59,301 nucleotides of DNA from the IMG/VR virus record IMGVR_UViG_3300028800_000104, positions 1-59,301 of that record. The stretch is one strand, 5' to 3'. The first letter of the stretch is position 1. Every line of letters starts with the position of its first letter. Of the stretch, positions 1 through 59,301 are shown in pieces. This DNA is from a virus. A program made the position numbers and the translations under genes. The notes below the pieces were generated by a model, which worked only from the letters and a program-made list of their open reading frames with translations, made no database searches and was not told the origin of the DNA.

Positions 1-41
1 GGTCCATACACGCGTTCGCGAAATGCAGGGTGGGGGTGTAA

Positions 42-656
42 ATGGCTAAATCCAAGGCTGCGACGTCGACGGCGCCCGCGCGGGCCGCCGCCAAGACCAT
101 CCGCAAGATCAGCGATCTGATACCGGATGACCGGAACGCGAACAAGGGGACAGAGCGAGGCAAGGGCGTAATCAGCAAGAGCCTGCGCGAACTCGGCGCG
201 GGCCGGTCCATCCTGCTCGATCGCGAGGGGCGAATCATCGCCGGAAACAAAACGGCCGAAAATGCCCTCAAGGCTGGCATCAAGAATATTCAGGTCATCC
301 AGACCGACGGCACGAAGCTGATTGCCGTCCAACGCATTGACCTCGATCTCAAGCAGGATAAGAAGGCGAAAGAACTCGCGATCGCCGACAACCGCAGCGC
401 CGAACTTAACCTGGCATGGGATGCGCAGGCCTTGAGCGCGATCGGCAAAGAGATCGATCTCACGCCCTACTTCTCAACCGAGGAGCTCGCCAAGCACCAG
501 GTCAGTTTCGCCGCTGGTGAGGGCAAGGAAGCGCAGACGATGGAGGAGAATTTGACCTACTCCGTCATTGTCGACTGCAAGACCGAAGAGCAACAGGTCG
601 CACTGCTGGAGCGCCTGGAGAAAGAAAACTACCAATGCCGACTATTGATCTCGTAA
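42..656 (+). CDS. ParB N-terminal-like protein
   Basis: 204 aa. After a basic, Ala-rich start, residues 20-120 resemble a ParB/Srx N-terminal domain. Visible are a start like 'ISDLIPDDRNAN', a 'GRSILLDREGRIIAGNKT' strand-turn, and 'IADNRSAELNLAWD', typical of phage ParB-like proteins. These bind or nick DNA in some families and often sit near terminase genes. A strong purine-rich RBS (GGGTGGGGG) precedes the ATG. The stop overlaps the ABC-GNAT gene by 22 bases, suggesting translational coupling and a shared task. No helix-turn-helix or C-terminal dimer domain of a partition ParB is visible, so plasmid-type partition is unlikely. Domain call good; function inferred. Confidence 0.75.
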   Translation: MAKSKAATSTAPARAAAKTIRKISDLIPDDRNANKGTERGKGVISKSLRELGAGRSILLDREGRIIAGNKTAENALKAGIKNIQVIQTDGTKLIAVQRIDLDLKQDKKAKELAIADNRSAELNLAWDAQALSAIGKEIDLTPYFSTEELAKHQVSFAAGEGKEAQTMEENLTYSVIVDCKTEEQQVALLERLEKENYQCRLLIS

Positions 657-1753
657 TCCCCGCGAAGATCCACCGGTCCGTGCGCATCCGGCAACTAGAA
701 GCACTGTTCGACGTCCCCGCCCAGGACACGAGCAAGCTGGAATGGAAGGGCGACGTCCCCATCGAGAAGCTCGACTGGCACGTCGGCCTGATCGTCGGCC
801 CGAGCGGGTGCGGGAAGTCTCAGATTCTCAAGTATCTTTTTCCCGGCCATGACGTGCCGCTCGAATGGAATAGCAAGTCGGTCATCGACAATTTCGAAGT
901 CGGCACTATGCAGGAAATTTCCGAGACGTGCTCAAGTGTGGGGTTCAACACGATCCCCGCCTGGATGCGGCCCTATGCGGTTCTCAGCAACGGCGAAAAA
1001 TTCCGAGTCGAGATGGCGCGGCGAGTGCTTCGCGACAATCCGATCGTGATGGACGAGTTTACGAGCGTCGTCGATCGCCAGGTGGCGCAGATCGGCGCCC
1101 ACGCGGTACAGAAGAAAGTCCGCAAACTCGGCAAACAATTCGTCGCGGCCAGCTGCCATTTCGACATCGTCGACTGGTTGCAGCCCGATTGGATCCTTGA
1201 GCCTGCCACGATGCGATTCGTGGCAAGGGGGAAACTTCAACGAAGACCAAGTCTCGATGTTTCAATCCAGCGGGTCACGTATGAGGCTTGGCAGCTATTC
1301 GCTCCGTTTCACTATTTGACGGCGAGTCTGCACAAGGCCGCGCGGTGTTTCGGACTTTACGTGGGAGATCAAATCGCGAGTTTCGCCGGCTGCCTGCATC
1401 GACCGCACGCGACGGCAAAGAACATCACCGGCCTGTCACGGCTGGTTACATTACCGGACTGGCAAGGCCTCGGGCTGGCGATGATCCTGGCAGAGAAGTT
1501 GGGCGCGGCAAACAAGGGCATCGGCAAACGGTTTCATACCTACCCGGCGCATCCCTCTCTTGTGCGATCGTTCGTGCATGACGCGGCGAATTGGCGACTC
1601 GACAAGAGGGCTGGCACGTTCTCGCCGCGCGCGGGCGCCACATCGGCAATCTCAAGTCACAAGGGGTTCGGTGGGCGCCCCTGCGCAGTCTTTGAATACG
1701 TCGGCGCCGCCATGGCCAAGGACGAGGCCGTCAACCTGCTGCAAGCGGCATGA
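635..1753 (+). CDS. ABC-type ATPase fused to a GNAT-like domain
   Basis: 372 aa. The N-terminal half has every ABC ATPase motif: Walker A GPSGCGKS (55-62), signature LSNGE (117-121), Walker B IVMDE (137-141) and a switch His in AASCHFD (about 175). There is no transmembrane segment, so this is a soluble ATPase, not a transporter. Residues about 210-340 look like a GNAT acyltransferase fold, with LVTLPDWQGLGLA (270-282) as the acyl-CoA loop and a following 'GKRFHTYPAHP'. The gene overlaps the ParB-like gene upstream and the 45-aa gene downstream (ATGA). The ParB/ABC/GNAT trio recalls phage modules thought to alter DNA bases (the Mu Mom protein is GNAT-related), but that role is inferred. Confidence 0.8.
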   Translation: MPTIDLVIPAKIHRSVRIRQLEALFDVPAQDTSKLEWKGDVPIEKLDWHVGLIVGPSGCGKSQILKYLFPGHDVPLEWNSKSVIDNFEVGTMQEISETCSSVGFNTIPAWMRPYAVLSNGEKFRVEMARRVLRDNPIVMDEFTSVVDRQVAQIGAHAVQKKVRKLGKQFVAASCHFDIVDWLQPDWILEPATMRFVARGKLQRRPSLDVSIQRVTYEAWQLFAPFHYLTASLHKAARCFGLYVGDQIASFAGCLHRPHATAKNITGLSRLVTLPDWQGLGLAMILAEKLGAANKGIGKRFHTYPAHPSLVRSFVHDAANWRLDKRAGTFSPRAGATSAISSHKGFGGRPCAVFEYVGAAMAKDEAVNLLQAA

Positions 1754-1887
1754 ATGAAGACGACATCATCGAGGCACGTCGACGAGCGGCAGAATACTGC
1801 CGACTCGCGGAAGAATACTGCCCGCGCGGCGGCTTTCTCCTGGGCGATCTCTGCGGCGAAAGAGTGATGGAAGTACGACAGGACTAG
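1750..1887 (+). CDS. small hypothetical protein
   Basis: 45 aa, rich in Glu and Arg, with two 'AEYC'-type segments and a third Cys (C17, C24, C35 region). ATG overlaps the stop of the ABC-GNAT gene (ATGA), a classic coupled start. Its stop meets the stop of the minus-strand ASCH gene, with a 4-base convergent overlap. No family recognised. Confidence 0.55.
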   Translation: MNEDDIIEARRRAAEYCRLAEEYCPRGGFLLGDLCGERVMEVRQD

Positions 1888-2294
1888 AACAGACGGCCAG
1901 GCGCGATCTCAGCCTCAATGCCGCGCGGCAAGACGTCACGCAACAGGCGATGCGGAACATCAAACATACTCAGCTGTCCCTTGTAGGGAACCGGTCGCAA
2001 CAGGGCGCGGGGATTCGCGAGAACCAATTTCCACTCGCTCTCGGCATCGGCCCACTGCGAGCGCGACGTGCGCACGCAATCGATCAACGTGACAACGCCG
2101 ATCAGATGACCAAAGACGAGTTCGTTCGCAGGCAGATCGAGGATGCGGCGATCGCGCTGTGCCGGTACGTCGATTTTCTTGCTGGCGTGGATCAGCAACA
2201 GACCTCTGTGACTAAAGTAACGCGAGCGATTCTCGACGTCCTTGCCGAGCAAAATGGCATTCGCCCATGGCTGGCGGATCGAAAGAGCCTTCAC
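1884..2294 (-). CDS. ASCH-domain protein
   Basis: 136 aa with a GTG start. The N-terminus 'ALSIRQPWANAILLGKDVEN' is the hallmark of ASCH-domain proteins, a PUA-like beta-barrel fold that binds RNA or acts on modified nucleosides. 'FGHLIGVVTLIDCV' matches a central strand. It is the last gene of the minus-strand cluster. The start is fixed by hairpin/SD cassette E1, whose AGGAGAA lies 5 bases before GTG; no other in-frame start has a comparable RBS. The substrate is unknown. In phages such proteins often lie near nucleotide or DNA modification genes. Confidence 0.75.
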   Translation of the reverse strand: MKALSIRQPWANAILLGKDVENRSRYFSHRGLLLIHASKKIDVPAQRDRRILDLPANELVFGHLIGVVTLIDCVRTSRSQWADAESEWKLVLANPRALLRPVPYKGQLSMFDVPHRLLRDVLPRGIEAEIAPGRLF

Positions 2295-2320
2295 AATGTT
2301 CTCCTGCCGCTGGTAGCGGC
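2295..2320 (-). promoter_or_regulatory. hairpin/SD cassette E1 (ASCH leader)
   Basis: In mRNA sense the stem-loop GCCGCTACCAGCGGC (2320-2306) is followed directly by AGGAGAACATT and the GTG start. The stem has six pairs around ACC. It is one of six near-identical leaders in this cluster. Confidence 0.8.
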
Positions 2321-2321
2321 T

Positions 2322-2696
2322 TCATTTCGCATGGCGTATACGATGACAGTTCGCACAGAGCACATCGCATTTTGCGATCTCGCGAATGAGTGCCTGCTTG
2401 CTTCGATGTCGCTCTGCGCCTATACAGAACAATTTGACACCCCTCGCGTGATGAAGATCCATGCAGCACAGGGGGAATCTTTTTCCACAATCAGCACAAG
2501 GTCGATCTTTGGCGACGTTAATAAGTTGTTTCGCCACCCGTTTCCGACTCGCTCTGGAACGCGCCTCGGTCGCCACTCCCTTCGGAGACTTTCTATATCT
2601 CTCTCGACGCGCCTTGGCCTTTGGCGAATTGACGTAACGTCGCACCGCAGGCGCAGTCTTGGCGTACTCTCGATAGTTTTCGTTGCTCAGAGTCAT
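2322..2696 (-). CDS. HNH endonuclease-like protein
   Basis: 124 aa. The basic N-terminal half (many Arg/Lys, 'SPKAKARRERYRKSPKG') precedes a zinc/HNH motif: CADCGKRF, then 'MDLHHARG' (HH of HNH), then LCANCHRIRH at the C-terminus. The spacing (two CxxC pairs around the HH) fits HNH nucleases in which zinc holds the beta-beta-alpha fold. It lies inside the minus-strand MoxR/VWA cluster without the hairpin leader. The ATG at 2696 has no strong Shine-Dalgarno, so the start is less certain. It could be a homing-type insertion or a cluster component. Confidence 0.75.
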   Translation of the reverse strand: MTLSNENYREYAKTAPAVRRYVNSPKAKARRERYRKSPKGVATEARSRASRKRVAKQLINVAKDRPCADCGKRFPLCCMDLHHARGVKLFCIGAERHRSKQALIREIAKCDVLCANCHRIRHAK

Positions 2697-2783
2697 GGGA
2701 GTTATGGCCGTCTTACGCCCGGCCTGCCCGGTACCACCCGGGACGTCTCGGAGGCGCAGAGAAACGCAGCACCTTGCCGAAAA

Positions 2784-3746
2784 TCAAACGTGAGCGCGAC
2801 GCCTAATTCGCTGCCCACGGCGAAACTTACGATAACACTCAACACAGAGTCCGCGGCTGTGATGCGGGGCGTTTTTGTGTTCGCAGGTATTCTCCGACTG
2901 GCGATCGCCGAGTTGAGCATTCAGGATAGCAAGTTCTTTTGTCCTGGTCTCTTCGCGTTGGATGGCGAGTTCCCTGGCGGCGCCGAGCACTCGTTTAATG
3001 TCTGCGCTCGATCGCGGGGCGAGGAGTTCAGAATCAAGACGGATCAGCGCATCCCGCACCCCGATGCCAGCGGCGAGATGTTCGAAGTATTCACTGGAGT
3101 AGTGGCGCGGTCCACCCTCTTTGGCCCATACCTGCTTCAAGTAGGCGGCGAGTGGCTTCTGGGTGACCGCGTCGAAATTGACTTTCAGACAGCGACTCAA
3201 GAATCGCGGCAAGAGTTCAGCCGGCGGTTGCATCTGGCCGTCGACCATGCGCCCATTGCACGTGAAGATGTAGATGATGGGCGGGACGTCGCCGCGTTCG
3301 AAACCACCGCCATACATGGGCTTGAGACAGGCGGTCCCGTCCATGCGCGACAACAGTTGCAACTGCGCCTTATCGGTGGCCCCGTCGACCTCGTCGACAT
3401 GAACAACGTGAAAACTCCCGCGACGTGGGTAATACTGACAATCTTCCCAGATGCGATCGAGAGTCGCGACGTCAGCCGACTGCGCCCGAATGTGATGGTG
3501 AGCAGCTGGCAATTGTTCACAGAAGCGAATGGCCATCGTAGTCTTGCCGCATCCAGGCGGCCCGACGAAGAGCAGGGCGCATGGCTTCGGCTTTTGCAAG
3601 AGGCCCAACATGACGCGCTTGGGCTCCTCGAGGCCGACGAAGTCCTGCACGCGCGGTTGATACTTCTCTGCAAGGGTGACGGGGAAATCGAACCCATTCT
3701 GACGGGCTTCCCCAAGATCGATCGACGTTTGAACAGCGTTTCCCAT
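2784..3746 (-). CDS. AAA+ ATPase, clamp-loader-like, with zinc tail
   Basis: 320 aa. 'EKYQPRVQDFVG' (28-38) resembles the start of RFC/DnaX/RuvB-type AAA+ modules. Walker A is GPPGCGKTT (62-70) and Walker B is VVHVDEVDG (114-122). 'QLLSRMDG' and 'IIYIFTCNG' follow, as in clamp-loader sensor regions. The C-terminal 35 residues form a separate Cys/His tail (CEHK...GLCVECY) followed by a very basic end, suggesting nucleic-acid contact. The start is set by cassette E2. No partner subunit or sliding clamp is seen in the window, so it may remodel a partner from this cluster rather than load a clamp. Confidence 0.75.
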   Translation of the reverse strand: MGNAVQTSIDLGEARQNGFDFPVTLAEKYQPRVQDFVGLEEPKRVMLGLLQKPKPCALLFVGPPGCGKTTMAIRFCEQLPAAHHHIRAQSADVATLDRIWEDCQYYPRRGSFHVVHVDEVDGATDKAQLQLLSRMDGTACLKPMYGGGFERGDVPPIIYIFTCNGRMVDGQMQPPAELLPRFLSRCLKVNFDAVTQKPLAAYLKQVWAKEGGPRHYSSEYFEHLAAGIGVRDALIRLDSELLAPRSSADIKRVLGAARELAIQREETRTKELAILNAQLGDRQSENTCEHKNAPHHSRGLCVECYRKFRRGQRIRRRAHV

Positions 3747-3773
3747 TTCATTTCTCCTGCCGCTGGTTGCGGC
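3747..3773 (-). promoter_or_regulatory. hairpin/SD cassette E2 (clamp-loader leader)
   Basis: GCCGCAACCAGCGGC (3773-3759) then AGGAGAAATGAA and ATG. The stem has five pairs around AACCA. The hairpin begins directly after the stop codon of the upstream gene. Confidence 0.8.
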
Positions 3774-3959
3774 TCACTTCTCGAAATCTGTCTTGCCCTG
3801 TTGGCGTTTCTGGAAAATTGCCAGGCCTCGATCGGCAGCCTCTTGCATGGCCGCCAGACTGATACGGTTTTCACAATAGACACCGATCAGCCGGGCAGTC
3901 ATCTTGCCCTCTTCGGCCACGCCTGCGGTGATGACAGCCAATGCTTGTTTGCGCGTCAT
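3774..3959 (-). CDS. small hypothetical protein
   Basis: 61 aa, predicted mostly helical (MTRKQALAVITAGVAEEGK). It starts right after the stop of the 121-aa gene (TAGATG), so it is probably translated by re-initiation. Its stop abuts cassette E2. No family recognised. In other bacteria, short helical proteins of this look are often DNA-binding or adaptor proteins, but nothing here proves it. Confidence 0.6.
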   Translation of the reverse strand: MTRKQALAVITAGVAEEGKMTARLIGVYCENRISLAAMQEAADRGLAIFQKRQQGKTDFEK

Positions 3960-4325
3960 CTACGCCTTCAATCTGTGAGACAGCTGCGCAGTCCACGATT
4001 TACAGTTCTGATCGATCGTCGGCTTGCCGTCGACCTCGACCCACGCCGCCTTGGCCTCTTCGACGCTTCGATAACTCATGTCGATCAAGTCGACGACGCC
4101 GTCGCTGCCGACGACGCCGATAGCGTAGTTGGTTCCACCTTCGATGGCGATCAGGGTGTCTTCACCATCGCAGTTTTGCAATCTGACAATCACGTACTTG
4201 CGAGACGGGATTTCGATCGCGTCGCGCGGGATGGCAGCGTCAAGGGTGGGCGTGGGCGTTGTATCCGCTTCGGTGATGCGCAGCAGTTGGCGGATGGTGG
4301 ATACGTCAGGCAGTTGCTTCGTCAT
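3960..4325 (-). CDS. hypothetical protein of the MoxR/VWA cluster
   Basis: 121 aa. A helical N-terminus is followed by a beta-rich middle ('KYVIVRLQNCDGEDTLIAIE', 'NYAIGVVGSDGVVDLIDM') and a short helical C-terminus. No catalytic motif is evident. The start is defined by cassette E3. The next gene begins immediately after its stop codon. Function unknown; its place in the cluster suggests an accessory role. Confidence 0.65.
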   Translation of the reverse strand: MTKQLPDVSTIRQLLRITEADTTPTPTLDAAIPRDAIEIPSRKYVIVRLQNCDGEDTLIAIEGGTNYAIGVVGSDGVVDLIDMSYRSVEEAKAAWVEVDGKPTIDQNCKSWTAQLSHRLKA

Positions 4326-4352
4326 ATTGTTTCTCCTGCCGCTGGTAGCGGC
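4326..4352 (-). promoter_or_regulatory. hairpin/SD cassette E3
   Basis: GCCGCTACCAGCGGC (4352-4338), identical to E1, followed by AGGAGAAACAAT and ATG at 4325. Confidence 0.8.
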
Positions 4353-4358
4353 TCTGAT

Positions 4359-4781
4359 TTACTGATTACACTCTTCGCACAACACACGCCCGTCGACTTC
4401 GACGAACGAAAGATCGTTATGGTCTGTACAGCGCGCCTCGCCGCATTCTGCGCAGACGAACTCGGCATTTTCGCCGCAGGATCGTTCGACGCGACCGCCA
4501 GCAACAAACCACAGTTTGCTGCACTGGCGTGCTTCCTTGTCGAGCCAGACCCACGCCTGCACCCAAATGCCATCGTCGGCGATACTGCTGCGGCACTCGG
4601 CGTCGAAATCCATGTTGACGTTCGAGCCGTATTTGTAATCGCGCCGCGCGCGGGTGATTTCTTCCTCACTCGCGAACGTGATCGTCGCCACAAACTGTTT
4701 CAATGTGGCGATGCGTGCTGCATACTCGGGCGCGTCGGTGTAGATATCGGATTGCAAGATTTCGAGAATCTCTTTTGTCAT
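4359..4781 (-). CDS. zinc-binding hypothetical protein
   Basis: 140 aa. The N-terminal half is helical, the middle beta-rich (IWVQAWVWLD). The C-terminal third carries paired cysteines, 'FVCAECGEARCTDH' and 'VLCEECNQ' at the very end, a likely zinc ribbon. The start is set by cassette E4. The upstream 64-aa gene ends inside the start region (ATGA), so E4 is also coding sequence for that gene. Family not recognised. Confidence 0.65.
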   Translation of the reverse strand: MTKEILEILQSDIYTDAPEYAARIATLKQFVATITFASEEEITRARRDYKYGSNVNMDFDAECRSSIADDGIWVQAWVWLDKEARQCSKLWFVAGGRVERSCGENAEFVCAECGEARCTDHNDLSFVEVDGRVLCEECNQ

Positions 4782-4972
4782 TTTGTTCCTCTTGCCGCTG
4801 GTTGCGGCTCTGGGTTCAGCAAGTCGTGGAACGCGCAGTCGACGGCGTCTGGATATCGCTCCAAGACAAATTCGATATCCTCGGTGGGCAGATTTGCGAC
4901 AAGCGCCAGAGCGGCGGTGACGCGTCGCGAACGGCTCATGTGGTCGGCGATGTCTTCTTGGATGTCAATCAT
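4778..4972 (-). CDS. small hypothetical protein; 3' end encodes cassette E4
   Basis: 64 aa, acidic and helical. The last residues 'PEPQPAARGTK' are encoded by hairpin cassette E4, so this end may be a by-product of the regulatory element rather than a selected peptide. It starts 4 bases after the stop of the VWA gene (TAAGGCGATG), implying coupling. No family recognised. Confidence 0.6.
   Translation of the reverse strand: MIDIQEDIADHMSRSRRVTAALALVANLPTEDIEFVLERYPDAVDCAFHDLLNPEPQPAARGTK
4782..4808 (-). promoter_or_regulatory. hairpin/SD cassette E4
   Basis: GCCGCAACCAGCGGC (4808-4794), as E2, followed by AAGAGGAACAAA and ATG at 4781. It lies within the 3' end of the upstream gene. Confidence 0.75.
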
Positions 4973-4976
4973 CGCC

Positions 4977-6125
4977 TTAGACCCTCACTCTCACGGTTTC
5001 GCCGAACGGGCCGCGCAGACTGCTCGCCTCGGTCGTCACCCACAGAACTGGATAGCCAGGCTCGACGGGCGCCGGTCCTTCCAGATCAGTGAAGTAAATG
5101 AGCGCGGCGGGTTCGGTCCCGTCAGCTGCGACGCGATCGAAGACGGGCTGGAATGCCGTCCCGCCGCCGCCGTGTGCGCCCAAGGTGATCTCGGGATCGT
5201 CAGGGCTGAAACTCTCGGCGTGGCAGACGGCGCTGTCACAGTAATAGACGTCAACGCCTTCCGGTCGCGCCTCGTGGAGAATCTGGGTCAACTCAGACGC
5301 GAACAGATTCAACTCGCGCGCGCCGATGCTGCCAGACGTATCGATGCCGATCGCGAGGCGGGGCATATTCTCGCGGACGGTACCGGGGAGGTAGATGCCC
5401 GCCGCAATGTAACGTCGGTTGGGTTGCGTCCAAGAGTAGTCGGACGGGACAGTCTGCTCGACAAAGCGGCGCAGAATTTCGCGCCAATCGGTCTCAGACT
5501 CTCGCGAGGATTTCACGGCGCGATCGACGTCGCCGGGAAGTCTGCCCGCTTTCTTGGCGATCGCCGTCGCCTGTTCGGTGGCAATCTGCCAGTCGGTCGC
5601 GGTCATCTCTTCTGCGGCGTCGCCACCCTGCTCGCCGTTTTCGTCGCCCGGCTGCGGGGCAACGACCTGGCCGGGTTGCTCGCCGCCCGTCTGATCGTCT
5701 TGCCCGTCGCCGTTCTGCTGTTGCTCTTGTTTCTTGCGATCAAGCAGGGCGTAAATCTGATCCGCGCCCATGCCCTTGTATTGCGCGTCGCGCAGGCAGT
5801 TGTCGGGCAGTGTAAAACCCTGCTCGGCGAGCAATTCGTTAATGGCAAAGTCGGTCGCTTCGTTCCACGTTTTGAGATCGCGCCCGGCGATGCGATACGG
5901 ATGCAGCAGGGCGCAGTGCATGACCTCGTGGGCAATAACGCCGACCAGTTGGTCGTCAGTGAGAGACTCTACAAACTGCGGGTTATACGACAGGCGCGTG
6001 CCGTCGGTTTGCATGGTCTTACAGGCCGCCTCTTGAACGTCGAGGCGCATTGACAGTGATCCGAACCATGGCGAATCGAGTAGCAAGCGAGTACGGGCGC
6101 GGGACATGCGGACGTCGGGAGTCAT
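4977..6125 (-). CDS. HExxH metallopeptidase-like / VWA domain protein
   Basis: 382 aa. The N-terminal part holds a zinc-peptidase motif, AHEVMHCALLHP (65-76), followed by a WNEATDFAINELL helix, as in the DUF2201-type putative metallopeptidase domain. A low-complexity, Gln/Gly/Asp/Glu-rich linker (about 130-185) follows. The C-terminal third is a VWA-like domain with a MIDAS start, DTSGSIG, that would bind a metal and a partner protein. The ATG overlaps the stop of the DUF3150-like gene (TAATG). VWA proteins of this type pair with MoxR AAA+ ATPases, which is exactly the arrangement here. The likely role is ATP-driven remodelling or metal insertion on an unknown target. Confidence 0.85.
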   Translation of the reverse strand: MTPDVRMSRARTRLLLDSPWFGSLSMRLDVQEAACKTMQTDGTRLSYNPQFVESLTDDQLVGVIAHEVMHCALLHPYRIAGRDLKTWNEATDFAINELLAEQGFTLPDNCLRDAQYKGMGADQIYALLDRKKQEQQQNGDGQDDQTGGEQPGQVVAPQPGDENGEQGGDAAEEMTATDWQIATEQATAIAKKAGRLPGDVDRAVKSSRESETDWREILRRFVEQTVPSDYSWTQPNRRYIAAGIYLPGTVRENMPRLAIGIDTSGSIGARELNLFASELTQILHEARPEGVDVYYCDSAVCHAESFSPDDPEITLGAHGGGGTAFQPVFDRVAADGTEPAALIYFTDLEGPAPVEPGYPVLWVTTEASSLRGPFGETVRVRV

Positions 6126-6994
6126 TAAACGAAGTCCCCCATTTCTTTCAAGATCGTTTCCGCAGCATTTGCCGTCTGTTCTCGCGCGGCATCGTTCTCG
6201 CGCAACTGTTCGGCGCTCAATCCGCACAATTCGGCGTCGATACGTTTCGCAAATTGCGCGAGTTTCTTGTCCTGCGTGATGTTCAAAGTGGGCAGCATGT
6301 CGATCAGTTCGCGGATATTCGTGACGAGCGAGTCGCGGAAGGGATTGGCGACGCCATCGTTTGTCACAGAGTAGGCGCGAAGGCGATCGACCATCCTCGC
6401 TACGACGTCTCGCACGCGCTCCCAGACGTCTGCCATCGCGATGCGAAGCGATTCGTTGACCGATTCCTCGATCTCAGAACGCACCATCGCCGTTTGATCG
6501 TCGCCCAACTGCACTCGAAAATCTTGGGCGGCGGGAATCGGTTGCACTTTGAATCCGAAAGAGAACTTGCCGCGCATCTGGGCGAATCTCGGATAGTCGT
6601 CCTCGCGGAAAAGCCCGTTCAAACGGACGCGGGCCTCGGCGACCCATTGCGGATACTTCGTCAGGAACTCCGAGACGGCGGCATCCCATTCGTTCTCAAG
6701 TTCGCGCATCCGTTTCGCATAGTCGAAGTAGCCTTGGGCGGACAGGATGCGGACGCCGCCATCGGACCATGGCAGCGTGCGGTTGTAATGTTCGTGTCGC
6801 GCATTCGACGTGATCTGGCGAAGGCGTTCCAGCGATTCTTTCGTGACAAGCAATTTCTGGTAGCGACCCATGTTGACGTCGGACTTGTGGGCACGGGCGA
6901 CTTCCTGCGAAATCGCCTTGTCATGTTTCGCACCCATCCACTGTTGAATGTTTAGGCTGACTAACATCGCGCGTTCTGTGATTGAATTTTTCAC
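6125..6994 (-). CDS. DUF3150-like protein
   Basis: 289 aa from GTG 6994, chosen because cassette E5 sits at the same distance as in its sister genes. An in-frame ATG at 6967 is the alternative. 'LNIQQWMGAKHDKAISQEVA', 'RTLPWSDGGVRIL' and 'FREDDYPRFAQMRGKFSFGF' match my memory of DUF3150 proteins, found beside MoxR and VWA genes in phages and proteobacteria. The C-terminal half is long helices and may form a coiled coil. It lies between MoxR (upstream) and VWA (overlapping downstream), forming a three-gene unit. No enzymatic motif was noticed; probably a structural or adaptor partner. Confidence 0.8.
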   Translation of the reverse strand: MKNSITERAMLVSLNIQQWMGAKHDKAISQEVARAHKSDVNMGRYQKLLVTKESLERLRQITSNARHEHYNRTLPWSDGGVRILSAQGYFDYAKRMRELENEWDAAVSEFLTKYPQWVAEARVRLNGLFREDDYPRFAQMRGKFSFGFKVQPIPAAQDFRVQLGDDQTAMVRSEIEESVNESLRIAMADVWERVRDVVARMVDRLRAYSVTNDGVANPFRDSLVTNIRELIDMLPTLNITQDKKLAQFAKRIDAELCGLSAEQLRENDAAREQTANAAETILKEMGDFV

Positions 6995-7022
6995 TCTGTT
7001 TTCTCCTGCCGTTGGTGACGGC
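6995..7022 (-). promoter_or_regulatory. hairpin/SD cassette E5 (DUF3150 leader)
   Basis: GCCGTCACCAACGGC (7022-7008) then AGGAGAAAACAGA and GTG. Compared with E1, stem pair 5-11 has changed from C-G to T-A on both sides, a compensatory change. The ACCA loop is kept. Confidence 0.8.
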
Positions 7023-7025
7023 TTG

Positions 7026-8024
7026 TTAGAACACAACATCGGAATGCTTAACGGCCCACTTCGTAAATTCGGGCGTGCTGGTGAGAGACGCGTCGCGAGT
7101 CGTGGCGTCGCGGATCGCCATGACGTTGAACTCCTCGGGCAGTCGGTCGAGATATTGCAGAACGCGGCCCAAGTTTCCGGGTTGCACGCGACGCGCAAGA
7201 GCACTCGAAACGGCGTAGAGCGTCGACGCCTCACTCGGGACGGGCGAGCCCGTCGGGTTGAGCAGAATGGCATCGATCGACGGCAACGAGCGATACAGTT
7301 TCAGAAATGCCATGTAGTCGATCGCAGCGGCGTGCCCCACGGAACCCGCGACCAAAGCCAGTTCGATATCGGTTGTCGGTTTCTGGGCGGTGATGCCCGA
7401 CACGAAACTCCACGAACGCGGCGAAGGGAACGCGCGGGAGTTTCGATCGAACTTGTGCAGCAGCTCGGAGCGGAATCTCAGGAACGCAATAACGACGGGT
7501 TCGACGTTGGCGGTAATCGCCCACTTGCACCAGTCGTCCAAATCGGGTTCTACGTTGATGTGAAGGAAACGATTGCTAAGGGCGCTCGACATTCGAGAGA
7601 CGCCGCCGCCGTCGGACTCGCGGTTGCAGGCAGAGACAACCCGCCATCCGTCCGGCAAGGTGTACTCGCCGAGTTTGCGATCGAGCACGAGTTGGAAGCA
7701 GGCATTCTGTACCAGCTGCGGCGCGCGGTTCAGTTCGTCGAGAAACAGAATGCCGCTGCCGTCGCGTGGAAGAAATTCTGGAATCGCCCAATGCGCTCGG
7801 CCGTCGCCGTTGACATGGGGAAGTCCGCGCAAGTCGACGGGGTCAAGCAAGACAGCGCGAACGTCCTGGCACGCGAGCGAAAGACGCTTCGCGGTTTGCT
7901 GCACGATCTGAGATTTGCCGATTCCGGGTTCGCCCCAGAGGGTTACGGGTTGGCGAGCGTTGATGCAATACTCAAGCGCATTCGACACTTGAGAGGGTTT
8001 CAGGTTGATCTGTTCAGTTGTCAT
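7026..8024 (-). CDS. MoxR-family AAA+ ATPase
   Basis: 332 aa from ATG 8024, fixed by cassette E6; the frame is open further upstream but without an RBS. Walker A is GEPGIGKSQ (31-39), Walker B is GILFLDELNRAP (91-102). Sensor-1 Asn lies in SACNRE (132-137) and an arginine-finger candidate in ALSNRF (148-153). 'DPVDLRGLPHVNG' fits the MoxR/AAA_5 insertion. It is the first gene of the minus-strand cluster and heads the MoxR/DUF3150/VWA unit. MoxR proteins act as chaperones with VWA partners. A weak promoter-like pair (TTGTTT, 16 bases, TAGAAT at 8064-8059) lies upstream. Confidence 0.88.
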   Translation of the reverse strand: MTTEQINLKPSQVSNALEYCINARQPVTLWGEPGIGKSQIVQQTAKRLSLACQDVRAVLLDPVDLRGLPHVNGDGRAHWAIPEFLPRDGSGILFLDELNRAPQLVQNACFQLVLDRKLGEYTLPDGWRVVSACNRESDGGGVSRMSSALSNRFLHINVEPDLDDWCKWAITANVEPVVIAFLRFRSELLHKFDRNSRAFPSPRSWSFVSGITAQKPTTDIELALVAGSVGHAAAIDYMAFLKLYRSLPSIDAILLNPTGSPVPSEASTLYAVSSALARRVQPGNLGRVLQYLDRLPEEFNVMAIRDATTRDASLTSTPEFTKWAVKHSDVVF

Positions 8025-8051
8025 TTCGTTCCTCTTGTCGTTGGTAACGAC
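8025..8051 (-). promoter_or_regulatory. hairpin/SD cassette E6 (MoxR leader)
   Basis: GTCGTTACCAACGAC (8051-8037) then AAGAGGAACGAA and ATG. Two stem pairs (2-14 and 5-11) differ from E1, and both are still Watson-Crick. The ACCA loop is kept. Confidence 0.8.
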
Positions 8052-8168
8052 TGCATCAATTCTAGTGGAGTTCAACGGGCAAACAAGCACAGGATCGATC
8101 GCCAAATCAACGACTTACCCATGCCCAACTGGCCTAAAATCAGTATTTTGCAAGGAATCGCGTAATCC

Positions 8169-8648
8169 ATGGCTGGCAGACGTCCCAAGCCGACTGCATT
8201 AAAACGAGTCGCAGGCAATCCCGGCAAGCGCGCATTGAATGAAAAGGAACCCACGCCACCGATCGGCGTGCCAGACCCGCCGCCGCATATCGTCGGCGAA
8301 GCACTCGCCGAGTGGAAGCGGATCACGCCGCAGCTGGTCGCACTTGGGATCCTGACCGATATCGATCGCGCGGCCCTCGCCGCCTACTGTCAACTCTGGG
8401 CGAGATGGGTGGAAGCGGAAAAAAGTCTGAGCACGACCGGCACGATCTTGAAATCGCCGAGCGGCTACCCGATTCAAAATCCGTTCCTGGGTGTCGCAAA
8501 TACCGCGATCGAAGGTATGCGTAAATTCCTTGGTGAGTTCGGCATGACGCCAAGTTCTCGATCGCGCATCACAACCAATTCCGCTGATGATCCAGCGAAG
8601 GATCCATGGGCGGTCTTCGATAAGCCGCCAGCGGCGAAAGTCCAATAA
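8169..8648 (+). CDS. terminase small subunit (P27-like)
   Basis: 159 aa. The N-terminus 'MAGRRPKPTALKRVAGNPGK' is typical of P27/HK97-type small terminase subunits, which recognise phage DNA for packaging. 'DRAALAAYCQLWARWVEAEK' and 'LGEFGMTPSSRSRI' also match. Good RBS (AAGGAA) before ATG. The large subunit gene begins 4 bases downstream. It is the first gene of the plus-strand virion operon and lies back to back with the MoxR cluster, with about 145 bases between the two starts. Confidence 0.9.
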   Translation: MAGRRPKPTALKRVAGNPGKRALNEKEPTPPIGVPDPPPHIVGEALAEWKRITPQLVALGILTDIDRAALAAYCQLWARWVEAEKSLSTTGTILKSPSGYPIQNPFLGVANTAIEGMRKFLGEFGMTPSSRSRITTNSADDPAKDPWAVFDKPPAAKVQ

Positions 8649-8651
8649 CGT

Positions 8652-10412
8652 GTGTCACATGTCAGCGATGCAATTCAATATGCAGAGCAGGTCGTCAGCG
8701 GCAAAATATCCGCGTGCAAGTGGGTGCGCCTCGCCTGCAAGCGCCAGCTGGATGATCTCGACCGCAAAGATTTTCCTTATCGCTTTGATGAAGGGGCGGC
8801 TTCGCGTGTTTGTTCTTTCGTCGAACTCAGCCCCCACATCAAGGGACCGCTTCGCGGCCAGCTCATTCAGCTGGGCCCCTGGCAAAAATTCATTCTCACG
8901 ACCGTTTTCGGGTGGCTTTCTAAAGACACCGGCACGCGTCGATTTCGCGAAGCATATACGGAAGTTCCTGGCGGCAATGGTAAGTCGGCTCTCAGTTCTC
9001 CGGTCGGACTCTACATGCTCGCCGTCGACGGCGAGGGCGGCGCAGAGGTCTATTCTGCCGCCACAACTCGCGACCAGGCGCGCATCGTTTTCGGCGTGGC
9101 GCAAAATATGGCACGCGGCATGCCCGGTTTTCGCAAACGCTTCGGCGTTACAGTCACGACTCATTCCATTCAGCAAAACAGCAGCGCGTCCTGGTTTCGC
9201 CCGTTGTCTTCCGATGCGGGCACCGTCGAGGGCGTCAATGTCCACTTTGCCATCATCGACGAGCTCCACAAACACCGCACGCGCGACGTTTACGATGCCA
9301 TCAAGAGTCACGCGCAGAAGCGAGCGCAACCGTTGGTGTGGGTCATTACAACCGCGGGCAGCGATCCGGCGGGCATCTGCTACGAAACCCGCTCTTATGT
9401 TCTCAAGGTTCTGGACGGCGTTCTGCATGACGAGCGCCTCTTTGGGATCGTTTACACGATCGACGATGGCGACGATTGGACAACGCTCGCGGCCCTCGAA
9501 AAGGCCAATCCGAATTGGGGCGTCTCCGTTTTCCCTGATGCGGTACTGGACGAACTGCATAAGGCTTTGCAGGTTTCATCCAAGCAGCCGGTCTTTAAGA
9601 AAAAACATCTCGACATCTGGGTCAATGCCGATCACGCCTGGATGGACATGCAACGCTGGGCCAAATGTGCCGACCCGGCGATCAATGAATCCGACTGGCT
9701 CGCACAACCTTGCGTCGTCGGTCTCGATCTTGCCTCCAAGCTCGATCTCATTTCCAAGATCAAGCTCTTTTGGAAAACGATTGACAACAAACGTCACTAC
9801 TATTTTTTTGGCGATCACTGGACGCCAGAGGAGCGGATCGAGCATTCGCCCAACAGTCAATACAAGGGTTGGGCGATCGATGGCCACCTGCGCAGTTGCC
9901 CTGGAGAGACTAACGATTATGACCTAGTGGAAGATTCCATCCGTGACGACTGCCGGAAGTTCGACGTTCTGGAAGTCGCGCACGATCCCTATCAGGCGCA
10001 GCAGTTCGTCAATCATCTGGCACCCGAGGGGATCAAGATGGTGGAAGTCCCGCAGCTGTCCAAACATCTATCGGAGCCAATGAAGGAGCTCGAGGCCGCC
10101 GTGTATGACGGGCGCTTTCACTTCAACGGTGATCCAGTTCTCACGTGGGCAATATCGAACGTGGTCGCCCACCGCGATAAAAACGACAATCTCTTCCCAA
10201 ATAAAGAGGGATACGACAAAAAGATCGACCCGGCGACGGCGCTCTTTACGGCGCTCAATCGAGTGTTGGCGCTCGACACTGGCGCCGGCAGTGGCGGCTG
10301 TAGCGTGTTCGACAAATGCGTGAAGTGCGGCGAGATCGTCGAAGGCCGGCTGGTCAACGACAAACTGACGTTTGATTGCGGAAAACACAATGACAAACCC
10401 ACCCAAGAGTAG
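8652..10412 (+). CDS. terminase large subunit
   Basis: 586 aa, GTG start. ATPase domain: Walker A-like VPGGNGKSA (105-113), Walker B HFAIIDELH (198-206) and coupling motif VITTAG (231-236). The nuclease domain starts near VVGLDLASKLDL (metal-binding Asp) and ends near 'DPATALFTALNRVL'. This order fits HK97-type (Terminase_1) large subunits, which pump DNA into the prohead and cut it. The last 35 residues hold a possible zinc knuckle (CVKCG...DCGKH). A 20-aa open frame (10390-10452) overlaps its end but was not called. The gene follows the small subunit directly. Confidence 0.93.
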   Translation: MSHVSDAIQYAEQVVSGKISACKWVRLACKRQLDDLDRKDFPYRFDEGAASRVCSFVELSPHIKGPLRGQLIQLGPWQKFILTTVFGWLSKDTGTRRFREAYTEVPGGNGKSALSSPVGLYMLAVDGEGGAEVYSAATTRDQARIVFGVAQNMARGMPGFRKRFGVTVTTHSIQQNSSASWFRPLSSDAGTVEGVNVHFAIIDELHKHRTRDVYDAIKSHAQKRAQPLVWVITTAGSDPAGICYETRSYVLKVLDGVLHDERLFGIVYTIDDGDDWTTLAALEKANPNWGVSVFPDAVLDELHKALQVSSKQPVFKKKHLDIWVNADHAWMDMQRWAKCADPAINESDWLAQPCVVGLDLASKLDLISKIKLFWKTIDNKRHYYFFGDHWTPEERIEHSPNSQYKGWAIDGHLRSCPGETNDYDLVEDSIRDDCRKFDVLEVAHDPYQAQQFVNHLAPEGIKMVEVPQLSKHLSEPMKELEAAVYDGRFHFNGDPVLTWAISNVVAHRDKNDNLFPNKEGYDKKIDPATALFTALNRVLALDTGAGSGGCSVFDKCVKCGEIVEGRLVNDKLTFDCGKHNDKPTQE

Positions 10413-10444
10413 GCGAGTTCGCCGCATGCGGATCGGTCCCGACA

Positions 10445-10630
10445 ATGTTTGAGCGGCACCAGGTTGTCACCTTGCCCGGCGAAACGGACCCGCCGCGCCT
10501 CACTGCTGAGGAAGTTGATCGGTTCGCCAACTTCGCATTCATGCTTCACGACCACAGCAATGCAACCCCGGAAAGCGCGATTTATTGGTGGCGCACGGAT
10601 GCAGGTGATGTACGGAGGTCTTGGAACTAA
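10445..10630 (+). CDS. small hypothetical protein
   Basis: 61 aa, acidic, with 'LTAEEVDRFANFAFMLHDHS' suggesting a helical fold. The weak RBS makes the start uncertain. A second frame over the same bases (10449-10634) is much more basic and looks like a shadow. Located between terminase and portal, where small accessory genes are usual. Confidence 0.5.
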   Translation: MFERHQVVTLPGETDPPRLTAEEVDRFANFAFMLHDHSNATPESAIYWWRTDAGDVRRSWN

Positions 10631-10786
10631 ATGAAGGCCATCAATCCTTTCGCGATCGCCTCGCTCCTCGTCGGCTTCGCGCTGATCATCGCCGGCGCTA
10701 CCTGGATATATCGGCCTCTCGGCCCCATTTCCGCGGGCGCGCTCTTGGTAGTGGCTGCCTTCGTCTCAATGAGGAATAAAAGCTAA
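10631..10786 (+). CDS. small membrane protein
   Basis: 51 aa with two hydrophobic stretches, ASLLVGFALIIAGATWIY (9-26) and ISAGALLVVAAFVSM (33-47), so two membrane helices are likely. Starts right after the preceding stop, and its own stop overlaps the portal ATG (TAATG). Function unknown. Confidence 0.6.
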   Translation: MKAINPFAIASLLVGFALIIAGATWIYRPLGPISAGALLVVAAFVSMRNKS

Positions 10787-12504
10787 TGTCGCGCAGAAGT
10801 TTGTTGCAGGAATTTCGTGACTTCCTCGGGAGTGTGATCAGTTTCCCGGCAGATTATTTCGCCGGCTGGATGGGCGTGGCGCCGTCCGAAGCTGGCGTCG
10901 AAGTAAATGAACTGACGGCGATGCAGATCGCCGCATTTGTCGGGTGCGTCCGCGTCATCTCGGGCGCGATCGCCACGCTGCCGTTCCGCGTCTGGGAACG
11001 CATGGACGACGGCAGCGAGAAGATCGCACAGGATCATTTGCTCGACAACGTGCTCAACAATCAGCCGAACCCGGAAACCTGTGCCGCGGATTTCTGGCAG
11101 ACCGTAATGGTTCACATCCTCACGACCGGCAACTCATACGCCGAGGCTGTCGACAACAATGCCGGACAGCCATGCGCCCTCTATTTGCGCAGCCCGTTCC
11201 GCACGATGCCATACCGCCGCCCGAATGGGCAACTTGCCTACAAGACGAACGACACGCCTGGACAATATGAACGCTGGATCGACGCGGAGAACATGTGTCA
11301 GTTCCGCGGCATGGGTATGGATTCGCTGATGGGCCTGTCGCCCGTCAAATACTACGCTCGCGAAGTGCTCGGCGCGGATCTCGCCGCGCAATCCTTTGGG
11401 TCGCGGTTCTTTGCTAATGACAGCCGACCTGGTGGCGTCTTGACCGCAACCGGTTTCATGAAGGCCGATCAAAAGGCGGCGGCCATCAAGTCGTGGATGG
11501 ATGCCCACGGACGCGGCAACTCGCATCGCATGGCCATCCTTGACGGCGGCCTGACCTGGCAAAAGATTGGCGTCAATCCTAACGAAGCGCAATTCCTCGA
11601 GACGCGGCAATTCAATCGCACGCAGATCGCGGCGATATTCGGCGTGCCCGTTCACTTTCTCGGTGAACCCGTGGAGTCCAGGGCGAATGCCGAACAACGC
11701 GGCATCGAGTTTCTGACGTACACTATCAAACCCTTCATCGCCAAGATTGAGCAGACGGTAAACGCGCGCATGTTCCCTCGAATCGGCCGCAACACGGGCC
11801 GATTCTTTGCACGCATGGACACGACCATGTTTGAACGCGCCAGCTACAGTGACTTGCTCAAGGGCATTCAGATGGGCCGTTACGCTGGTTTGTACACAGT
11901 CAACGAGGGTCGCAAGCTCATGGGCGAACAACCCTACAGCAAGGCCCAACTTGATTCAAACGATCCAGGCGACAAGCTCTGGCAGCCGGTCAATATGGTG
12001 GTCGTCACCGAAGACTCGCTCAGTGGCGAATTGCCGGCGCAAGACGTCGACGGCAATGGTGGCGCCGGCCAGGGCGGCAACGATCAGTCCGGCGGCGACG
12101 GCGGCGGCAATGGAAAGGCGCGCAGCGTCAATCGCAGCGTCGACGATGCCGAAATTAAGCGTTATTTCCTGTTGTTTTACGGTCTCTTTCGCGATGCTCT
12201 GGGCCGCGCATTGACGCGCGATGAACGCACGCCGAAGGCCTTCCAACTGGCATTCACCCCGATTCTGACGCAGATCGCTGCCTCGTTTAGCTTCCGCGGC
12301 GACAGCGAGCCGGGCGACATGGTTCAACCGGAGGGGACGGCGCTCTTCATCCGAAAGTACATCGACTTTCTTGCGGAACGCGGCAAGGATTGGCACAAAG
12401 ACAAGGCGGACACGATCGCCGTCGACGAGCTCAAGCGTGCTCTGCGTCTCTTACGCGAACAGGTCACCACGGCATCACCCCTCGAGGAGAGCGTCACAGA
12501 ATGA
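10786..12504 (+). CDS. portal protein (HK97-type)
   Basis: 572 aa. 'ELTAMQIAAFVGCVRVISGA' and 'TGNSYAEAVDNNAGQPCALY' are typical of HK97 gp3-like portals, the dodecameric ring through which DNA enters and leaves the head. 'FLETRQFNRTQIAAIFGVP' and 'RGIEFLTYTIKPFIAKIEQ' are also strongly portal-like. A Gly-rich linker follows at about 420-450. The C-terminal 120 residues are an extra helical domain not needed for the portal core. Start overlaps the upstream stop. Confidence 0.92.
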   Translation: MSRRSLLQEFRDFLGSVISFPADYFAGWMGVAPSEAGVEVNELTAMQIAAFVGCVRVISGAIATLPFRVWERMDDGSEKIAQDHLLDNVLNNQPNPETCAADFWQTVMVHILTTGNSYAEAVDNNAGQPCALYLRSPFRTMPYRRPNGQLAYKTNDTPGQYERWIDAENMCQFRGMGMDSLMGLSPVKYYAREVLGADLAAQSFGSRFFANDSRPGGVLTATGFMKADQKAAAIKSWMDAHGRGNSHRMAILDGGLTWQKIGVNPNEAQFLETRQFNRTQIAAIFGVPVHFLGEPVESRANAEQRGIEFLTYTIKPFIAKIEQTVNARMFPRIGRNTGRFFARMDTTMFERASYSDLLKGIQMGRYAGLYTVNEGRKLMGEQPYSKAQLDSNDPGDKLWQPVNMVVVTEDSLSGELPAQDVDGNGGAGQGGNDQSGGDGGGNGKARSVNRSVDDAEIKRYFLLFYGLFRDALGRALTRDERTPKAFQLAFTPILTQIAASFSFRGDSEPGDMVQPEGTALFIRKYIDFLAERGKDWHKDKADTIAVDELKRALRLLREQVTTASPLEESVTE

Positions 12505-12770
12505 AACACCTTAAAAGTTATCGCGGAAGCCCCGCCGGTGGCGGCCAGGCTGTTTGCAGTTGCGGGTGGGAGAGTCCTGTCGTCGACGAAGGTACAAACT
12601 TCACCCTTGGCCGCAAGGCGAAATCCGTCGACAGTTATTTCGATGATCATCTCGAATCCGTAACTGCCACCGGCGTCGAGACCACCATGCAGAAGCCAGC
12701 AGAAACGGCTGTCGCGCCCGCGCAACGGCCACTGGCACGCTTACGAGATGCAGTAAAACGCAAGAGATAA
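12501..12770 (+). CDS. small hypothetical protein
   Basis: 89 aa. ATG 12501 overlaps the portal stop (ATGA). It has 'AVCSCGWESPVVDEG', where CSCGW could be half of a metal site, and a basic C-terminus. Possibly a head assembly accessory by position. No family recognised. Confidence 0.6.
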   Translation: MKHLKSYRGSPAGGGQAVCSCGWESPVVDEGTNFTLGRKAKSVDSYFDDHLESVTATGVETTMQKPAETAVAPAQRPLARLRDAVKRKR

Positions 12771-12801
12771 CAAACACCACCCTACGCAGGAGACACCCCA
12801 C

Positions 12802-13890
12802 ATGTTTGAGCGTCGTTTTATCAAAGGTCAAAAAGTCAAAGTTCGCGCTGGTGCAAAACCTGGCATCGAAGGCTATGCCGCTGTTTTCGGTGACAAGTAC
12901 GATAGCGGATGGTTCATCGAAACGATTGCGCCTGGCGCTTTTGATCGGGCGCTCAAGGAAGCGCAGGACGTCCGCTGTCTCTTCAATCACGATCCGAATA
13001 ATCTGCTTGGGCGCACGAAGTCGAAGACTCTGAGTCTCGCGGTAGACGCAACCGGCCTTCATTACGACTGCGATCTCAATCCCGATACGCGCATCGCCAC
13101 AGAAGTTCACTCCATGGTGGCGCGCGAAGACCTAGACGGTTGCAGCTTCGCGTTCACGGTGCGCAAGCAGACGTGGAGCGAAGAAACGGATGCCGAGGGA
13201 AAGACCACGAATTATCGAACCATCGAGGATCTCGACCTCTTCGACGTCGGCCCCGTGACCTACCCTGCCTATGAGGGCACATCGGTCGGCGCTCGATCGG
13301 TTCAACATCGGCAGGCCTTGTGGCCGGACGGTGTACCCCTCGAAGTGCGGTCACATGTTACGGCCTTGCGCGATGCGCAGGATGGCGATCCGAACTCTGC
13401 CGACACGCCCGAGCCTGCCGCAGAGGCCTGCGAGTGTAATTGCCGCGCTTGTTTTGGTGGCGATTGCGACGAATGCGAGATGTACATGGAGACATGCGGC
13501 GATGCCGATCGCTGCGCAGTTCCCATGCAGGCGGCACGCGCAAAGCGGGACGATGCCAAGAAGACGAAGCGCGTCGACGGCGAAGACCTGCCGGCGAGCG
13601 CCTTCCTGTACGTTGGCGATCCCGATCAAACCTCAACTTGGGCGTTGCCGTGGAAGTTCTCGACGGACGACAAAACCAAACGGCATTTACAGAATGCCCT
13701 GGCGCGGTTCAGCCAGACGCAGAAAATTCCGGCGGACAAGAAAGCCGCCGTCCACAAAGAACTGGTGGCGAAATGCAAGGAGTACGGCATTCACGTCGCC
13801 GATGATAGCGGCAAGAACTCTGCCGACGTCCTCTCGATCGAGCAGGCACGCGCTCGCGTCGAGACCGCACGCGCCGCACTATCGCTGTAG
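12802..13890 (+). CDS. HK97-family prohead protease with C-terminal extension
   Basis: 362 aa, longer than usual for the family (about 200). Residues 20-165 carry the serine protease core: GIEGYAAVFG (21-30), the His in FNHDPNNLLGR (H63) and the Ser in DLDGCSFAF (S115). It would cut the capsid delta domain during maturation. A Cys-rich middle (CECNCRACFGGDCDECE, about 211-227) may bind zinc. The C-terminal part ('LPASAFLYVGDPD', then 'RHLQNALARFSQT') resembles a short domain seen at the end of other phage proteases (DUF6582-like, from memory). Good RBS (AGGAGA). The mini methyltransferase follows 2 bases later. Confidence 0.88.
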   Translation: MFERRFIKGQKVKVRAGAKPGIEGYAAVFGDKYDSGWFIETIAPGAFDRALKEAQDVRCLFNHDPNNLLGRTKSKTLSLAVDATGLHYDCDLNPDTRIATEVHSMVAREDLDGCSFAFTVRKQTWSEETDAEGKTTNYRTIEDLDLFDVGPVTYPAYEGTSVGARSVQHRQALWPDGVPLEVRSHVTALRDAQDGDPNSADTPEPAAEACECNCRACFGGDCDECEMYMETCGDADRCAVPMQAARAKRDDAKKTKRVDGEDLPASAFLYVGDPDQTSTWALPWKFSTDDKTKRHLQNALARFSQTQKIPADKKAAVHKELVAKCKEYGIHVADDSGKNSADVLSIEQARARVETARAALSL

Positions 13891-13892
13891 AA

Positions 13893-14294
13893 ATGAAAGC
13901 CTATTACCAAGAGGGCGCGATCGCGATTTATCACGGCGCGACGGATGATCTGCTGCATGGTTTACCCAAGCATCATTTCAGCGTTTTAGTTCTCGATCCG
14001 CCCTACACGCTCACGGTCGAATCAATGTATCGATTTGCCGATTGGCTCGTCGAAAAGGATTTGAAAGTCATCTTCCCGCAGCATTTGCCATGCGTGCAAT
14101 TCGGTCATCCCCACTCACGATCGCTCACGGAGATGCTGAACCTGTTGGAGCCGACGACCGGCGCCATTCTCGATCCCTATCTTGGCAGCGGGACAACTTT
14201 GGTTGCCGCGAAACGTCTCGGGCGGGAAGCGATCGGCATCGAGATCGAGGAGAAGTATTGCCGCGCAACAATGGAGCGTCTTCGCGCGGCATAA
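13893..14294 (+). CDS. compact DNA methyltransferase-like protein
   Basis: 133 aa. Motif IV DPPY at 35-38 precedes the SAM-binding motif DPYLGSGTTLVAAKRLGREA (about 94-113), the permuted order of beta-class DNA methyltransferases. It is far shorter than active N6A/N4C enzymes (usually over 200 aa): only about 55 residues separate the two motifs and no target-recognition domain is seen. Either it is a minimal enzyme needing a partner, or a remnant. It sits between protease and capsid genes, an unusual site for a methylase, so it may protect DNA at packaging or be a passenger. Confidence 0.75.
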   Translation: MKAYYQEGAIAIYHGATDDLLHGLPKHHFSVLVLDPPYTLTVESMYRFADWLVEKDLKVIFPQHLPCVQFGHPHSRSLTEMLNLLEPTTGAILDPYLGSGTTLVAAKRLGREAIGIEIEEKYCRATMERLRAA

Positions 14295-14428
14295 GATTTG
14301 CCCAAAGTTTCGCAATACCCATGACGTCTTGTTGGCGCATGGAGCGCGTAACACGCCGCAGGCTGCGGACGTAAGGCGCGTGTAGGCCCAGCCACACCAA
14401 TTCAAAAAACGATACGGAGATTAGATCC

Positions 14429-15994
14429 ATGAACCCACGCCTAAAAATGCGTGAGCGGCGTTCTCTGCGTCAGTATCACCAGCACTTTGGTGAAACGATG
14501 CAGACCGCAATCGTCGCCATGCGCGTCATCAGTTTCATTCTGCCGGTCCTCGCCTTCCTGGGAGTGACCACTTTTGCTGCCACGCATGCACATGGCAGCG
14601 CGCAACACTACCTGGCTGCTGCTGCCGCCCCGGTCCTCGTCGCAAGCAGGGAATTGCGTGCGAAACGGGCCGCGATCATCGAACAGATGCAGGATCTGAC
14701 TAGCGATACTGGCAAATGGAATGCCAGATCTGAGGCAGGCAAATGCGAGGCGCAGGAAAAATGGACGGCGCTCGATGCAGAGCAGAAGTCTCTTGAATCG
14801 CAGATCAAGGCGATAGAAGCGACTGCGGCTCTCAGTGAGGAAATGCGTGCTCACAAAGTGCCGCCGGCCGATCAGCCAGTTGTCGATCTTCCCGGTGCCG
14901 AAGATCGCAGCCTGAACACACGCGAGGCGGCGATCAAGCGTTTCAATGACCGCTTGGCGAGCCCCGAATATCGCACAGCTTTTGTGGACTTTCTGCGCAA
15001 CGGCGAAAGTGGTTTGCGTAGCGAGTCGCGCAAGATGTTGCGCGATGCGTTCGAAGAGGCCCGTACCTACACTGGTTTGAACGTAGGGACCGGCTCGCAA
15101 GGCGGCTACGTTGTGCCCGTCGGGTTCCAGAAAGAACTCGAACAGAAGATGAAGGCCTATGGTCGTATGCGGAATAACTGCCGCGCGCTCACGACCTCGA
15201 CCGGCAATCTTCTCGACTGGCCGACGATGGACGACACCAACAACACGGGCGAGTTCGTGGCCGAAGCAGCGCCCGTTTCGCAGTTGAATCCGACGTTCGG
15301 ACAGGTGCAGTTCAGTGCCTATTTGGCTTCGTCCAAACAGGTATTGCTCAGTGTTCAACTGTTGCAGGATTCGGCATTCGATCTGGAAAGCGAACTGACG
15401 CAGGCCTTCGCACAGCGCCTTGGCCGCATCATGAATGCGAAATACACCAACGGTAACGGCACTGGCGTTCCGACGGGATTGATTTACTCAATCATCAACG
15501 ACACCACTCCGAATACCGTTAACGCCGTTGGATCCAACTCCAACGACGGCAATGGTGGCACGGCAGACAATTCGATTGGTTCGGACGATCTCGATGATCT
15601 CATCGCGGCTCTCGATCCGGCCTATCGAGACGATGCCAAGTTCATGATGCACTGGCAGACGATCGACTATCTCCGCAAGTTGAAAGATAAGTATGGTCGT
15701 CCCCTCTGGGTCGCCAGCCTTGCCGTCGGCGTGCCTGATCGCATTTACGGTTACCCGTATGACTGGAATGCGGACATGGACACGATCGGCTCGAAGGGCA
15801 GCGCCCATACGGTGCTGTTCGGCGATTTTTCCAAGTACATCATTCGCGACGTGGGCGGCACGGTAGTCGTCCGCTACAACGAACTGTACATGCCGAATCA
15901 CCAGGTCGGCTTCCAGGCGTTCCAGCGCACAGACGGTCAGCGCATTCAGCAGGCCGCCTTTGCACTGTTGGTCAATCACGCCAGCGGTAGCTAA
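14429..15994 (+). CDS. major capsid protein (HK97 fold) with N-terminal hydrophobic segment
   Basis: 521 aa. Residues about 75-135 are a charged coiled coil, the expected delta (scaffold) domain. The region from 'GTGSQGGYVVPVGFQKEL' on is the HK97-fold coat ('MMHWQTIDYLRKLKDKYGRP', 'PYDWNADMD'). Ahead of the delta domain lies an odd segment, VISFILPVLAFLGVTTFAAT (33-52), that looks like a signal peptide or membrane helix. The ATG at 14429 has a clear RBS (ACGGAG), so translation of this segment is likely. Cleavage by the prohead protease should remove it with the delta domain. Two terminator-like hairpins follow. Confidence 0.92.
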   Translation: MNPRLKMRERRSLRQYHQHFGETMQTAIVAMRVISFILPVLAFLGVTTFAATHAHGSAQHYLAAAAAPVLVASRELRAKRAAIIEQMQDLTSDTGKWNARSEAGKCEAQEKWTALDAEQKSLESQIKAIEATAALSEEMRAHKVPPADQPVVDLPGAEDRSLNTREAAIKRFNDRLASPEYRTAFVDFLRNGESGLRSESRKMLRDAFEEARTYTGLNVGTGSQGGYVVPVGFQKELEQKMKAYGRMRNNCRALTTSTGNLLDWPTMDDTNNTGEFVAEAAPVSQLNPTFGQVQFSAYLASSKQVLLSVQLLQDSAFDLESELTQAFAQRLGRIMNAKYTNGNGTGVPTGLIYSIINDTTPNTVNAVGSNSNDGNGGTADNSIGSDDLDDLIAALDPAYRDDAKFMMHWQTIDYLRKLKDKYGRPLWVASLAVGVPDRIYGYPYDWNADMDTIGSKGSAHTVLFGDFSKYIIRDVGGTVVVRYNELYMPNHQVGFQAFQRTDGQRIQQAAFALLVNHASGS

Positions 15995-15999
15995 ACCTT

Positions 16000-16026
16000 G
16001 AGGGCCGGGTGAAACTCCCGGCCTTC
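16000..16026 (+). terminator. hairpin after capsid gene
   Basis: GGCCGGG (16003-16009), loop TGAAACT, CCCGGCC (16017-16023), extended by further pairs to about ten. It is followed by TTCC rather than a T-run, so it is more likely an mRNA-stabilising or pausing hairpin than a full terminator. Confidence 0.6.
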
Positions 16027-16032
16027 CAGTTC

Positions 16033-16092
16033 CACGGCCCCGTTTCCGCGCCCCACCCCCTGTCACAAAAAGGGCCGTGAGTAAGTGGGGCG
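16033..16092 (+). promoter_or_regulatory. interleaved repeats: possible pseudoknot/antiterminator
   Basis: Two perfect 8-base inverted repeats interlock: CACGGCCC (16033-16040) with GGGCCGTG (16072-16079), and CGCCCCAC (16049-16056) with GTGGGGCG (16085-16092). The order a-b-a'-b' can form a pseudoknot. The b/b' pair uses bases of the terminator stem at 16087-16098, so the two structures exclude each other. Confidence 0.55.
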
Positions 16093-16129
16093 TCGCTGAC
16101 TTCGGACAGTGGCGCCCCTTTACTTTTTT
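16087..16129 (+). terminator. rho-independent terminator downstream of capsid
   Basis: Left arm GGGGCGTCGCTG (16087-16098), loop ACTTCGGA, right arm CAGTGGCGCCCC (16107-16118): twelve pairs, two of them G-U, followed by TTTACTTTTTT. The next gene starts 14 bases later. This would limit transcription into the connector genes after the highly expressed capsid gene. Confidence 0.8.
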
Positions 16130-16142
16130 CTCAGGAAATTTC

Positions 16143-17345
16143 ATGTCCTCCATCGTCGAAGTGTCGCAAGCACCCACCGAGCCAGTCGATCTCACTACTG
16201 CGCAGACGTTCCTGCGCGTGCAGCCGGGCACAGATGACACGCTGATCTCCACCATCATCATTCCCGGCGCGCGGCGCCAACTTGAGACGTCGCTCGGCAT
16301 GACGCTGGCGAATCGGAAGTTCATCCAGATGGAGCCCGCCTTTCCCTTGTTCCCTTACTATTCGTCGCCCTATGCGGCAATGTTTGGTTCGGATTTTCCG
16401 ATCTACTTCGGCGGTTATGGCCCGGCAGCGTCCTACCCCTACCCGGCTTCCGGCAGCCTTCGCAATCGGCGCAATCCGTTTGAAATTCATCTTCTCCGCG
16501 GCCCCGCGACCGCGATCGATCACATCGAATACATCGGCACGGATGGCAAATCTCACGGGCTGTTGCCCGGTTCCGATTTCGCAGTCGACCTCGCGTCCAT
16601 GCCGCCTCGCATCGCGCCGCTGCCTGGTCAACGGTGGCCCATCTCCGTGCAAGGCTTAAACTCGGTCAAAATTTATTTTTCCGCCGGCTATTTTCCGCCG
16701 AACACGGCAGACGTCAGCGAGTCGCTCGGCGCGGTGTGGTCGGCCTTCACGTCGGTCGCTCAGAACTCCTACTTCCTCGATCCTGCGGGAAATGTATGGA
16801 TCCAGCTCGCGACCAACGCGAAGACGGGAAAGACCGAACCCGGCTGGACCGGCAACCCTGGCACGACGTTTTCGGAAACCAATCCGGAGGGGGTTGTTAC
16901 TGCGACCTGGCAAAATCTTGGCCCGATTCTCGGCCCGTGGACATCAGGGCACGTTTACACCGCTCCGGCCGTCATCGTCGATCCAAACGGCTACCTGCAG
17001 CAACTGATCGTGTCCAGTCTTACCGCTGGCGGTTCGACGCCTACTTTCTCGCAAACTTTCGGAGCGATCTCGAACGACAACTCCGTCCCGGCCTGGCGCA
17101 ATATCGGACAGGATCAATCGCAGGGCGCAACCGATCCCGCCAATGAGACGACGTCCGTGCAACTGAACAATTCGATTCCGCCGAATCTCTATACGGCCCT
17201 GCTGCAAATGATCGTGCATTGGTATCAACAGCGCGCCGTCGTCGTCACATCTGCTGGCGCTGGCGGCACTCACGTGCCTTTGCCGCTGCACTTGCAGGAG
17301 ATCATCAACAGCGAGCGCGTTCTCGAATTTGGCTTAAACGAGTAA
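16143..17345 (+). CDS. head-tail connector protein with inserted beta repeat
   Basis: 400 aa from ATG 16143 (RBS CAGGAAA); the upstream in-frame ATG at 16077 lies inside the terminator. The first 60 residues ('EPVDLTTAQTFLRV', 'DTLISTIIIPGARRQLE') match gp6/phiE125-gp8-type connectors that seal the portal. The last 60 ('NLYTALLQMIVHWYQQRAVV') complete that family. Between them lie about 200 residues of Trp/Tyr/Gly-rich strands, including 'WTSGHVYTAPAVIVDPNGYL', which resembles repeats on phage surface proteins. An all-beta insertion in the connector is unusual. Confidence 0.78.
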   Translation: MSSIVEVSQAPTEPVDLTTAQTFLRVQPGTDDTLISTIIIPGARRQLETSLGMTLANRKFIQMEPAFPLFPYYSSPYAAMFGSDFPIYFGGYGPAASYPYPASGSLRNRRNPFEIHLLRGPATAIDHIEYIGTDGKSHGLLPGSDFAVDLASMPPRIAPLPGQRWPISVQGLNSVKIYFSAGYFPPNTADVSESLGAVWSAFTSVAQNSYFLDPAGNVWIQLATNAKTGKTEPGWTGNPGTTFSETNPEGVVTATWQNLGPILGPWTSGHVYTAPAVIVDPNGYLQQLIVSSLTAGGSTPTFSQTFGAISNDNSVPAWRNIGQDQSQGATDPANETTSVQLNNSIPPNLYTALLQMIVHWYQQRAVVVTSAGAGGTHVPLPLHLQEIINSERVLEFGLNE

Positions 17346-18167
17346 ATGGGAATCATCTACACAGATCCCGGCGAAATGAATCGCCAGGTGGATATCTGGG
17401 ACCAGCCGCTTGTGGGCGCCCCGGTTCTCGTGGCCGCCGGCATCTACGCCAAGATCGTCGGCGTGGCGTCCAATACACTCTCGCCGATCTCAACCCATCT
17501 CGGCCAAGAGAACGCGTGGCCGCGCCTCGATGGCGCCCGCGTCGCGATGGCGACGCACAACATTACCATTCGTTATCGCGCGGGCCTCAAGAGCCGAATG
17601 TTTCTGATCTATCACGATCCAGACAACGGCGATCGTCGTTTCGATATCGATCGCATCGTGGATCCGGATGAACAGAAAGTTGAACTGCTGATCCTTGCGA
17701 TCGAGCGCAATGATGGCACGGATGCCTTCGACGGTCTTCTCAATGCGACCGCCGACGTCCTCATTCGCGATACGTCGAGCGGCGATAAACGGGGCATGTC
17801 GAGCCCCGCATTTACGACGCTCACGAGCGGCATCGCCTGTCGCGTGGCAGAAGGTACCGCCATACCGCGCGGCAAGGAACTTCTGACGCGATCTAAACTG
17901 GCGATCGCCTATCGTCAGGTTTTCATGCGGCCATGGTTTCAGGATCAATCGCCGGATGGCTCCTATATCCCTTATGCCGTCGTCAGTGGCGTTACTTACA
18001 ACACCAAGCCACTCACCCATGATCATTGGCTGTTGATTCCTTCCGCTTCGACACTCAACTCCCGCAGCCAGGCGACACCCGGCGAAATGCTCGACATCTT
18101 CGATATTGATAATCCCGGCCTTGCCCATCACCACCTGGAAGTGTGGGCGCGGATTGTGCAGGTCTAG
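17346..18167 (+). CDS. head-tail adaptor/closure protein
   Basis: 273 aa, about twice the family's usual length. The N-terminal part ('DPGEMNRQVDIWDQP', 'ITIRYRAGLKSRMFLIYHD', 'RRFDIDRIVDPDEQKVEL') matches SPP1 gp16-like head-closure proteins, which plug the connector after packaging. The C-terminal half, from about residue 125, is a second beta-rich domain of unknown type ('TRSKLAIAYRQVFMRPW'). ATG starts directly after the connector stop. Confidence 0.75.
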   Translation: MGIIYTDPGEMNRQVDIWDQPLVGAPVLVAAGIYAKIVGVASNTLSPISTHLGQENAWPRLDGARVAMATHNITIRYRAGLKSRMFLIYHDPDNGDRRFDIDRIVDPDEQKVELLILAIERNDGTDAFDGLLNATADVLIRDTSSGDKRGMSSPAFTTLTSGIACRVAEGTAIPRGKELLTRSKLAIAYRQVFMRPWFQDQSPDGSYIPYAVVSGVTYNTKPLTHDHWLLIPSASTLNSRSQATPGEMLDIFDIDNPGLAHHHLEVWARIVQV

Positions 18168-18170
18168 CCA

Positions 18171-18569
18171 ATGCCAAGGCGACTCAAATCAGCGAACACA
18201 GTCAGCGCGACGGCGACGCTCGACCTGCACACTACCGAAGCCCTGTTCAAGTTCAAGGATGCGCTCTACGACTCGATGCAGGACGTGTTCTCGGAAATCC
18301 TTTTTGAGGCGGTCGAGCGATCGCCGGTTCTCGCCCACGCAACGAGCGAACGCGAAGTCGGCCAAAATCGCGAGTCGTTACGTGACTCGGTCAAGATGTC
18401 ACTTCGCGGCAAAGAAGAGGGCGTCCGCGCGCGCATTTTCACGACGTCTGGCTATGGCGGCTGGCTGGAGCTCGGGACAGTGAAAACACGTCCACAACCC
18501 TACATCTATCCCGCCTTTGAAGCGCACATCGGCGAACTGCCAGGCAAGATCAAGGAAATTCTCGGTTAA
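18171..18569 (+). CDS. HK97 gp10-like tail/neck protein
   Basis: 132 aa. 'VGQNRESLRDSVKMSL' and 'YGGWLELGTVKTRPQPYIYP' are the signature region of HK97 gp10-type proteins, placed at the head-tail junction. Size and position between head closure and tail completion are as expected. It begins 3 bases after the previous stop. Confidence 0.82.
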   Translation: MPRRLKSANTVSATATLDLHTTEALFKFKDALYDSMQDVFSEILFEAVERSPVLAHATSEREVGQNRESLRDSVKMSLRGKEEGVRARIFTTSGYGGWLELGTVKTRPQPYIYPAFEAHIGELPGKIKEILG

Positions 18570-18581
18570 GGAAAGAATGCG

Positions 18582-19508
18582 GTGATTGATGCCTGCGTTT
18601 TGGTCCGCGAATTTCTGCTCGGTCAGTCCCAAGTCACGACCCTGCTTGGCACAAATCCGAATGGATCCATCTATTGCGCCTCCGATTTGCCGGAAGGATT
18701 TGACCCCAAGAACGGCCCGGCCATCCAGATTTTCCGCGTGGGCGGCGCTGCGCACGGCGAAATTACGCGCCTGGTCGACGCGCGCCTGCAAGTTCGCGCC
18801 TGGGCAGATGTCGAGCAATACACGCTGGCAGCGACCATCTATGCCGCGATCAATGACGTGCTGCACGGCCTATGCGATTTCACGCTAACCGACGGGACCA
18901 TCGTTCGCGCGTTCGAAGCGAATGCGGGCGAGATGACCGATCCGGATACGGGTTGGGTTTCATCGCATGCGTTCTATTCGATTCTCGCGCGACCGAACGT
19001 CTCGGGCGAGGCGCCGGAAGGCCCACCGCAGTTTACGCAGGGCTCCGGTTTTCCGGAAACGATCGGCAATGACGGCGATGTCTATTACGACACGGCGAGC
19101 GGAAATCTTTACGAACAGGTGTCCGGTTCATGGGGTTCACCCGTCGGCACCATCACTGGTGGAGGCGGAGACGATATGACACCGAGTTTAATTTTTCATC
19201 GAGTTGCGCTGGCTTCAAACAATGCCGTCGCGTTCAAGAACGTCGCCGGTCTTGTGACTGGCTGGCAGATTTTCAACGATACCGAATATCCGGTTTACGT
19301 GAAGCTCTACAACAAGGCGACGACGCCCAACCCAGCAAGCGATACGCCGAAACAGGTGATCGGCATTCAGGCCGGCCAAAGTGCGGAGTTCGCCGGTTCT
19401 TTTACCTACGACACAGGAATCGGCATGGCGATCGTCAAAGGATCCGCCGACAACGACAACACGCCAGTGGCTCTCGGCGATTGCGTTGCAGATATTTTTT
19501 ATCAATGA
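18582..19508 (+). CDS. tail completion-like protein fused to a surface domain
   Basis: 308 aa, GTG start with RBS AAGGAAAG. Residues 1-130 ('LGQSQVTTLLGTNPNGSIYC', 'LVDARLQVRAWADVEQYTLA') look like a small tail-terminator/completion protein. A linker (about 150-190) with 'NDGDVYYDTASGNLYEQVSG' follows, a motif common in phage fibre linkers. The last 105 residues form a beta domain shared with the next genes (TEYPVYVKLYNKA). The protein may therefore display a decoration domain at the neck. Confidence 0.68.
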   Translation: MIDACVLVREFLLGQSQVTTLLGTNPNGSIYCASDLPEGFDPKNGPAIQIFRVGGAAHGEITRLVDARLQVRAWADVEQYTLAATIYAAINDVLHGLCDFTLTDGTIVRAFEANAGEMTDPDTGWVSSHAFYSILARPNVSGEAPEGPPQFTQGSGFPETIGNDGDVYYDTASGNLYEQVSGSWGSPVGTITGGGGDDMTPSLIFHRVALASNNAVAFKNVAGLVTGWQIFNDTEYPVYVKLYNKATTPNPASDTPKQVIGIQAGQSAEFAGSFTYDTGIGMAIVKGSADNDNTPVALGDCVADIFYQ

Positions 19509-19559
19509 TCTCGACCCAGGCACAAAACCACCGGTAGGAACCAAAGGACAAACCCAATC

Positions 19560-20507
19560 ATGAAACGCTCAGTCTTTCGCGGTCTCGCTCTGTTCTTCCT
19601 CTGCTGCACGATCGCTTTCGCGCAGCAACCCGTCAATAATGCTCAAGTCAATGGCGTTGCCACGACCACCGGTAACGGCGTTTCTGGCACCGGCGTTCAG
19701 CGCGTGACCATCGCATCCGATTCGACTGGTCAAGTTGCGCTCGCCACCGGCGGCAACGTGATCGGCTCTCTAACGGCCAATCAGTCCGTGAACGCCGCGC
19801 AGATTAACGGCGTAACCCCGCTGATGGGCAATGGCGTGACCGGTACCGGCTCGCTCCGCGTGACGATCGCGTCCGACAACACAGCGTTTGCCGTCAATGC
19901 GACACTCTCAGCTGAAACCACGAAGGTCATCGGCGCAGTCAGAAATCTTGGCAACGCTGGTGCTGTCCTAGATTTTGCCGGACAAAATGCGTCGGCGCCA
20001 GCTAACGCGTGGCTGATTGGCGGCGAGTTCAACACGTCGCCAACGACCATCAGCAGCGGCAGCGCGTCGCCGTTGCAACTCGACAACTCCGGCAAACTGC
20101 TGGTCAATTGCACCGGATGTTCGGCGGGCTCCACTGTTGGCCTCGTACCGCAGACGTCCGGCGGGTTGTCGATCGGCCACCTGGTCGCTGCTGCGTCGAA
20201 CAATGCAACCAACCTGAAGGGCTCGGCAGGACAGCTTTACGGCGCTTCGGTTTACAACAACACGACCTATCCGGTCTATCTCAAGTTCTGCAACAAGGCG
20301 ACGGCCTGCACATGTGGAACCAACTCCGGATCGGACACCATTCTTTACACGGTGGCAGCACAAGCTGGAACCGAACGGGAGATCCACACGGAAGAAGGCA
20401 TCGCCTTCGGCACTGGCATTTCTTACTGCGTAGTGAAGGGAATGGCGGATACGGACAACACTTCACTGGCGGCAAGCGATGCGCTGATCGATCTACTCTA
20501 CAAATGA
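19560..20507 (+). CDS. signal-peptide structural protein with surface domain
   Basis: 315 aa. It begins with a textbook Sec signal peptide: basic start, GLALFFLCCTIAFA core and AFAQQ cleavage site near residue 22. Two similar repeats follow ('AQVNGVATTTGNGVSGTG' and 'AQINGVTPLMGNGVTGTG'), each ending in RVTIASD. The C-terminal ~110 residues repeat the domain of the previous gene (TTYPVYLKFCNKA). A signal peptide on an apparent virion protein is strange: the product may be exported rather than assembled in the cytoplasm. RBS is weak. It is followed by an overlapping gene (ATGA). Confidence 0.7.
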   Translation: MKRSVFRGLALFFLCCTIAFAQQPVNNAQVNGVATTTGNGVSGTGVQRVTIASDSTGQVALATGGNVIGSLTANQSVNAAQINGVTPLMGNGVTGTGSLRVTIASDNTAFAVNATLSAETTKVIGAVRNLGNAGAVLDFAGQNASAPANAWLIGGEFNTSPTTISSGSASPLQLDNSGKLLVNCTGCSAGSTVGLVPQTSGGLSIGHLVAAASNNATNLKGSAGQLYGASVYNNTTYPVYLKFCNKATACTCGTNSGSDTILYTVAAQAGTEREIHTEEGIAFGTGISYCVVKGMADTDNTSLAASDALIDLLYK

Positions 20508-20860
20508 AATCAACTCTGCTTGTCCTAGCGCTCCTAGGTGCGGGCTTGGCGGTGGCACAACAGAAAGCCAAACCGGCGGTTGTGCCGCCCGCCCCTCCCG
20601 TCGTGGTCGAGGAAACCGTTTATCCGCTCCCGCTTGAACTGCGCGATAAATTCCGCGACCTGCAACACGAAAACGACGCCCTCGAAATCGACAATCAAAA
20701 GATGCTGGTAAAGATCGAGCAAAATAAAGCTCGGCAATCCGCGATCGTCGATCAAGAGACGGAGATCGCCTCGCAGTTTGGACGCGATAAAAATCTCGAC
20801 CTGGCGAAATACGAACTCGATCCAAGCCAGGTCGCACTGCGAAGAAAGAAGACGAAATGA
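20504..20860 (+). CDS. exported coiled-coil protein
   Basis: 118 aa from ATG 20504, overlapping the previous stop (ATGA). Signal peptide TLLVLALLGAGLAVAQQ at residues 3-19, then a Pro/Val-rich linker. A charged helical segment follows ('LRDKFRDLQHENDALEIDNQ') with heptad-like spacing, a likely coiled coil of about 60 residues. No lipobox. Probably periplasmic or envelope-bound. Coupled on both sides to genes that also carry signal peptides. Confidence 0.65.
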   Translation: MKSTLLVLALLGAGLAVAQQKAKPAVVPPAPPVVVEETVYPLPLELRDKFRDLQHENDALEIDNQKMLVKIEQNKARQSAIVDQETEIASQFGRDKNLDLAKYELDPSQVALRRKKTK

Positions 20861-21858
20861 AACGCCTCCTCTCCGCGTTCCTGATCTTGTTGCTGGCGTT
20901 GCCGCCGCTGGCTCTCGGGCAACAACCGGTGGCGGCCCAAGGCACCGGCTCGCTGAATACGGCTGACGCGGCCTGGACGTCTGGCACGTCGGGCAATACC
21001 GCCGTCACGCTCGTTTCAAATAGCTTCGCCTATAGCTCCGTCCTCGTCACGCTGGTACAAGGCACAACGCTTACAGGCGGCGTCGTCACCTTTGAATCGT
21101 CGATCGATAACTCGACATGGGTTGGCGTACAGGGCGTCAACGTCACCAGCACAACGATCATGGGCCCGACCTACACGCTCGCGGCCTCGACGAACGTCTC
21201 GTTTCTTTTCTCGGTCAATGCCCCCTATTTCCGCGTTCGGTTGTCCACCGTCATCACCGGCAGCGGCACCGTCACCGTCCAGCACGCGACGCAGAGTTTC
21301 CCTGCGGTTGGACTCCTGGCCGGCGTCGAAACGCTTGGAGCTGGTTCCAATGTCATTGGGCACGTCATCGGCGACAGCGGATCGACGACAGCCGTCACGC
21401 AAGCGACCGGTTCTAATCTGCACGCTGTGTTGGACGCGGGCTCTGCCGTCATCGGCAAAACAGGGATCGATCAAACGACGCCAGGCACTACGAATGCCAT
21501 CGAACTTATCCCAGACACGGCCTCAGCGGTTGCACTCAGCAATGCCACGAAGGCGACGCTTACGACGTCATCCAACGTCAAGAGCAGCGCCGGAAATGTC
21601 TATGGCGTATTCGCAATCAATGGGGCCGCCTCGACATGTTGGATCCAGTTCATCAACGCATCTGGCGCGGGTACCCTCGGCACGAACGTGATCTTTTCCA
21701 TTCCCCTGCCGGCATCGACGACGCAGCCAATTTGGGTCGGGCCCACGACGCTCGCCCTGGCCAATTTCTCGACGGGTATCGCCGTCGGCATCGCCACAAC
21801 CGCGACCGGCTCGTCCGGCTGCGGTACCGGCGGCAATCTAACCGTTTTCTACAAGTGA
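20857..21858 (+). CDS. signal-peptide beta-rich protein with surface domain
   Basis: 333 aa. The signal peptide LLSAFLILLLALPPLALGQQ covers residues 4-23. Then comes a Ser/Thr/Val-rich beta domain with 'VVTFESSIDNSTWVGVQGVN', a pattern common in phage surface proteins. The C-terminal ~110 residues again resemble the shared domain (SSAGNVYGVFAINGA, STGIAVGIAT). Start overlaps the previous stop (ATGA), and its own stop overlaps the GTG of the next gene. Confidence 0.68.
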   Translation: MKRLLSAFLILLLALPPLALGQQPVAAQGTGSLNTADAAWTSGTSGNTAVTLVSNSFAYSSVLVTLVQGTTLTGGVVTFESSIDNSTWVGVQGVNVTSTTIMGPTYTLAASTNVSFLFSVNAPYFRVRLSTVITGSGTVTVQHATQSFPAVGLLAGVETLGAGSNVIGHVIGDSGSTTAVTQATGSNLHAVLDAGSAVIGKTGIDQTTPGTTNAIELIPDTASAVALSNATKATLTTSSNVKSSAGNVYGVFAINGAASTCWIQFINASGAGTLGTNVIFSIPLPASTTQPIWVGPTTLALANFSTGIAVGIATTATGSSGCGTGGNLTVFYK

Positions 21859-23423
21859 TTTCCTTGCGACAACTCTTGCGTTTTTTACTCTTCGCGACGC
21901 TCTGCGCCTCTTGTGTTGCACAGGGGCATATGTTGCGCGTGGGGCCCAACACCGGCACCCCGGTGACACTCGGGCCACTTATATGGGACTACTGGAACAC
22001 GGGAGGGGTGTCGGGGATCAACTGTAGCCCAAGCTGTCCCAATATTTTCTCCCCTCCTTCCACCCAAATCGGCGATTTGCTGATCATCATCTATCAAGGT
22101 TATCAGTCAACTTCTCCCACAATTTCATCCGTCAGTGGAGACGGGACGTGGGTTGCGGGTGGGGAATGTCATTCCACATCGACGACCCATACGCTGACCA
22201 CCGATATGGCCCATACGCTGACGGCTACATCAACTGGAGCACAACCGCTTAGCGTGACCCTGTCGGCCAACGACAACGATGCCGAGTTTACGGTGCTCCG
22301 ATGGGCTGGCGGCAGTGGCATTTATGCGCTAGATTCAGCCGGCTGCAAAACAACTAGCAACCCTTCTGCGAGTGCGACCGACACGACGACATCGATTACG
22401 ACCACAGGAACCGCGGATCTCATCGTATCGGGCGGAATCGTTTCGCATGACTTCCTCGCGAATGCTGCGGTAACGAATGTGGCTGGATCCGGCTGGACCT
22501 CGCCGCTGCCCTACATCAGTTTCTACAACGCTGGTCCTTGGTTCTTTAATCAATCAGTCGCAGCAGGAACCTATCAGGCCAGCGCCGTCGACGACGGTTC
22601 GATTAGTGAGAACTGGACAAACTCCACTTTGGCCTTTACGGGCATGACAGCGGCGCCTTGCGACAACACGCCGGATGTCGCTTTCTCATGGAGCAATGGA
22701 ACGAATACGACAGCCGTAACCCCTGGATTACTGGATGGATCGACGCAGGGACAATCACTTCAAGGTTATCCAGGCGGCACTGCCTGGACCATTTCTAGCA
22801 GCCCCAGTGCGCTCGTTTATAGCACCACAGTCAGTCAGTCCATGCCCGCGACGGAGTGTCTTGGTAGCCTAAACGGCGGCTCCATGGTTCTGGACTATCC
22901 GACCGCGACTTCCCCGCCGCAACAGATCGATTTCACTCCTGCCGTTCACGCTAATACGAACAAATGGTCGTTTGCTCACTGGATCTATGTCACCACGCCA
23001 AACACTGATACCAATTCAACATTCTCTCTGGGAACGCTGACAGCCGCAACTGGTGGTAACTACGTCGACGTCGCCATCGTGTTCTCGAATGGCACTGCCC
23101 CGCATGCCGAGTGCGAGATCGACGGCAACGGCCTTAACGACATGGGAGCGATTTCGAATAATGGCTTTTACTGGATCGCTACTCTCTACGACGATACGGC
23201 GCCAGGCACGAGTCAGATGAAGTGCGAAATTCGTGACACGTCCGGCACAGTGCTTGGCTCCTACGCCCACGCCGGACTAACGGGCGGTCATCCGCTCGGT
23301 TTCGCGATCTTCGGCCCGTCCGGCGCCGAAGCCTACACGAGCGGTTATCACGTCTATACCGGCAAGGGCATGCTAAGCACGTCCGGCGTCTGGCCATTGA
23401 AGGCCAGTCCAAGCTGGCCATAA
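21855..23423 (+). CDS. signal-peptide protein with lectin-like domain
   Basis: 522 aa from GTG 21855, which overlaps the preceding stop (GTGA). The frame is open upstream, but that part is a shadow. Residues 1-24 form a signal peptide (LLRFLLFATLCASCVAQG). Residues about 40-200 include 'IGDLLIIIYQGYQS', similar in style to N-terminal domains of two tail-tip proteins downstream. The C-terminal ~190 residues ('TNKWSFAHWIYVTTP', 'FYWIATLYDD', 'YHVYTGKGM') look like a concanavalin/LamG fold, often used for sugar binding. Fourth gene in a row with a signal peptide. Confidence 0.65.
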   Translation: MISLRQLLRFLLFATLCASCVAQGHMLRVGPNTGTPVTLGPLIWDYWNTGGVSGINCSPSCPNIFSPPSTQIGDLLIIIYQGYQSTSPTISSVSGDGTWVAGGECHSTSTTHTLTTDMAHTLTATSTGAQPLSVTLSANDNDAEFTVLRWAGGSGIYALDSAGCKTTSNPSASATDTTTSITTTGTADLIVSGGIVSHDFLANAAVTNVAGSGWTSPLPYISFYNAGPWFFNQSVAAGTYQASAVDDGSISENWTNSTLAFTGMTAAPCDNTPDVAFSWSNGTNTTAVTPGLLDGSTQGQSLQGYPGGTAWTISSSPSALVYSTTVSQSMPATECLGSLNGGSMVLDYPTATSPPQQIDFTPAVHANTNKWSFAHWIYVTTPNTDTNSTFSLGTLTAATGGNYVDVAIVFSNGTAPHAECEIDGNGLNDMGAISNNGFYWIATLYDDTAPGTSQMKCEIRDTSGTVLGSYAHAGLTGGHPLGFAIFGPSGAEAYTSGYHVYTGKGMLSTSGVWPLKASPSWP

Positions 23424-23469
23424 AAAGTTTTTGTAAGTCCCAACAGGGAGAAAAAGGAGAAACAACACC

Positions 23470-24027
23470 ATGCCTGAACCTGATGTATCTCAAATTATTG
23501 CAGGCCCGGCGTTACTGTATGTCGCTGCGCTCGGCACAACTCTGCCAACCCTAACCTTGCCGCTTGTCTGGCCCGCTGGCTGGCGCCAGGTCGGCTATAC
23601 CGATGCAGGCGTCGACGCCATCTATACGCCCACTATCAAAGAGATTTACGTGGACGAAGAAACGGCCCCGGTCGATGACATTCTCGAAAAGGAAAAGTTT
23701 GTCATCTCGGCGCATCTTGCTGAACTCGGGTTGAAAAACCTGAATACGGCGATTGCTGCGTCTGCCTACGTGCCAACGGGAAATCCGACCTTGTCGGCTG
23801 GCTCGCTGGCGCTCAATTACATCATGGTCGGCGTGGTCGGCCCGGCACCGGATACGTTCACGTCACGCGTGATCCTCTTGCAAAAGGCGCTGTCCACAGC
23901 TGCCGTAAACCTTAAGATGACACGCAAAGACAAGCAGATCATTCCGGTCAGCTTCGACGCCCGCAAAATCCAAGGTCAGAATCTATTCACGATTCAGGAT
24001 CTCGGCACCGGCTACGAAGGCAGCTAG
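23470..24027 (+). CDS. major tail tube protein
   Basis: 185 aa. 'IIAGPALLYVAALGTTLP', 'WRQVGYTDAGVD' and 'IYVDEETAPVDDILEKEKF' match tail tube proteins of siphoviruses. These polymerise around the tape measure. Strong RBS (AAAAAGGAG). It comes just before the tail-assembly chaperone pair, the conserved order in long-tailed phages. A terminator-like hairpin follows its stop, as after the capsid gene. Confidence 0.83.
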   Translation: MPEPDVSQIIAGPALLYVAALGTTLPTLTLPLVWPAGWRQVGYTDAGVDAIYTPTIKEIYVDEETAPVDDILEKEKFVISAHLAELGLKNLNTAIAASAYVPTGNPTLSAGSLALNYIMVGVVGPAPDTFTSRVILLQKALSTAAVNLKMTRKDKQIIPVSFDARKIQGQNLFTIQDLGTGYEGS

Positions 24028-24050
24028 TCTCTCCCAACTCCCTGTGTTTA

Positions 24051-24091
24051 TGAGGGTCAACGGCTCACGACTGTTGGCCCTCATTTACTTT
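24051..24091 (+). terminator. terminator after tail tube gene
   Basis: TGAGGGTCAAC (24051-24061), 11-base loop, GTTGGCCCTCA (24073-24083): eleven pairs with one G-U, followed by TTTACTTT. The tail-length TTTACTTT motif is the same as that after the capsid terminator. Confidence 0.78.
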
Positions 24092-24107
24092 CGACGAAAG
24101 GCGACCA

Positions 24108-24509
24108 ATGAAACCCCGCTCCGAAGACGATATCCTTGCCCGTACTCCGCTCAAGGTAAAACTTGGCGACAAAGAGTACGAAATTCCCCTCCTCGCCGTC
24201 ATGCCGCAACGCGCCTGGCGCAAGCAACTGTTTGAAACGGTCACTCCCGTACTCGATTCGTTCAATCTCAGGGCGGACGGAAAAAGTATGACGACGGGCC
24301 TGGCGGCGGCGCTCCTACAAGTTCCAGAAAAACTCGCGGAGTTGCTCTTTGCCTATGCTCCGGAGTTGCCGAAAGAGGACATCCTCGCGACCGCGACCGA
24401 AGAGCAGATCGCGACCGCATTCTCGGCGGTGATGGAGGTAGCTTTCCCTTTTTTGCCCCAACTTGCGATGGTGACGCAACTGGTGAGGACAGCGTCAGCG
24501 CCACGGTAG
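24108..24509 (+). CDS. tail assembly chaperone, short form (gpG-like)
   Basis: 133 aa. 'LKVKLGDKEYEIPLLAVMPQ' and a helical C-terminal half fit a tail assembly chaperone. These bind the tape measure before tube assembly. The gene lies between tail tube and tape measure, as always. Near its end the slippery site CCCTTTTTTG allows a -1 shift into the downstream frame, giving a longer chaperone (gpGT-like). Confidence 0.82.
   Translation: MKPRSEDDILARTPLKVKLGDKEYEIPLLAVMPQRAWRKQLFETVTPVLDSFNLRADGKSMTTGLAAALLQVPEKLAELLFAYAPELPKEDILATATEEQIATAFSAVMEVAFPFLPQLAMVTQLVRTASAPR
24446..24455 (+). promoter_or_regulatory. -1 ribosomal frameshift site
   Basis: In the zero frame the bases read TTC CCT TTT TTG. 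C CCT TTT (24446-24452) and T TTT TTG (24449-24455) are both canonical X XXY YYZ heptamers. After a -1 slip the frame stays open to 24781, with no stop in between. Confidence 0.82.
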
Positions 24510-24781
24510 GCGAACTATACGAGTTGGCGCTTTCTGAATGGCGCCTCACGCCAGATGAAATCAATCATCAATGGACCGAGGAATGTCTCGGGCTGATGTT
24601 CCGCAAGCGAAATCAACGCCTGCGAGCACTCGCGGACGAAATGGAAAAACTGAGGGAAGAGAAAAAGGCGACGCCGCGATCGGAGCGCCCTAGCCGGCCG
24701 CGACGCGTGAATAACGACGCATTTTTTGCACGCATCAACACGTTGGCACAAAAGGGCGGAAGCGGGCGGGCGCCGCGTTGA
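24452..24781 (+). CDS. tail assembly chaperone, frameshift extension (gpT-like)
   Basis: About 109 codons read only after the -1 shift; the fused product would be about 224 aa. 'LALSEWRLTPDEINHQWTEE' begins the folded part, with a helical, charged C-terminus ('LADEMEKLREEKKA') as in other T domains. The TTG at 24524 could be mistaken for a start, but it has no good RBS. The minus-strand lipoprotein gene begins directly after its stop. Confidence 0.78.
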   Translation, partial: FAPTCDGDATGEDSVSATVGELYELALSEWRLTPDEINHQWTEECLGLMFRKRNQRLRALADEMEKLREEKKATPRSERPSRPRRVNNDAFFARINTLAQKGGSGRAPR

Positions 24782-25207
24782 CTACTTGGCGTATTCCCGT
24801 TTTATATCCTCTTCTTGTTTGGCAATGAGACGATGAGTTTCGTCAATCACGCGGTCACATTCGGCAAGATGCTGCGGGCCGAGACTACTGGCGACGCCCA
24901 ACTTACTACTCTGCGCGTCATCGACGCACATGCTATAGGTCGCCTTGTTTAATCGCAATTGCGATTGTTGCGTTCGCGTCTTGCCCCACAGGGCAAGTCC
25001 ACCATCAGCATAGTATTTGTCGGCTGCGTCAATTTTCTCGCGTGCAAGTTCCGGCGTCCATGATCGCGCCAGTGCATAACCTCGTAAATTAAGGCTGCCG
25101 TTTGAGTCGTCTTGTACGGTTTGTACGCTTTGTACATTTTGCGGTTTCTGTTCTCGCGTGCAACCCAACGCGGCCAGCAGCACCAAGAGCATCGATACGT
25201 TTTTCAT
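24782..25207 (-). CDS. lipoprotein, possible moron
   Basis: 141 aa. Signal sequence NVSMLLVLLAALGC (3-16) ends in a good lipobox (LAALGC), so the product is probably lipid-anchored. The mature part is hydrophilic, with a Gln/Val-rich linker and a helical C-terminal region ('LAECDRVIDETHRLIAKQEE'). It runs against the surrounding tail genes and occupies exactly the gap between chaperone and tape measure. Phage lipoproteins at such places often act in superinfection exclusion, a plausible but unproven role. No strong SD or promoter was seen upstream. Confidence 0.7.
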   Translation of the reverse strand: MKNVSMLLVLLAALGCTREQKPQNVQSVQTVQDDSNGSLNLRGYALARSWTPELAREKIDAADKYYADGGLALWGKTRTQQSQLRLNKATYSMCVDDAQSSKLGVASSLGPQHLAECDRVIDETHRLIAKQEEDIKREYAK

Positions 25208-25244
25208 AGCCGCAGCATGCTACCACAAATCCAGATAGGGCCCC

Positions 25245-27857
25245 ATGCCACTTAATGTCGGCGATGCCGTCTTAACTTTTCTCGGCGATACCACGCAACT
25301 CGACCAGGTCTTTGCGCGTCTTCCAGATCAGGCAGATACAGCCATGTCCGCGGCAGCGGACAGCGTCAGCCAGGTTGGCGATGCCGCCAAAGACGTCAGT
25401 TTCGAACTCGATGCCACCGGGTCAAATGCAGCGTATGCCGGCGGCGAGATCGAGGACGCGATGGTCAAGGCCAAAACCTCGACCTATGAAGCGCGCGGCG
25501 AGATTGGGCTTTTGGGTGAGCTTTTCGGGATTCACTTGCCGCGTCACGTGCGCAGCTTTGTTGCTGAGTTGCCAGGCGTGGGCACGGCTCTCGAATCGGC
25601 CTTCGCCGCCACCGCCGTTTTCTTTTTAATCGAGGCGCTCGTCAAGGGGACCGAAAAACTAACGGATTGGATATCCAATACCTTCATCTTTACGCAGGCA
25701 ATGAAGGATTCGGATGAGGCAGTCAAGGAACAAAATAAAACGCTACTGGCGCTTGCCGATCAAATTGATCGCGATAGCGAGGCGCTTAAACGGTTCGGCA
25801 AGACCCAAGGCGAACTGAAAAGCGACAAGGTCGAGGAACTACAGGCAGAGATCAAAAAGAATGAGGCCGCCCTTGCGGCGGCGACGAAGGCGGCTAACGC
25901 CTATGCTCGCTCGCTAGAACCAACGGCAATAGAACAGGCAGCGACCAAACTCGGCCAATTGCCGGGGATTCTCGGGACAATTGGTGCGGCATATGGCCAA
26001 GTTGCGCTTTACGAGAAGAGTTTCGAGGAGTCTATCGAAGCATTTTTTACCGGAGACAAATCGCCAGCACAACTTGCCGCAGAGGCTGCCAGGATCGGGC
26101 AGAAAGCGCAGGCAGATGCCGCTATCGCTGCTCAGAAAAAGAAAGATGATGACATCCAGCTCGATCTCGCCCGGAAAGATCGCCTCGCAACTCAACTGCA
26201 AGATGAGACTAGCGCGGCAAAACAATCAATCTCTATCGCGGAGATGATCGGTAACGCGAAGATCAAGATTTGGGCGGCGGATGCCTTATATCAGGCGGCT
26301 TTCGCCAAAGATGCCGCCGAGGCGACTCTGAAAGTGCAGCAGGAAGAAGCTGAAAAAGAATATCAACTCAAACTGCAAACACTGGAGAAGGAGCGAGCGG
26401 CAGAACAGCGTGCCGCCGGCGGACTGCGAGCGGTGGGGGACAATGCGTCCGCCCTTAAGCAAATCGCACAGGTCAAAGAGACTAACGCCAAGATAGAGGC
26501 GCTCAACGCCGACCATTACGCCAAGCTAAAACAGCAGGCGATGAACTCGGACGAGACGATTCTTAAGTTACATGCCGACGCTGCGGTTCTCGCGATCAAT
26601 CTCGCGCAGGGTTTTTTCCCGAATCTTCCCGCCACAACGCGTAATTTGTTATCGATGAACGATGCCGCCGCGAAACTCGGCATCACGCTCTCGACGAGTC
26701 TCAGCAAAGACGCCAAGGACAATCAGGCGGCGATGCATATTCTGGAGATGGAATATCGGGGCGGCGTCATCTCGCTGCATGACTACCTGGCGGCACAGCT
26801 GGCTGTGCAACAACAGCAACTGTTGCTCGACAAATCGCTTGGCAATACCGCCGGGATCCGCGCCACGGAAAAGGCGATCGACGAACTCACCAAGAAACTG
26901 CAAAAGCTGGAAGGCGACACGGTCAAGACGAAAGGATTCTGGGATTCTTTTGCGACCGACTTCGCGAAGAAATCCAAGAATGTCGGCACGGAAGCGCAGG
27001 CCATGGGCAATATGCTCGGACAGGCCGCAGCGCACATGGACGAAGCGTTTGCCAGTGCCATGATCGGCGCGATCCAGAGCGGCAAGTCGATCGGCGCCGC
27101 CCTCGAGGCGGCAACCGGACAGGTGCTCGTCAATCTCGCAACGCAGGCCGCAGCCCACGCCATCTATTGCACGGCCATGGGTATTGCTGAACTGGCGCTA
27201 GGCGTCACTGATTCCTCGGCGGCAGAATGGTTCGCTGCAGCTGCGGAGTTCGGCCTCGTGGCTGGCGTCTCTGGCGCAGCTGGCATTGCCATGAGCGGCG
27301 GGAGTGGTGGCGGTGGCGTCGGCAGCACCGGCCCTCGTGGAAGCGGCAACCCGGGGAGTCCGAACCAAGCGCAGTCCGCCGGCGGCGGCTCGCAACAAAC
27401 GGTGGGCGTGACACGCCTGGCGGGTGGCGGCATCGTTACTTCGCCGACAATCTTCATGGCTGGCGACAGTCCATCTGGTGGCTCCGCAAACGAAGCAATC
27501 TTGCCTCTCGAAAACTCTGACGCTATGGAGCGGATCGCTAACGCGCTTCTTTCATCGCCAACCTTACGCATGGCCTCCGCTGGAATGACAGACCCGGCGG
27601 CTGTATCTGCGGCGGCACATGTCGGCTCTGGCGGTTTCGACGAAGCCAGTTTGACGCGCCTGGCGGAGCGCATCGGCTCACATCTCGACAGTTCCGGCGG
27701 GGCAGCTGGCGACACGCATCTGCACGCACACGTTAAAGGCATGATCTCGCCCGACAATCTCGGCAAGGTCATGCGCAAGATGTCGAAGCGAGTTCAGAAC
27801 CGACAATCGAATCTCCACGCCTCGAATGCCCTGCGTGTGACGCGGAGATCTCAGTAG
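25245..27857 (+). CDS. tape measure protein
   Basis: 870 aa, the longest confident gene. It has long coiled-coil stretches ('ALIKKNEAALAAATKAANAY'-like), a hydrophobic segment near residues 105-140 ('AFAATAVFFLIEALVKG') and another near 600-690. A Gly/Ser-rich region is followed by 'GGGIVTSPTIFMAGDSPSG', typical of tape measure C-termini. It sets tail length, here roughly 130 nm if 1.5 angstrom per residue holds. It follows the chaperone pair and precedes the tail-tip genes. Confidence 0.9.
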   Translation: MPLNVGDAVLTFLGDTTQLDQVFARLPDQADTAMSAAADSVSQVGDAAKDVSFELDATGSNAAYAGGEIEDAMVKAKTSTYEARGEIGLLGELFGIHLPRHVRSFVAELPGVGTALESAFAATAVFFLIEALVKGTEKLTDWISNTFIFTQAMKDSDEAVKEQNKTLLALADQIDRDSEALKRFGKTQGELKSDKVEELQAEIKKNEAALAAATKAANAYARSLEPTAIEQAATKLGQLPGILGTIGAAYGQVALYEKSFEESIEAFFTGDKSPAQLAAEAARIGQKAQADAAIAAQKKKDDDIQLDLARKDRLATQLQDETSAAKQSISIAEMIGNAKIKIWAADALYQAAFAKDAAEATLKVQQEEAEKEYQLKLQTLEKERAAEQRAAGGLRAVGDNASALKQIAQVKETNAKIEALNADHYAKLKQQAMNSDETILKLHADAAVLAINLAQGFFPNLPATTRNLLSMNDAAAKLGITLSTSLSKDAKDNQAAMHILEMEYRGGVISLHDYLAAQLAVQQQQLLLDKSLGNTAGIRATEKAIDELTKKLQKLEGDTVKTKGFWDSFATDFAKKSKNVGTEAQAMGNMLGQAAAHMDEAFASAMIGAIQSGKSIGAALEAATGQVLVNLATQAAAHAIYCTAMGIAELALGVTDSSAAEWFAAAAEFGLVAGVSGAAGIAMSGGSGGGGVGSTGPRGSGNPGSPNQAQSAGGGSQQTVGVTRLAGGGIVTSPTIFMAGDSPSGGSANEAILPLENSDAMERIANALLSSPTLRMASAGMTDPAAVSAAAHVGSGGFDEASLTRLAERIGSHLDSSGGAAGDTHLHAHVKGMISPDNLGKVMRKMSKRVQNRQSNLHASNALRVTRRSQ

Positions 27858-29578
27858 TGACTGTTGCTCTCGTACAGTGCAATAGCGGCGGATCCGCGAC
27901 CGGCAGTTTGGCCTATGGCCAGACGCTCAGCGTGACGGGCGGTTTCGCTGCGCCGACGACGCTCGGCAATCTGCTGATGGTCGTTTGCATGTGGAAGGGA
28001 TCGCTTAATCTCGGAGTCTCATTCAACGAAAATACTCTCCCAATCGGCGGCGGCTACGCATTGTCGAATTGGCCAGCACTCCCTGGTTCTTCTGGTGTGT
28101 TTGCGACTTGGGATGACAATCCTACTCCACCGCCGTTTCTGACGACCGCCACTGGTGGCGTGTTATTGGCCTTCATCGAGAATGCGTCCTCGATGAGCCC
28201 GGGGCAACAGACAACCTTTGCAATCACGATGAACGCGACGAACGGTGGCAGCGCCGCCAGTTCCGTCGAGATGCACTTTTACGAGTTCAGCGGCGTGGCA
28301 TATCCCGGCGTCTATGACTTAACTTCGAGCGGTATTGCCAATCTTGCCCAACCGAGCGGTGCGCCAGTAATCACATTTTCAGATTTTTTCATTAGCCCAA
28401 CTCCCAACACAGATTTAATCATCGGCTTTCAGGCAGCAGGTGGTTCGGGACGTTTGAATCTCCCCGCCGGTACCGGTTACACGCTCGGCATCAATGCCGC
28501 TGTCGCTGATGTCGCCCAGATTCAATATCAACTCAACGCGCCACCCGGCCAGACTGACTGCGGGTTTGTTGGGACCGAACCGCTTTGGGGCATGGGCGCG
28601 ATCGCGTTCAAGGCCGCGGCGCCCACGGCGCCTACTGTCACCAATGTTGCGCCGTCGAGTGGCTCGACCGCGGGCGGAACCTCGGTTCGAATCACCGGCA
28701 CCAACTTTCTGCCAGGCGCGACCGTGACTTTCGATGGCCTTTCTGCCACGAGCGTCGTTTTCGTCTCGGGCACGGCTCTGTTGTGCGTGACGCCGGCGCA
28801 TGCCGCCGGCGCGGTGGACGTGAGCGTAACGACGACAGGCGGCACGGGCACGCTCTCGAACGGATACACGTACACGACGAGCTCGCCGCCGGCGCCCACA
28901 GTCACCGCGGTGATTCCGGACTATGGCCCAACCTCGGGCGGGACCGCGGTCCAGATCATCGGGAATAATTTCGAATCTGGAGCGACGGTCGACTTCGGAG
29001 GATCCGCGGCAACGAGCGTCGTTTTCGTCTCGAGCACGCAACTCACGTGCGTGACGCCGGCACATGCTTTGGGATCCGTTACCGTTAGCGTCACCACGAG
29101 CGACGGCACGGGGAGCTTGCCCAATGGCTTTACCTATACCTCGGGAGGCGGAGGCGGCACGCCGACTGGTTTTACTCCAAAGTATCCGCCCATTCAAAAA
29201 CAGCCGCATGGTCTCTGGGGCTTGGAAGCGGTCCGCAACGACTCGATCACTGCCGCCGGCGTCAAGCGATCGTTCCTCGATCGCGTCGACACAGTCACGG
29301 TGCTTACCTTCGCGAATGTGCCTGCTAGCGATCTGCCAGCGTGGAAAGCCTTCGAGGAATATGCCCTCACGGGCGGCGTCTTCAGCTACCGGCCGCTCCC
29401 TGACTATCCGAATGAAGTCGACGCGGATCCCATGTTTCAGTATCCCGGTGTCGACAACGGCGACGATGCCAGCGGCTACTCGACGTGTCAACTCGTAAGC
29501 ATGGAGTGGGCGCCGCACTTCGAATCTTTTGAAAACTTTTCACTCTCGATGAAAATAAAACTGGTGGCAGACCTATGA
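27857..29578 (+). CDS. tail tip protein: IPT/TIG repeats plus distal-tail-like domain
   Basis: 573 aa, GTG start overlapping the tape measure stop. An N-terminal beta domain (1-250, 'TLGNLLMVVCMWKGS') is followed by two IPT/TIG Ig-like repeats of about 85 residues each. Both share the core 'TSVVFVS', then 'CVTPAHA'. The last ~135 residues ('PPIQKQPHGLWGLEAVRNDS', 'WKAFEEYALTGGVFSYRP') are a homologue of the whole next gene, so this is a partial tandem duplication. The IPT domains may bind the cell surface. Confidence 0.72.
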   Translation: MTVALVQCNSGGSATGSLAYGQTLSVTGGFAAPTTLGNLLMVVCMWKGSLNLGVSFNENTLPIGGGYALSNWPALPGSSGVFATWDDNPTPPPFLTTATGGVLLAFIENASSMSPGQQTTFAITMNATNGGSAASSVEMHFYEFSGVAYPGVYDLTSSGIANLAQPSGAPVITFSDFFISPTPNTDLIIGFQAAGGSGRLNLPAGTGYTLGINAAVADVAQIQYQLNAPPGQTDCGFVGTEPLWGMGAIAFKAAAPTAPTVTNVAPSSGSTAGGTSVRITGTNFLPGATVTFDGLSATSVVFVSGTALLCVTPAHAAGAVDVSVTTTGGTGTLSNGYTYTTSSPPAPTVTAVIPDYGPTSGGTAVQIIGNNFESGATVDFGGSAATSVVFVSSTQLTCVTPAHALGSVTVSVTTSDGTGSLPNGFTYTSGGGGGTPTGFTPKYPPIQKQPHGLWGLEAVRNDSITAAGVKRSFLDRVDTVTVLTFANVPASDLPAWKAFEEYALTGGVFSYRPLPDYPNEVDADPMFQYPGVDNGDDASGYSTCQLVSMEWAPHFESFENFSLSMKIKLVADL

Positions 29579-29982
29579 TCCAGCCCATGTTCATCTACAA
29601 CACGGGCTCCGGCGACATCGAGTTCGTGCCGACATATCCCGCGATCGGCAAGCAACCTCTCGACGGTCTCTCGGCAGAACGTCACGATTCCATTACGTCG
29701 TCTGGTATCAAACAGGCCGTCGTCGAACGTATCGACGATCTAATGACATTGTCTTTTCAGTTGGTCCCGCAGAGCGACCTGGCGGCATGGAAGGCGTTTA
29801 TGAGTTATGCCCTTGCCGGCGGTGTCTTCGCCTATCGTCCGGATGCGACTGACGACACGCACTGGAATGAATACACGCTCGACTCAACCGAATGGGCACC
29901 GAAATGGGTGAGTCGCAACATGTTCGCTTTTGAGTTGCAGTGCCGTCTGTGGGTCGGCGCGACAGTGGTTTCCGGCAGCTAA
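29575..29982 (+). CDS. distal-tail-like protein (second copy)
   Basis: 135 aa. 'YPAIGKQPLDGLSAERHDSI', 'WKAFMSYALAGGVFAYRPDA' and 'STEWAPKW' align with the C-terminus of the preceding protein. ATG overlaps the previous stop (ATGA). Position after the tape measure suggests a tail-tip ring (Dit-like) protein. Confidence 0.68.
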   Translation: MIQPMFIYNTGSGDIEFVPTYPAIGKQPLDGLSAERHDSITSSGIKQAVVERIDDLMTLSFQLVPQSDLAAWKAFMSYALAGGVFAYRPDATDDTHWNEYTLDSTEWAPKWVSRNMFAFELQCRLWVGATVVSGS

Positions 29983-29984
29983 AT

Positions 29985-31370
29985 ATGATTGACGCGACTC
30001 CTACCTTCAAAGCATTCCTCGCGAGTTTCAATGCCGGCACGATCGTCAAACAGATCGTGATCGAGGACTATCCACGCGTGTTTACCAACGTGGACGATGG
30101 CATTGATGGGCACTTTCCCTGGCTTGTATCGGTCGACGATTTGGACATGACGCTGAACGATCTGGACGGCGGCGCCGATCAGCGAAGCGGCGGCTGCACG
30201 ATTCAGGATTTTGCTGGCGCCATCACCGGCGATTTTCCCGATTTCATCTTCGAAGGCAAACAAATTCAGATCAAGGTCGGTTTTATCGATCTGCCGCAGA
30301 ATGATTTCTGTACCGTCTTTACCGGCTTCATTGATACGGTCTCCTCGGCGAATGGCAACGCGGAATACTACATCCAGTTTTCCGATATCCAGTCCAAGCT
30401 CGCAGCAGTCGTCTATCAGACCGGCGATGATGGCGGCCCGACGTCGAGCACGAACGTCAAGACACTGACGGGCAACCCGCTCGACATGATCTTGGACATC
30501 TGCAAAAACCTCGCCATTCCCGCCGACACGGACAAGATCGAGGCCTATCGCGACGGCCCGTTTGCCGGGTTCATCTTCACTTTCTATCTGACGCAAGCCC
30601 CGGCGGCGGCTGATTTCATCAAGGCGCAGATTATGAAACCGCTCGGCGGCTATATGTGGATCAATGCCGTTGGCGAATTGACCGTCAATTTTTTCTATCC
30701 GCTGTCAGGGCCGGTGGCGATCGGTTCGTTTGGCCGGGACACCTGGATCGAAATTCCTGAAGCCGGCCAGACGGACATGGTCAACACGGTACAGATGCAA
30801 TTTGATCTCGATGATTCCACCGAGAACAGCAGCGGCAATTATCTTTCTTCGTCGACGCAGAATTACACGCCAAGTTATGAGCTCTATGGCAATCTCTCAA
30901 CGGAAATCACAATCAACGCTGATGGCGTTCGCAGCGCGTTTCAAGGTTTCCTGATCGCCGCGTTAACGTCCATTCTGATCTTCATGCGGTACGGTTTCAA
31001 AAATCTCACCTTTGATAGTCAAAGTTCCGGCGGCTCTAATCCTGATTCGCTCTGGAATACGCTGCTCTACGAGCCGGGCGATATCGTCTCCGTCACGCAT
31101 TCTCAGGTGCCCGATCGCAAGGCGGGCGTGATTGGCATCACCAACAAACTGTTCGAGATCACGCATAAGACGATCAAGTTCGAAGAGGGTTTGAATACCT
31201 ATGCGATGATTGATGCGACCTATCTCGACAACTTCGGCAATTTTCAGATCGCGCCCCCAGGCGAGGCACTGTATGCGGCGGCCAGCGCCGACGACAAGGC
31301 GCGTTATATGTTTTTCTGCAACGACAGCGACGAATATTCGAACGGCGATCCGGCGCACATTCTCGGCTAA
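29985..31370 (+). CDS. tail hub/baseplate-like protein
   Basis: 461 aa from ATG 29985, just after the previous stop. Contains 'IVIEDYPRVFTNVDDGIDGH', 'FCTVFTGFIDTVSSANG', 'FIKAQIMKPLGGYMWINAVG' and a C-terminal 'YEPGDIVSVTHSQVPDRKAG'. The pattern (segment turned onto a surface, then repeated beta domains) fits the hub or tail-associated protein that caps the tape measure. I see no lytic domain. Confidence 0.68.
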   Translation: MIDATPTFKAFLASFNAGTIVKQIVIEDYPRVFTNVDDGIDGHFPWLVSVDDLDMTLNDLDGGADQRSGGCTIQDFAGAITGDFPDFIFEGKQIQIKVGFIDLPQNDFCTVFTGFIDTVSSANGNAEYYIQFSDIQSKLAAVVYQTGDDGGPTSSTNVKTLTGNPLDMILDICKNLAIPADTDKIEAYRDGPFAGFIFTFYLTQAPAAADFIKAQIMKPLGGYMWINAVGELTVNFFYPLSGPVAIGSFGRDTWIEIPEAGQTDMVNTVQMQFDLDDSTENSSGNYLSSSTQNYTPSYELYGNLSTEITINADGVRSAFQGFLIAALTSILIFMRYGFKNLTFDSQSSGGSNPDSLWNTLLYEPGDIVSVTHSQVPDRKAGVIGITNKLFEITHKTIKFEEGLNTYAMIDATYLDNFGNFQIAPPGEALYAAASADDKARYMFFCNDSDEYSNGDPAHILG

Positions 31371-31373
31371 CTC

Positions 31374-33464
31374 ATGGGCCAACCTACTTTCATCGGCAAG
31401 ATTGACGGCTCCTCCGCATCCGCCAGTTCGTTGACGCTGACGCGAACGACCACAAGCGGCCACACACTGCTCGTCGGCGTCATCCTCAATGCCAACGGCT
31501 CGCAGTCAAACGAGAGCGTCGAGGCGATCGTGGACTCTGCTGGTTCCATCTCCGGCGTCCCGGTTAATAATTGGGCGCCGCTCGGCAATAACTCCGATGA
31601 AGGCCTGCGACTGGAATGGTGGGTATGCAAGGGCGCTGCCTCGATCACCAGTCTGACTATCAATCTCAGTGGCCTGCAATCGATTATCGCGATCGCTCTG
31701 GAATACAGCGGTGCGAACGGCATCACCTTCCCGATCTTCCAGGCGTTGTTGTCCAGTCAGAATACGATTACCAGTCAGCACATACATGAAATGTGCTCGA
31801 TTTTCCCCAACTCCGGCGCGGAGTTAATGATCGGCCTCTATGCGATGTTGGGCGACACCTTCAATGGCACGCCCCTCGAGGGGACGGCGCGATCGACCAA
31901 CTCCCTATCCATCCCGCCGGCTCTTTCCTATCAGATCGTCGAACAGGGAACCGTCGACGATACGGGCCTGCTGAATACCGACGCCGTGAGCGCGACGCAA
32001 CTGGCGAGCTCGGCCAACGTGGCCCAGAGCACGATGCAGTGTTTCTTTATTCTCATCAGTGGCGGCCTGGTGCTGAATACGCAACCCGGATTCTCCGACC
32101 AACCCGCCAGCGCCCTCACTGCTGGCAAGTCTGCGCTCGGCGTTCAACTCGCGAAGATCAACGGCAATGCCGCTCTCGGCATGTGCCGCATGGAATTTTT
32201 TCAGGGCGTCTACACGAATGGGCAAACCGTGGATCTCCCGATCTCGCCCGTTGATGGATATCAGTATCAACGCGATGAACTGATTTACATCTGGGGCATT
32301 TACTCGACTGCTGATACAGGCGACGGATGGCTCACGGGACCGGCGGCCTTGTGGTATTGCCAGTGGAAGGTAGATCAAGAAACGGGCGAGGTCACCTGCT
32401 TTGAGGTTTATCGATCAGATGGCGACTCTGGAGTTTCGAACGATGGCTTTTTGCAGGTCTTCACGATTGCCCAACGGCAACGCGCAAAGCTGACCGTCGG
32501 CGTCAGTCCGATCTGGACACAACAGCAACCCTCGGACTTTGTCGAGGACTATCCCTATGCGCAAGACGTTCTGCAAGCCCTGAACGACAACGCCAAGTTT
32601 TCTGTGATCGCGCAAGAGTGCATCTCGATGGGCGAGTTCTATGATGGGCAAACAGTCCCCCCGCCCGTCAGTCCGGCCGACGCCTATGCCTATGCATACA
32701 GCGAAGTTAAATTCGTGTTCTCGTGGCGTTGGACGACCGGCCAGACGGCCTTCGTCCAACTGCAATGTCCGCCCTATTACAACTTGGCCTCGCTACACGC
32801 CGTGATCAGCGGCATCGGCGCAGTGACCTGCCGCGTTGGCATCGAGGGCCAGGGCGGCGAGGGTTACGCGGAATATTCAACCTTTGGGCGAATCGCCGTC
32901 TTCGCATTGTGTCAACGCGCGAGGACAGGCGCACCAGCGGCTGTGGCCAGCAACTTCGCGGAGATCCCAAACTCGTTATTCTTTCCCGGCAATCCGCTGC
33001 CGGCTGGCGTCGCGGCGCAGCTTGTCAACAATATCAACGAGGCGGCGCTATCTCCGGAGTTCTTTGGACCTACGCTCTACGCACCTGGTGACACAATCCC
33101 CACGCCGGTCTCGCCGATCGACGGCTACGCCTATTCGCGCGCGGAACTGATTTACATCTGGGATTGGAACGTCATGTATTCCGGTCCTTACCCTGGCTCG
33201 CCGAGCGATCATGCGCGGTGCGCGCTCTTCAAAGCCGACATCAATCAATCCACGGGCGCGGTGACCGATGTCGTTTGGCGATTGGCGCCTGGCGGCCCCT
33301 ATGTCGAGACGACGATTTATGGTCACGTCAGCGTCCTTGTTTGCGGCTTCCGCGCATCGCAGGCAACGGCATTCAGTACCCCGGCGGTGACGGCACCAGC
33401 GGGGGCAACCTCTGCCGTGGCCGACGGAACCGCGCAGGGACAAATTACGGTAAATGGCGTCTAG
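31374..33464 (+). CDS. tail-tip/fibre protein with three repeats
   Basis: 696 aa. An N-terminal domain of about 240 residues ('SGHTLLVGVILNANG') is followed by three related modules of ~140 residues, each opening with 'EFF/EFY', then 'G(Q/D)T', 'PVSP(V/A/I)D(G/A)Y' and 'YxWxW'. The modules start near 32180, 32620 and 33055. The C-terminus is Thr/Ala-rich. Repeats suggest an elongated fibre or adhesin that binds host surface sugars. No enzyme motif seen. Confidence 0.65.
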   Translation: MGQPTFIGKIDGSSASASSLTLTRTTTSGHTLLVGVILNANGSQSNESVEAIVDSAGSISGVPVNNWAPLGNNSDEGLRLEWWVCKGAASITSLTINLSGLQSIIAIALEYSGANGITFPIFQALLSSQNTITSQHIHEMCSIFPNSGAELMIGLYAMLGDTFNGTPLEGTARSTNSLSIPPALSYQIVEQGTVDDTGLLNTDAVSATQLASSANVAQSTMQCFFILISGGLVLNTQPGFSDQPASALTAGKSALGVQLAKINGNAALGMCRMEFFQGVYTNGQTVDLPISPVDGYQYQRDELIYIWGIYSTADTGDGWLTGPAALWYCQWKVDQETGEVTCFEVYRSDGDSGVSNDGFLQVFTIAQRQRAKLTVGVSPIWTQQQPSDFVEDYPYAQDVLQALNDNAKFSVIAQECISMGEFYDGQTVPPPVSPADAYAYAYSEVKFVFSWRWTTGQTAFVQLQCPPYYNLASLHAVISGIGAVTCRVGIEGQGGEGYAEYSTFGRIAVFALCQRARTGAPAAVASNFAEIPNSLFFPGNPLPAGVAAQLVNNINEAALSPEFFGPTLYAPGDTIPTPVSPIDGYAYSRAELIYIWDWNVMYSGPYPGSPSDHARCALFKADINQSTGAVTDVVWRLAPGGPYVETTIYGHVSVLVCGFRASQATAFSTPAVTAPAGATSAVADGTAQGQITVNGV

Positions 33465-33467
33465 TTC

Positions 33468-33959
33468 ATGTCGACCCCGAGCCAACCCCTAAATTTCAGC
33501 GATACGACGCCCGCGGCGCCTAGTGGCTCCGTCAATATCAAGTGGCAAGCGGACGCGCCAGGCGCCCCGACTGATCCACCGCGCAACCAGTCCGGCTATG
33601 TCACGTTTTTGTATGACACAGTGATTTATTTCCCGCCTGTCCAGACGAAGACGAATCAGGAATTTTTTCGCAAGCAGTGTCGTCACACGGAAATCTTTGC
33701 TGGTAACTTCGCCGGCTCTGGCGGCAGTGTTGATTCGTCGACGGCGGCGACTTCGTCCACGACGTTCACCGTTAAGAAAAATGGCAGCGCGGTTGGCACG
33801 ATCGTGTGGGGCGCGGGGAGCACAACGCCCACGTTCACAACTACCAGCGGCGCGGCGATCACCTTCAATTCGGGCGACGTCATTACGATCGTCGGACCCT
33901 CGACGGCGGATGCGACGCTCGCGAGTTGGGGCGCGACCTTGGTCTCAACCAGGAGTTAA
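33468..33959 (+). CDS. tail fibre-type structural protein
   Basis: 163 aa. The N-terminal half is Pro-rich ('PLNFSDTTPAAPSGS'). The C-terminal half ('TFTVKKNGSAVGTIVWGAG', 'FNSGDVITIVGPSTAD') is a beta domain found in many phage structural proteins. Likely a virion surface component. Confidence 0.65.
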   Translation: MSTPSQPLNFSDTTPAAPSGSVNIKWQADAPGAPTDPPRNQSGYVTFLYDTVIYFPPVQTKTNQEFFRKQCRHTEIFAGNFAGSGGSVDSSTAATSSTTFTVKKNGSAVGTIVWGAGSTTPTFTTTSGAAITFNSGDVITIVGPSTADATLASWGATLVSTRS

Positions 33960-33964
33960 AAAGC

Positions 33965-35011
33965 ATGTCACTCAACGGAATTTTTGAAGATGGCGTCTGG
34001 TCGGAAAGTTTCGACGATTCGCCGGCGTCCAGCGACGTCTTTGATCTCAGTCCCGCCGGCGCTGCCAGCAGTTCAGGCACACCATTCGCCTCCGGATTCA
34101 TCTGGAGTACCAATGCCACGCCCGGAAGGTCATTCGCCGTCAATCTGACGACCGTCATCGTCGGCATTCGATATTTCGCCGCGGCCCTGCCGTCCCCCAG
34201 CGGGATTCTGTTGACCTTTCAAGACGTCACGGCCGGCGCGGCCCAAATTACGTTGCGCGTTTTTGCTGATGGATCCTTCCGGTTCTTTCTCGGCAATGGC
34301 ACGGGCACGCCGCTCGGTTCTGCTTCGTCGCCTGGTTTGATATCGATCAACACGTGGATTTACCTCGAGGCCAAGGTCAAGATCAATGGATCAACCGGCA
34401 CGGTGGAACTGCGGATCAACGGCAACACGAGCGCGGTCATTTCCGCCAGCAGTCTAAACACGCAGAGCACGGCGAACACCTGGGTAAGCGGTCTTATTCT
34501 CTCGGGCGGTACCGGTAGCGTCAGTTGGGATGACTGGTACATGCTCGACACGACGGGATCCTCGCCGCTCGACACCTATCTCGGCAACATCCACGTTAAC
34601 GGGCAGGTCGCGAATGGCCCCGGATCGCATACGCAATTTACGCCTACCAATCCGACGAACGTGAACTGGTCGAACACGGCCAACACACCCGCCAACACGG
34701 CGGAATACAATGCCGACGGCACGGTCAACGATATCGACACCTATGCCTACCCGAACATTTCGGGAGCCCCCAGCGCGGTTCTCTTCGTCAATCACAAATA
34801 CAAAGTAGAACTGGATGCGGCGGGCGTGCGCACGATCGTGCCGATCTGCCGCTCCGGCGGCAGTGACTTCGCTGGTTCCGTTCCACAGACACCACCCAAC
34901 GGTTCCTACAAACGATTCAGTAAAGTCTGGGTGGTGGACCCCAACACGAGTTCGGCTTGGTCTGTTGCGAATGCGCAGAGCGCGGAACTCGGCATCAAGA
35001 TCAATTCATAA
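33965..35011 (+). CDS. LamG-like tail fibre protein
   Basis: 348 aa from ATG 33965. Residues 1-195 resemble a concanavalin/LamG fold ('GSFRFFLGNGTGTPLGSA', 'INTWIYLEAKVKINGSTGTV'), often a sugar-binding domain. The C-terminal part ('NIHVNGQVANGPGSHTQFTP', 'AVLFVNHKYKVELDAAG') is a second beta domain seen at the tips of phage proteins. Good position for a receptor-binding role. Confidence 0.7.
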   Translation: MSLNGIFEDGVWSESFDDSPASSDVFDLSPAGAASSSGTPFASGFIWSTNATPGRSFAVNLTTVIVGIRYFAAALPSPSGILLTFQDVTAGAAQITLRVFADGSFRFFLGNGTGTPLGSASSPGLISINTWIYLEAKVKINGSTGTVELRINGNTSAVISASSLNTQSTANTWVSGLILSGGTGSVSWDDWYMLDTTGSSPLDTYLGNIHVNGQVANGPGSHTQFTPTNPTNVNWSNTANTPANTAEYNADGTVNDIDTYAYPNISGAPSAVLFVNHKYKVELDAAGVRTIVPICRSGGSDFAGSVPQTPPNGSYKRFSKVWVVDPNTSSAWSVANAQSAELGIKINS

Positions 35012-35014
35012 GCC

Positions 35015-35413
35015 ATGGCAAACGCACGTATCGAACAGGCATTGCGCGAGGCGTTGGCGCGCGAAAATGCCAAGGCTCGCATTGATGAATCCATCCGCGA
35101 GACAACCCAGACCGGGAATCCCAAGGCGCGTATCGACGAGTCTGTCCGCGAAGCCGCGCAAACCGGGAACCCCAAGGCTCGCATTGACGAATCCATCCGC
35201 GAGGCTTTGCAGACCGGTAATCCAAAGGCCCGCATCGACGAGTCCCTCCGCGAAGCACTCCAAACTGGCAATCCCAAGGCGCGGATCACGTTGGCAATTC
35301 GCGAGGCTTTGCAGACTGTAAATCCGCATGTGCGATTCGTGTCCGGCTTTCGCGAGACGATCGTGCCGGCACCCGACACCAATCTGACCACGATCTGTTT
35401 TGCAGCCAACTAA
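35015..35413 (+). CDS. small protein with 17-residue tandem repeats
   Basis: 132 aa. Five full repeats begin at residues 18, 35, 52, 69 and 86, near consensus NPKARIDESIREALQTG. Each is a probable helix with a Gly-Asn-Pro turn. The final ~30 residues are different, with a C-terminal 'TTICFAAN'. The regular helix-turn pattern could form a trimeric stalk. It follows the fibre genes. No family identified. Confidence 0.7.
   Translation: MANARIEQALREALARENAKARIDESIRETTQTGNPKARIDESVREAAQTGNPKARIDESIREALQTGNPKARIDESLREALQTGNPKARITLAIREALQTVNPHVRFVSGFRETIVPAPDTNLTTICFAAN
35066..35320 (+). repeat. five 51-bp coding repeats
   Basis: The repeats encode the 17-residue units of the gene at 35015-35413. 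DNA identity between units is high but not perfect. The repeats are in frame, so copy-number change would lengthen or shorten the protein without breaking it. Confidence 0.75.
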
Positions 35414-35419
35414 GGGCGA

Positions 35420-36880
35420 ATGAAAACACTGATTGCAGTCACAACCTGTCATGGCTTCCGCGATCGCGCCGATGCCGTGCGCAAGACATGGGCGCCGGAA
35501 GTTCAGGGCGCCGACGTCCGATTCTTTCTCGGCAACGGCCCAAAACAGAGAACTGACGAAATCATCCTGCCTTGTCCTGATGGATATCACTTTCTTTCCC
35601 AGAAGACACAAATGATCCGGCGCTGGGCGCTCGAAAACGGGTATGAGTATCTCTGGAAGATTGACGACGACACTTACCTTCGGCCCGAACGTCTTCTCGC
35701 TAAAGACTATTCCAGCATGGACTATGTCGGTCGGCTACGCGGCCCCTCTGGCAACTACCGTTCCCCTTATTGTTCCGGTTTCTGTTATGGCCTCAGCAGA
35801 AAAGCTCTAGAAATCCTCGCCCCGATTCAGTGGGGCATGAATGAGGATTTCTCCGAGGATCGCTGGACAGGCAATCAACTGCTCGCCCACGGCATAACAC
35901 CGTGTCTCGAAAGTCAGTTCGTCGTCCAGTCTTCCAAGGCGAATGCGATCAGCGGGCGCGAGTCTCCCATGGTCGGCAATGCCGTGATTTCTTCCTGTGA
36001 ATACGCGCCGGAAAAGATGTTGCAGGTTCACAAGCTGTTCAAGTCTCGGGCGCCATCCAAGATCGGCCCCTATCAGGCTCCGACCGGCTCGCTTTCGCGC
36101 GTGTGCGTCATGGTCAAGACCTTCCTGCGCGACGGCTTTCTCTTCGCCTGCCTCGACGGCCTCGAGAAGAATTTTGCCGACTGCAAAATCGTCGTCGTCG
36201 ATGACGGGTACGAAGATGGCAAGAAAATCACGCGTGCCGCAGATTTGCGCAGCAAGGGCCACAGTTGGGACGTTTTGCCTTTTGATTCCGGCTTCGGCGC
36301 GAAGGCAAACCGGGCCATCGACCACTGCGATCGCGAATATGTACTGATCGCATCGGACGATTTCAACTTTGACGATCCAGCCGTCCGGCCTGGCGTCGAG
36401 GCGATGCAAAAGGTGCTCGATGCCGTCCCATCTCTGGCTCTCGTCTCCGGACGCGTCGACGGAAATCCCTACGAGTTTTGTTGGGAAACAGGCGAACGCA
36501 GTCTGCGCGAAGTCCCGGGCTATCACGATTCCGGCGAGATCGACGGCGTGAGATATCACATGTGCGATCTCACGGTTAATTACTCGCTGATCCGGACGAA
36601 AGTCTTCCAGCCGCAACACGGCGATATCCGTTGGGATGGCGGTGATGTGAAGATTGGCGGCGGCGAGCACTCGGCGTTTTTCGTGGATCTGCAGCGTACC
36701 TATTGGGGCGTCGCTTATGTCGAGGGCGCCAATATCAACCAGTTGCCGCCCAACTATAAATGGCAACACAAGGACTATCCGGCGATGCGCCGGCGGGCCC
36801 GCACGATGGGACGTCCGTGTCTCAAGAAACGCGGCATTGACGTCTACGTTTTAGGTGACGGGAGCGCGGAGATTTCATGA
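35420..36880 (+). CDS. two-domain glycosyltransferase
   Basis: 486 aa. The N-terminal domain (1-170) starts MKTLIAVTTCHGFRDRADAV, with WKIDDDTYLRP (79-89) holding the DxD metal/nucleotide-sugar motif, like GT31/Fringe enzymes. The second domain (about 228-486) is GT2-like: 'CVMVKTFLRDGF', 'IVVVDDGYEDGK' and 'VLIASDDFNFDD' give the two Asp motifs. A fusion of two glycosyltransferases fits the building of a short glycan. It follows the fibre genes, so virion proteins or the host surface are possible targets. RBS is weak. The next gene starts by ATGA overlap. Confidence 0.8.
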   Translation: MKTLIAVTTCHGFRDRADAVRKTWAPEVQGADVRFFLGNGPKQRTDEIILPCPDGYHFLSQKTQMIRRWALENGYEYLWKIDDDTYLRPERLLAKDYSSMDYVGRLRGPSGNYRSPYCSGFCYGLSRKALEILAPIQWGMNEDFSEDRWTGNQLLAHGITPCLESQFVVQSSKANAISGRESPMVGNAVISSCEYAPEKMLQVHKLFKSRAPSKIGPYQAPTGSLSRVCVMVKTFLRDGFLFACLDGLEKNFADCKIVVVDDGYEDGKKITRAADLRSKGHSWDVLPFDSGFGAKANRAIDHCDREYVLIASDDFNFDDPAVRPGVEAMQKVLDAVPSLALVSGRVDGNPYEFCWETGERSLREVPGYHDSGEIDGVRYHMCDLTVNYSLIRTKVFQPQHGDIRWDGGDVKIGGGEHSAFFVDLQRTYWGVAYVEGANINQLPPNYKWQHKDYPAMRRRARTMGRPCLKKRGIDVYVLGDGSAEIS

Positions 36881-37089
36881 GACCGCGAGTCGTCTTACAC
36901 ATGTTGCCGGCGCCGAGTCTCAGAGCCAGGGGCACGTGTGAACTGGAACCGGGGAATCGAATGAGCACTTATCAATTTTTGGTCAGGGTTGGCGTCCCCA
37001 CGCTGGATGCCGATGCCGATGACTGGATCAGATTGATCGATCCCATATATCGAAAACATGACGCTCGCGATCAAGATCATTGCGCTTGA
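36877..37089 (+). CDS. small hypothetical protein
   Basis: 70 aa from ATG 36877, which overlaps the glycosyltransferase stop and has RBS GGAG. An inner ATG at 36961 with a GGGGA RBS would give 42 aa ('MSTYQFLVRVGVPTLDADAD'). Start undecided. Function unknown. Confidence 0.45.
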   Translation: MRPRVVLHMLPAPSLRARGTCELEPGNRMSTYQFLVRVGVPTLDADADDWIRLIDPIYRKHDARDQDHCA

Positions 37090-37312
37090 GTTTTCCAGTG
37101 CTGTCGTCATCGTGCTGGCGACACGCGCGATTGCTCGCAACTCCTATTCACTCGTGGCGGCCACAGAATTTCTTTTCGTGGCTCAATGGTTCGCCGCTAG
37201 AAACCTTAGTTTCGATGACCCGGCTTCGCGTAGTTGGAGAACTGGTTTTCCAGCGTATGCGATCGGTGCGATTGTCGGCTCCCTGTTAGGTCTATGGTTG
37301 AGCAATCTATGA
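37058..37312 (+). CDS. small membrane protein
   Basis: 84 aa. Two or three hydrophobic stretches: 'IIALEFSSAVVIVLATRAI' (7-25), 'AATEFLFVAQWFAA' (34-47) and 'YAIGAIVGSLLGLWLSNL' (67-84). Located among glycosyltransferases, where a membrane protein could move or anchor a lipid carrier. Overlaps the previous gene by 32 bases and the next by 4. Confidence 0.6.
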   Translation: MTLAIKIIALEFSSAVVIVLATRAIARNSYSLVAATEFLFVAQWFAARNLSFDDPASRSWRTGFPAYAIGAIVGSLLGLWLSNL

Positions 37313-37884
37313 AAGCCCTTGTTCTAATTCCAAGTTGTGCTCGCGATCGCGCCGAACAGGAATACCAGGCGCAACTCTTGCGCGGCCATCTCGACTTTCG
37401 CTTCTTCTTGGGCGTCGGTAACGCCGCGCCTGGCGTCGACGAAGTTATCCTGCCCGTTCGCGATGACTATATGGCCTTGCCGTCGAAGGTCCGCGCGGCA
37501 ATGCAATGGGCGCTCGATCATGATTACGACTACGTCTTCAAATGCGATCGCGACACCTTCATTCACGGCGAGCGCCTTGCAAAAGGGATCCCATTTGGCG
37601 CGGACTTCGTCGGTTTAGTCGGTAATGAAGGCGATTGTTGCGGCGGCGGTGCCGGCTATTGGGTTTCGCGCAATGCGATGACGACGTATCTCACCGCTTA
37701 CGGCGAGCACCAGGTCACGCTGGCTAACTGGCAAAAGATGGAAGACTGGTGTCTGTACGTGACGCTGCATCGCAATTCCCAAATCCGCCCCATCTGCGAT
37801 CGGCGTTATTGGGATCTTCGGCTCGGGCCTGTCCCCAATGAGGCGACCAACATCACATGGAACCCATGGAAACCGCAACTCTAA
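37309..37884 (+). CDS. glycosyltransferase (GT31-like)
   Basis: 191 aa from ATG 37309, overlapping the previous stop. 'KALVLIPSCARDR', 'FRFFLGVGN' and 'YDYVFKCDRDTFIHGERLA' (73-91) align with the first domain of the gene at 35420, with DRD (80-82) as the DxD motif. 'GGGAGYWVSRNAMTTYL' fits the substrate-binding region of this group. Probably cytoplasmic; acceptor unknown. Confidence 0.76.
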   Translation: MKALVLIPSCARDRAEQEYQAQLLRGHLDFRFFLGVGNAAPGVDEVILPVRDDYMALPSKVRAAMQWALDHDYDYVFKCDRDTFIHGERLAKGIPFGADFVGLVGNEGDCCGGGAGYWVSRNAMTTYLTAYGEHQVTLANWQKMEDWCLYVTLHRNSQIRPICDRRYWDLRLGPVPNEATNITWNPWKPQL

Positions 37885-38465
37885 TCGCCAAGGCTGCGCA
37901 GTTCGGTATGGTGCAGATACCGGAAGAAATCACTGCGCTCGTCGACATTCTGCGCGATCGTCAACTTAGAAACGTGATGGAGATTGGCAGCGAGTCCGGA
38001 GGTACGTTCTACCTGTGGTGTCGCCTGACCGCAATCGCAGGCCTCAAAATCTCCGTCGACCTGCCGACGGGTGACTCCGGCAGCTGGAAGTATGCCGGCG
38101 CTGCTGCACTCGCCGAACGCACGCGTCAGTTCAAGCGGTGGTCGGGCAATGTTCATGTCGTCACGGGCGACTCGCACGAACAGCGAATCCGTTGCGAGGT
38201 TGCGGATATCCTGCATGGCGAGAAACTCGACTTTCTTTTCATCGATGGCGATCACTCCTACGAAGGCGTGAAAGCGGACTATGAGGATTATCGCGACTTC
38301 GTTCGCCCTGGTGGCCTTATCGCCTTCCATGACATCAAGGGGACCGAATATCACCGCGCACGCGGCTGTCACGTCGATCGGTTTTGGGACGAGTTGCAGA
38401 TTCCGAAGCAAGAGATTCGCGGTGGCGAACAGTGTTGGGGTGGGATTGGGATAATTACGGTCTAG
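37857..38465 (+). CDS. SAM-dependent methyltransferase-like protein
   Basis: 202 aa. 'VMEIGSESGGTFYLW' is a glycine-rich SAM loop. 'LDFLFIDGDHSYEGVKADYE' and 'GGLIAFHDI' match class I methyltransferases of the MTase_24/cephalosporin-hydroxylase-like type, often met in sugar-decoration clusters. An ATG 9 bases later (37866) is possible. It overlaps the glycosyltransferase by 28 bases, so it is likely to act in the same pathway, perhaps methylating a sugar. Confidence 0.78.
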   Translation: MEPMETATLIAKAAQFGMVQIPEEITALVDILRDRQLRNVMEIGSESGGTFYLWCRLTAIAGLKISVDLPTGDSGSWKYAGAAALAERTRQFKRWSGNVHVVTGDSHEQRIRCEVADILHGEKLDFLFIDGDHSYEGVKADYEDYRDFVRPGGLIAFHDIKGTEYHRARGCHVDRFWDELQIPKQEIRGGEQCWGGIGIITV

Positions 38466-38652
38466 CCTTCGGCATCACGGCCAACAGAGCTAGAAATATG
38501 CCGAGCGCAACCTGGCACCCGATGCCCCAATGCCAGCTTGTTCGCGTGAACCCGCTGTGCTCCCATCCGTTGAGCGCGTCGCTCAACGCCGCACCGATGC
38601 AGAACGCACCGCAGAGAGCCGACAGATAACGAAACGCCGCCACGCCGGACAT
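38455..38652 (-). CDS. small membrane protein (minus strand)
   Basis: 65 aa with two hydrophobic stretches, 'YLSALCGAFCIGAALSDAL' and 'GIGCQVALGIFLALLAVM'. It fills the ~195-base gap between two plus-strand genes, with its end overlapping the methyltransferase gene by 11 bases. No clear RBS. If real, it is a small holin-like or moron membrane protein. Confidence 0.45.
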   Translation of the reverse strand: MSGVAAFRYLSALCGAFCIGAALSDALNGWEHSGFTRTSWHWGIGCQVALGIFLALLAVMPKARP

Positions 38653-38660
38653 TCTAAGAC

Positions 38661-39365
38661 ATGAAACTTCTGATCGCCATCTCTAGTTGTGGTGACTTCG
38701 AAACCAACGGCAACAATCAGGCCATGCGCGAGACCTGGTTGCGCGACACCGCCGGCATCATCCCGTACAAGTTCTTTTTCGGCGTTGGCCAGGACGCGCC
38801 ACAATTGGACGACTCGATTATTCTGCCAGGCGTCGACGACGGTTACGGCTTTCTCACCTACAAAACGCAGGCCTCTCTGCGTTGGGCGTTCGAGGAAGGG
38901 TACGACTTCGTCTTTCGTTGTTTCCCCGATACCTATGTTCGCGTCGATCGACTCATGTGTTGCGGTTTCGAAAATCACGACTATCACGGCGACTTTCGCC
39001 AAGAGGAAGGTGGTCGTACCGACGGCGGCACCGGGGACTATCATCCCACGCTGCAACAGGCACAGAACTACGCTTCTGGCGGTGCCGGCTATTGGCTGAG
39101 TCGCACAGCCTTTGCCCACCTTCTCGGCGCGCCCGTTCTTGGCGTGTGGCGAGACGACATCACGCCTTATGCTGAGGATCTGTGGGTCGGCAACATTCTT
39201 GGCAAGGGGCCGACGCTGCGCTACTTCGACGACTCACGATTTTGCAATCACGGCAGCACTCAATGGCCGAAACCGGAGAATGACATGATCACGTCCCACA
39301 TGTCCTGTCCGGATCGCTACGACAAATCGCGCATGTACTCGGCCCACTCGATCTGGAAACCCTAA
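38661..39365 (+). CDS. glycosyltransferase (GT31-like, atypical DxD)
   Basis: 234 aa. 'KLLIAISSCGDFETNGN', 'KFFFGVGQD' and 'YDFVFRCFPDTYVRVDRLM' align with the other two GT31-like proteins, but the DxD position reads FPD instead of DDD or DRD. Metal use may differ, or the enzyme may be inactive. 'SGGAGYWLSRTAFAHL' is conserved. Third paralogue of the cluster. Confidence 0.74.
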   Translation: MKLLIAISSCGDFETNGNNQAMRETWLRDTAGIIPYKFFFGVGQDAPQLDDSIILPGVDDGYGFLTYKTQASLRWAFEEGYDFVFRCFPDTYVRVDRLMCCGFENHDYHGDFRQEEGGRTDGGTGDYHPTLQQAQNYASGGAGYWLSRTAFAHLLGAPVLGVWRDDITPYAEDLWVGNILGKGPTLRYFDDSRFCNHGSTQWPKPENDMITSHMSCPDRYDKSRMYSAHSIWKP

Positions 39366-39864
39366 TCATTTTCTAAAAGTTCGCGGAGTCTTGCGTCGAA
39401 AAAAGGGCAGGTCGCGCCCTTACTCGGGGAGCGTAAGACTCCGCGGAGCCTATCAGCGCCCCATTTGCTGTCGCGATAGAAAACCGGAATGCCCTTTCTT
39501 GGCGTTGTGTCGACGATTTTTTGAAACTGTTAAATCTAAATTCAATTCCGCGACCGCCATAGTCGGCGAAACGTGCGTCGTTGGGGTCGATGCATCGCTG
39601 CATCGCATTCCGAAAGGCGTAATATTCCGGACTCGCCGCGCCGCGTCTCAACAAACCATGGCGATAGTTTTTCGCGCGAATCAACTCGCGCTTAAGGCAT
39701 CCACAACTTTTCGTATTGCCATTCCGCAACAGCGACATTTTCACCGAACACAAAGTCCCACAATCGCATTTGCAATGCCAGAGCCAACCGGAATCTACGA
39801 GTCGATCTGGGCTCGTTGCCACTAAACGCCCGAATCTCTGTCCCGTTATGTCTGTCTTTGCCAT
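39362..39864 (-). pseudogene. AP2/HNH-type DNA-binding protein, frameshifted
   Basis: In the starting frame (stop at 39373; 163 aa) the first 112 residues look right: 'DITGQRFGRLVATS', CKCDCGTLCSV, 'NTKSCGCLKREL', then 'YYAFRNAMQRC' and 'YGGRGIEFRF'. This is the pattern of phage AP2-domain, homing-type proteins. After a run of six A's (39522-39517) the frame becomes unlike the family. Shifting by -1 there restores a natural sequence ('TTPRKGIPVFYRDSKWG') to a stop at 39362, overlapping the glycosyltransferase stop. It is therefore a frameshift mutation, a sequencing error, or weak programmed slippage. A -10 box lies 6 bases before its ATG. Confidence 0.65.
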
Positions 39865-39870
39865 GGCGAA

Positions 39871-39876
39871 ATTATA
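39871..39876 (-). promoter_or_regulatory. -10 box, probable leaderless promoter
   Basis: TATAAT in minus-strand sense, ending 6 bases before the ATG of the AP2/HNH-like gene (39864). A transcript from it would begin at or next to the start codon. No convincing -35 is seen. Confidence 0.4.
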
Positions 39877-39904
39877 ACCTTTTCGGCATTTGGAGCTAGT
39901 TTTT

Positions 39905-40369
39905 ATGTTGCCCTATCAGAAGGACTTTCTACAACGGGCGTTTCGAGAGGCCCTCGTTTCGGGTCATATTTTTCCGGAGATGGCGGCGTGTGAGGCCGCC
40001 CTCGAATCGGGCTTTGGTCGGTCCCAACTCGCCTCGCAGGATAACAATCTATTTGCGATGAAACAGCACACGCACCCGATCTATGGCACCCACTCATTGC
40101 CGACGCGCGAAGTGTTGGGCGGTCAGTGGACGACCGTAACGGCGAACTGGATCACCTATCCAGATTGGCGCGCATGTTTTGCCGATCGCATGGCAACCCT
40201 GCAACGGCTGGCCTCGACGTTCCCGCATTATGCCGCTGCACTGGCGGCGGGCTCGGCTACGACCTACATCATGGAAGTCTCGCGAACATGGAGCACGGAT
40301 CCCGAGCGAGGCGAAAAGTGTTTGTGGATTTACGACAACTGCGCGGGCGAATGGTCCGCGACTTCGTAA
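39905..40369 (+). CDS. endolysin: glucosaminidase (GH73-like)
   Basis: 154 aa from ATG 39905 with RBS GGAG; a TTG at 39890 is less likely. 'AACEAALESGFGRSQLASQ' (28-46) carries the catalytic Glu (E34) of FlgJ/GH73-type glucosaminidases. 'DNNLFAMKQ' and 'YPDWRACFADRMATL' are also typical. It would cut peptidoglycan sugar chains to lyse the host. No signal peptide, so it depends on a holin, and the next small membrane proteins are candidates. Confidence 0.85.
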   Translation: MLPYQKDFLQRAFREALVSGHIFPEMAACEAALESGFGRSQLASQDNNLFAMKQHTHPIYGTHSLPTREVLGGQWTTVTANWITYPDWRACFADRMATLQRLASTFPHYAAALAAGSATTYIMEVSRTWSTDPERGEKCLWIYDNCAGEWSATS

Positions 40370-40382
40370 CACGGAGGGCATC

Positions 40383-40646
40383 ATGAATCTCATCCAGAAA
40401 ATCACCGCGACCGCTAAGGCGGCCTGGTATTCACTCCCGCACCAGGTGCAAGCCGTTATTGTGGTCTTCGCCGCTGCAGCATCGGCTTCGCTCGGCAAGA
40501 AACTGCTCGATCCCGCCGCTTGCTGGCAGTTTGCCTGTCTTAAACAGTATGTCGGCACCGCCGCCGGCGCCGGACTGGTCGCGTTACGCGCTTTCTATAT
40601 GCGGCCCGGGCCGGGGCCATCTGCGCGGTCTTCTAGCGGTTCCTAG
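40383..40646 (+). CDS. small membrane protein, holin candidate
   Basis: 87 aa from ATG 40383. One clear hydrophobic stretch, 'VQAVIVVFAAAASASLG' (22-38), and a weaker one, 'YVGTAAGAGLVALRAFY' (56-72), with a Pro/Ser-rich C-terminus. Next to the lysin, so a holin or holin partner is plausible. Family not recognised. Confidence 0.62.
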   Translation: MNLIQKITATAKAAWYSLPHQVQAVIVVFAAAASASLGKKLLDPAACWQFACLKQYVGTAAGAGLVALRAFYMRPGPGPSARSSSGS

Positions 40647-40655
40647 GCGCGGTAC

Positions 40656-41306
40656 ATGAAAACCCTTCTATTGGGCACGGGCGTCGCGTTAGGAGCCATC
40701 CTGGCCGTGGCAATCGCGGTTTTAAGCCTCGATGCGCACAAAAGCCTGGCATCCCTCAATACGCTGCTGACGCAGGCAAGCGGGACCGCCGCGCGGCTCG
40801 ATCAGACTGTCGTCGACGTCCAAGCGGCAGCCAAGACGCTCAATCTGGCGGCGAGCGAGGAACGCACCAATTGGAAGGCCACTAGCAGGGAAGCGGCATT
40901 GACCGGACGTGAAATGCGGCGACTGATCTCGCGGGTGGATCGCTCGTTTGTCGACGGAACGCTCTATCACGTCAATCGGGCCACCCTGCCGGCGATCGAT
41001 GCCCAGATCGTGAGCAACGGCGAGCAGCTGACGGCCACCCTGCGGAAGGTGGGCGACGCGGCCGACGGGCTGACGCTGACGGCTGGCGCGCTAAATCTCC
41101 GGATTGGCGATCCAAAAATAACGTCACTTCTAGGACATTTCGACGCTTCGGCCCAAAACCTCGAAGTGATCTCTGCCAATTCGGCGGCCATGTCGGGCGA
41201 CATGCGGATCGCGGTCCACCGCATGGCCCAACCTCCCACAAAGTTCCACCAGTTTCTCGATGCGAGCTGGACGACGGTCAAGTTCGGCTCATTGTTTATC
41301 CCGTAA
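40656..41306 (+). CDS. membrane-anchored coiled-coil protein
   Basis: 216 aa. Hydrophobic N-terminus 'LLLGTGVALGAILAVAIAVL' (4-23), then a long helical region ('SLNTLLTQASGTAARLDQTV') with periodic Leu/Ala, up to residue ~190. The shape (membrane anchor plus periplasmic coiled coil) fits a lysis-cassette accessory or spanin-like protein, but this is inference. Confidence 0.6.
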   Translation: MKTLLLGTGVALGAILAVAIAVLSLDAHKSLASLNTLLTQASGTAARLDQTVVDVQAAAKTLNLAASEERTNWKATSREAALTGREMRRLISRVDRSFVDGTLYHVNRATLPAIDAQIVSNGEQLTATLRKVGDAADGLTLTAGALNLRIGDPKITSLLGHFDASAQNLEVISANSAAMSGDMRIAVHRMAQPPTKFHQFLDASWTTVKFGSLFIP

Positions 41307-41326
41307 CTCAACCCCAAGGAGAACCC

Positions 41327-41689
41327 ATGAATAAAGTGATCACGTTTCTGGAGCACGTCGGCCTCGATATCGTGCACGGCTTCGACAAGGCCGCGCCGGT
41401 GGTGAAGGCCGCCGAGCCCTATATCAACCTGGCATTCCCCGGCTTTGGTCCGCTCTTCGCCGCCACGGCCAATGAAGTCATCAGCGTCGAACAAAAATTT
41501 GCCGCTATCGGGCAACAAACCGGCTCCGGCAAACAGAAGTTGGCCGACGTCCTTACGGTCATCGAGCCTGTCGCAAGACAACTCCTCGAGGCCGCCAAAC
41601 TGCCACAAGATGAAGCCACGATCACGAAGTGGATCGACGGCGTCGTTGCTCTGTTGAATGGGATCCCGGCCCCGCAACCGTCGGCCTAA
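41327..41689 (+). CDS. small lysis-cassette-associated protein
   Basis: 120 aa, excellent RBS (AAGGAG). Mostly helical, with alternating hydrophobic and polar segments ('EPYINLAFPGFGPLFAATAN'). No signal sequence. Found after the lysis genes; I recall similar proteins near holins in other phages, but the function is unknown. Confidence 0.62.
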   Translation: MNKVITFLEHVGLDIVHGFDKAAPVVKAAEPYINLAFPGFGPLFAATANEVISVEQKFAAIGQQTGSGKQKLADVLTVIEPVARQLLEAAKLPQDEATITKWIDGVVALLNGIPAPQPSA

Positions 41690-41753
41690 ACCCATCCCCC
41701 GGTTTCAAATCATCACTCTCCCAGGTTCGTTTTATGATGTGGAAAGGTCGACA

Positions 41754-42068
41754 ATGCCGAAACTGACCAAACGCGAACGATCGATCGCCGCCAAATATCG
41801 TAAGGCGCAGAAGGCCGCAGAAAAGGGCGCTCGCTATTATGCCCTCGCTGATCAGTGCATCTATGCGATCGCGCAGATGTTGAAAGGTGAACACGGACGC
41901 ACGGCGCGCATCAATACTGACGGCAAGGGAATCATGCTGCTCGACAACTTCGTCGCGGCGCTCACGAACGCCAAACGGAAGCCGGACGAGATGCCCAAAG
42001 CGTGGGGCCATGGATCCGTGCGCCAGTTTGAATTGAAAGAAATCAATCTGTTTACGGCAGAGCCTTAA
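41754..42068 (+). CDS. basic hypothetical protein
   Basis: 104 aa from ATG 41754 (RBS GGAAAGG); earlier in-frame starts lack an RBS. Very basic N-terminus ('KLTKRERSIAAKYRKAQKAA') and 'YALADQCIYAIAQMLKGEHG'. Possibly nucleic-acid binding. It ends the plus-strand late block and converges on the minus-strand early block with a 4-base stop overlap. Confidence 0.6.
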   Translation: MPKLTKRERSIAAKYRKAQKAAEKGARYYALADQCIYAIAQMLKGEHGRTARINTDGKGIMLLDNFVAALTNAKRKPDEMPKAWGHGSVRQFELKEINLFTAEP

Positions 42069-42244
42069 GATCCCGCCTCCCCATCCCCGGATGGCCCCCG
42101 GTTTAAAAACGCCACGTTGAACTCTCCGGCTCTGATACGTGGCCTACAGGCCCGGATTACACTGGGCGAATTGTTGAGTCGGACATTGCCCGACAGCATG
42201 AAATTGGCCGCAGCTAAGGCACATAGCACCGCCTTTCTAAACAT
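42065..42244 (-). CDS. small protein with hydrophobic N-terminus
   Basis: 59 aa. Very strong RBS (GGGAGGGGAG) before ATG 42244. The N-terminus 'FRKAVLCALAAANFMLSGN' looks signal-like. Last gene of the minus-strand early run; start overlaps the end of the upstream gene by 8 bases. Function unknown. Confidence 0.55.
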   Translation of the reverse strand: MFRKAVLCALAAANFMLSGNVRLNNSPSVIRACRPRIRAGEFNVAFLNRGPSGDGEAGS

Positions 42245-43322
42245 TCTTCTCCCCTCCCTCTGCTCTCGGGGATGAGGCAGCCCGAGCCTGCCAACCCAAC
42301 CACGCAGCCTCTCGGTTACTCCCGTGTCCAAGCGTCATACCATCGGACCATTTATCGAAGCATGCCCGTTCGTCCCGCCCTCCCGCTGGAGAGGAGGAGT
42401 TGGCCCCGCGTTTCGCCTCAGCCTCTTGAGCGCGTTTCGTCCACCTGTCAACCGATTCCATCGCGTCAAGTTGCCAATCTTTCATGGCTTGGGCGCACCG
42501 TTCGGGATTCCCAACAAACTCCGGTCCTCCACTCGTGAGACCCTCCAGAGCCGCCCGATAGCGTCGGAATAAGTCGTCGTCCGCCGGCTCCCCGCTTCCC
42601 TCGCTCACCCGCGCTGCCCCAAGCGTGCGAAGTGCAGTCAACTTATCGAGCAGCTTGATGCGGAAATCGGATGAAGAATCCTGACGCTTAATCCCAATGC
42701 TTTCGGCTTCGATGATGCGGTCATTCATCATCGAAATCAGCAGAGCCAATTCTCCGTCTGTAAATTTTGGCATCTCGCTCCCCTGACTCACCCGCACCGC
42801 CCCGGAGTGCCACGAATCGGAACAGATTGCTTTCCTGTGTGGTATCTCGCCGCAATTCTCGACCATACAGTTCCTCAACTCACGATCACGACTTCCGCAA
42901 CTTGGACAGCGCGGCGTCTCGCTCCCCTGACTCTCGGCTAGTGGGGGCGCGGCCTTTTCATCTTCCAATAACGCGAACTCGGCGTGAATCAGCCACTCCA
43001 GACGCATCATGTCATCTTCGGTCATAGCGTAATCCGTCATGAGCATCCGCTTTTTGCGGCGCACGTCCTCAAGGTCGATGATTTCCACTTTCGCTGGCTC
43101 CCGCTCCCCTGCTGGGACTGGAGCCGCGACCGCGAGTTTGGCCTGATCCGCACACCAGCGCAGTAAAACTTCCTTCGTTACCGGGCCGCGATCCTTCGCC
43201 AAATTCTCAATGTGAATCGCGCACGCTCCGCCGTCCGAGGCGTTGAATTGCAGCCAAGTGCCGTCCTGCCGCGTCGCAACCTCCAACCCGCGCCCACCCT
43301 CCACCCGTCCATCCTTAGACAT
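42237..43322 (-). CDS. multi-segment protein, probable fusion of small early genes
   Basis: 361 aa from ATG 43322, chosen because it overlaps the upstream stop (TGATG) like the neighbouring genes. Several unrelated segments are joined: a start with 'DGRVEGGRGLEVATRQDG', a Cys-rich part 'PRCPSCGSRDRELRNC', a helical part ('FTDGELALLISMMNDRIIEA'), and a C-terminus 'FDKWSDGMTLGHGSNREAAW'. Joins near 42775 and 42925 carry CTCGCTCCCCTGACTC (plus strand), resembling the stop/start junctions between separate genes nearby. The second join still encodes SQGSEMP, where the M could be a relic start. Function unknown. Confidence 0.6.
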   Translation of the reverse strand: MSKDGRVEGGRGLEVATRQDGTWLQFNASDGGACAIHIENLAKDRGPVTKEVLLRWCADQAKLAVAAPVPAGEREPAKVEIIDLEDVRRKKRMLMTDYAMTEDDMMRLEWLIHAEFALLEDEKAAPPLAESQGSETPRCPSCGSRDRELRNCMVENCGEIPHRKAICSDSWHSGAVRVSQGSEMPKFTDGELALLISMMNDRIIEAESIGIKRQDSSSDFRIKLLDKLTALRTLGAARVSEGSGEPADDDLFRRYRAALEGLTSGGPEFVGNPERCAQAMKDWQLDAMESVDRWTKRAQEAEAKRGANSSSPAGGRDERACFDKWSDGMTLGHGSNREAAWLGWQARAASSPRAEGGEKNV

Positions 43323-43519
43323 CAGTGACCTCGCTTTCGTTTTCGCGCTCTTGCTTCCCGCCATTGAGGATTGTTCAAGAGTGACCGCTTTACATCCTCC
43401 AAATACTTGAGCGTTTCGCGTTTACCAATCATGGCTAGCATGGCCCAGGCAAAGGCTTTTAGTTCTAGCTCGGAACTAGTCGCCAGTTTCCAGCCCCGCT
43501 CATCCTTCTCTGACGCCAT
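43322..43519 (-). CDS. small hypothetical protein
   Basis: 65 aa from ATG 43519 (TAATG overlap with the upstream stop); the frame is open further upstream, but that is shadow. Helical ('ELELKAFAWAMLAMIG') with a basic tail (RARKRKRGH). Possibly nucleic-acid binding. Confidence 0.6.
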   Translation of the reverse strand: MASEKDERGWKLATSSELELKAFAWAMLAMIGKRETLKYLEDVKRSLLNNPQWREARARKRKRGH

Positions 43520-43851
43520 TAGACACGCTCCTCGAAAAGTGGCTCCCAATAAATCGCATGAAACCACTGTGGCCGCTTGTAGGTTTCAGGTAGAACTAGC
43601 CAAGTCCGGCCTCCATCTTTGACCCGAATCAACTCCCCATAGAACGCATCGTTCTTGAGCTTGCGCGGCCAGCTATCAGGAGGGTCATATCGCAATTTGA
43701 TCGTCTCTACAGCCGGAAGCAGCCTGTTGAAGAGTGCATCCACACGCCGCTTGGCAGGCCACTCGATTTCGCGCCACCTTTTCTCCATCGACGCATTCGC
43801 CGCTCTCGTTTTCGCTGCCTTCTTCGCCGCTTTACTCCGGTCTGACGCCAT
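43519..43851 (-). CDS. small basic hypothetical protein
   Basis: 110 aa. Basic N-terminus 'SDRSKAAKKAAKTRAANAS', then 'WREIEWPAKRRVDALFNRLL' and 'PQWFHAIYWEPLFEERV'. Its C-terminal ERV is forced by the junction element. Overlapping start and stop on both sides. Unknown function. Confidence 0.62.
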   Translation of the reverse strand: MASDRSKAAKKAAKTRAANASMEKRWREIEWPAKRRVDALFNRLLPAVETIKLRYDPPDSWPRKLKNDAFYGELIRVKDGGRTWLVLPETYKRPQWFHAIYWEPLFEERV

Positions 43852-44150
43852 TAGACACGCTCCCCGGTAAGTCTTCGAATTGCTTTGCCAGTCTCGCCCA
43901 TAGCATCTAACTGCTTGTCCAATTTCTCTTGCCTCTGGCTGTTTTCGATTTCGCGCAATGCCCGAAGCACTTGCCTCGGAGATGCACCCTTAGGCAGGGC
44001 AATGATGATTGCTCCGTCAAGATCATGGCCCAGATCGTCCAGTTGCTCCCAAACTGCTTGAAACACATCGCAGAATCGTGGCCGCGTCATGCGCTTCCAG
44101 TTTCGGTCACAACTTATGCTGAACGTCTGTTTGTCTTTTTGCGACGCCAT
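43851..44150 (-). CDS. small hypothetical protein
   Basis: 99 aa. 'MTRPRFCDVFQAVWEQLDDL' and 'IIIALPKGASPRQVLRALRE' look like a compact alpha/beta fold. C-terminal GERV from the junction element. One-base overlap at both ends, so translation is coupled. No family recognised. Confidence 0.62.
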   Translation of the reverse strand: MASQKDKQTFSISCDRNWKRMTRPRFCDVFQAVWEQLDDLGHDLDGAIIIALPKGASPRQVLRALREIENSQRQEKLDKQLDAMGETGKAIRRLTGERV

Positions 44151-44356
44151 TAGACACCTGCCTTTCGCTCAGCAAGTTCTACAACTTCATTGCGCAGCGC
44201 GATCAGGTCATTCTCCACATCCACCAGCCGCGAGATGTACGCCTGCGTCAGAAATGCATCCCGCGCCGACGCAACCGCACGAATCGCCCACTTCAAATCG
44301 CACGCCGCCTGAGCGTATTTATTCCTGTCCGGCTCGCCCCTACCCTTCGACGCCAT
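44150..44356 (-). CDS. small hypothetical protein
   Basis: 68 aa from ATG 44356 (TGATG). Helical ('ACDLKWAIRAVASARDAFLT', 'DVENDLIALRNEVVELAERK'), possibly a small coiled coil. Unknown function. Confidence 0.58.
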   Translation of the reverse strand: MASKGRGEPDRNKYAQAACDLKWAIRAVASARDAFLTQAYISRLVDVENDLIALRNEVVELAERKAGV

Positions 44357-44718
44357 CACGCACGCTCCACGATTCCGGTAATGTCCACTGGATGCCCGTA
44401 GTACCCGTTGTGACAGTCGTACACAGCCAGTTGGAACTTCCCGCGATTTGTCTCGAAATCGACAAAGCTAACATCACCTTCATCAAGTTCGCCGGGATCG
44501 GTTTTCTTGTTCATGGCAGTATCGACAGTCGCCACGCCAAGCAGCTCCGCCCCCACGTATTGAGCAAGGTCGTCGTCCGAGGAAAGATGGCCCCAACTCT
44601 CACAGCAACACCGGTCGTTTGAAATGCACACGCGAATCGTTCTCGCGCTCGTGATGACTTCAAAACCTTCCCAGTCATCGTTGACCTCGTTGATTGCCTT
44701 GATTACTTCGCTACCCAT
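44356..44718 (-). CDS. hypothetical protein
   Basis: 120 aa from ATG 44718, preceded by GGGGGAGCGTGCGTG (SD plus junction element). Alpha/beta with 'VICISNDRCCCESWGHLSSD'-like Cys-rich turn (RCCCESW) and an acidic C-terminus ending ERA. No family recognised. Confidence 0.62.
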   Translation of the reverse strand: MGSEVIKAINEVNDDWEGFEVITSARTIRVCISNDRCCCESWGHLSSDDDLAQYVGAELLGVATVDTAMNKKTDPGELDEGDVSFVDFETNRGKFQLAVYDCHNGYYGHPVDITGIVERA

Positions 44719-44735
44719 CACGCACGCTCCCCCTA

Positions 44736-45314
44736 TCAGTCTTTGCAGACTACAAACTTTCCCTTCTTCAACTCGTAGAACGTGTCCGCTTTCAGCTTTT
44801 TCCCGTCCACCTTTGCCGTCTTCACTGTCAGCACTTCGGGTGAGTTTTTGTACTCTGCCAGGACAATCCAGCTTCCGAGTGCGGCCTTCGCTCTCGCTTT
44901 TCTGCCGATGGCTGCCGCAATAGATTCCTTCCCCGACGTGGCCGCAGGGCTGTAGTAGCCCGACGTGGCCGCACGGCTGTAGTAGCCCGACGTGGGAACA
45001 GTTTTCGACTTCTCCAGACTGGACTTCACTCCCAAGCCAATCATCGCCGACAATGACAGTTCGGCTTTGACCTTCAGCGATGCCGAAGTCCGCTTGCTGT
45101 CATCAGACTTTTCGTCGCTGACTTTCTCCGCTTCAATTTCGGCATAGCGAGACGTTGCTGGCTGGTAGTACCGCAGAACGTCCAGCGGATTCTCACAGAA
45201 GTGGAACCCGGAATTGCATAGTGAGACGGTTCCGGTGTGTGTGTACTCCTTGCCGATTTCAAACTGGAAATCTCGGCACTTAAGATTCTTGTCGAAACCC
45301 TTGTAGCCTTTCAT
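44736..45314 (-). CDS. DUF7666-like protein with internal repeats
   Basis: 192 aa. 'KGYKGFDKNLKCRDFQFEIG' and 'LCNSGFHFCENPLDVLRYYQ' match a domain of unknown function I recall as DUF7666, common in phages and prophages. Residues about 112-140 contain two copies of 'ATSGYYS(R/P)A' plus a third partial copy, encoded by 27-base repeats. Good RBS. The repeats may form a beta-helix. Function unknown. Confidence 0.7.
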   Translation of the reverse strand: MKGYKGFDKNLKCRDFQFEIGKEYTHTGTVSLCNSGFHFCENPLDVLRYYQPATSRYAEIEAEKVSDEKSDDSKRTSASLKVKAELSLSAMIGLGVKSSLEKSKTVPTSGYYSRAATSGYYSPAATSGKESIAAAIGRKARAKAALGSWIVLAEYKNSPEVLTVKTAKVDGKKLKADTFYELKKGKFVVCKD

Positions 45315-45343
45315 CGTCTCCGTCCCCTCTCAGGCTCTGCCAT

Positions 45344-45526
45344 TCACTTCTCGGTTCCTAGATCGACGAACGGATTGCAAATGCACCGAATATAGCCGTG
45401 CTCCACTTCTGGAAAGAGACAGCAACACGTATCCTCGAAACAGTCGGCAAGAACATAGCCTTCGCCGCCACACTCGCCGCACGTTTCATCGGCATCGTCG
45501 AATTGTTCGTCCATCGGCTCACCCAT
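45344..45526 (-). CDS. zinc-ribbon-like small protein
   Basis: 60 aa, acidic. CGECGGEGYVLADCFEDTCC and 'YIRCICNPF' give a DnaJ-type CxxCxGxG motif and further Cys pairs, so zinc binding is likely. Start is the ATG in the TAATG junction. Partner unknown. Confidence 0.62.
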   Translation of the reverse strand: MGEPMDEQFDDADETCGECGGEGYVLADCFEDTCCCLFPEVEHGYIRCICNPFVDLGTEK

Positions 45527-45738
45527 TACGCACCGCCTCCCCGTCGCTCAGCGTTCCAGCTCGTATATCCTGATTCGATCCGCTCGATGATCGCGTCGAG
45601 TCGGCCACACAGGCGTTTCACACACTTCATGCAGAGGCAGAAGTACAGGCGTGCATTGATCAACTCCACTTCCGCTTCTAGGTCAAGCGGTGGGCGTTGC
45701 AAGTGAGCATTCGCCGCAAATGTCAAATCGACAAGCAC
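45526..45738 (-). CDS. small hypothetical protein
   Basis: 70 aa with a GTG start that overlaps the upstream gene. 'LEAEVELINARLYFCLCMKC' suggests a helical Cys-containing fold. Start uncertain. Confidence 0.48.
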   Translation of the reverse strand: MLVDLTFAANAHLQRPPLDLEAEVELINARLYFCLCMKCVKRLCGRLDAIIERIESGYTSWNAERRGGGA

Positions 45739-45860
45739 CGGTGAGGTCGAGTGCCTTTCCGCCTGGCGCTATTCTTCCCACAGACAGCACACGGCCCGAA
45801 CCCATGTTTCGCAACACTGATCGACGGATAGTTCTGCCCCAATGGCCTCGCGACTGCCAT
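45723..45860 (-). CDS. small zinc-finger-like protein
   Basis: 45 aa from ATG 45860 (TGATG, with upstream GGAG). CAVCGK and HRC near the end form a likely treble-clef or zinc-knuckle, with a basic middle (NSARRKGTRPH). It overlaps the next gene by 16 bases in another frame. Confidence 0.52.
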   Translation of the reverse strand: MAVARPLGQNYPSISVAKHGFGPCAVCGKNSARRKGTRPHRCLSI

Positions 45861-46168
45861 CACGCACTCTCCTTCGCGCCATAAAGCTGATTCCACTCTT
45901 CCAGTTTTTTACGCTCGCTTTTGCCGCGCCGTTGATTGTTCTCCCACGCTCGCTTGTGTCCGATAGGCCATTTCTTTCCCATCTGCCGCGCGATCTCATC
46001 CAGCCAAACTTTGTACGGGTGATATTTTTTCTCGCCGAATGGATACGCCTCTCGCAGCCGAGCACGGCACGCCTTTTCATCTTCTGGAGTCAGTAGCGGT
46101 CCGCACTGGTCCAGAACTTCCGCGATAACTTCTGCCGCCGTCGATCGCCAGTGAGATTCGTATTTCAC
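45860..46168 (-). CDS. hypothetical protein
   Basis: 102 aa, GTG start overlapping the upstream stop (GTGA). Helical; 'YHPYKVWLDEIARQMGKKWP' and 'NQRRGKSERKKLEEWNQLYG' are basic and may bind nucleic acid. A competing frame (45769-46080) lacks these features. No family recognised. Confidence 0.65.
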   Translation of the reverse strand: MKYESHWRSTAAEVIAEVLDQCGPLLTPEDEKACRARLREAYPFGEKKYHPYKVWLDEIARQMGKKWPIGHKRAWENNQRRGKSERKKLEEWNQLYGAKESA

Positions 46169-46329
46169 GCGAACAATTCCGCCTTGGCGCGTTCGCGCGT
46201 GTCAGCTTCGGCCAATTGTTCGGCCTCATCGCGTGGCACGTTGCCCTGATACTCCATGATGGCCGCGCGTTCGGCCCAGAGTTCCAGATACTTCTCGGGC
46301 CAGTCTTCCAGTTTGTCGGGGAGCATCAT
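46165..46329 (-). CDS. small helical protein
   Basis: 54 aa from ATG 46329 (ATGA overlap). 'WPEKYLELWAERAAIMEYQG' and 'PRDEAEQLAEADTRERAKAE' look like a small helical protein found near phage replication genes. Weak evidence for function. Confidence 0.6.
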   Translation of the reverse strand: MMLPDKLEDWPEKYLELWAERAAIMEYQGNVPRDEAEQLAEADTRERAKAELFA

Positions 46330-46787
46330 GCCGCGCCTGCCTCATCTAAAGGTTCATCGGACGGCGGTTCTGTTGGTGGCGGCGGCGTTTCGTCGTGCGC
46401 CGTGTCGATCAATTTCGCAATGTCCTGACGATCGTCGAGTCCAAATTCGATCTCGTCCTGCCGTTCGTCGTCGGTCATCACTTCGATCTTGACCATCTCA
46501 CCTGTGTCCAGGCGCACGATGGTTTTCTCGCCGACGTTTGGCTTGTTCCATTCCACAACGCAGTCGACCAGGCGCTCTTCGTTTCGGCGTTTTATGTCCC
46601 GCGCAAGCGTGCCAGATGTGGCATAGAGGCCATCGAGCTCCTCCTTGAACGATTTGGCGACACGCGATTTTCGATCCTCGACCTCGGCAATCGCGATGAT
46701 AGTGTCCGACAATTCGTCACGCTTGGCGGCGAGCTCTTCGTCGTTGTAGATACATGGCAATTGCAGTCCTATGCGTTTCACCTTCAT
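46326..46787 (-). CDS. hypothetical acidic protein
   Basis: 153 aa from ATG 46787. The first 100 residues are helical ('ELAAKRDELSDTIIAIAEVE'). 'GEKTIVRLDTGEMVKIEVMT' adds strands, and the tail is Pro/Asp/Glu-rich. It could be a single-stranded-DNA or partner-binding protein with an acidic tail, but no family is recognised. The C-terminus ends GAA by the junction rule. Confidence 0.62.
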   Translation of the reverse strand: MKVKRIGLQLPCIYNDEELAAKRDELSDTIIAIAEVEDRKSRVAKSFKEELDGLYATSGTLARDIKRRNEERLVDCVVEWNKPNVGEKTIVRLDTGEMVKIEVMTDDERQDEIEFGLDDRQDIAKLIDTAHDETPPPPTEPPSDEPLDEAGAA

Positions 46788-47044
46788 GCCGCGCCTCCCA
46801 TTTGGTGAATCATTTCGTCTCCGGCAACGAGGCCATAGACGTACCGTTTCAATGAACTGGTTTCCATCGATGCCTCGCGGCATCCCGCGCAAGTACGCAG
46901 CGGGTTGACGCTCTCGCGAAAATCGCAAACGCCAGTGTCGAAGTGAAAGACGAACATGGCATCCGGCACCAGCGTGCCGCAGAGCGCGGTCAACAGCTGG
47001 TGGTCATGGGCTGGTTCTTCCGTCGACAACAAATGGAATTTCAT
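46784..47044 (-). CDS. hypothetical Cys-containing protein
   Basis: 86 aa from ATG 47044, after GAGCGCGGC. 'TALCGTLVPDAMFVFHFDTG' and 'RTCAGCRE' (CxxC). Unknown function. Confidence 0.58.
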   Translation of the reverse strand: MKFHLLSTEEPAHDHQLLTALCGTLVPDAMFVFHFDTGVCDFRESVNPLRTCAGCREASMETSSLKRYVYGLVAGDEMIHQMGGAA

Positions 47045-47505
47045 GCCGCGCTCGCTTTCGGCGTCCACTGCGGCCCCGGATGTTCGCAGCGATGACATGT
47101 TGGGCAGGTCCAGAAACGGACGCGTTGGCCGGCTACCCAGATGCGATCTTCGGTGAAGGCGCCGCCCATTTTCTTGAGCCGCAGATGATGCGGATGGCCC
47201 GAACCCAGAGGCAGCCAGCGCCAGCAACTTGGGTCCAGGTGGAGCTCGCACGTAGCGTCAGCCAGTTCGCAGACGATGCGGCGAATGATCTTGGCGGCTT
47301 CACGCGACGCGATCCAACGGCGGCCATCCGGCGACATGGGGTCTATCTTGTAATGCCCGGCCAGTGAGACGATCTTGCCGCGATAGAGAAACTCATACTC
47401 GCCGCCTGTTTTTCCGTGAGCGTGTTTGATGGACATCGAGCGAAGATTTCGCGTTCGTGGTCGCCTGCGGGTGTTGCGATTCGGGATATACATAGCCGTC
47501 CTCAT
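47041..47505 (-). CDS. degenerate HNH-like protein
   Basis: 154 aa from ATG 47505, overlapping the ATPase stop (ATGA). Basic N-terminus 'PNRNTRRRPRTRNLRSM'. The C-terminal third has HPHHLRLKKMGGAF and CPTCHRCEH, a spacing that recalls an HNH nuclease with a degenerate middle ('RIWVAGQRVRFWT'). Could be a DNA-binding zinc protein. Confidence 0.6.
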   Translation of the reverse strand: MRTAMYIPNRNTRRRPRTRNLRSMSIKHAHGKTGGEYEFLYRGKIVSLAGHYKIDPMSPDGRRWIASREAAKIIRRIVCELADATCELHLDPSCWRWLPLGSGHPHHLRLKKMGGAFTEDRIWVAGQRVRFWTCPTCHRCEHPGPQWTPKASAA

Positions 47506-49205
47506 GCCGCGAACAACCAATCGGCTGCCTTCACAAACCCTTGGCGCGGGTAGTCCAGCAAACCCTTTGTGCGCAGAGCGCCGATGGGATTGCCGAATGC
47601 GCCGCCGATCGGCGAGTAGCCGCTCTTTTCGGCGAGTTCTGTTTTGGAAATTTCTTCCTGACCTGCGTTGTCGATCAGGGCTCGCAGGATCTTCTGTTCG
47701 GGTCCGGTGCAGGTTGCCTCGATTCGGCGCCAGATTTCCTGTTCATCCGGTGGCTCTACGTGGCCGATGATCTGGCGACCAGCCTCCGTGAGCGTGATCA
47801 CTCCCGCACTCGGATAATCAATCAGCCCTCGCGAACGCAACTTGCCTATGGGATTGCCGAACGCACCGCCGATCGGCGAATAACTCGACCAGGCGGCGAC
47901 CATGTTTTTCGCTGGCGAGGTTTTGCCAATGGAAGCCAGTTCGGACATGGCCTGCAGAATGCGACGCTCGGGTCCGGATAGTTCACCGTCGACTGATTCC
48001 ATCGCGATCGGTCTCGCCGGGATCGGGCGATCTAATTGCCGAGTCACAATAGTGGGCGGCGTAATGGCGACGGACAGGCTGTCCGGTATGACAGTCTTGA
48101 TCGTGGCCTCGATCACCCCCTGCGCCTGCGCCAACGCCGTTTTTACTCGGACAGCATTGCGCTGCATTTCCGTCAGCTGCTTACGGAGTGGCTCGGTCGC
48201 CGCCTTGATCGCGCGTTGAATTGCTCGATCATCTGGCGCTGACGATGCGGCCTCAATGGGTCTAGCCTTTAGGTCCGCTTTTAGTTGACGAATCTGCGCT
48301 TGCAGATCACTAACGGTCTTCGCCTTTTCCTCGGCCTCTTTGGGCAAATCCGCCAAGCGCGGGAGTAATGCCTTGATCTTGTCCGGCGTCGGCGGCGCCT
48401 CGGCGGCATGCTTGGCGCTGCCAGCTTCCGGATGCGTGGTTTCTACGGGACCAATCTTCACGAGGATCCGCGTGTCGGATATTGCAGGCCCGAGACAGTA
48501 GAAATTCCCGCGCTCGAGGAGCCTGATCTCGTCAAAGAAGGGATTGACGTCATGCCCGTAGACGCCCAACGCATCGGCAGCTCGCTTGCGATCGATGTCG
48601 ATAAACGTGCCGCCGATCGCCACATTCAGCATCTCGGCGGCAGCGTCCTTGCGGAACTTGCCCAGACGTTGCGTCGCGGGAATCAGGCAGTAGCCGCGCT
48701 TGCGTCCGCGCGTAGCCATGCCGATCACCGCCTCTGCCGCCTCGGATTCGCCGGCGCCTTTCTCTGGGCAGTAGACGTGCGCTTCATCCAAGATCACGAC
48801 GACGGGGTGCCATAGTTTTTTCGGCGCATCGATCATCGCGTCCAAAAACAAACGGACATAGGAATGCCGTTCGCTTGGCTTCATCTCGTACAGATCAATG
48901 ACGGCACAGGCACGCAACTCAAGCAGTCGTTGCGCGGTCATGGCAGCTATACGTGGATGCGCTGCGGTCTCCCCGCCCTTGCCGACCAGGACGTAATCAA
49001 ATCTCTCCCTTAGCGTGGCAAACTCGCCCTCGGGATCGATGATGATGACCTGCACCTTGCCGAATAGCTGCTCGGCAATGCGACGCAACAGCCAAGATTT
49101 TCCCTTGCCGCTGTTCGCCTGGATTAGAAGTCGCGTGCGGATCAAAACATCCAGATCCATTGCGACATGCTTCTTCCCGCTCTCACCAATCACAATCTTG
49201 CTCAT
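47502..49205 (-). CDS. HerA/FtsK-type ATPase with two winged-helix repeats
   Basis: 567 aa. 'LIQANSGKGKSWLLRRIAEQ' holds Walker A (about 30-37), VVVILDEAH is Walker B (135-143) and PATQR (176-180) is a sensor, as in HerA/DUF87 ATPases that pump DNA or work with nucleases. A coiled coil follows at about 275-360. The C-terminal ~180 residues hold two copies of a small winged-helix-type unit, each with the exact string YSPIGGAFGNPIG. No obvious NurA-like partner is seen, but the ERF recombinase is close by. Likely role: DNA movement in replication or recombination. Confidence 0.85.
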   Translation of the reverse strand: MSKIVIGESGKKHVAMDLDVLIRTRLLIQANSGKGKSWLLRRIAEQLFGKVQVIIIDPEGEFATLRERFDYVLVGKGGETAAHPRIAAMTAQRLLELRACAVIDLYEMKPSERHSYVRLFLDAMIDAPKKLWHPVVVILDEAHVYCPEKGAGESEAAEAVIGMATRGRKRGYCLIPATQRLGKFRKDAAAEMLNVAIGGTFIDIDRKRAADALGVYGHDVNPFFDEIRLLERGNFYCLGPAISDTRILVKIGPVETTHPEAGSAKHAAEAPPTPDKIKALLPRLADLPKEAEEKAKTVSDLQAQIRQLKADLKARPIEAASSAPDDRAIQRAIKAATEPLRKQLTEMQRNAVRVKTALAQAQGVIEATIKTVIPDSLSVAITPPTIVTRQLDRPIPARPIAMESVDGELSGPERRILQAMSELASIGKTSPAKNMVAAWSSYSPIGGAFGNPIGKLRSRGLIDYPSAGVITLTEAGRQIIGHVEPPDEQEIWRRIEATCTGPEQKILRALIDNAGQEEISKTELAEKSGYSPIGGAFGNPIGALRTKGLLDYPRQGFVKAADWLFAA

Positions 49206-49456
49206 AGGTAGTTCTCGAACAGTAGGTCGCTGAAAGGAATGCCATGGCCCATCACGCGAGCGACGCGATCATGCCAGTCCTCGATGGGCGCCACGATGCA
49301 ACGATGAACTCGCATGCAGATGGCAGTTTCGCCATTGCAGAAAACGCCGAAACAAACTGGACAGGGTTGCGCGTCACATCCGCAGCGATCGGCGCCGCAA
49401 GCATCACAGCGCGTGATTGCCTCGTGGGTACAGCCTTGTTTGTTGCAGTCCGCCAT
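49202..49456 (-). CDS. small zinc-binding protein
   Basis: 84 aa with a strong RBS (AAAAGGGGAG). CNKQGCTHEAITRCDACGAD and CGCDAQPCPVCFGVFCNG give at least eight Cys, similar to AN1/B-box-type zinc folds. A shorter Cys-rich protein lies just beyond (52777). Overlaps the ATPase start. Confidence 0.65.
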   Translation of the reverse strand: MADCNKQGCTHEAITRCDACGADRCGCDAQPCPVCFGVFCNGETAICMRVHRCIVAPIEDWHDRVARVMGHGIPFSDLLFENYL

Positions 49457-49583
49457 AACTCCCCTTTTTATGTTTCATAGGGGCCGCCCCGGCTTACTTC
49501 AAGCGCCTCTGCTCAGAAGTACAGTTATTCGCTCGCCGCGCTTTTTTCGGCAGTCCTCGGCCCCATCTCGCAAAAATTGTTTG

Positions 49584-50357
49584 CTAGTCGCCCGTGGCCT
49601 CAAGTGCGGCGGCGACGGGTTGTGGACGTCCTCGCCCGAGCGCCTGTTTGCTCAATTCCAAAGTTCCCGTCAGGTCGTCACCGGAATTGGTAAGCCATTG
49701 CATCGCGATATCGAACTGATCTGGCGATAACGTGGTGATGTCGTCTGTCGTTACTGAAAAGGCAAAGGCGGTGGACAGAAATGCCTCGACCTGGCTGGAC
49801 GTCTTTCCGCAGGTAGCGAGCGCCGCGCGCCAGGCGCGTTCCTGATATTCCGCCTGACGTACCTGCTGGCGCGGTACGAGCTCCGGCATCGGCGGCTTGA
49901 TCTTCTGTTCAACGGCGTGCCCGGGCTCATCCCATTCGCCAAATAAAAGCCCGATGCGTTTCAACCAGGCCTTGAGTGCGCCCGTCTGCGCGATCGCGAG
50001 GGCGCGCCCGTCCATGTCGCGGCCAGAGCCATAGGAGGAATAGATCACGCGCCTCTTCCCGTCGGTGACTGTGAATTGTGTTTTGACGCGAACCTCCGTC
50101 ACCCAACGGTTTGGATCCGTGAGCGCGAAAGATTCACTGACGACCTCGACGTCATTCGGAATGATCAGTAGGCCACGCTTGAAGAGTTCCTCGCGGAAAG
50201 CATTGGCGATATCCAATATGCGCACAGTGGCAAATTCGTCGCCCTGCTCTTGCGTCTTTACGAGACGCGGAATGCTCGCGCAAGCCTCGCGAAGTTGAGT
50301 CTGCAACGATCCGCGAAGGCGCGGAGCCGCAGCTTTTCGGTGTGATAGAGTTGCCAT
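49584..50357 (-). CDS. ERF-family single-strand annealing protein
   Basis: 257 aa. 'YSSYGSGRDMDGRALAIAQT' and 'ALKAWLKRIGLLFGEWDEPG' match the ERF superfamily core (GxGxDxxxKA-like), which anneals single strands in phage recombination. 'FATVRILDIANAFREELFKR' fits the N-terminus. The C-terminal part, after a Pro/Gln-rich linker, is helical. The start overlaps the upstream gene by 100 bases and its RBS is weak, so the first residues are uncertain. Confidence 0.8.
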   Translation of the reverse strand: MATLSHRKAAAPRLRGSLQTQLREACASIPRLVKTQEQGDEFATVRILDIANAFREELFKRGLLIIPNDVEVVSESFALTDPNRWVTEVRVKTQFTVTDGKRRVIYSSYGSGRDMDGRALAIAQTGALKAWLKRIGLLFGEWDEPGHAVEQKIKPPMPELVPRQQVRQAEYQERAWRAALATCGKTSSQVEAFLSTAFAFSVTTDDITTLSPDQFDIAMQWLTNSGDDLTGTLELSKQALGRGRPQPVAAALEATGD

Positions 50358-50539
50358 AGATTAGTCTCATTTCCGCCCTCGGGCAGTTGCTGCTGCTCGA
50401 GGGCCGCTTTTTGCAACATCGCTCGCAGGCTCGCCGCCCTGCCGCGGACTTCACGATTTTTCCCCTGGCCAATCAAGATCACGTCGCCACGCTTTAAGCG
50501 TTGGCTGACATGCTCGTCGCCCGTATATTCATCTCTCAT
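50258..50539 (-). CDS. hypothetical protein overlapping ERF start
   Basis: 93 aa from ATG 50539, which follows GGCGCGCACGGC and overlaps the upstream stop. 'SQRLKRGDVILIGQGKNREV' and a helical C-terminus. Its last 33 residues lie in another frame over the beginning of the ERF gene. Confidence 0.6.
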   Translation of the reverse strand: MRDEYTGDEHVSQRLKRGDVILIGQGKNREVRGRAASLRAMLQKAALEQQQLPEGGNETNLWQLYHTEKLRLRAFADRCRLNFARLARAFRVS

Positions 50540-50712
50540 GCCGTGCGCGCCTTTCGTTCTTCGTTCTCGCAGTTGGCGCATGCTGTTTCCTCGCATGGCG
50601 TCGAACTCAGTACAAAGCCAAGCGTCGAGGCCAGCGCGGTTAACTGTTGGAAATGTTTGTCACATGCAGGCGTGTCTTTTCCCGGCCAGTGCACTATTTG
50701 CGTCGCTCTCAT
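50536..50712 (-). CDS. small zinc-binding-like protein
   Basis: 58 aa, ATG overlapping the upstream stop. 'VHWPGKDTPACDKHFQQL' and CEETACANCENEE give Cys/His pairs (C17, H20, C45, C48 region), as in small phage proteins of this type. Stop again within the 'AxxTA' ending. Confidence 0.6.
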   Translation of the reverse strand: MRATQIVHWPGKDTPACDKHFQQLTALASTLGFVLSSTPCEETACANCENEERKARTA

Positions 50713-50852
50713 GCCGCCTTCTTTGCTCGCGCCCGATCGCGTTTGCGTTTGAACGCCTTGATTCGGGCAAACAGTTCGGGATCCTGCTTACGAATCTCCG
50801 TTAAAATCTGCACCCATATCGCGGCGCGGACTGTTTCGTAGACGTCAGCCAT
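50709..50852 (-). CDS. small basic helical protein
   Basis: 47 aa. 'VRAAIWVQILTEIRKQDPEL' followed by a very basic tail (FKRKRDRARAKKAA) suggests a nucleic-acid-binding helix. Ends in AA at the junction (GCGGCATGA). Confidence 0.55.
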   Translation of the reverse strand: MADVYETVRAAIWVQILTEIRKQDPELFARIKAFKRKRDRARAKKAA

Positions 50853-51027
50853 TTGCTTCCTCGACAACGACAAACAACTGCGGGGCGAACACTCCTACCC
50901 ATCCTTCGAGTTCGATCATTCCGTCCCGCGTCGCGGCGGTCACAAGAATTGGCGTGGCATGTTTCTGGCCGATAAAACGGACCCGTTTGCCGACCATCGA
51001 TGATGCCGCGCTATCTGTTACGGTCAT
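50845..51027 (-). CDS. small hypothetical protein
   Basis: 60 aa from ATG 51027 (RBS AGAGG). Beta-rich: 'GKRVRFIGQKHATPILVTAA', 'GVFAPQLFVVVEE'. Function unknown. Confidence 0.58.
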   Translation of the reverse strand: MTVTDSAASSMVGKRVRFIGQKHATPILVTAATRDGMIELEGWVGVFAPQLFVVVEEANG

Positions 51028-51028
51028 G

Positions 51029-51157
51029 TCAGTGGTACCTCTGTCGACGGATAGCCCTGCACTGCAACCTATGGCCGCCCTGTTCTGCACCTAGGTGATC
51101 GCAATCGCAAAATGCTTCCAGCCACATCCGACGAAACCACGCTCGTAGTGTTTGCAT
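51029..51157 (-). CDS. very small protein
   Basis: 42 aa. Start directly follows the upstream stop (TAAATG) and its stop directly precedes the next start region (TGACATG). 'WLEAFCDCDHLG' and 'HRLQC' give a Cys/His pattern for a metal site. The exact fit between two genes supports it despite its size. Confidence 0.5.
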   Translation of the reverse strand: MQTLRAWFRRMWLEAFCDCDHLGAEQGGHRLQCRAIRRQRYH

Positions 51158-51520
51158 TTACGTCGCCCGGTAATACTTCGAAATCCAGACGTTGTGACGG
51201 TTGCCATGTTTGTCCGGTCGAAGTGAACGCACGACGCGATCGGTCGATAGCAAAATTCCCATCTCGCGAGCGCGGCGCATGGCCGGGCCGATCGCCGACA
51301 TGTTGTGCGTACCTGGCGGGTGATTGAGGAGCTCGTACTCGTCGAGCACGTCGTCGGATGTGATCTCCGGTTTCTTGCGTGCCGCCGCTAGAACGCACGC
51401 GTCAAAAATATGTTTCCAGCGACCGTCGGCGTTTTCGTCCGCGCGTGCCATGCCTTCTTGCGCACTGACGGGCAACTTGCCAGAGAAATCGAGTTCGTAA
51501 TTCAGTGACGATCCGCTCAT
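51158..51520 (-). CDS. winged-helix-like replication/regulatory protein
   Basis: 120 aa, RBS GGGGAA. 'ARKKPEITSDDVLDEYELLN' then 'MSAIGPAMRRAREMGILLST' and 'HGNRHNVWISKYYRA' resemble a winged-helix fold in small phage replication-associated proteins. Probably binds DNA. Exact family uncertain. Confidence 0.66.
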   Translation of the reverse strand: MSGSSLNYELDFSGKLPVSAQEGMARADENADGRWKHIFDACVLAAARKKPEITSDDVLDEYELLNHPPGTHNMSAIGPAMRRAREMGILLSTDRVVRSLRPDKHGNRHNVWISKYYRAT

Positions 51521-51529
51521 GAAATTCCC

Positions 51530-51664
51530 CTATTGATGCAGCCAGTGCCGCGCGATTGGTAAAACCAGATCACGCACAACCATCAGCCACAACGGAATCG
51601 ACAGCACTAAGCCGAACAGTGTGCCGCCGACAAGACTGCCGTCTTCAGTTGCTCTTCGTCGCAT
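51530..51664 (-). CDS. small membrane protein
   Basis: 44 aa from ATG 51664 (TGATG after GAGGGCGAAG). One hydrophobic stretch, 'LFGLVLSIPLWLMVVRDLVL'. The RBS/junction is an exact copy of the one at 51834. Confidence 0.55.
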   Translation of the reverse strand: MRRRATEDGSLVGGTLFGLVLSIPLWLMVVRDLVLPIARHWLHQ

Positions 51665-51834
51665 CACTTCGCCCTCCGATAAAGCCACGGAAAGATAAAC
51701 GTCTTCGCGTCCAGACGACCGCAGTGCCAACAGATGACCGTGCCCAAGCCCAACAAATTTGCTTGCGTTTCTGGCCTTACGTCCCACGCGTCGCCATAGC
51801 TGTGCCAGCCGATCATGCAGAGAAGGGTGCGCAT
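51664..51834 (-). CDS. small protein with GWH and CxxC motifs
   Basis: 56 aa from ATG 51834. 'RTLLCMIGWHSYGDAWD' and 'VICWHCGRLD' give Cys and His pairs as in small phage zinc proteins. Junction element GAGGGCGAAGTGATGCG at both ends. Confidence 0.58.
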   Translation of the reverse strand: MRTLLCMIGWHSYGDAWDVRPETQANLLGLGTVICWHCGRLDAKTFIFPWLYRRAK

Positions 51835-52097
51835 CACTTCGCCCTCGCAACTTGTCGATTGGCCCTGCGATCGAGATTGCGTTGACGTCGCTTGTCGAGT
51901 CGCTGTTTCTTGCCGTCGAACTCGCTTTCCAATGCGCACAGGAGCCGCTCGACGATCCAGAACGCCTGCTCGCCAGCTGGCGACGTGAAACGCGGTATTT
52001 CGGGGAACGGGACGACCTGCACCAGGTGCGCTTGTGCGATATGTCGCTGCGCACGCATAAGGGTCATTCGTCCGGCGAAAATTGCTTCGAATGTCAT
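51834..52097 (-). CDS. basic hypothetical protein
   Basis: 87 aa from ATG 52097. Helical N-terminus ('MTFEAIFAGRMTLMRAQRHI'), then a basic C-terminus with 'GKKQRLDKRRQRNLDRRANR', likely nucleic-acid binding. Overlaps the HNH stop upstream. Confidence 0.58.
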   Translation of the reverse strand: MTFEAIFAGRMTLMRAQRHIAQAHLVQVVPFPEIPRFTSPAGEQAFWIVERLLCALESEFDGKKQRLDKRRQRNLDRRANRQVARAK

Positions 52098-52780
52098 GGT
52101 CGCCCTCCCGCCGCCCGTCGCCACGTCAACGGCGAAACCGATTTCGACTCGGGGCTCATGCGCTTCGAAGCCGCCAGATCGGCGATTTGTTTTTTCAGGG
52201 CGTCGAAGGCTTCGTCGCTCAGTCCCTCGACCTTTGCACCCAGGCGATCGATGTTGCTCTCGAGGAAGGCGATGCTCTGCGGGCGCGTGCTCGGCAGGAA
52301 GCCAACCTGAATGCGTTCTCGAATCAGCGAACGGAGCAACTCGGCTTCAATCGATCGATGTGTCCCAAAACGATTGAGAAGATTTAAGAAGTAGTGGTAA
52401 TGCGAAAGCTGTGCAAATTCCGGAGCGCCGATCCGCGCCAGGTAATCGCGATACTCCTCCGCTGTGCGGCGATTTTTCCTTTGATTGCAGGGCTCGCATG
52501 CCGGGACGATATTTTCCCAATTGTCGGAACCGCCTCGCGACAATGGAGTTAGATGATCTTCGGTGGCGGCCAACGGATGACCGTGTCCGATTTTCGAACC
52601 GCACCAATAGCAGCGGTTGTCGTAGAGATCGAGCAACTCAGCAAACATTTCGTCGCGACTTCTGACTCTGTCTAACCTGTGGACGCCGCCGACACGTTGC
52701 ACAGGTTTTCCACCGAAATTCGAACCCATAACGCCCGTTTTCCTCATTTCAGTTTGCTTGTTGAAATCGGCTCGACTCAC
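52094..52780 (-). CDS. HNH endonuclease
   Basis: 228 aa. 'LLDLYDNRCYWCGSKIGHGH' then 'ATEDHLTPLSRGGSDNWENI' and 'VPACEPCNQRKNRR' give a full HNH motif with two CxxC pairs and DH...N. The C-terminal half is helical ('SLIRERIQVGFLP'). A structure-specific DNA nuclease or homing-type role is possible. Its position in the replication/recombination block suggests a housekeeping phage function. Confidence 0.84.
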   Translation of the reverse strand: MSRADFNKQTEMRKTGVMGSNFGGKPVQRVGGVHRLDRVRSRDEMFAELLDLYDNRCYWCGSKIGHGHPLAATEDHLTPLSRGGSDNWENIVPACEPCNQRKNRRTAEEYRDYLARIGAPEFAQLSHYHYFLNLLNRFGTHRSIEAELLRSLIRERIQVGFLPSTRPQSIAFLESNIDRLGAKVEGLSDEAFDALKKQIADLAASKRMSPESKSVSPLTWRRAAGGRP

Positions 52781-53283
52781 GCGCTGGCCCTCTGCGAAAG
52801 TTCGCGATTCAGGAGCGTTTCGGCGTCCGTCTGATTGGTGGCTTGATCGATGGCCATCACGGCGGCCAAAAGAATTTCGACGACCTGCTCACCAGTGAAA
52901 CTACGGTCGGCATTCGCCTGAAACAGCAGCGCCAAGCGCGTCACAACTCCCTTGGCTGCGAACTTGGCTTGTTGCTGAGTCAGCGGTCGGACGCGACGGC
53001 GTGTAAAATCCGCCGCAGGCTGTTGACCAGCTTCCCCCTCAACCTGCGGCGGTCGTCCGTTCGCTCGCGGACAAACATGAATTTCTCGACATCCCGCGCA
53101 CAAAATGGCGCGGCAGTGGTCGCACGTCTCGGCGTGGACATGACAGAGCGGCGACTCGCACCCGGACCCAGAACAGTGCAGCGGCGCCGCCTTGCCGCAA
53201 CGATCGTTATGGCCGTTTCGTCCGGCCCATATCGGTTGTTCGCAACTTTCCTGATCGAGCTGGTCGCGCATGGCGTCGGTCAC
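52777..53283 (-). CDS. zinc-binding protein with helical domain
   Basis: 168 aa. N-terminus with CSGSGCESPLCHVHAETCDH and CRAILCAGCREIHVC: a B-box-like cluster of eight or more Cys/His. The C-terminal half is helical ('AAKGVVTRLALLFQANADRS'). Start overlaps the upstream stop (ATGA). Function unknown. Confidence 0.65.
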   Translation of the reverse strand: MTDAMRDQLDQESCEQPIWAGRNGHNDRCGKAAPLHCSGSGCESPLCHVHAETCDHCRAILCAGCREIHVCPRANGRPPQVEGEAGQQPAADFTRRRVRPLTQQQAKFAAKGVVTRLALLFQANADRSFTGEQVVEILLAAVMAIDQATNQTDAETLLNRELSQRASA

Positions 53284-53438
53284 GCGGCCTCCTTGTCGCA
53301 GTCGTCACATAGGAAGTCTTCGATGTAGCGGCGCTCATCGCCGCGATCGGTAGGCGTGACGTCGTATCCGCCTCGCGCATGGGTGGCGAGGTTCTCTCCG
53401 CATTGATCGCAGAGGCGACCAATCAAAGGGCCGCTCAT
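53280..53438 (-). CDS. small zinc-ribbon protein
   Basis: 52 aa from ATG 53438. CDQCGEN near the N-terminus and CDDCDKE near the C-terminus, the spacing of a simple zinc ribbon. Overlaps neighbours at both ends. Confidence 0.6.
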   Translation of the reverse strand: MSGPLIGRLCDQCGENLATHARGGYDVTPTDRGDERRYIEDFLCDDCDKEAA

Positions 53439-53569
53439 GCTGCACACCATCCCCGAAACTCGGCTGTCGTGTACGAGTCTCGGGGCCGTTCATCGGCGAT
53501 CGGCCCACCCGCTGAGATACCGTCTGGCGCAAGAACTCCCGTTTCGCCTGATCCAATGCGACAGCCCAT
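53435..53569 (-). CDS. small hypothetical protein, start uncertain
   Basis: 44 aa from ATG 53569, or up to 124 aa from ATG 53809 in the same frame. The upper part is low in typical fold signals. Its stop overlaps the next ATG, which supports the frame. Function unknown. Confidence 0.38.
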   Translation of the reverse strand: MGCRIGSGETGVLAPDGISAGGPIADERPRDSYTTAEFRGWCAA

Positions 53570-53810
53570 TAGCGAATCAGTGTCGGCCCCCTTTACCGCC
53601 AGCCGCCTCGGGGACGAGATCTCCGTCAGTATTCTCTTGGGTACAACGGGCCTTTCTGTGGGTGGAATGTCTCTCGACGTTCCTTGGTCGAAGTCTTGAA
53701 GTGGTGATACTACGCGGGTATTGAGGGGCTTTTCAGCGCGTGGATTGGGTTTCCACAGTAGAGTTTCGCTCGAACCCCGGCCTGCCGTCAATCCACAGAA
53801 GAGTTGCATG

Positions 53811-53978
53811 CTATTTGTCCACGGTTGTCTTGAAGGTCGTTTCGTGTAGTTGGCGAATCCCCAGCCGCAGAATGGCTGGGTCGGTGACGCCGAGTTTGTC
53901 GCGCAGTTCTTGGAGAAGTTTCGCGTCCTCGACTGTCGGCTGCCAGGTCTTTACGGGTGGTTTTTTTGGCTTCGACAC
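53811..53978 (-). CDS. ribbon-helix-helix-like regulator
   Basis: 55 aa if translated from GTG 53978 (67 aa if from ATG 54014, but that lies within the promoter). 'TVEDAKLLQELRDKLGVTDP' and 'AILRLGIRQLHETTFKT' resemble a ribbon-helix-helix (CopG-type) DNA-binding protein. The first gene of the minus-strand early block; the consensus promoter ends about 7 bases ahead of the GTG, so the mRNA is probably leaderless. It could repress its own promoter through the tandem repeats there. Confidence 0.65.
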   Translation of the reverse strand: MSKPKKPPVKTWQPTVEDAKLLQELRDKLGVTDPAILRLGIRQLHETTFKTTVDK

Positions 53979-53985
53979 GATGCGG

Positions 53986-54014
53986 ACTATAAATAATCGT
54001 AAATAACGTGTCAA
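53986..54014 (-). promoter_or_regulatory. consensus sigma70-type promoter with tandem repeats
   Basis: TTGACA (54014-54009), a 17-base spacer and TATAGT (53991-53986) in minus-strand sense. The region contains two direct repeats on the plus strand, AAATAATCGT (53991-54000) and AAATAACGT (54001-54009), a possible operator. The -10 ends 7 bases before the GTG of the regulator gene. Confidence 0.8.
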
Positions 54015-54049
54015 TAGGAAATCTGATGCCGTATTTTCCGGTACTTGGA

Positions 54050-55159
54050 CTATTTATTCACAGTGTCGGCAAATGGGGGGATCGCGGGGCGCACCGGTTT
54101 CTTTCTTTCGACCAGGTGGGGTTGCGCCACGGCCGGCATTTCGAAGTGGCCGCTGCCGAGTGCATCGGCGGCAGATTGCAACGTGACGTCCCGAACGTGA
54201 TCGTAGATCCGCTTGGTTCGTGAGTTGATTTCGTGCCCCATCATGTGCTCGATCGCGTTGTAGGGGATATCCGGATTTTCAAGCAGACGCGTGCAGGCGG
54301 TGTGGCGATTGTCGTAGAAACGTAGCCGCGCCAGGTGCGGGAATTTCTTCGCGACCTCTTTGCGCAACATGCGCCAGCTCCATAAGAAGCTCGACTGTGG
54401 CCGCGTCGCGTCGGCCTTGCCGCGTTGGCCATTCTCCGATCGATGTGGGAGCAAAAAGTGCTGCGGCATGTAGGCGCCGAGACTCGCCGCGCGCTCCGCT
54501 AGATTCTGCAATGCCCAAGAGGCATCCGCATTGCATCGCAAGGTGCGCTCGCGGTAATCGTTCTTGAGGCCTTCCTCGACGCGCACCCATCGATAATCCT
54601 TCTGATCGATAGCCCCGAGCCGCAACTGTCTAATTTCGTTTGTGCCCATACATGTATTACGCGCCAGCAATGAGCACCAATACACAAGGCGCCAGCGAGA
54701 GTTCGCAGCCGCCACGCGCCAAAGATATCTCTCCTCTTCCGGCTCCAAGGCGATACCGCGCCGCTGTTTGGGCATGGGCAGCGGTTCGTAAAACCGTTTG
54801 ATATCTTCCCAGAGACCGGCGCGATCGAGCGTGCCGCCGAGCACGACGCCGAGCTCGCGATTGACTCGAACAGCGCCAACGGTCTTTCGCCGCTGCTCTT
54901 GATAGGTCTGCAAATGTCCGATATGGATATCGCGCAATGGCAACTGCCCGAAAAATCTAATGAGATTTTTCATGCACTCGCGATAATCCCTCTTCGTAAC
55001 TTCCGAGATGGACCTTCGGCCCTCCAACCAATACTCGACAGCCTCAGAAAACAACAATTGCCCGAACGACGCGGCCCGCATCCGTACCTTGCCTTTTTGT
55101 TCACACGCCAGGCACCCCACGTGCCCGACGGTGTGATGAGTGGGAAGCGGCGAGAGCAT
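54050..55159 (-). CDS. int: tyrosine integrase
   Basis: 369 aa. The N-terminal Cys/His stretch (HHTVGHVGCLAC) is unusual. A core-binding domain ('GQLPLRDIHIGHLQTYQEQR') precedes the catalytic domain. Box II reads FYDNRHTACTRLLEN (R285), then HMMGHE (GH, 308-309) and the nucleophile Tyr in KRIYDHV (Y319). Where the first catalytic Arg (TGLR) is expected, it reads NTCMGTNEI with Gly (172). Integrases without that Arg do exist, I believe, but activity should be checked. Transcribed from its own promoter. Confidence 0.85.
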   Translation of the reverse strand: MLSPLPTHHTVGHVGCLACEQKGKVRMRAASFGQLLFSEAVEYWLEGRRSISEVTKRDYRECMKNLIRFFGQLPLRDIHIGHLQTYQEQRRKTVGAVRVNRELGVVLGGTLDRAGLWEDIKRFYEPLPMPKQRRGIALEPEEERYLWRVAAANSRWRLVYWCSLLARNTCMGTNEIRQLRLGAIDQKDYRWVRVEEGLKNDYRERTLRCNADASWALQNLAERAASLGAYMPQHFLLPHRSENGQRGKADATRPQSSFLWSWRMLRKEVAKKFPHLARLRFYDNRHTACTRLLENPDIPYNAIEHMMGHEINSRTKRIYDHVRDVTLQSAADALGSGHFEMPAVAQPHLVERKKPVRPAIPPFADTVNK

Positions 55160-55747
55160 AGGGGATATCCAATCTGGTCCTAAATGGCACGAAAGTGCGA
55201 CCTAGTTCGTCTTTCGTAAAACGTAGGAGTGCATTTAAGTGTGTTTTGCCCGACCGAGTCAAGAGTTATTTTCGTCCACTTTCGGCGCTGGGCGCGGTTT
55301 TCGGCGTGTATTCGTCGTGTTCGTTATTTGTAAAATGGGTCGAGTTTTGCCATGGCCCGTTGGTAACTTAGATTGACAAGAAGGCGAGGATGGCTGGTGA
55401 GTTATAGTGCTTTCAAACAAAGCAGCAATTTCAATCATTAGCCGAGACCCGGCGGGGACTTTCGTTATGGGAATGACGACAAGCTACTCCCCGCCGTTGG
55501 TCGCGGTCCATCCTGGCAAAACTGTACTTTCCGCATCATTTGCGTGTCTGAGCAAAAGAGGGCACATGTCGTCCACGTCGAAAGTTGTGCATCTTCCGTA
55601 ATTAGGATATTGTTCGGGAAACAAGCAAGAATCCAGGCTGCGGCCTGGCAGTTGCAAGTCCCTCGCTCGACCACATTCCCAAAGACAGCTAGGCCAAGTA
55701 CGATCGTCCGCCCGCGCGAGTAAGCCGGTGCCCCCCAAGCTCCTCAA
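55160..55747 (+). other. noncoding region, candidate attP/control region
   Basis: No convincing gene on either strand: short frames here lack RBS and domain signals. Seen are: hairpin GCAC-GAAA-GTGC (55187-55198), a perfect hairpin CCAGGC-TGCG-GCCTGG (55633-55648), repeated TTTTCG/TTTCGGCG words (55265-55320) that could be arm-type binding sites, and the integrase promoter. Its place next to the integrase suggests attP, but no core was identified. No tRNA was seen. Confidence 0.45.
55233..55262 (-). promoter_or_regulatory. promoter for integrase
   Basis: TTGACT (55262-55257), an 18-base spacer, TTAAAT (55238-55233), minus-strand sense. The -35 is close to consensus and the -10 matches at 4 of 6. 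It would give a leader of about 70 bases before the integrase ATG. Confidence 0.5.
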
Positions 55748-56092
55748 ATGAATATCCCTGTCTACTCGGCGACGGCCAATCCGGCCGTCGATTCTCGCCT
55801 CTGCCGCAAATCGCGGTCCTACGTTGCAACCCTTCTTCGCACGGGCAGCGCCTATCAACTCGACCCGGACGATATAACCAAGGGCGTCAAACTTTTTGCT
55901 CACGGCCTGCCGGCGGCGGGTACGACGGCGATCAAGATCCTCGGCGGTAGCAATCTGCTGCCATTTGCTAGGACACAGAATCCATTGTGCAAGCCGCCAA
56001 ACATCAACTACTCCATACCAGCAGTGGGCGATCATCGCATCCGGTGGGCAAACAGTTTCATGGCCATGCCGAATGAAGCCTGCGCGAACTGA
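55748..56092 (+). CDS. hypothetical protein
   Basis: 114 aa from ATG 55748 (no good RBS). 'SRSYVATLLRTGSAYQLDPD' and 'TRTQNPLCKPPNINYSIPA'-like Pro-rich end. First gene of the right-end plus-strand block. No family recognised. A long minus-strand frame over it is less plausible. Confidence 0.5.
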   Translation: MNIPVYSATANPAVDSRLCRKSRSYVATLLRTGSAYQLDPDDITKGVKLFAHGLPAAGTTAIKILGGSNLLPFARTQNPLCKPPNINYSIPAVGDHRIRWANSFMAMPNEACAN

Positions 56093-56100
56093 AAGCCGCA

Positions 56101-56292
56101 ATGTCCGCCGTCTTCCTCGTATCGATCACGCAAGGCAAGCCCGATGGCGGACGCGAAGACCAAAATCACAAGGGTCTGCTGACCACCGATGACGTCGGCT
56201 TCGCCGACTTCGTGAAGAGCACCCTCGAGGCCCAACCTGGCAATTACCGCGCCGTCATCAAACGACTGGCGACGCACGACGAAACACCATGA
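56101..56292 (+). CDS. small hypothetical protein
   Basis: 63 aa. 'KGLLTTDDVGFADFVKSTLE' and 'GNYRAVIKRLATHDETP' look like a real folded protein. Stop overlaps the next ATG (ATGA). Confidence 0.62.
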   Translation: MSAVFLVSITQGKPDGGREDQNHKGLLTTDDVGFADFVKSTLEAQPGNYRAVIKRLATHDETP

Positions 56293-56555
56293 CGGATCCC
56301 AAAGCTACGCTGCCGCGAACCGATGGCGTCGATCGCAGTTCGCAATACCGCGACGCGTCGAATTCAACCCTGCTCGCGCAGTTGAATGCAAACTGGATGC
56401 AGCTGCGCACGCAGCAGCGCGACATCGATACACTTCGCGGCCAGCTGAGAAACTCACGGATCAAGAATGCCGTACTGATGGCAGTCCTGGGTGCAGCCGC
56501 GGCGAAGGGGCTGGAATGGGCCGCCATCCAGATTTGGCATCTCCTCTTCGGTTGA
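56289..56555 (+). CDS. small protein with C-terminal membrane segment
   Basis: 88 aa. A polar, coiled-coil-like first part ('LRTQQRDIDTLRGQLRNSR') is followed by a hydrophobic end, 'NAVLMAVLGAAAAKGLEWAA'. Possibly membrane-associated; holin-like by shape only. Confidence 0.58.
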   Translation: MTDPKATLPRTDGVDRSSQYRDASNSTLLAQLNANWMQLRTQQRDIDTLRGQLRNSRIKNAVLMAVLGAAAAKGLEWAAIQIWHLLFG

Positions 56556-56562
56556 AAACGCC

Positions 56563-56895
56563 GTGCCACTCGAAGCTGACATCCCGGGGGAGTGCGCCGA
56601 TCCCTTGCTCGATCTCTATCATGCGGTCGAAGGCGCCTTCGCACCTGAACACGAAGCGGTTGGTCGCCGAGTAACTGGTGCCACAAAGAATCGCCAAGCA
56701 ACAAGCCCGATTGGACTTATAGTCATACTGATGACGGCGACGGCACTATTGGCGGTGCAACGTGACCACGGTACGGCACATCACGGCAAAGAAAGCCTGG
56801 GCCCGCATGGAAGAGCGAGCCAAGCTCGGGGAGACGTTCGGCTTCATCGCCTGCCTGGGGCTGCTGTACAAAGCCGGGACACTAACTCGCGCTGA
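56563..56895 (+). CDS. small membrane protein, uncertain
   Basis: Up to 110 aa from GTG 56563. The first half is acidic ('ADPLLDLYHAVEGAFAPEHE') and has one hydrophobic stretch, 'SPIGLIVILMTATALLAV'. The last ~45 residues overlap the next gene and look like shadow, so the true end may be different. Confidence 0.35.
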   Translation: MPLEADIPGECADPLLDLYHAVEGAFAPEHEAVGRRVTGATKNRQATSPIGLIVILMTATALLAVQRDHGTAHHGKESLGPHGRASQARGDVRLHRLPGAAVQSRDTNSR

Positions 56896-56971
56896 CGTTC
56901 TGCAGCGACTGCGTGAGGCCAACATCACCAAAGACGATCTCAGGAAATTTCGTGAGCATACAAGCAAATAG
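56762..56971 (+). CDS. small hypothetical protein
   Basis: 69 aa, GTG start. 'ITAKKAWARMEERAKLGETF', then 'GTLTRADVLQRLREANITKD', which looks helical and folded. The 3' end overlaps the next gene. Confidence 0.6.
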   Translation: MTTVRHITAKKAWARMEERAKLGETFGFIACLGLLYKAGTLTRADVLQRLREANITKDDLRKFREHTSK

Positions 56972-57194
56972 CGGGGGTCTCGGCGTCGACGTTTCGCCGG
57001 CCCGGCTGATCATGTGGCCGGAGCTCAAGATCACCAGGCCGCAAGAGCCCGGTCGGATCTGTTTCGATTGCCTCACCTGCCGCCATGATCTGTGCAAGAA
57101 TCCCGACTGCCCGTGTATCTGTAGCGAGGATCCTGTCACTGTCGCGGCAGAGGCGCGCAAGCGGCATCACCTGATTCACGCGTCCTCGAGGTGA
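56952..57194 (+). CDS. Cys-rich small protein
   Basis: 80 aa from GTG 56952 (RBS AGGAAA). CFDCLTCRHDLCKNPDCPCI is a dense Cys cluster, probably zinc or iron-sulfur binding. No family recognised. Confidence 0.6.
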   Translation: MSIQANSGGLGVDVSPARLIMWPELKITRPQEPGRICFDCLTCRHDLCKNPDCPCICSEDPVTVAAEARKRHHLIHASSR

Positions 57195-57236
57195 CAATAT
57201 GTGGAACTGTAACCTGCCGCTGAAAATAAGGGGTTT

Positions 57237-57458
57237 ATGAGAGATAAAACGCACGGCACAGCGCGAAAGACAAAAACGGCAGTCCGGACAACGCGCCCGG
57301 CAGTGCGGCCAGCCAGATTTGTTGAGGCGCGGAGAGCCTCTCTTGGCGATGCAGTCCTGACGCTGGTCGTCGAATCTTCCGCCATCGACAAGGCGGTCGC
57401 GCGGCTCACGCGGGCGATCGCGGCCTTCAAGCGCGAATGGGAAAAAACGGAGGGGTGA
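57237..57458 (+). CDS. small basic protein
   Basis: 73 aa. Very basic N-terminus ('GTARKTKTAVRTTRPAVRPA'), then a helical C-terminal part ('IDKAVARLTRAIAAFKREWE'). Possibly nucleic-acid binding. Confidence 0.55.
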   Translation: MRDKTHGTARKTKTAVRTTRPAVRPARFVEARRASLGDAVLTLVVESSAIDKAVARLTRAIAAFKREWEKTEG

Positions 57459-57620
57459 ATGACCTGGCGCGAGAAAGTTGTAATTCGGATTCTGCTCTTG
57501 GTCGCACGGATGGTTGGAGAGGAACGCTGGTCGAAGGACATCGAAACTCTCTCCACTCACATCGGCTTTTCCAGCGACGTGCCAACCCGCGAGGCCGTGC
57601 TAGAAATTACGCGCCACTAA
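57459..57620 (+). CDS. small hypothetical protein
   Basis: 53 aa; ATG lies 2 bases after the previous stop with RBS GGAGGGG. 'WREKVVIRILLLVARMVGEE' then 'HIGFSSDVPTREAVLEITRH'. No family recognised. Confidence 0.58.
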   Translation: MTWREKVVIRILLLVARMVGEERWSKDIETLSTHIGFSSDVPTREAVLEITRH

Positions 57621-57621
57621 C

Positions 57622-57795
57622 ATGCCAACGCCCGTTGATCTCAAACCCGGCGAGGTCGTTAGACTTGTAAGCGCCCTCGACGGCCCCGCATTGACCGTTG
57701 TTCGCGTGCACAGCGGCACAGTCGAAGTCTGCTGGTTTAGCGGTTCCATCCTCCATTTCGAGCGTCTACCGGATGCGTGTTTGAGGAAGCAATGA
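57622..57795 (+). CDS. DUF2158/YodC-like small protein
   Basis: 57 aa. 'LKPGEVVRLVSALDGPALTV' and 'VEVCWFSGS' match the small YodC/DUF2158 pattern (KPGDVV...GGPxMTV...CxWF), as I recall it. Function unknown; common in phages. Stop overlaps the next ATG (ATGA). Confidence 0.66.
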   Translation: MPTPVDLKPGEVVRLVSALDGPALTVVRVHSGTVEVCWFSGSILHFERLPDACLRKQ

Positions 57796-57950
57796 TTTGC
57801 ACATGGGCGCCGCGATGGTACACGCCGCGACGCTGGTGCAATCAGCTGCCGCACCGGACCGGGTTGCGAAGCTGGTTATTGGCTCGACTGTTCTTTCGCC
57901 TGGTGAAACGGGAGTACCGATCGGCGGCCTGCGTGGTCTTCCGCCCTTAA
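57792..57950 (+). CDS. small Trp/Arg-rich protein
   Basis: 52 aa, Trp/Arg-rich, with 'GLRSWLLARLFFRLV' as a possible amphipathic or membrane segment. Overlaps the previous stop. Function unknown. Confidence 0.48.
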   Translation: MICTWAPRWYTPRRWCNQLPHRTGLRSWLLARLFFRLVKREYRSAACVVFRP

Positions 57951-57960
57951 GGTTTCGGCG

Positions 57961-58509
57961 GTGAAACATCTCTCGCGCGAGGAATTATTGGCTCTCCTGG
58001 CAAAATCCCGGGACGCGAGCGAACGCGATTGGCTGATGATTTTGGTTGGTTTCTGGCATGGCTTGCGAGTTTCTGAAATCGTCGGCTTTACGCGCGAGTC
58101 AGTCCAGGACGGCTATCTCACCATCCAACGGTTGAAGGGAAGTTTGAAAACGATTCAGCCGTTGATCGAGGATCCCGAACCACTTCTAAATGAAAAGCCC
58201 GCCCTGCTGCGATTCGCCAAACGGAAATTGCCAGGCCAGCCGATCTTTAACATCTCCCGGCAGCATTTCTGGCGGCTCATTCGCCGTCATGGCCGCGCCG
58301 CCGGCATCGCCGATCACAAGCTACACCCGCATATTTTGAAACACTCGATCGCAATGCAAACGATTCGCAATGCCGGAATCGAAAATGTCCGTGCCTATCT
58401 TGGCCACAAATCGATCAGTTCAACTGGCGTCTACTTGCGAGTGGACGACGACGCCGCCAGTCAGGCAATTTTCGGCGCCGCGAAGAAATCAGGGAAGCCG
58501 ACGACATGA
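57961..58509 (+). CDS. minimal tyrosine recombinase
   Basis: 182 aa, i.e. the catalytic domain only, the size of FimB/FimE-type recombinases. HGLRVSEI (33-40) gives Arg I (R36), RLKG a Lys (K59), AYLGHKS the His (H149), and VYLRV the nucleophile Tyr (Y158). Where the second Arg is expected (HxxR), it reads HILK, so Lys (K127) replaces Arg. There is no N-terminal core-binding domain. It may invert or excise a segment, or resolve dimers. GTG starts 10 bases after the previous stop. Distinct from the integrase at 54050. Confidence 0.78.
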   Translation: MKHLSREELLALLAKSRDASERDWLMILVGFWHGLRVSEIVGFTRESVQDGYLTIQRLKGSLKTIQPLIEDPEPLLNEKPALLRFAKRKLPGQPIFNISRQHFWRLIRRHGRAAGIADHKLHPHILKHSIAMQTIRNAGIENVRAYLGHKSISSTGVYLRVDDDAASQAIFGAAKKSGKPTT

Positions 58510-58539
58510 TTTTCAAACGCGAGGGTGCCGCTAAAAAAA

Positions 58540-58722
58540 ATGGATCTCAATCGCCGAAAACTTTTTCGCCTGGCGGCATTGACCGGCATTTCCAGTTTGG
58601 CGTTACCGCCGGAACTCCCAGCAAAATTGCCGCCGACCAAAACGCCACCAGAAGTTTTGGAAATGTCTCCCGAAAAATCCTATTTAATTCGCCTGAATGA
58701 AAATGTGCCGGTAAAAGATTAG
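58540..58722 (+). CDS. Tat-signal-like protein, probably frameshifted
   Basis: 60 aa as read. The N-terminus MDLNRRKLFRLAALTGISSL has a twin-Arg motif followed by a hydrophobic core, suggesting Tat export. 'EVLEMSPEKSYLIRLNENVP' precedes a stop at 58720. Directly after the stop, another frame reads on naturally (ADQIRQRFKSEKF, then LVVAADFDLFELE) up to 58812. A single missing T near 58719 would join both parts into about 92 aa. The alternative start GTG 58525 adds five residues. Confidence 0.55.
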   Translation: MDLNRRKLFRLAALTGISSLALPPELPAKLPPTKTPPEVLEMSPEKSYLIRLNENVPVKD

Positions 58723-58818
58723 GCGATTTCGCCGATCAAATTCGGCAGCGTTTCAAATCGGAAAAGTTTTTAGTCGTTGCCGCCGACTTCGATTTGTTTG
58801 AACTGGAAACCTGAGCGA

Positions 58819-59160
58819 ATGCCGAGCCGAGCAATTCGACCTTACGCAATCGATCAGGAATCCAAACGTGCACAATTTGAAAGTGCGCGCTCTTCTGATC
58901 CAATTCGGAAACTTTACAAAACTCCGGCGTGGAAAAAAACGCGGCTTCAAATTTTGTTCCGCGATCCAATTTGCAAAACCTGCAATCTTGCGCCGAGCAC
59001 AATTGCCGACCACATAATTTCCGCACGAAAATATATTGCCGATCACGGCGGCGATTTTAGATTTTTCTTCGACGAGGAAAACCTCGGCGGCAAATGCAAA
59101 CGCTGCCACGATTCCAAAACCGCGGTTGAAGTTGGTTTCGCCGGCGGCGAGCGAAATTGA
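58819..59160 (+). CDS. HNH endonuclease (packaging-associated type)
   Basis: 113 aa from ATG 58819. 'YKTPAWKKTRLQILFRDPIC' then CKTCNLAPSTIADHIISARK and KCKRCHDSKTA form a complete HNH motif with two CxxC pairs. Small HNH proteins of this type sit beside terminase genes and cos sites in HK97-like phages, where they help cut packaged DNA. Here the terminase lies 8 kb into the window's other end, so the link holds if the genome circularises. Confidence 0.82.
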   Translation: MPSRAIRPYAIDQESKRAQFESARSSDPIRKLYKTPAWKKTRLQILFRDPICKTCNLAPSTIADHIISARKYIADHGGDFRFFFDEENLGGKCKRCHDSKTAVEVGFAGGERN

Positions 59161-59301
59161 AAAAGTTTTTCCGATTTCATTTTTCTAAAATCATGAAACT
59201 CGTTTTCAAAAATTTGGGATTCTTTGACTGCAACGCGGGGGCCCACCCCCAAAATATAGGGGGTATGGGGGTCATTTCTCGAAAAAGCGGCCTACGGCGA
59301 C
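59161..59301 (+). other. right-end noncoding G/C tracts, possible cos region
   Basis: Runs GGGGG (59237-59241), CCCCC (59246-59250), GGGGG (59259-59263) and GGGGG (59267-59271) can form two alternative hairpins. The left end of the window also carries GGGTGGGGG at about 28-36. If the ends are cos ends, this is the junction. Nothing else is seen. Confidence 0.4.

Follow-up and report, generated by a model that had tools for sequence, protein, structure and literature searches.

Six short leader hairpins, each located just ahead of the start codon of a gene in a viral gene cluster, probably form a kissing-loop system with a single structured RNA element borne by the same cluster: leader loops with ACCA would pair with an element loop containing UGGU, and in other phages those with AUCA would pair with UGAU. 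As far as sequences can suggest, the most likely role of this pairing is control of the translation or stability of phage mRNAs. The window analyzed here is the whole 59,301-nt stretch of the IMG/VR virus record IMGVR_UViG_3300028800_000104. To our knowledge, start-site repeats in phages, known since 2011, had so far lacked an explanation. In the present case the leader repeat is an RNA hairpin for which an RNA partner can be identified, and hence its function becomes testable.

The leaders have the general form GYCGY-NACCA-RCGRC followed by ARGAG and the start codon, with the consensus sequence GYCGYNACCARCGRCARGAG (Table 1). An earlier sequence-only reading of the window had described six such hairpins on the minus strand, each ahead of AGGAG or AGAGG with the start codon about 11-13 nt past the stem, and with three stem types: GCCGC/GCGGC, GCCGT/ACGGC and GTCGT/ACGAC. 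All of this is borne out, the first stem type being present in four copies, except that the loop, given there as the four nucleotides ACCA, is one of five, NACCA (N = T, A or C). It had also reported no further copies, and a search of the window with the 20-nt consensus at up to three mismatches returns exactly these six, against a mean of 0.42 and a maximum of 2 in shuffles, which rules out a chance origin. Leader 3 overlaps the 3' end of an upstream 64-aa ORF. Leader 1 is preceded by a predicted promoter (TTGTTT-16-TAGAAT) ending 7 nt upstream of the hairpin; the latter would thus open the 5' end of the mRNA. As to the genes themselves, Pfam agrees with the calls of the MoxR-like AAA_5 protein, DUF3150 (weakly) and the AAA ATPase; the ASCH-like label, a reading of the sequence both then and in the present analysis, is without a Pfam match.

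Table 1. Leaders, genes and partner RNA element of the cluster, in coordinates of the window
Feature	Position	Strand	Remarks
Leader 1 hairpin GTCGT-TACCA-ACGAC	8051-8037	minus	then AAGAGG, ATG (8024), MoxR-like gene
Leader 2 hairpin GCCGT-CACCA-ACGGC	7022-7008	minus	then AGGAG, GTG (6994), DUF3150-like gene
Leader 3 hairpin GCCGC-AACCA-GCGGC	4808-4794	minus	then AAGAGG, ATG (4781), 140-aa gene
Leader 4 hairpin GCCGC-TACCA-GCGGC	4352-4338	minus	then AGGAG, ATG (4325), 121-aa gene
Leader 5 hairpin GCCGC-AACCA-GCGGC	3773-3759	minus	then AGGAG, ATG (3746), clamp-loader-like ATPase gene
Leader 6 hairpin GCCGC-TACCA-GCGGC	2320-2306	minus	then AGGAG, GTG (2294), ASCH-like gene
MoxR-like ATPase gene (AAA_5)	7026..8024	minus	leader 1; Pfam
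DUF3150-like gene	6125..6994	minus	leader 2; weak Pfam match, just under cut-off
DUF2201 metallopeptidase/VWA gene	4977..6125	minus	lacks a leader; start overlaps DUF3150 stop
140-aa gene	4359..4781	minus	leader 3; function unassigned
121-aa gene	3960..4325	minus	leader 4; function unassigned
Clamp-loader-like AAA ATPase gene	2784..3746	minus	between leader 5 and partner element
ASCH-like gene	1884..2294	minus	leader 6; no Pfam match
Partner RNA element	2783-2705	minus	three hairpins and pseudoknot; starts at base after clamp-loader stop codon
P2 hairpin CCCGG-GUGGUA-CCGGG	2727..2742	minus	loop 2737-2732
P3 hairpin	2706..2724	minus	loop GGCGUAAGA pairs with CGU between P1 and P2

Selection on RNA structure, which had been argued from the window, is strongly supported outside it by unbiased covariation scans, by sibling copies that carry flipped base pairs and by two G.U pairs; compensatory changes occur at stem pairs 1, 2, 3 and 5. 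With the stem positions left free, fully paired matches amount to 20/27 with a start codon versus 1/17 without. Across relatives the loop measures 5-8 nt, and its ACCA core is kept while the stems vary. This combination of variable stems, variable loop length and constant ACCA points to the leader acting as RNA and not as a DNA operator. In a search for GCCGC-N5-GCGGC-AGGAGA, ACCA was by far the commonest loop (14 matches on 10 contigs, all then followed by a start codon). A candidate motif with freely variable stems around the ACCA loop was discarded: among the matches listed 4/119 were fully paired, which is near chance.

More than 20 uncultured phages carry relatives of the leader ahead of unrelated genes, and the soil phages with the hairpin just upstream of the ribosome-binding site include some of Acidobacteria. 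As a leader, the motif is essentially absent from the bacterial genomes searched and from 396 Acidobacteriota genomes, which rules out a host-wide leader. The INPHARED isolates searched gave no convincing leader and no element match, and Tunturi_1, the one Acidobacteria phage checked, has neither. The sequence-only reading had named a loss of the leaders from related clusters as evidence against it; the clamp-loader orthologues of L028, L010, L208 and the window itself all keep theirs, with stems differing in three of the four. A search with the clamp-loader protein as a single-sequence query gave no match.

The partner element, about 75 nt in length, is a newly found class of structured RNA for which further phages can be screened; none of 4227 Rfam models matched either it or the leader. 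The loop of its P2 hairpin, GUGGUA, contains UGGU, the complement of the ACCA leader loops. Its covariation is 0.61 versus 0.215 in shuffles (0/500), and the pseudoknot between the P3 loop and CGU displays compensated changes across phages. Some of the phages behind the structure models R2 and R3 had been chosen for their leader, and the training of R3 included one UGAU member. The element is present in 19/28 leader-bearing records versus 1-2/46 controls (p about 1e-9), which were not host-matched, so that common lineage or host could account for part of the co-occurrence; the nine leader-bearing records lacking a match include some short fragments. Upon scanning ~3.85 Mb of loci the sole additional match was in the phage L511, itself with leaders. 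In most cassettes, the start of the element coincides with the stop codon of a gene with a leader or lies only a few bases from it. The sequence-only reading had overlooked the element. A CUCC in the internal loop of P1 was considered as a Shine-Dalgarno partner and set aside for insufficient conservation, and for a second element in G010 (loop UUAGUC) no matching leader was identified.

The loops of the two RNAs co-vary: 21/23 leader-element pairs are complementary (permutation p = 0.0006) and fall into two co-varying classes. AUCA replaces ACCA in the leader loops of three phages (G024, L511 and G017), and in all three the element loop is UGAU. L511, whose leaders have stems of 4 bp only, and G017 combine AUCA with UGAU. 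Both classes coexist in G024, with ACCA/UGGU in one of its cassettes and AUCA/UGAU in a second; the G017 element loop was predicted in writing first and found afterwards. The pairs that do not fit are those of G016 (element loop ACGGUA) and G015 (GAGA, in a weak match without P1). The paired stretch comprises only 4-5 bases, and a single element is shared by as many as six or seven leaders, so that strict one-to-one pairing in cis is hard to accommodate.

We propose that the leaders would act in cis as hairpins at or near the mRNA 5' end, just upstream of an exposed Shine-Dalgarno, and that each gene cluster would possess one structured element, often beginning at a leader-gene stop codon, whose second hairpin loop is kissed by the leader loop. 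Our guess is that the paired state would set a bulky structure beside the Shine-Dalgarno, thereby reducing ribosome loading or decay, and that the element would be melted, and the leader freed, by a ribosome that ends translation at the stop codon beside P1. We consider the opposite sign almost equally probable; the pairing would then serve as an enhancer loop, by analogy to the 5'-3' loops in plant RNA viruses. The evidence for the pairing is covariation; from this we infer that it takes place in the cell, mainly within one transcript, and changes expression, the direction of the effect likewise being our inference. With slightly more doubt than confidence, we also suggest a two-part RNA switch of a kind not known so far from DNA viruses or bacteria: multicopy leader hairpins would kiss one post-stop RNA, with each phage having its own loop code, such that the end of translation on one gene could govern initiation on several.

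Other readings take up the same features. Predicted promoters are found 5-11 nt upstream of 10 phage leaders (versus 0.3 in shuffles), which would place the hairpin at the would-be transcript start in about ten leaders. In L029 hammerhead-type self-cleaving ribozyme cores occur just ahead of the leaders: four intact cores of the form CUGAUGA...GAAA...UH are present, with 0.05 expected, and their stems I and III align; these candidates have a stem II of 1 bp and no Rfam call. Such positions count in favor of the proposed kissing system, but would also suit a hairpin that is merely a 5'-terminal stabilizer or insulator, affording protection from decay and a free Shine-Dalgarno, with the element being an unrelated feature of the phage group; 5' stem-loops that stabilize mRNAs are already known in bacteria (PMC7509114). 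We regard this as unlikely: a stabilizer would function without loop conservation, yet in the leader it is the loop that is best conserved, and it changes only with the element loop; moreover, most window leaders are internal to the cluster, with neither promoter nor ribozyme. The invariance of the AYCA loop across many unrelated genes might instead reflect operators for a phage or host RNA-binding protein, comparable to RNA-phage coat proteins that read ANYA loops, with the element loop being a decoy or a coincidence. This appears still less probable, as loop changes have complementary counterparts in the element and no protein shared by the leader phages turned up. The earlier suggestion of the ASCH protein as the binder is not supported: its homologues were found in only a few leader phages (mostly partial contigs), whereas an RNA with a complementary, co-varying loop was found in most.

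The dyad symmetry, the single orientation and the nearby promoters, which in G017 overlap inverted repeats, are also features to be expected of DNA operators or of transcription-stopping repressor sites like the stoperators of phage L5, which are double-stranded DNA sites bound by the repressor. We give this very little credence: loop length changes over a preserved stem, some of the pairs are G.U, and the motif keeps its place at the Shine-Dalgarno site even where this falls within an upstream coding region. Least probable of all is a T-box-like element that senses tRNA ends, which the leaders would merely mimic. T-boxes have a specifier in stem I and an antiterminator UGGN that pairs with the NCCA end of the tRNA, and the element string GGGUGGUACC does resemble the T-box core; however, the UGAU variants that accompany AUCA leaders are unable to pair with a tRNA ACCA end, for which reason we reject it, and there is no Rfam T-box match.

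Hammerheads of phages and prophages have been proposed to divide phage transcripts into mRNAs of one gene each (PMC3088659). The core upstream of an L029 leader would fit such cutting, but cores were found in L029 only, not in the window or at the other leaders that were examined. The start-associated sequences (SAS/ESAS) of cluster K mycobacteriophages and cluster EF Microbacterium phages, to the former of which the sequence-only reading had likened the leaders, hold as an analogy only. In both cases a short repeat at the ribosome-binding site precedes a subset of non-structural genes, in many copies per phage, independently of the gene and absent from the host; the single orientation is shared with the cluster K SAS. 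The motifs, however, differ: the SAS has a 13-bp consensus, GGGATAGGAGCCC, of which the leaders share only AGGAG. The 17-bp imperfect inverted repeats of the extended SAS found little support as RNA hairpins from their authors (PMC3203893), whereas the leaders covary, and a partner RNA is present for the leaders here.

If the kissing is true, phage operons use 5'-3' RNA communication hitherto tied to plasmid copy control and to RNA viruses of plants. In the Tombusviridae and similar plant RNA viruses the 5'UTR and 3'CITE kiss via YGGCA:UGCCR loops (PMC7592216): as in 21/23 pairs here, a conserved 5' hairpin loop is complementary to the loop of a structured element. Those are eukaryotic plus-strand RNA viruses with initiation factors, where the 3' element recruits eIF4E or the ribosome; here we have a bacterial dsDNA phage (terminase, portal, integrase) with Shine-Dalgarno initiation, several leaders per element and another loop sequence. 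In the RNAI/stem-loop I kissing and pseudoknot switches of the IncB/IncI/IncK plasmid rep genes (PMC10724649), loop-loop pairing serves bacterial translation control, as we propose for the leaders. There, the partner is a fully complementary antisense RNA encoded by the same DNA, whereas the present system would join two unrelated structures through 4-5 complementary loop bases and act on many genes.

The window is an IMG/VR virus record of 59,301 bases. Its genes for terminase, portal, head protease, capsid and integrase mark it as a tailed, probably temperate phage. The sequence-only reading described six minus-strand hairpin leaders, confined to one gene cluster. All six are where it placed them, and they are the only ones in the window: the consensus GYCGYNACCARCGRCARGAG, with up to three mismatches allowed, has six matches, all on the minus strand, against an average of 0.42 in shuffled windows. 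Every copy shows the same order of parts: a hairpin with a five-base loop, NACCA; AGGAG or AAGAGG; and the start codon. Most of these leaders adjoin the preceding stop codon directly.

The proposed selection on RNA structure is borne out by scans with a free stem, by siblings with flipped pairs and by G.U pairs. In these scans stem positions were left free in the pattern and matches were split by the presence of a start codon downstream. With pairs 2 and 5 free, 20/27 matches with a start codon are fully paired versus 1/17 without; freeing pairs 1 and 2 instead gives 21/30 and 2/14, these numbers including several copies from single phages (five from locus L029). Among the new pairings are two G.U pairs as well as GCCGA/TCGGC, GACGC/GCGTC, CTCGC/GCGAG and CCCGC/GCGGG. 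Sibling copies lying outside the search pattern were recovered in the same phages with a covariance model: either pair 1 or pair 3 is flipped in them, and loops of 7 and 8 bases occur with ACCA still inside. When any loop was allowed with this stem, ACCA was by far the commonest, and a start codon follows all ACCA copies. On this comparative evidence the leader is an RNA hairpin; a DNA operator is hard to reconcile with the changes in loop length and the G.U pairs.

The consensus was found in 38 IMG/VR contigs, in about 16 of which it lies 6-11 bases upstream of the start codon of an open frame. The genes behind it differ widely: DUF932-like genes, clamp loaders, many small unknown proteins and, as read from its sequence, an apparent ATP-dependent ligase. 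Nearly all of the 92 matches in bacterial genomes are due to chance; of the two exceptions, one lies on a phage contig from an Acidobacteriaceae bin and the other in a Fimbriimonas bin. A scan of 396 Acidobacteriota genomes gave no leader other than that on the same phage contig. Hence, the leader belongs to phages, some with Acidobacteriota hosts. Leader loss in related clusters was checked, and orthologous clamp-loader genes keep the leader in the window, L028, L010 and L208 (5' stem arms GCCGC, GTCGC, GCCGC and GCGGT, respectively).

A further conserved stretch, common to the window and L028, separates the clamp-loader gene from the next open frame. A single copy of its core, GGGTGGTACC, is present in 11/25 leader-bearing records, the reversed pattern in 1/25; the match in L530 is probably chance, with the true element elsewhere in that record. 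About 75 bases long, this element is an RNA that folds into three hairpins (P1, P2, P3), and the P3 loop forms a pseudoknot with the P1-P2 joint. Individual sequences do not stand out from shuffles in stability, so the case for the structure rests on covariation: 0.42 versus 0.18 in shuffles for ten sequences, and 0.61 versus 0.215 for 21, the latter in a structure-fitted alignment that leans towards structure. The pseudoknot swaps from CGU/ACG to CCU/AGG and GGU/ACC across phages. No Rfam family matches the element. Where a cassette has an identified leader, the element mostly begins no more than a few bases from the stop codon of a leader-bearing gene. The gene directly 3' of it varies: in L028 it is the ASCH-like gene; in the window an HNH-like frame, absent from L028, is inserted between the two; in L526 and L534 (records G013 and G024) the protein start resembles, by sequence reading, an IS1595-type transposase.

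Coordinates of the element, leaders, ribozymes and a neighbouring frame
Feature	Record	Position	Strand	Remark
Element	window	2783-2705	-	first base is the base after the clamp-loader stop codon
HNH-endonuclease-like reading frame	window	2322-2696	-	by motif; no Pfam hit
Second element copy (L557)	G010	185-258	-	P2 loop UUAGUC
Leaders (L622-L625)	G017	36614, 37575, 42404, 42656, 55656, 56557	+	AATCA loops
Hammerhead-like ribozymes	L029 (IMGVR_UViG_3300032770_001058)	upstream of leaders at 1810, 2407, 3075, 4383, 5864		one per leader

Leader and element co-occur. Structure model R2 (E < 0.001) finds the element in 19/28 leader-bearing records and 2/46 control phages (Fisher p ~1e-9), and one of the two controls with the element carries an AACCA hairpin leader; because the controls were not host-matched, shared ancestry may explain part of this association. 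Model R3, applied to loci totalling about 3.85 million bases, detects the element nowhere but in leader phages and L511. One Acidobacteriota genome was found solely through its element; 1.4 kb from this lies an ACCAA hairpin followed by a Shine-Dalgarno site.

Their loops also co-vary. Most P2 loops read GUGGUA, complementary to (U)ACCA, and some phages have AUCA in the leader loop instead of ACCA. Record G024 has two cassettes, pairing TACCA with GUGGUA and CTAATCA with UGAUA; in L511, where the element loop is GUGAUGA, two leaders share the loop ATATCAA but have different 4-bp stems. For G017, with six different stems on its six leaders, a partner loop UGAU was predicted before any element was known there, and the improved model R3 then found the loop CUGAUAA; one of its 21 training sequences had UGAU, making that loop acceptable to the search, not required. 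Loops are complementary in 21/23 leader-element pairs, a level reached in 0.06% of trials when leaders were shuffled among elements. The exceptions are G016 (element loop ACGGUA), where UACC could still pair with GGUA, and G015 (GAGA), a weak element match. The second element copy in G010 has no identified leader; its loop predicts a leader loop with GACUAA.

A good sigma-70 promoter with its -10 box ending 5-11 bases upstream of the hairpin precedes 10/52 leaders, against 0.3 in shuffled sequence; given this spacing, the transcript would begin with the hairpin. In low-GC phage G017, several leaders directly follow TTGACA promoters overlapping inverted repeats (GTTATCAAAATAAC), probably repressor operators. 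In L461 and L032 the promoter lies about 34 bases upstream, and the intervening stretch GGGTGGTGACCCACACC may form its own hairpin. L029 has a hammerhead-like ribozyme upstream of each of five leaders, with the core intact in four (0.05 expected); cleavage would leave the hairpin close to the newly formed 5' end. These type I hammerhead-like ribozymes have compensatory changes in stem III, a possible pseudoknot joining CGGGA in loop II to UCCCG upstream of stem I and a stem II of one base pair, as reported active in another hammerhead (PMC3088659); an Rfam search did not call them.

From two structured RNAs, so positioned, co-occurring and co-varying in their loops, we infer a kissing contact, probably within one transcript. 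As the hairpin directly precedes the Shine-Dalgarno sequence, the complex would border the ribosome's landing site; a ribosome terminating at the stop codon, where P1 begins in many cases, would melt the element. For these two reasons we favor a switch in which the contact would lower initiation or decay and be opened by translation. An enhancing contact, such as plant RNA viruses make via YGGCA:UGCCR loops (PMC7592216), is nearly as likely. That several leaders share one element points to competition between genes or to action in trans. The ASCH protein, earlier put forward as the leaders' partner, finds no support.

Other leaders were seen. One family, multicopy (L245, L248, L257, L260; also L225, L252), has a constant GCCGC/GCGGC stem before AGGAGA, variable loops (CGAGC, CAAGC, CCAGC, CATAG) and a conserved upstream stretch, GCGCGTGCTGCTCGGGCTGTT. 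DUF932 genes in L141-L144 and L157 carry a different conserved leader, GACCTGACCGAACTACACGCGGCAGGCAAAGGAG, possibly a further hairpin-leader class.

Among phage features, the start-associated sequence of cluster K mycobacteriophages comes nearest; it differs in motif, and hairpins are not supported for it (PMC3203893); cluster EF phages have a similar repeat (PMC7302621). In mode of action, the nearest systems are the kissing-loop controls of plant RNA viruses and plasmid rep genes. The leader-element system belongs to none of these.
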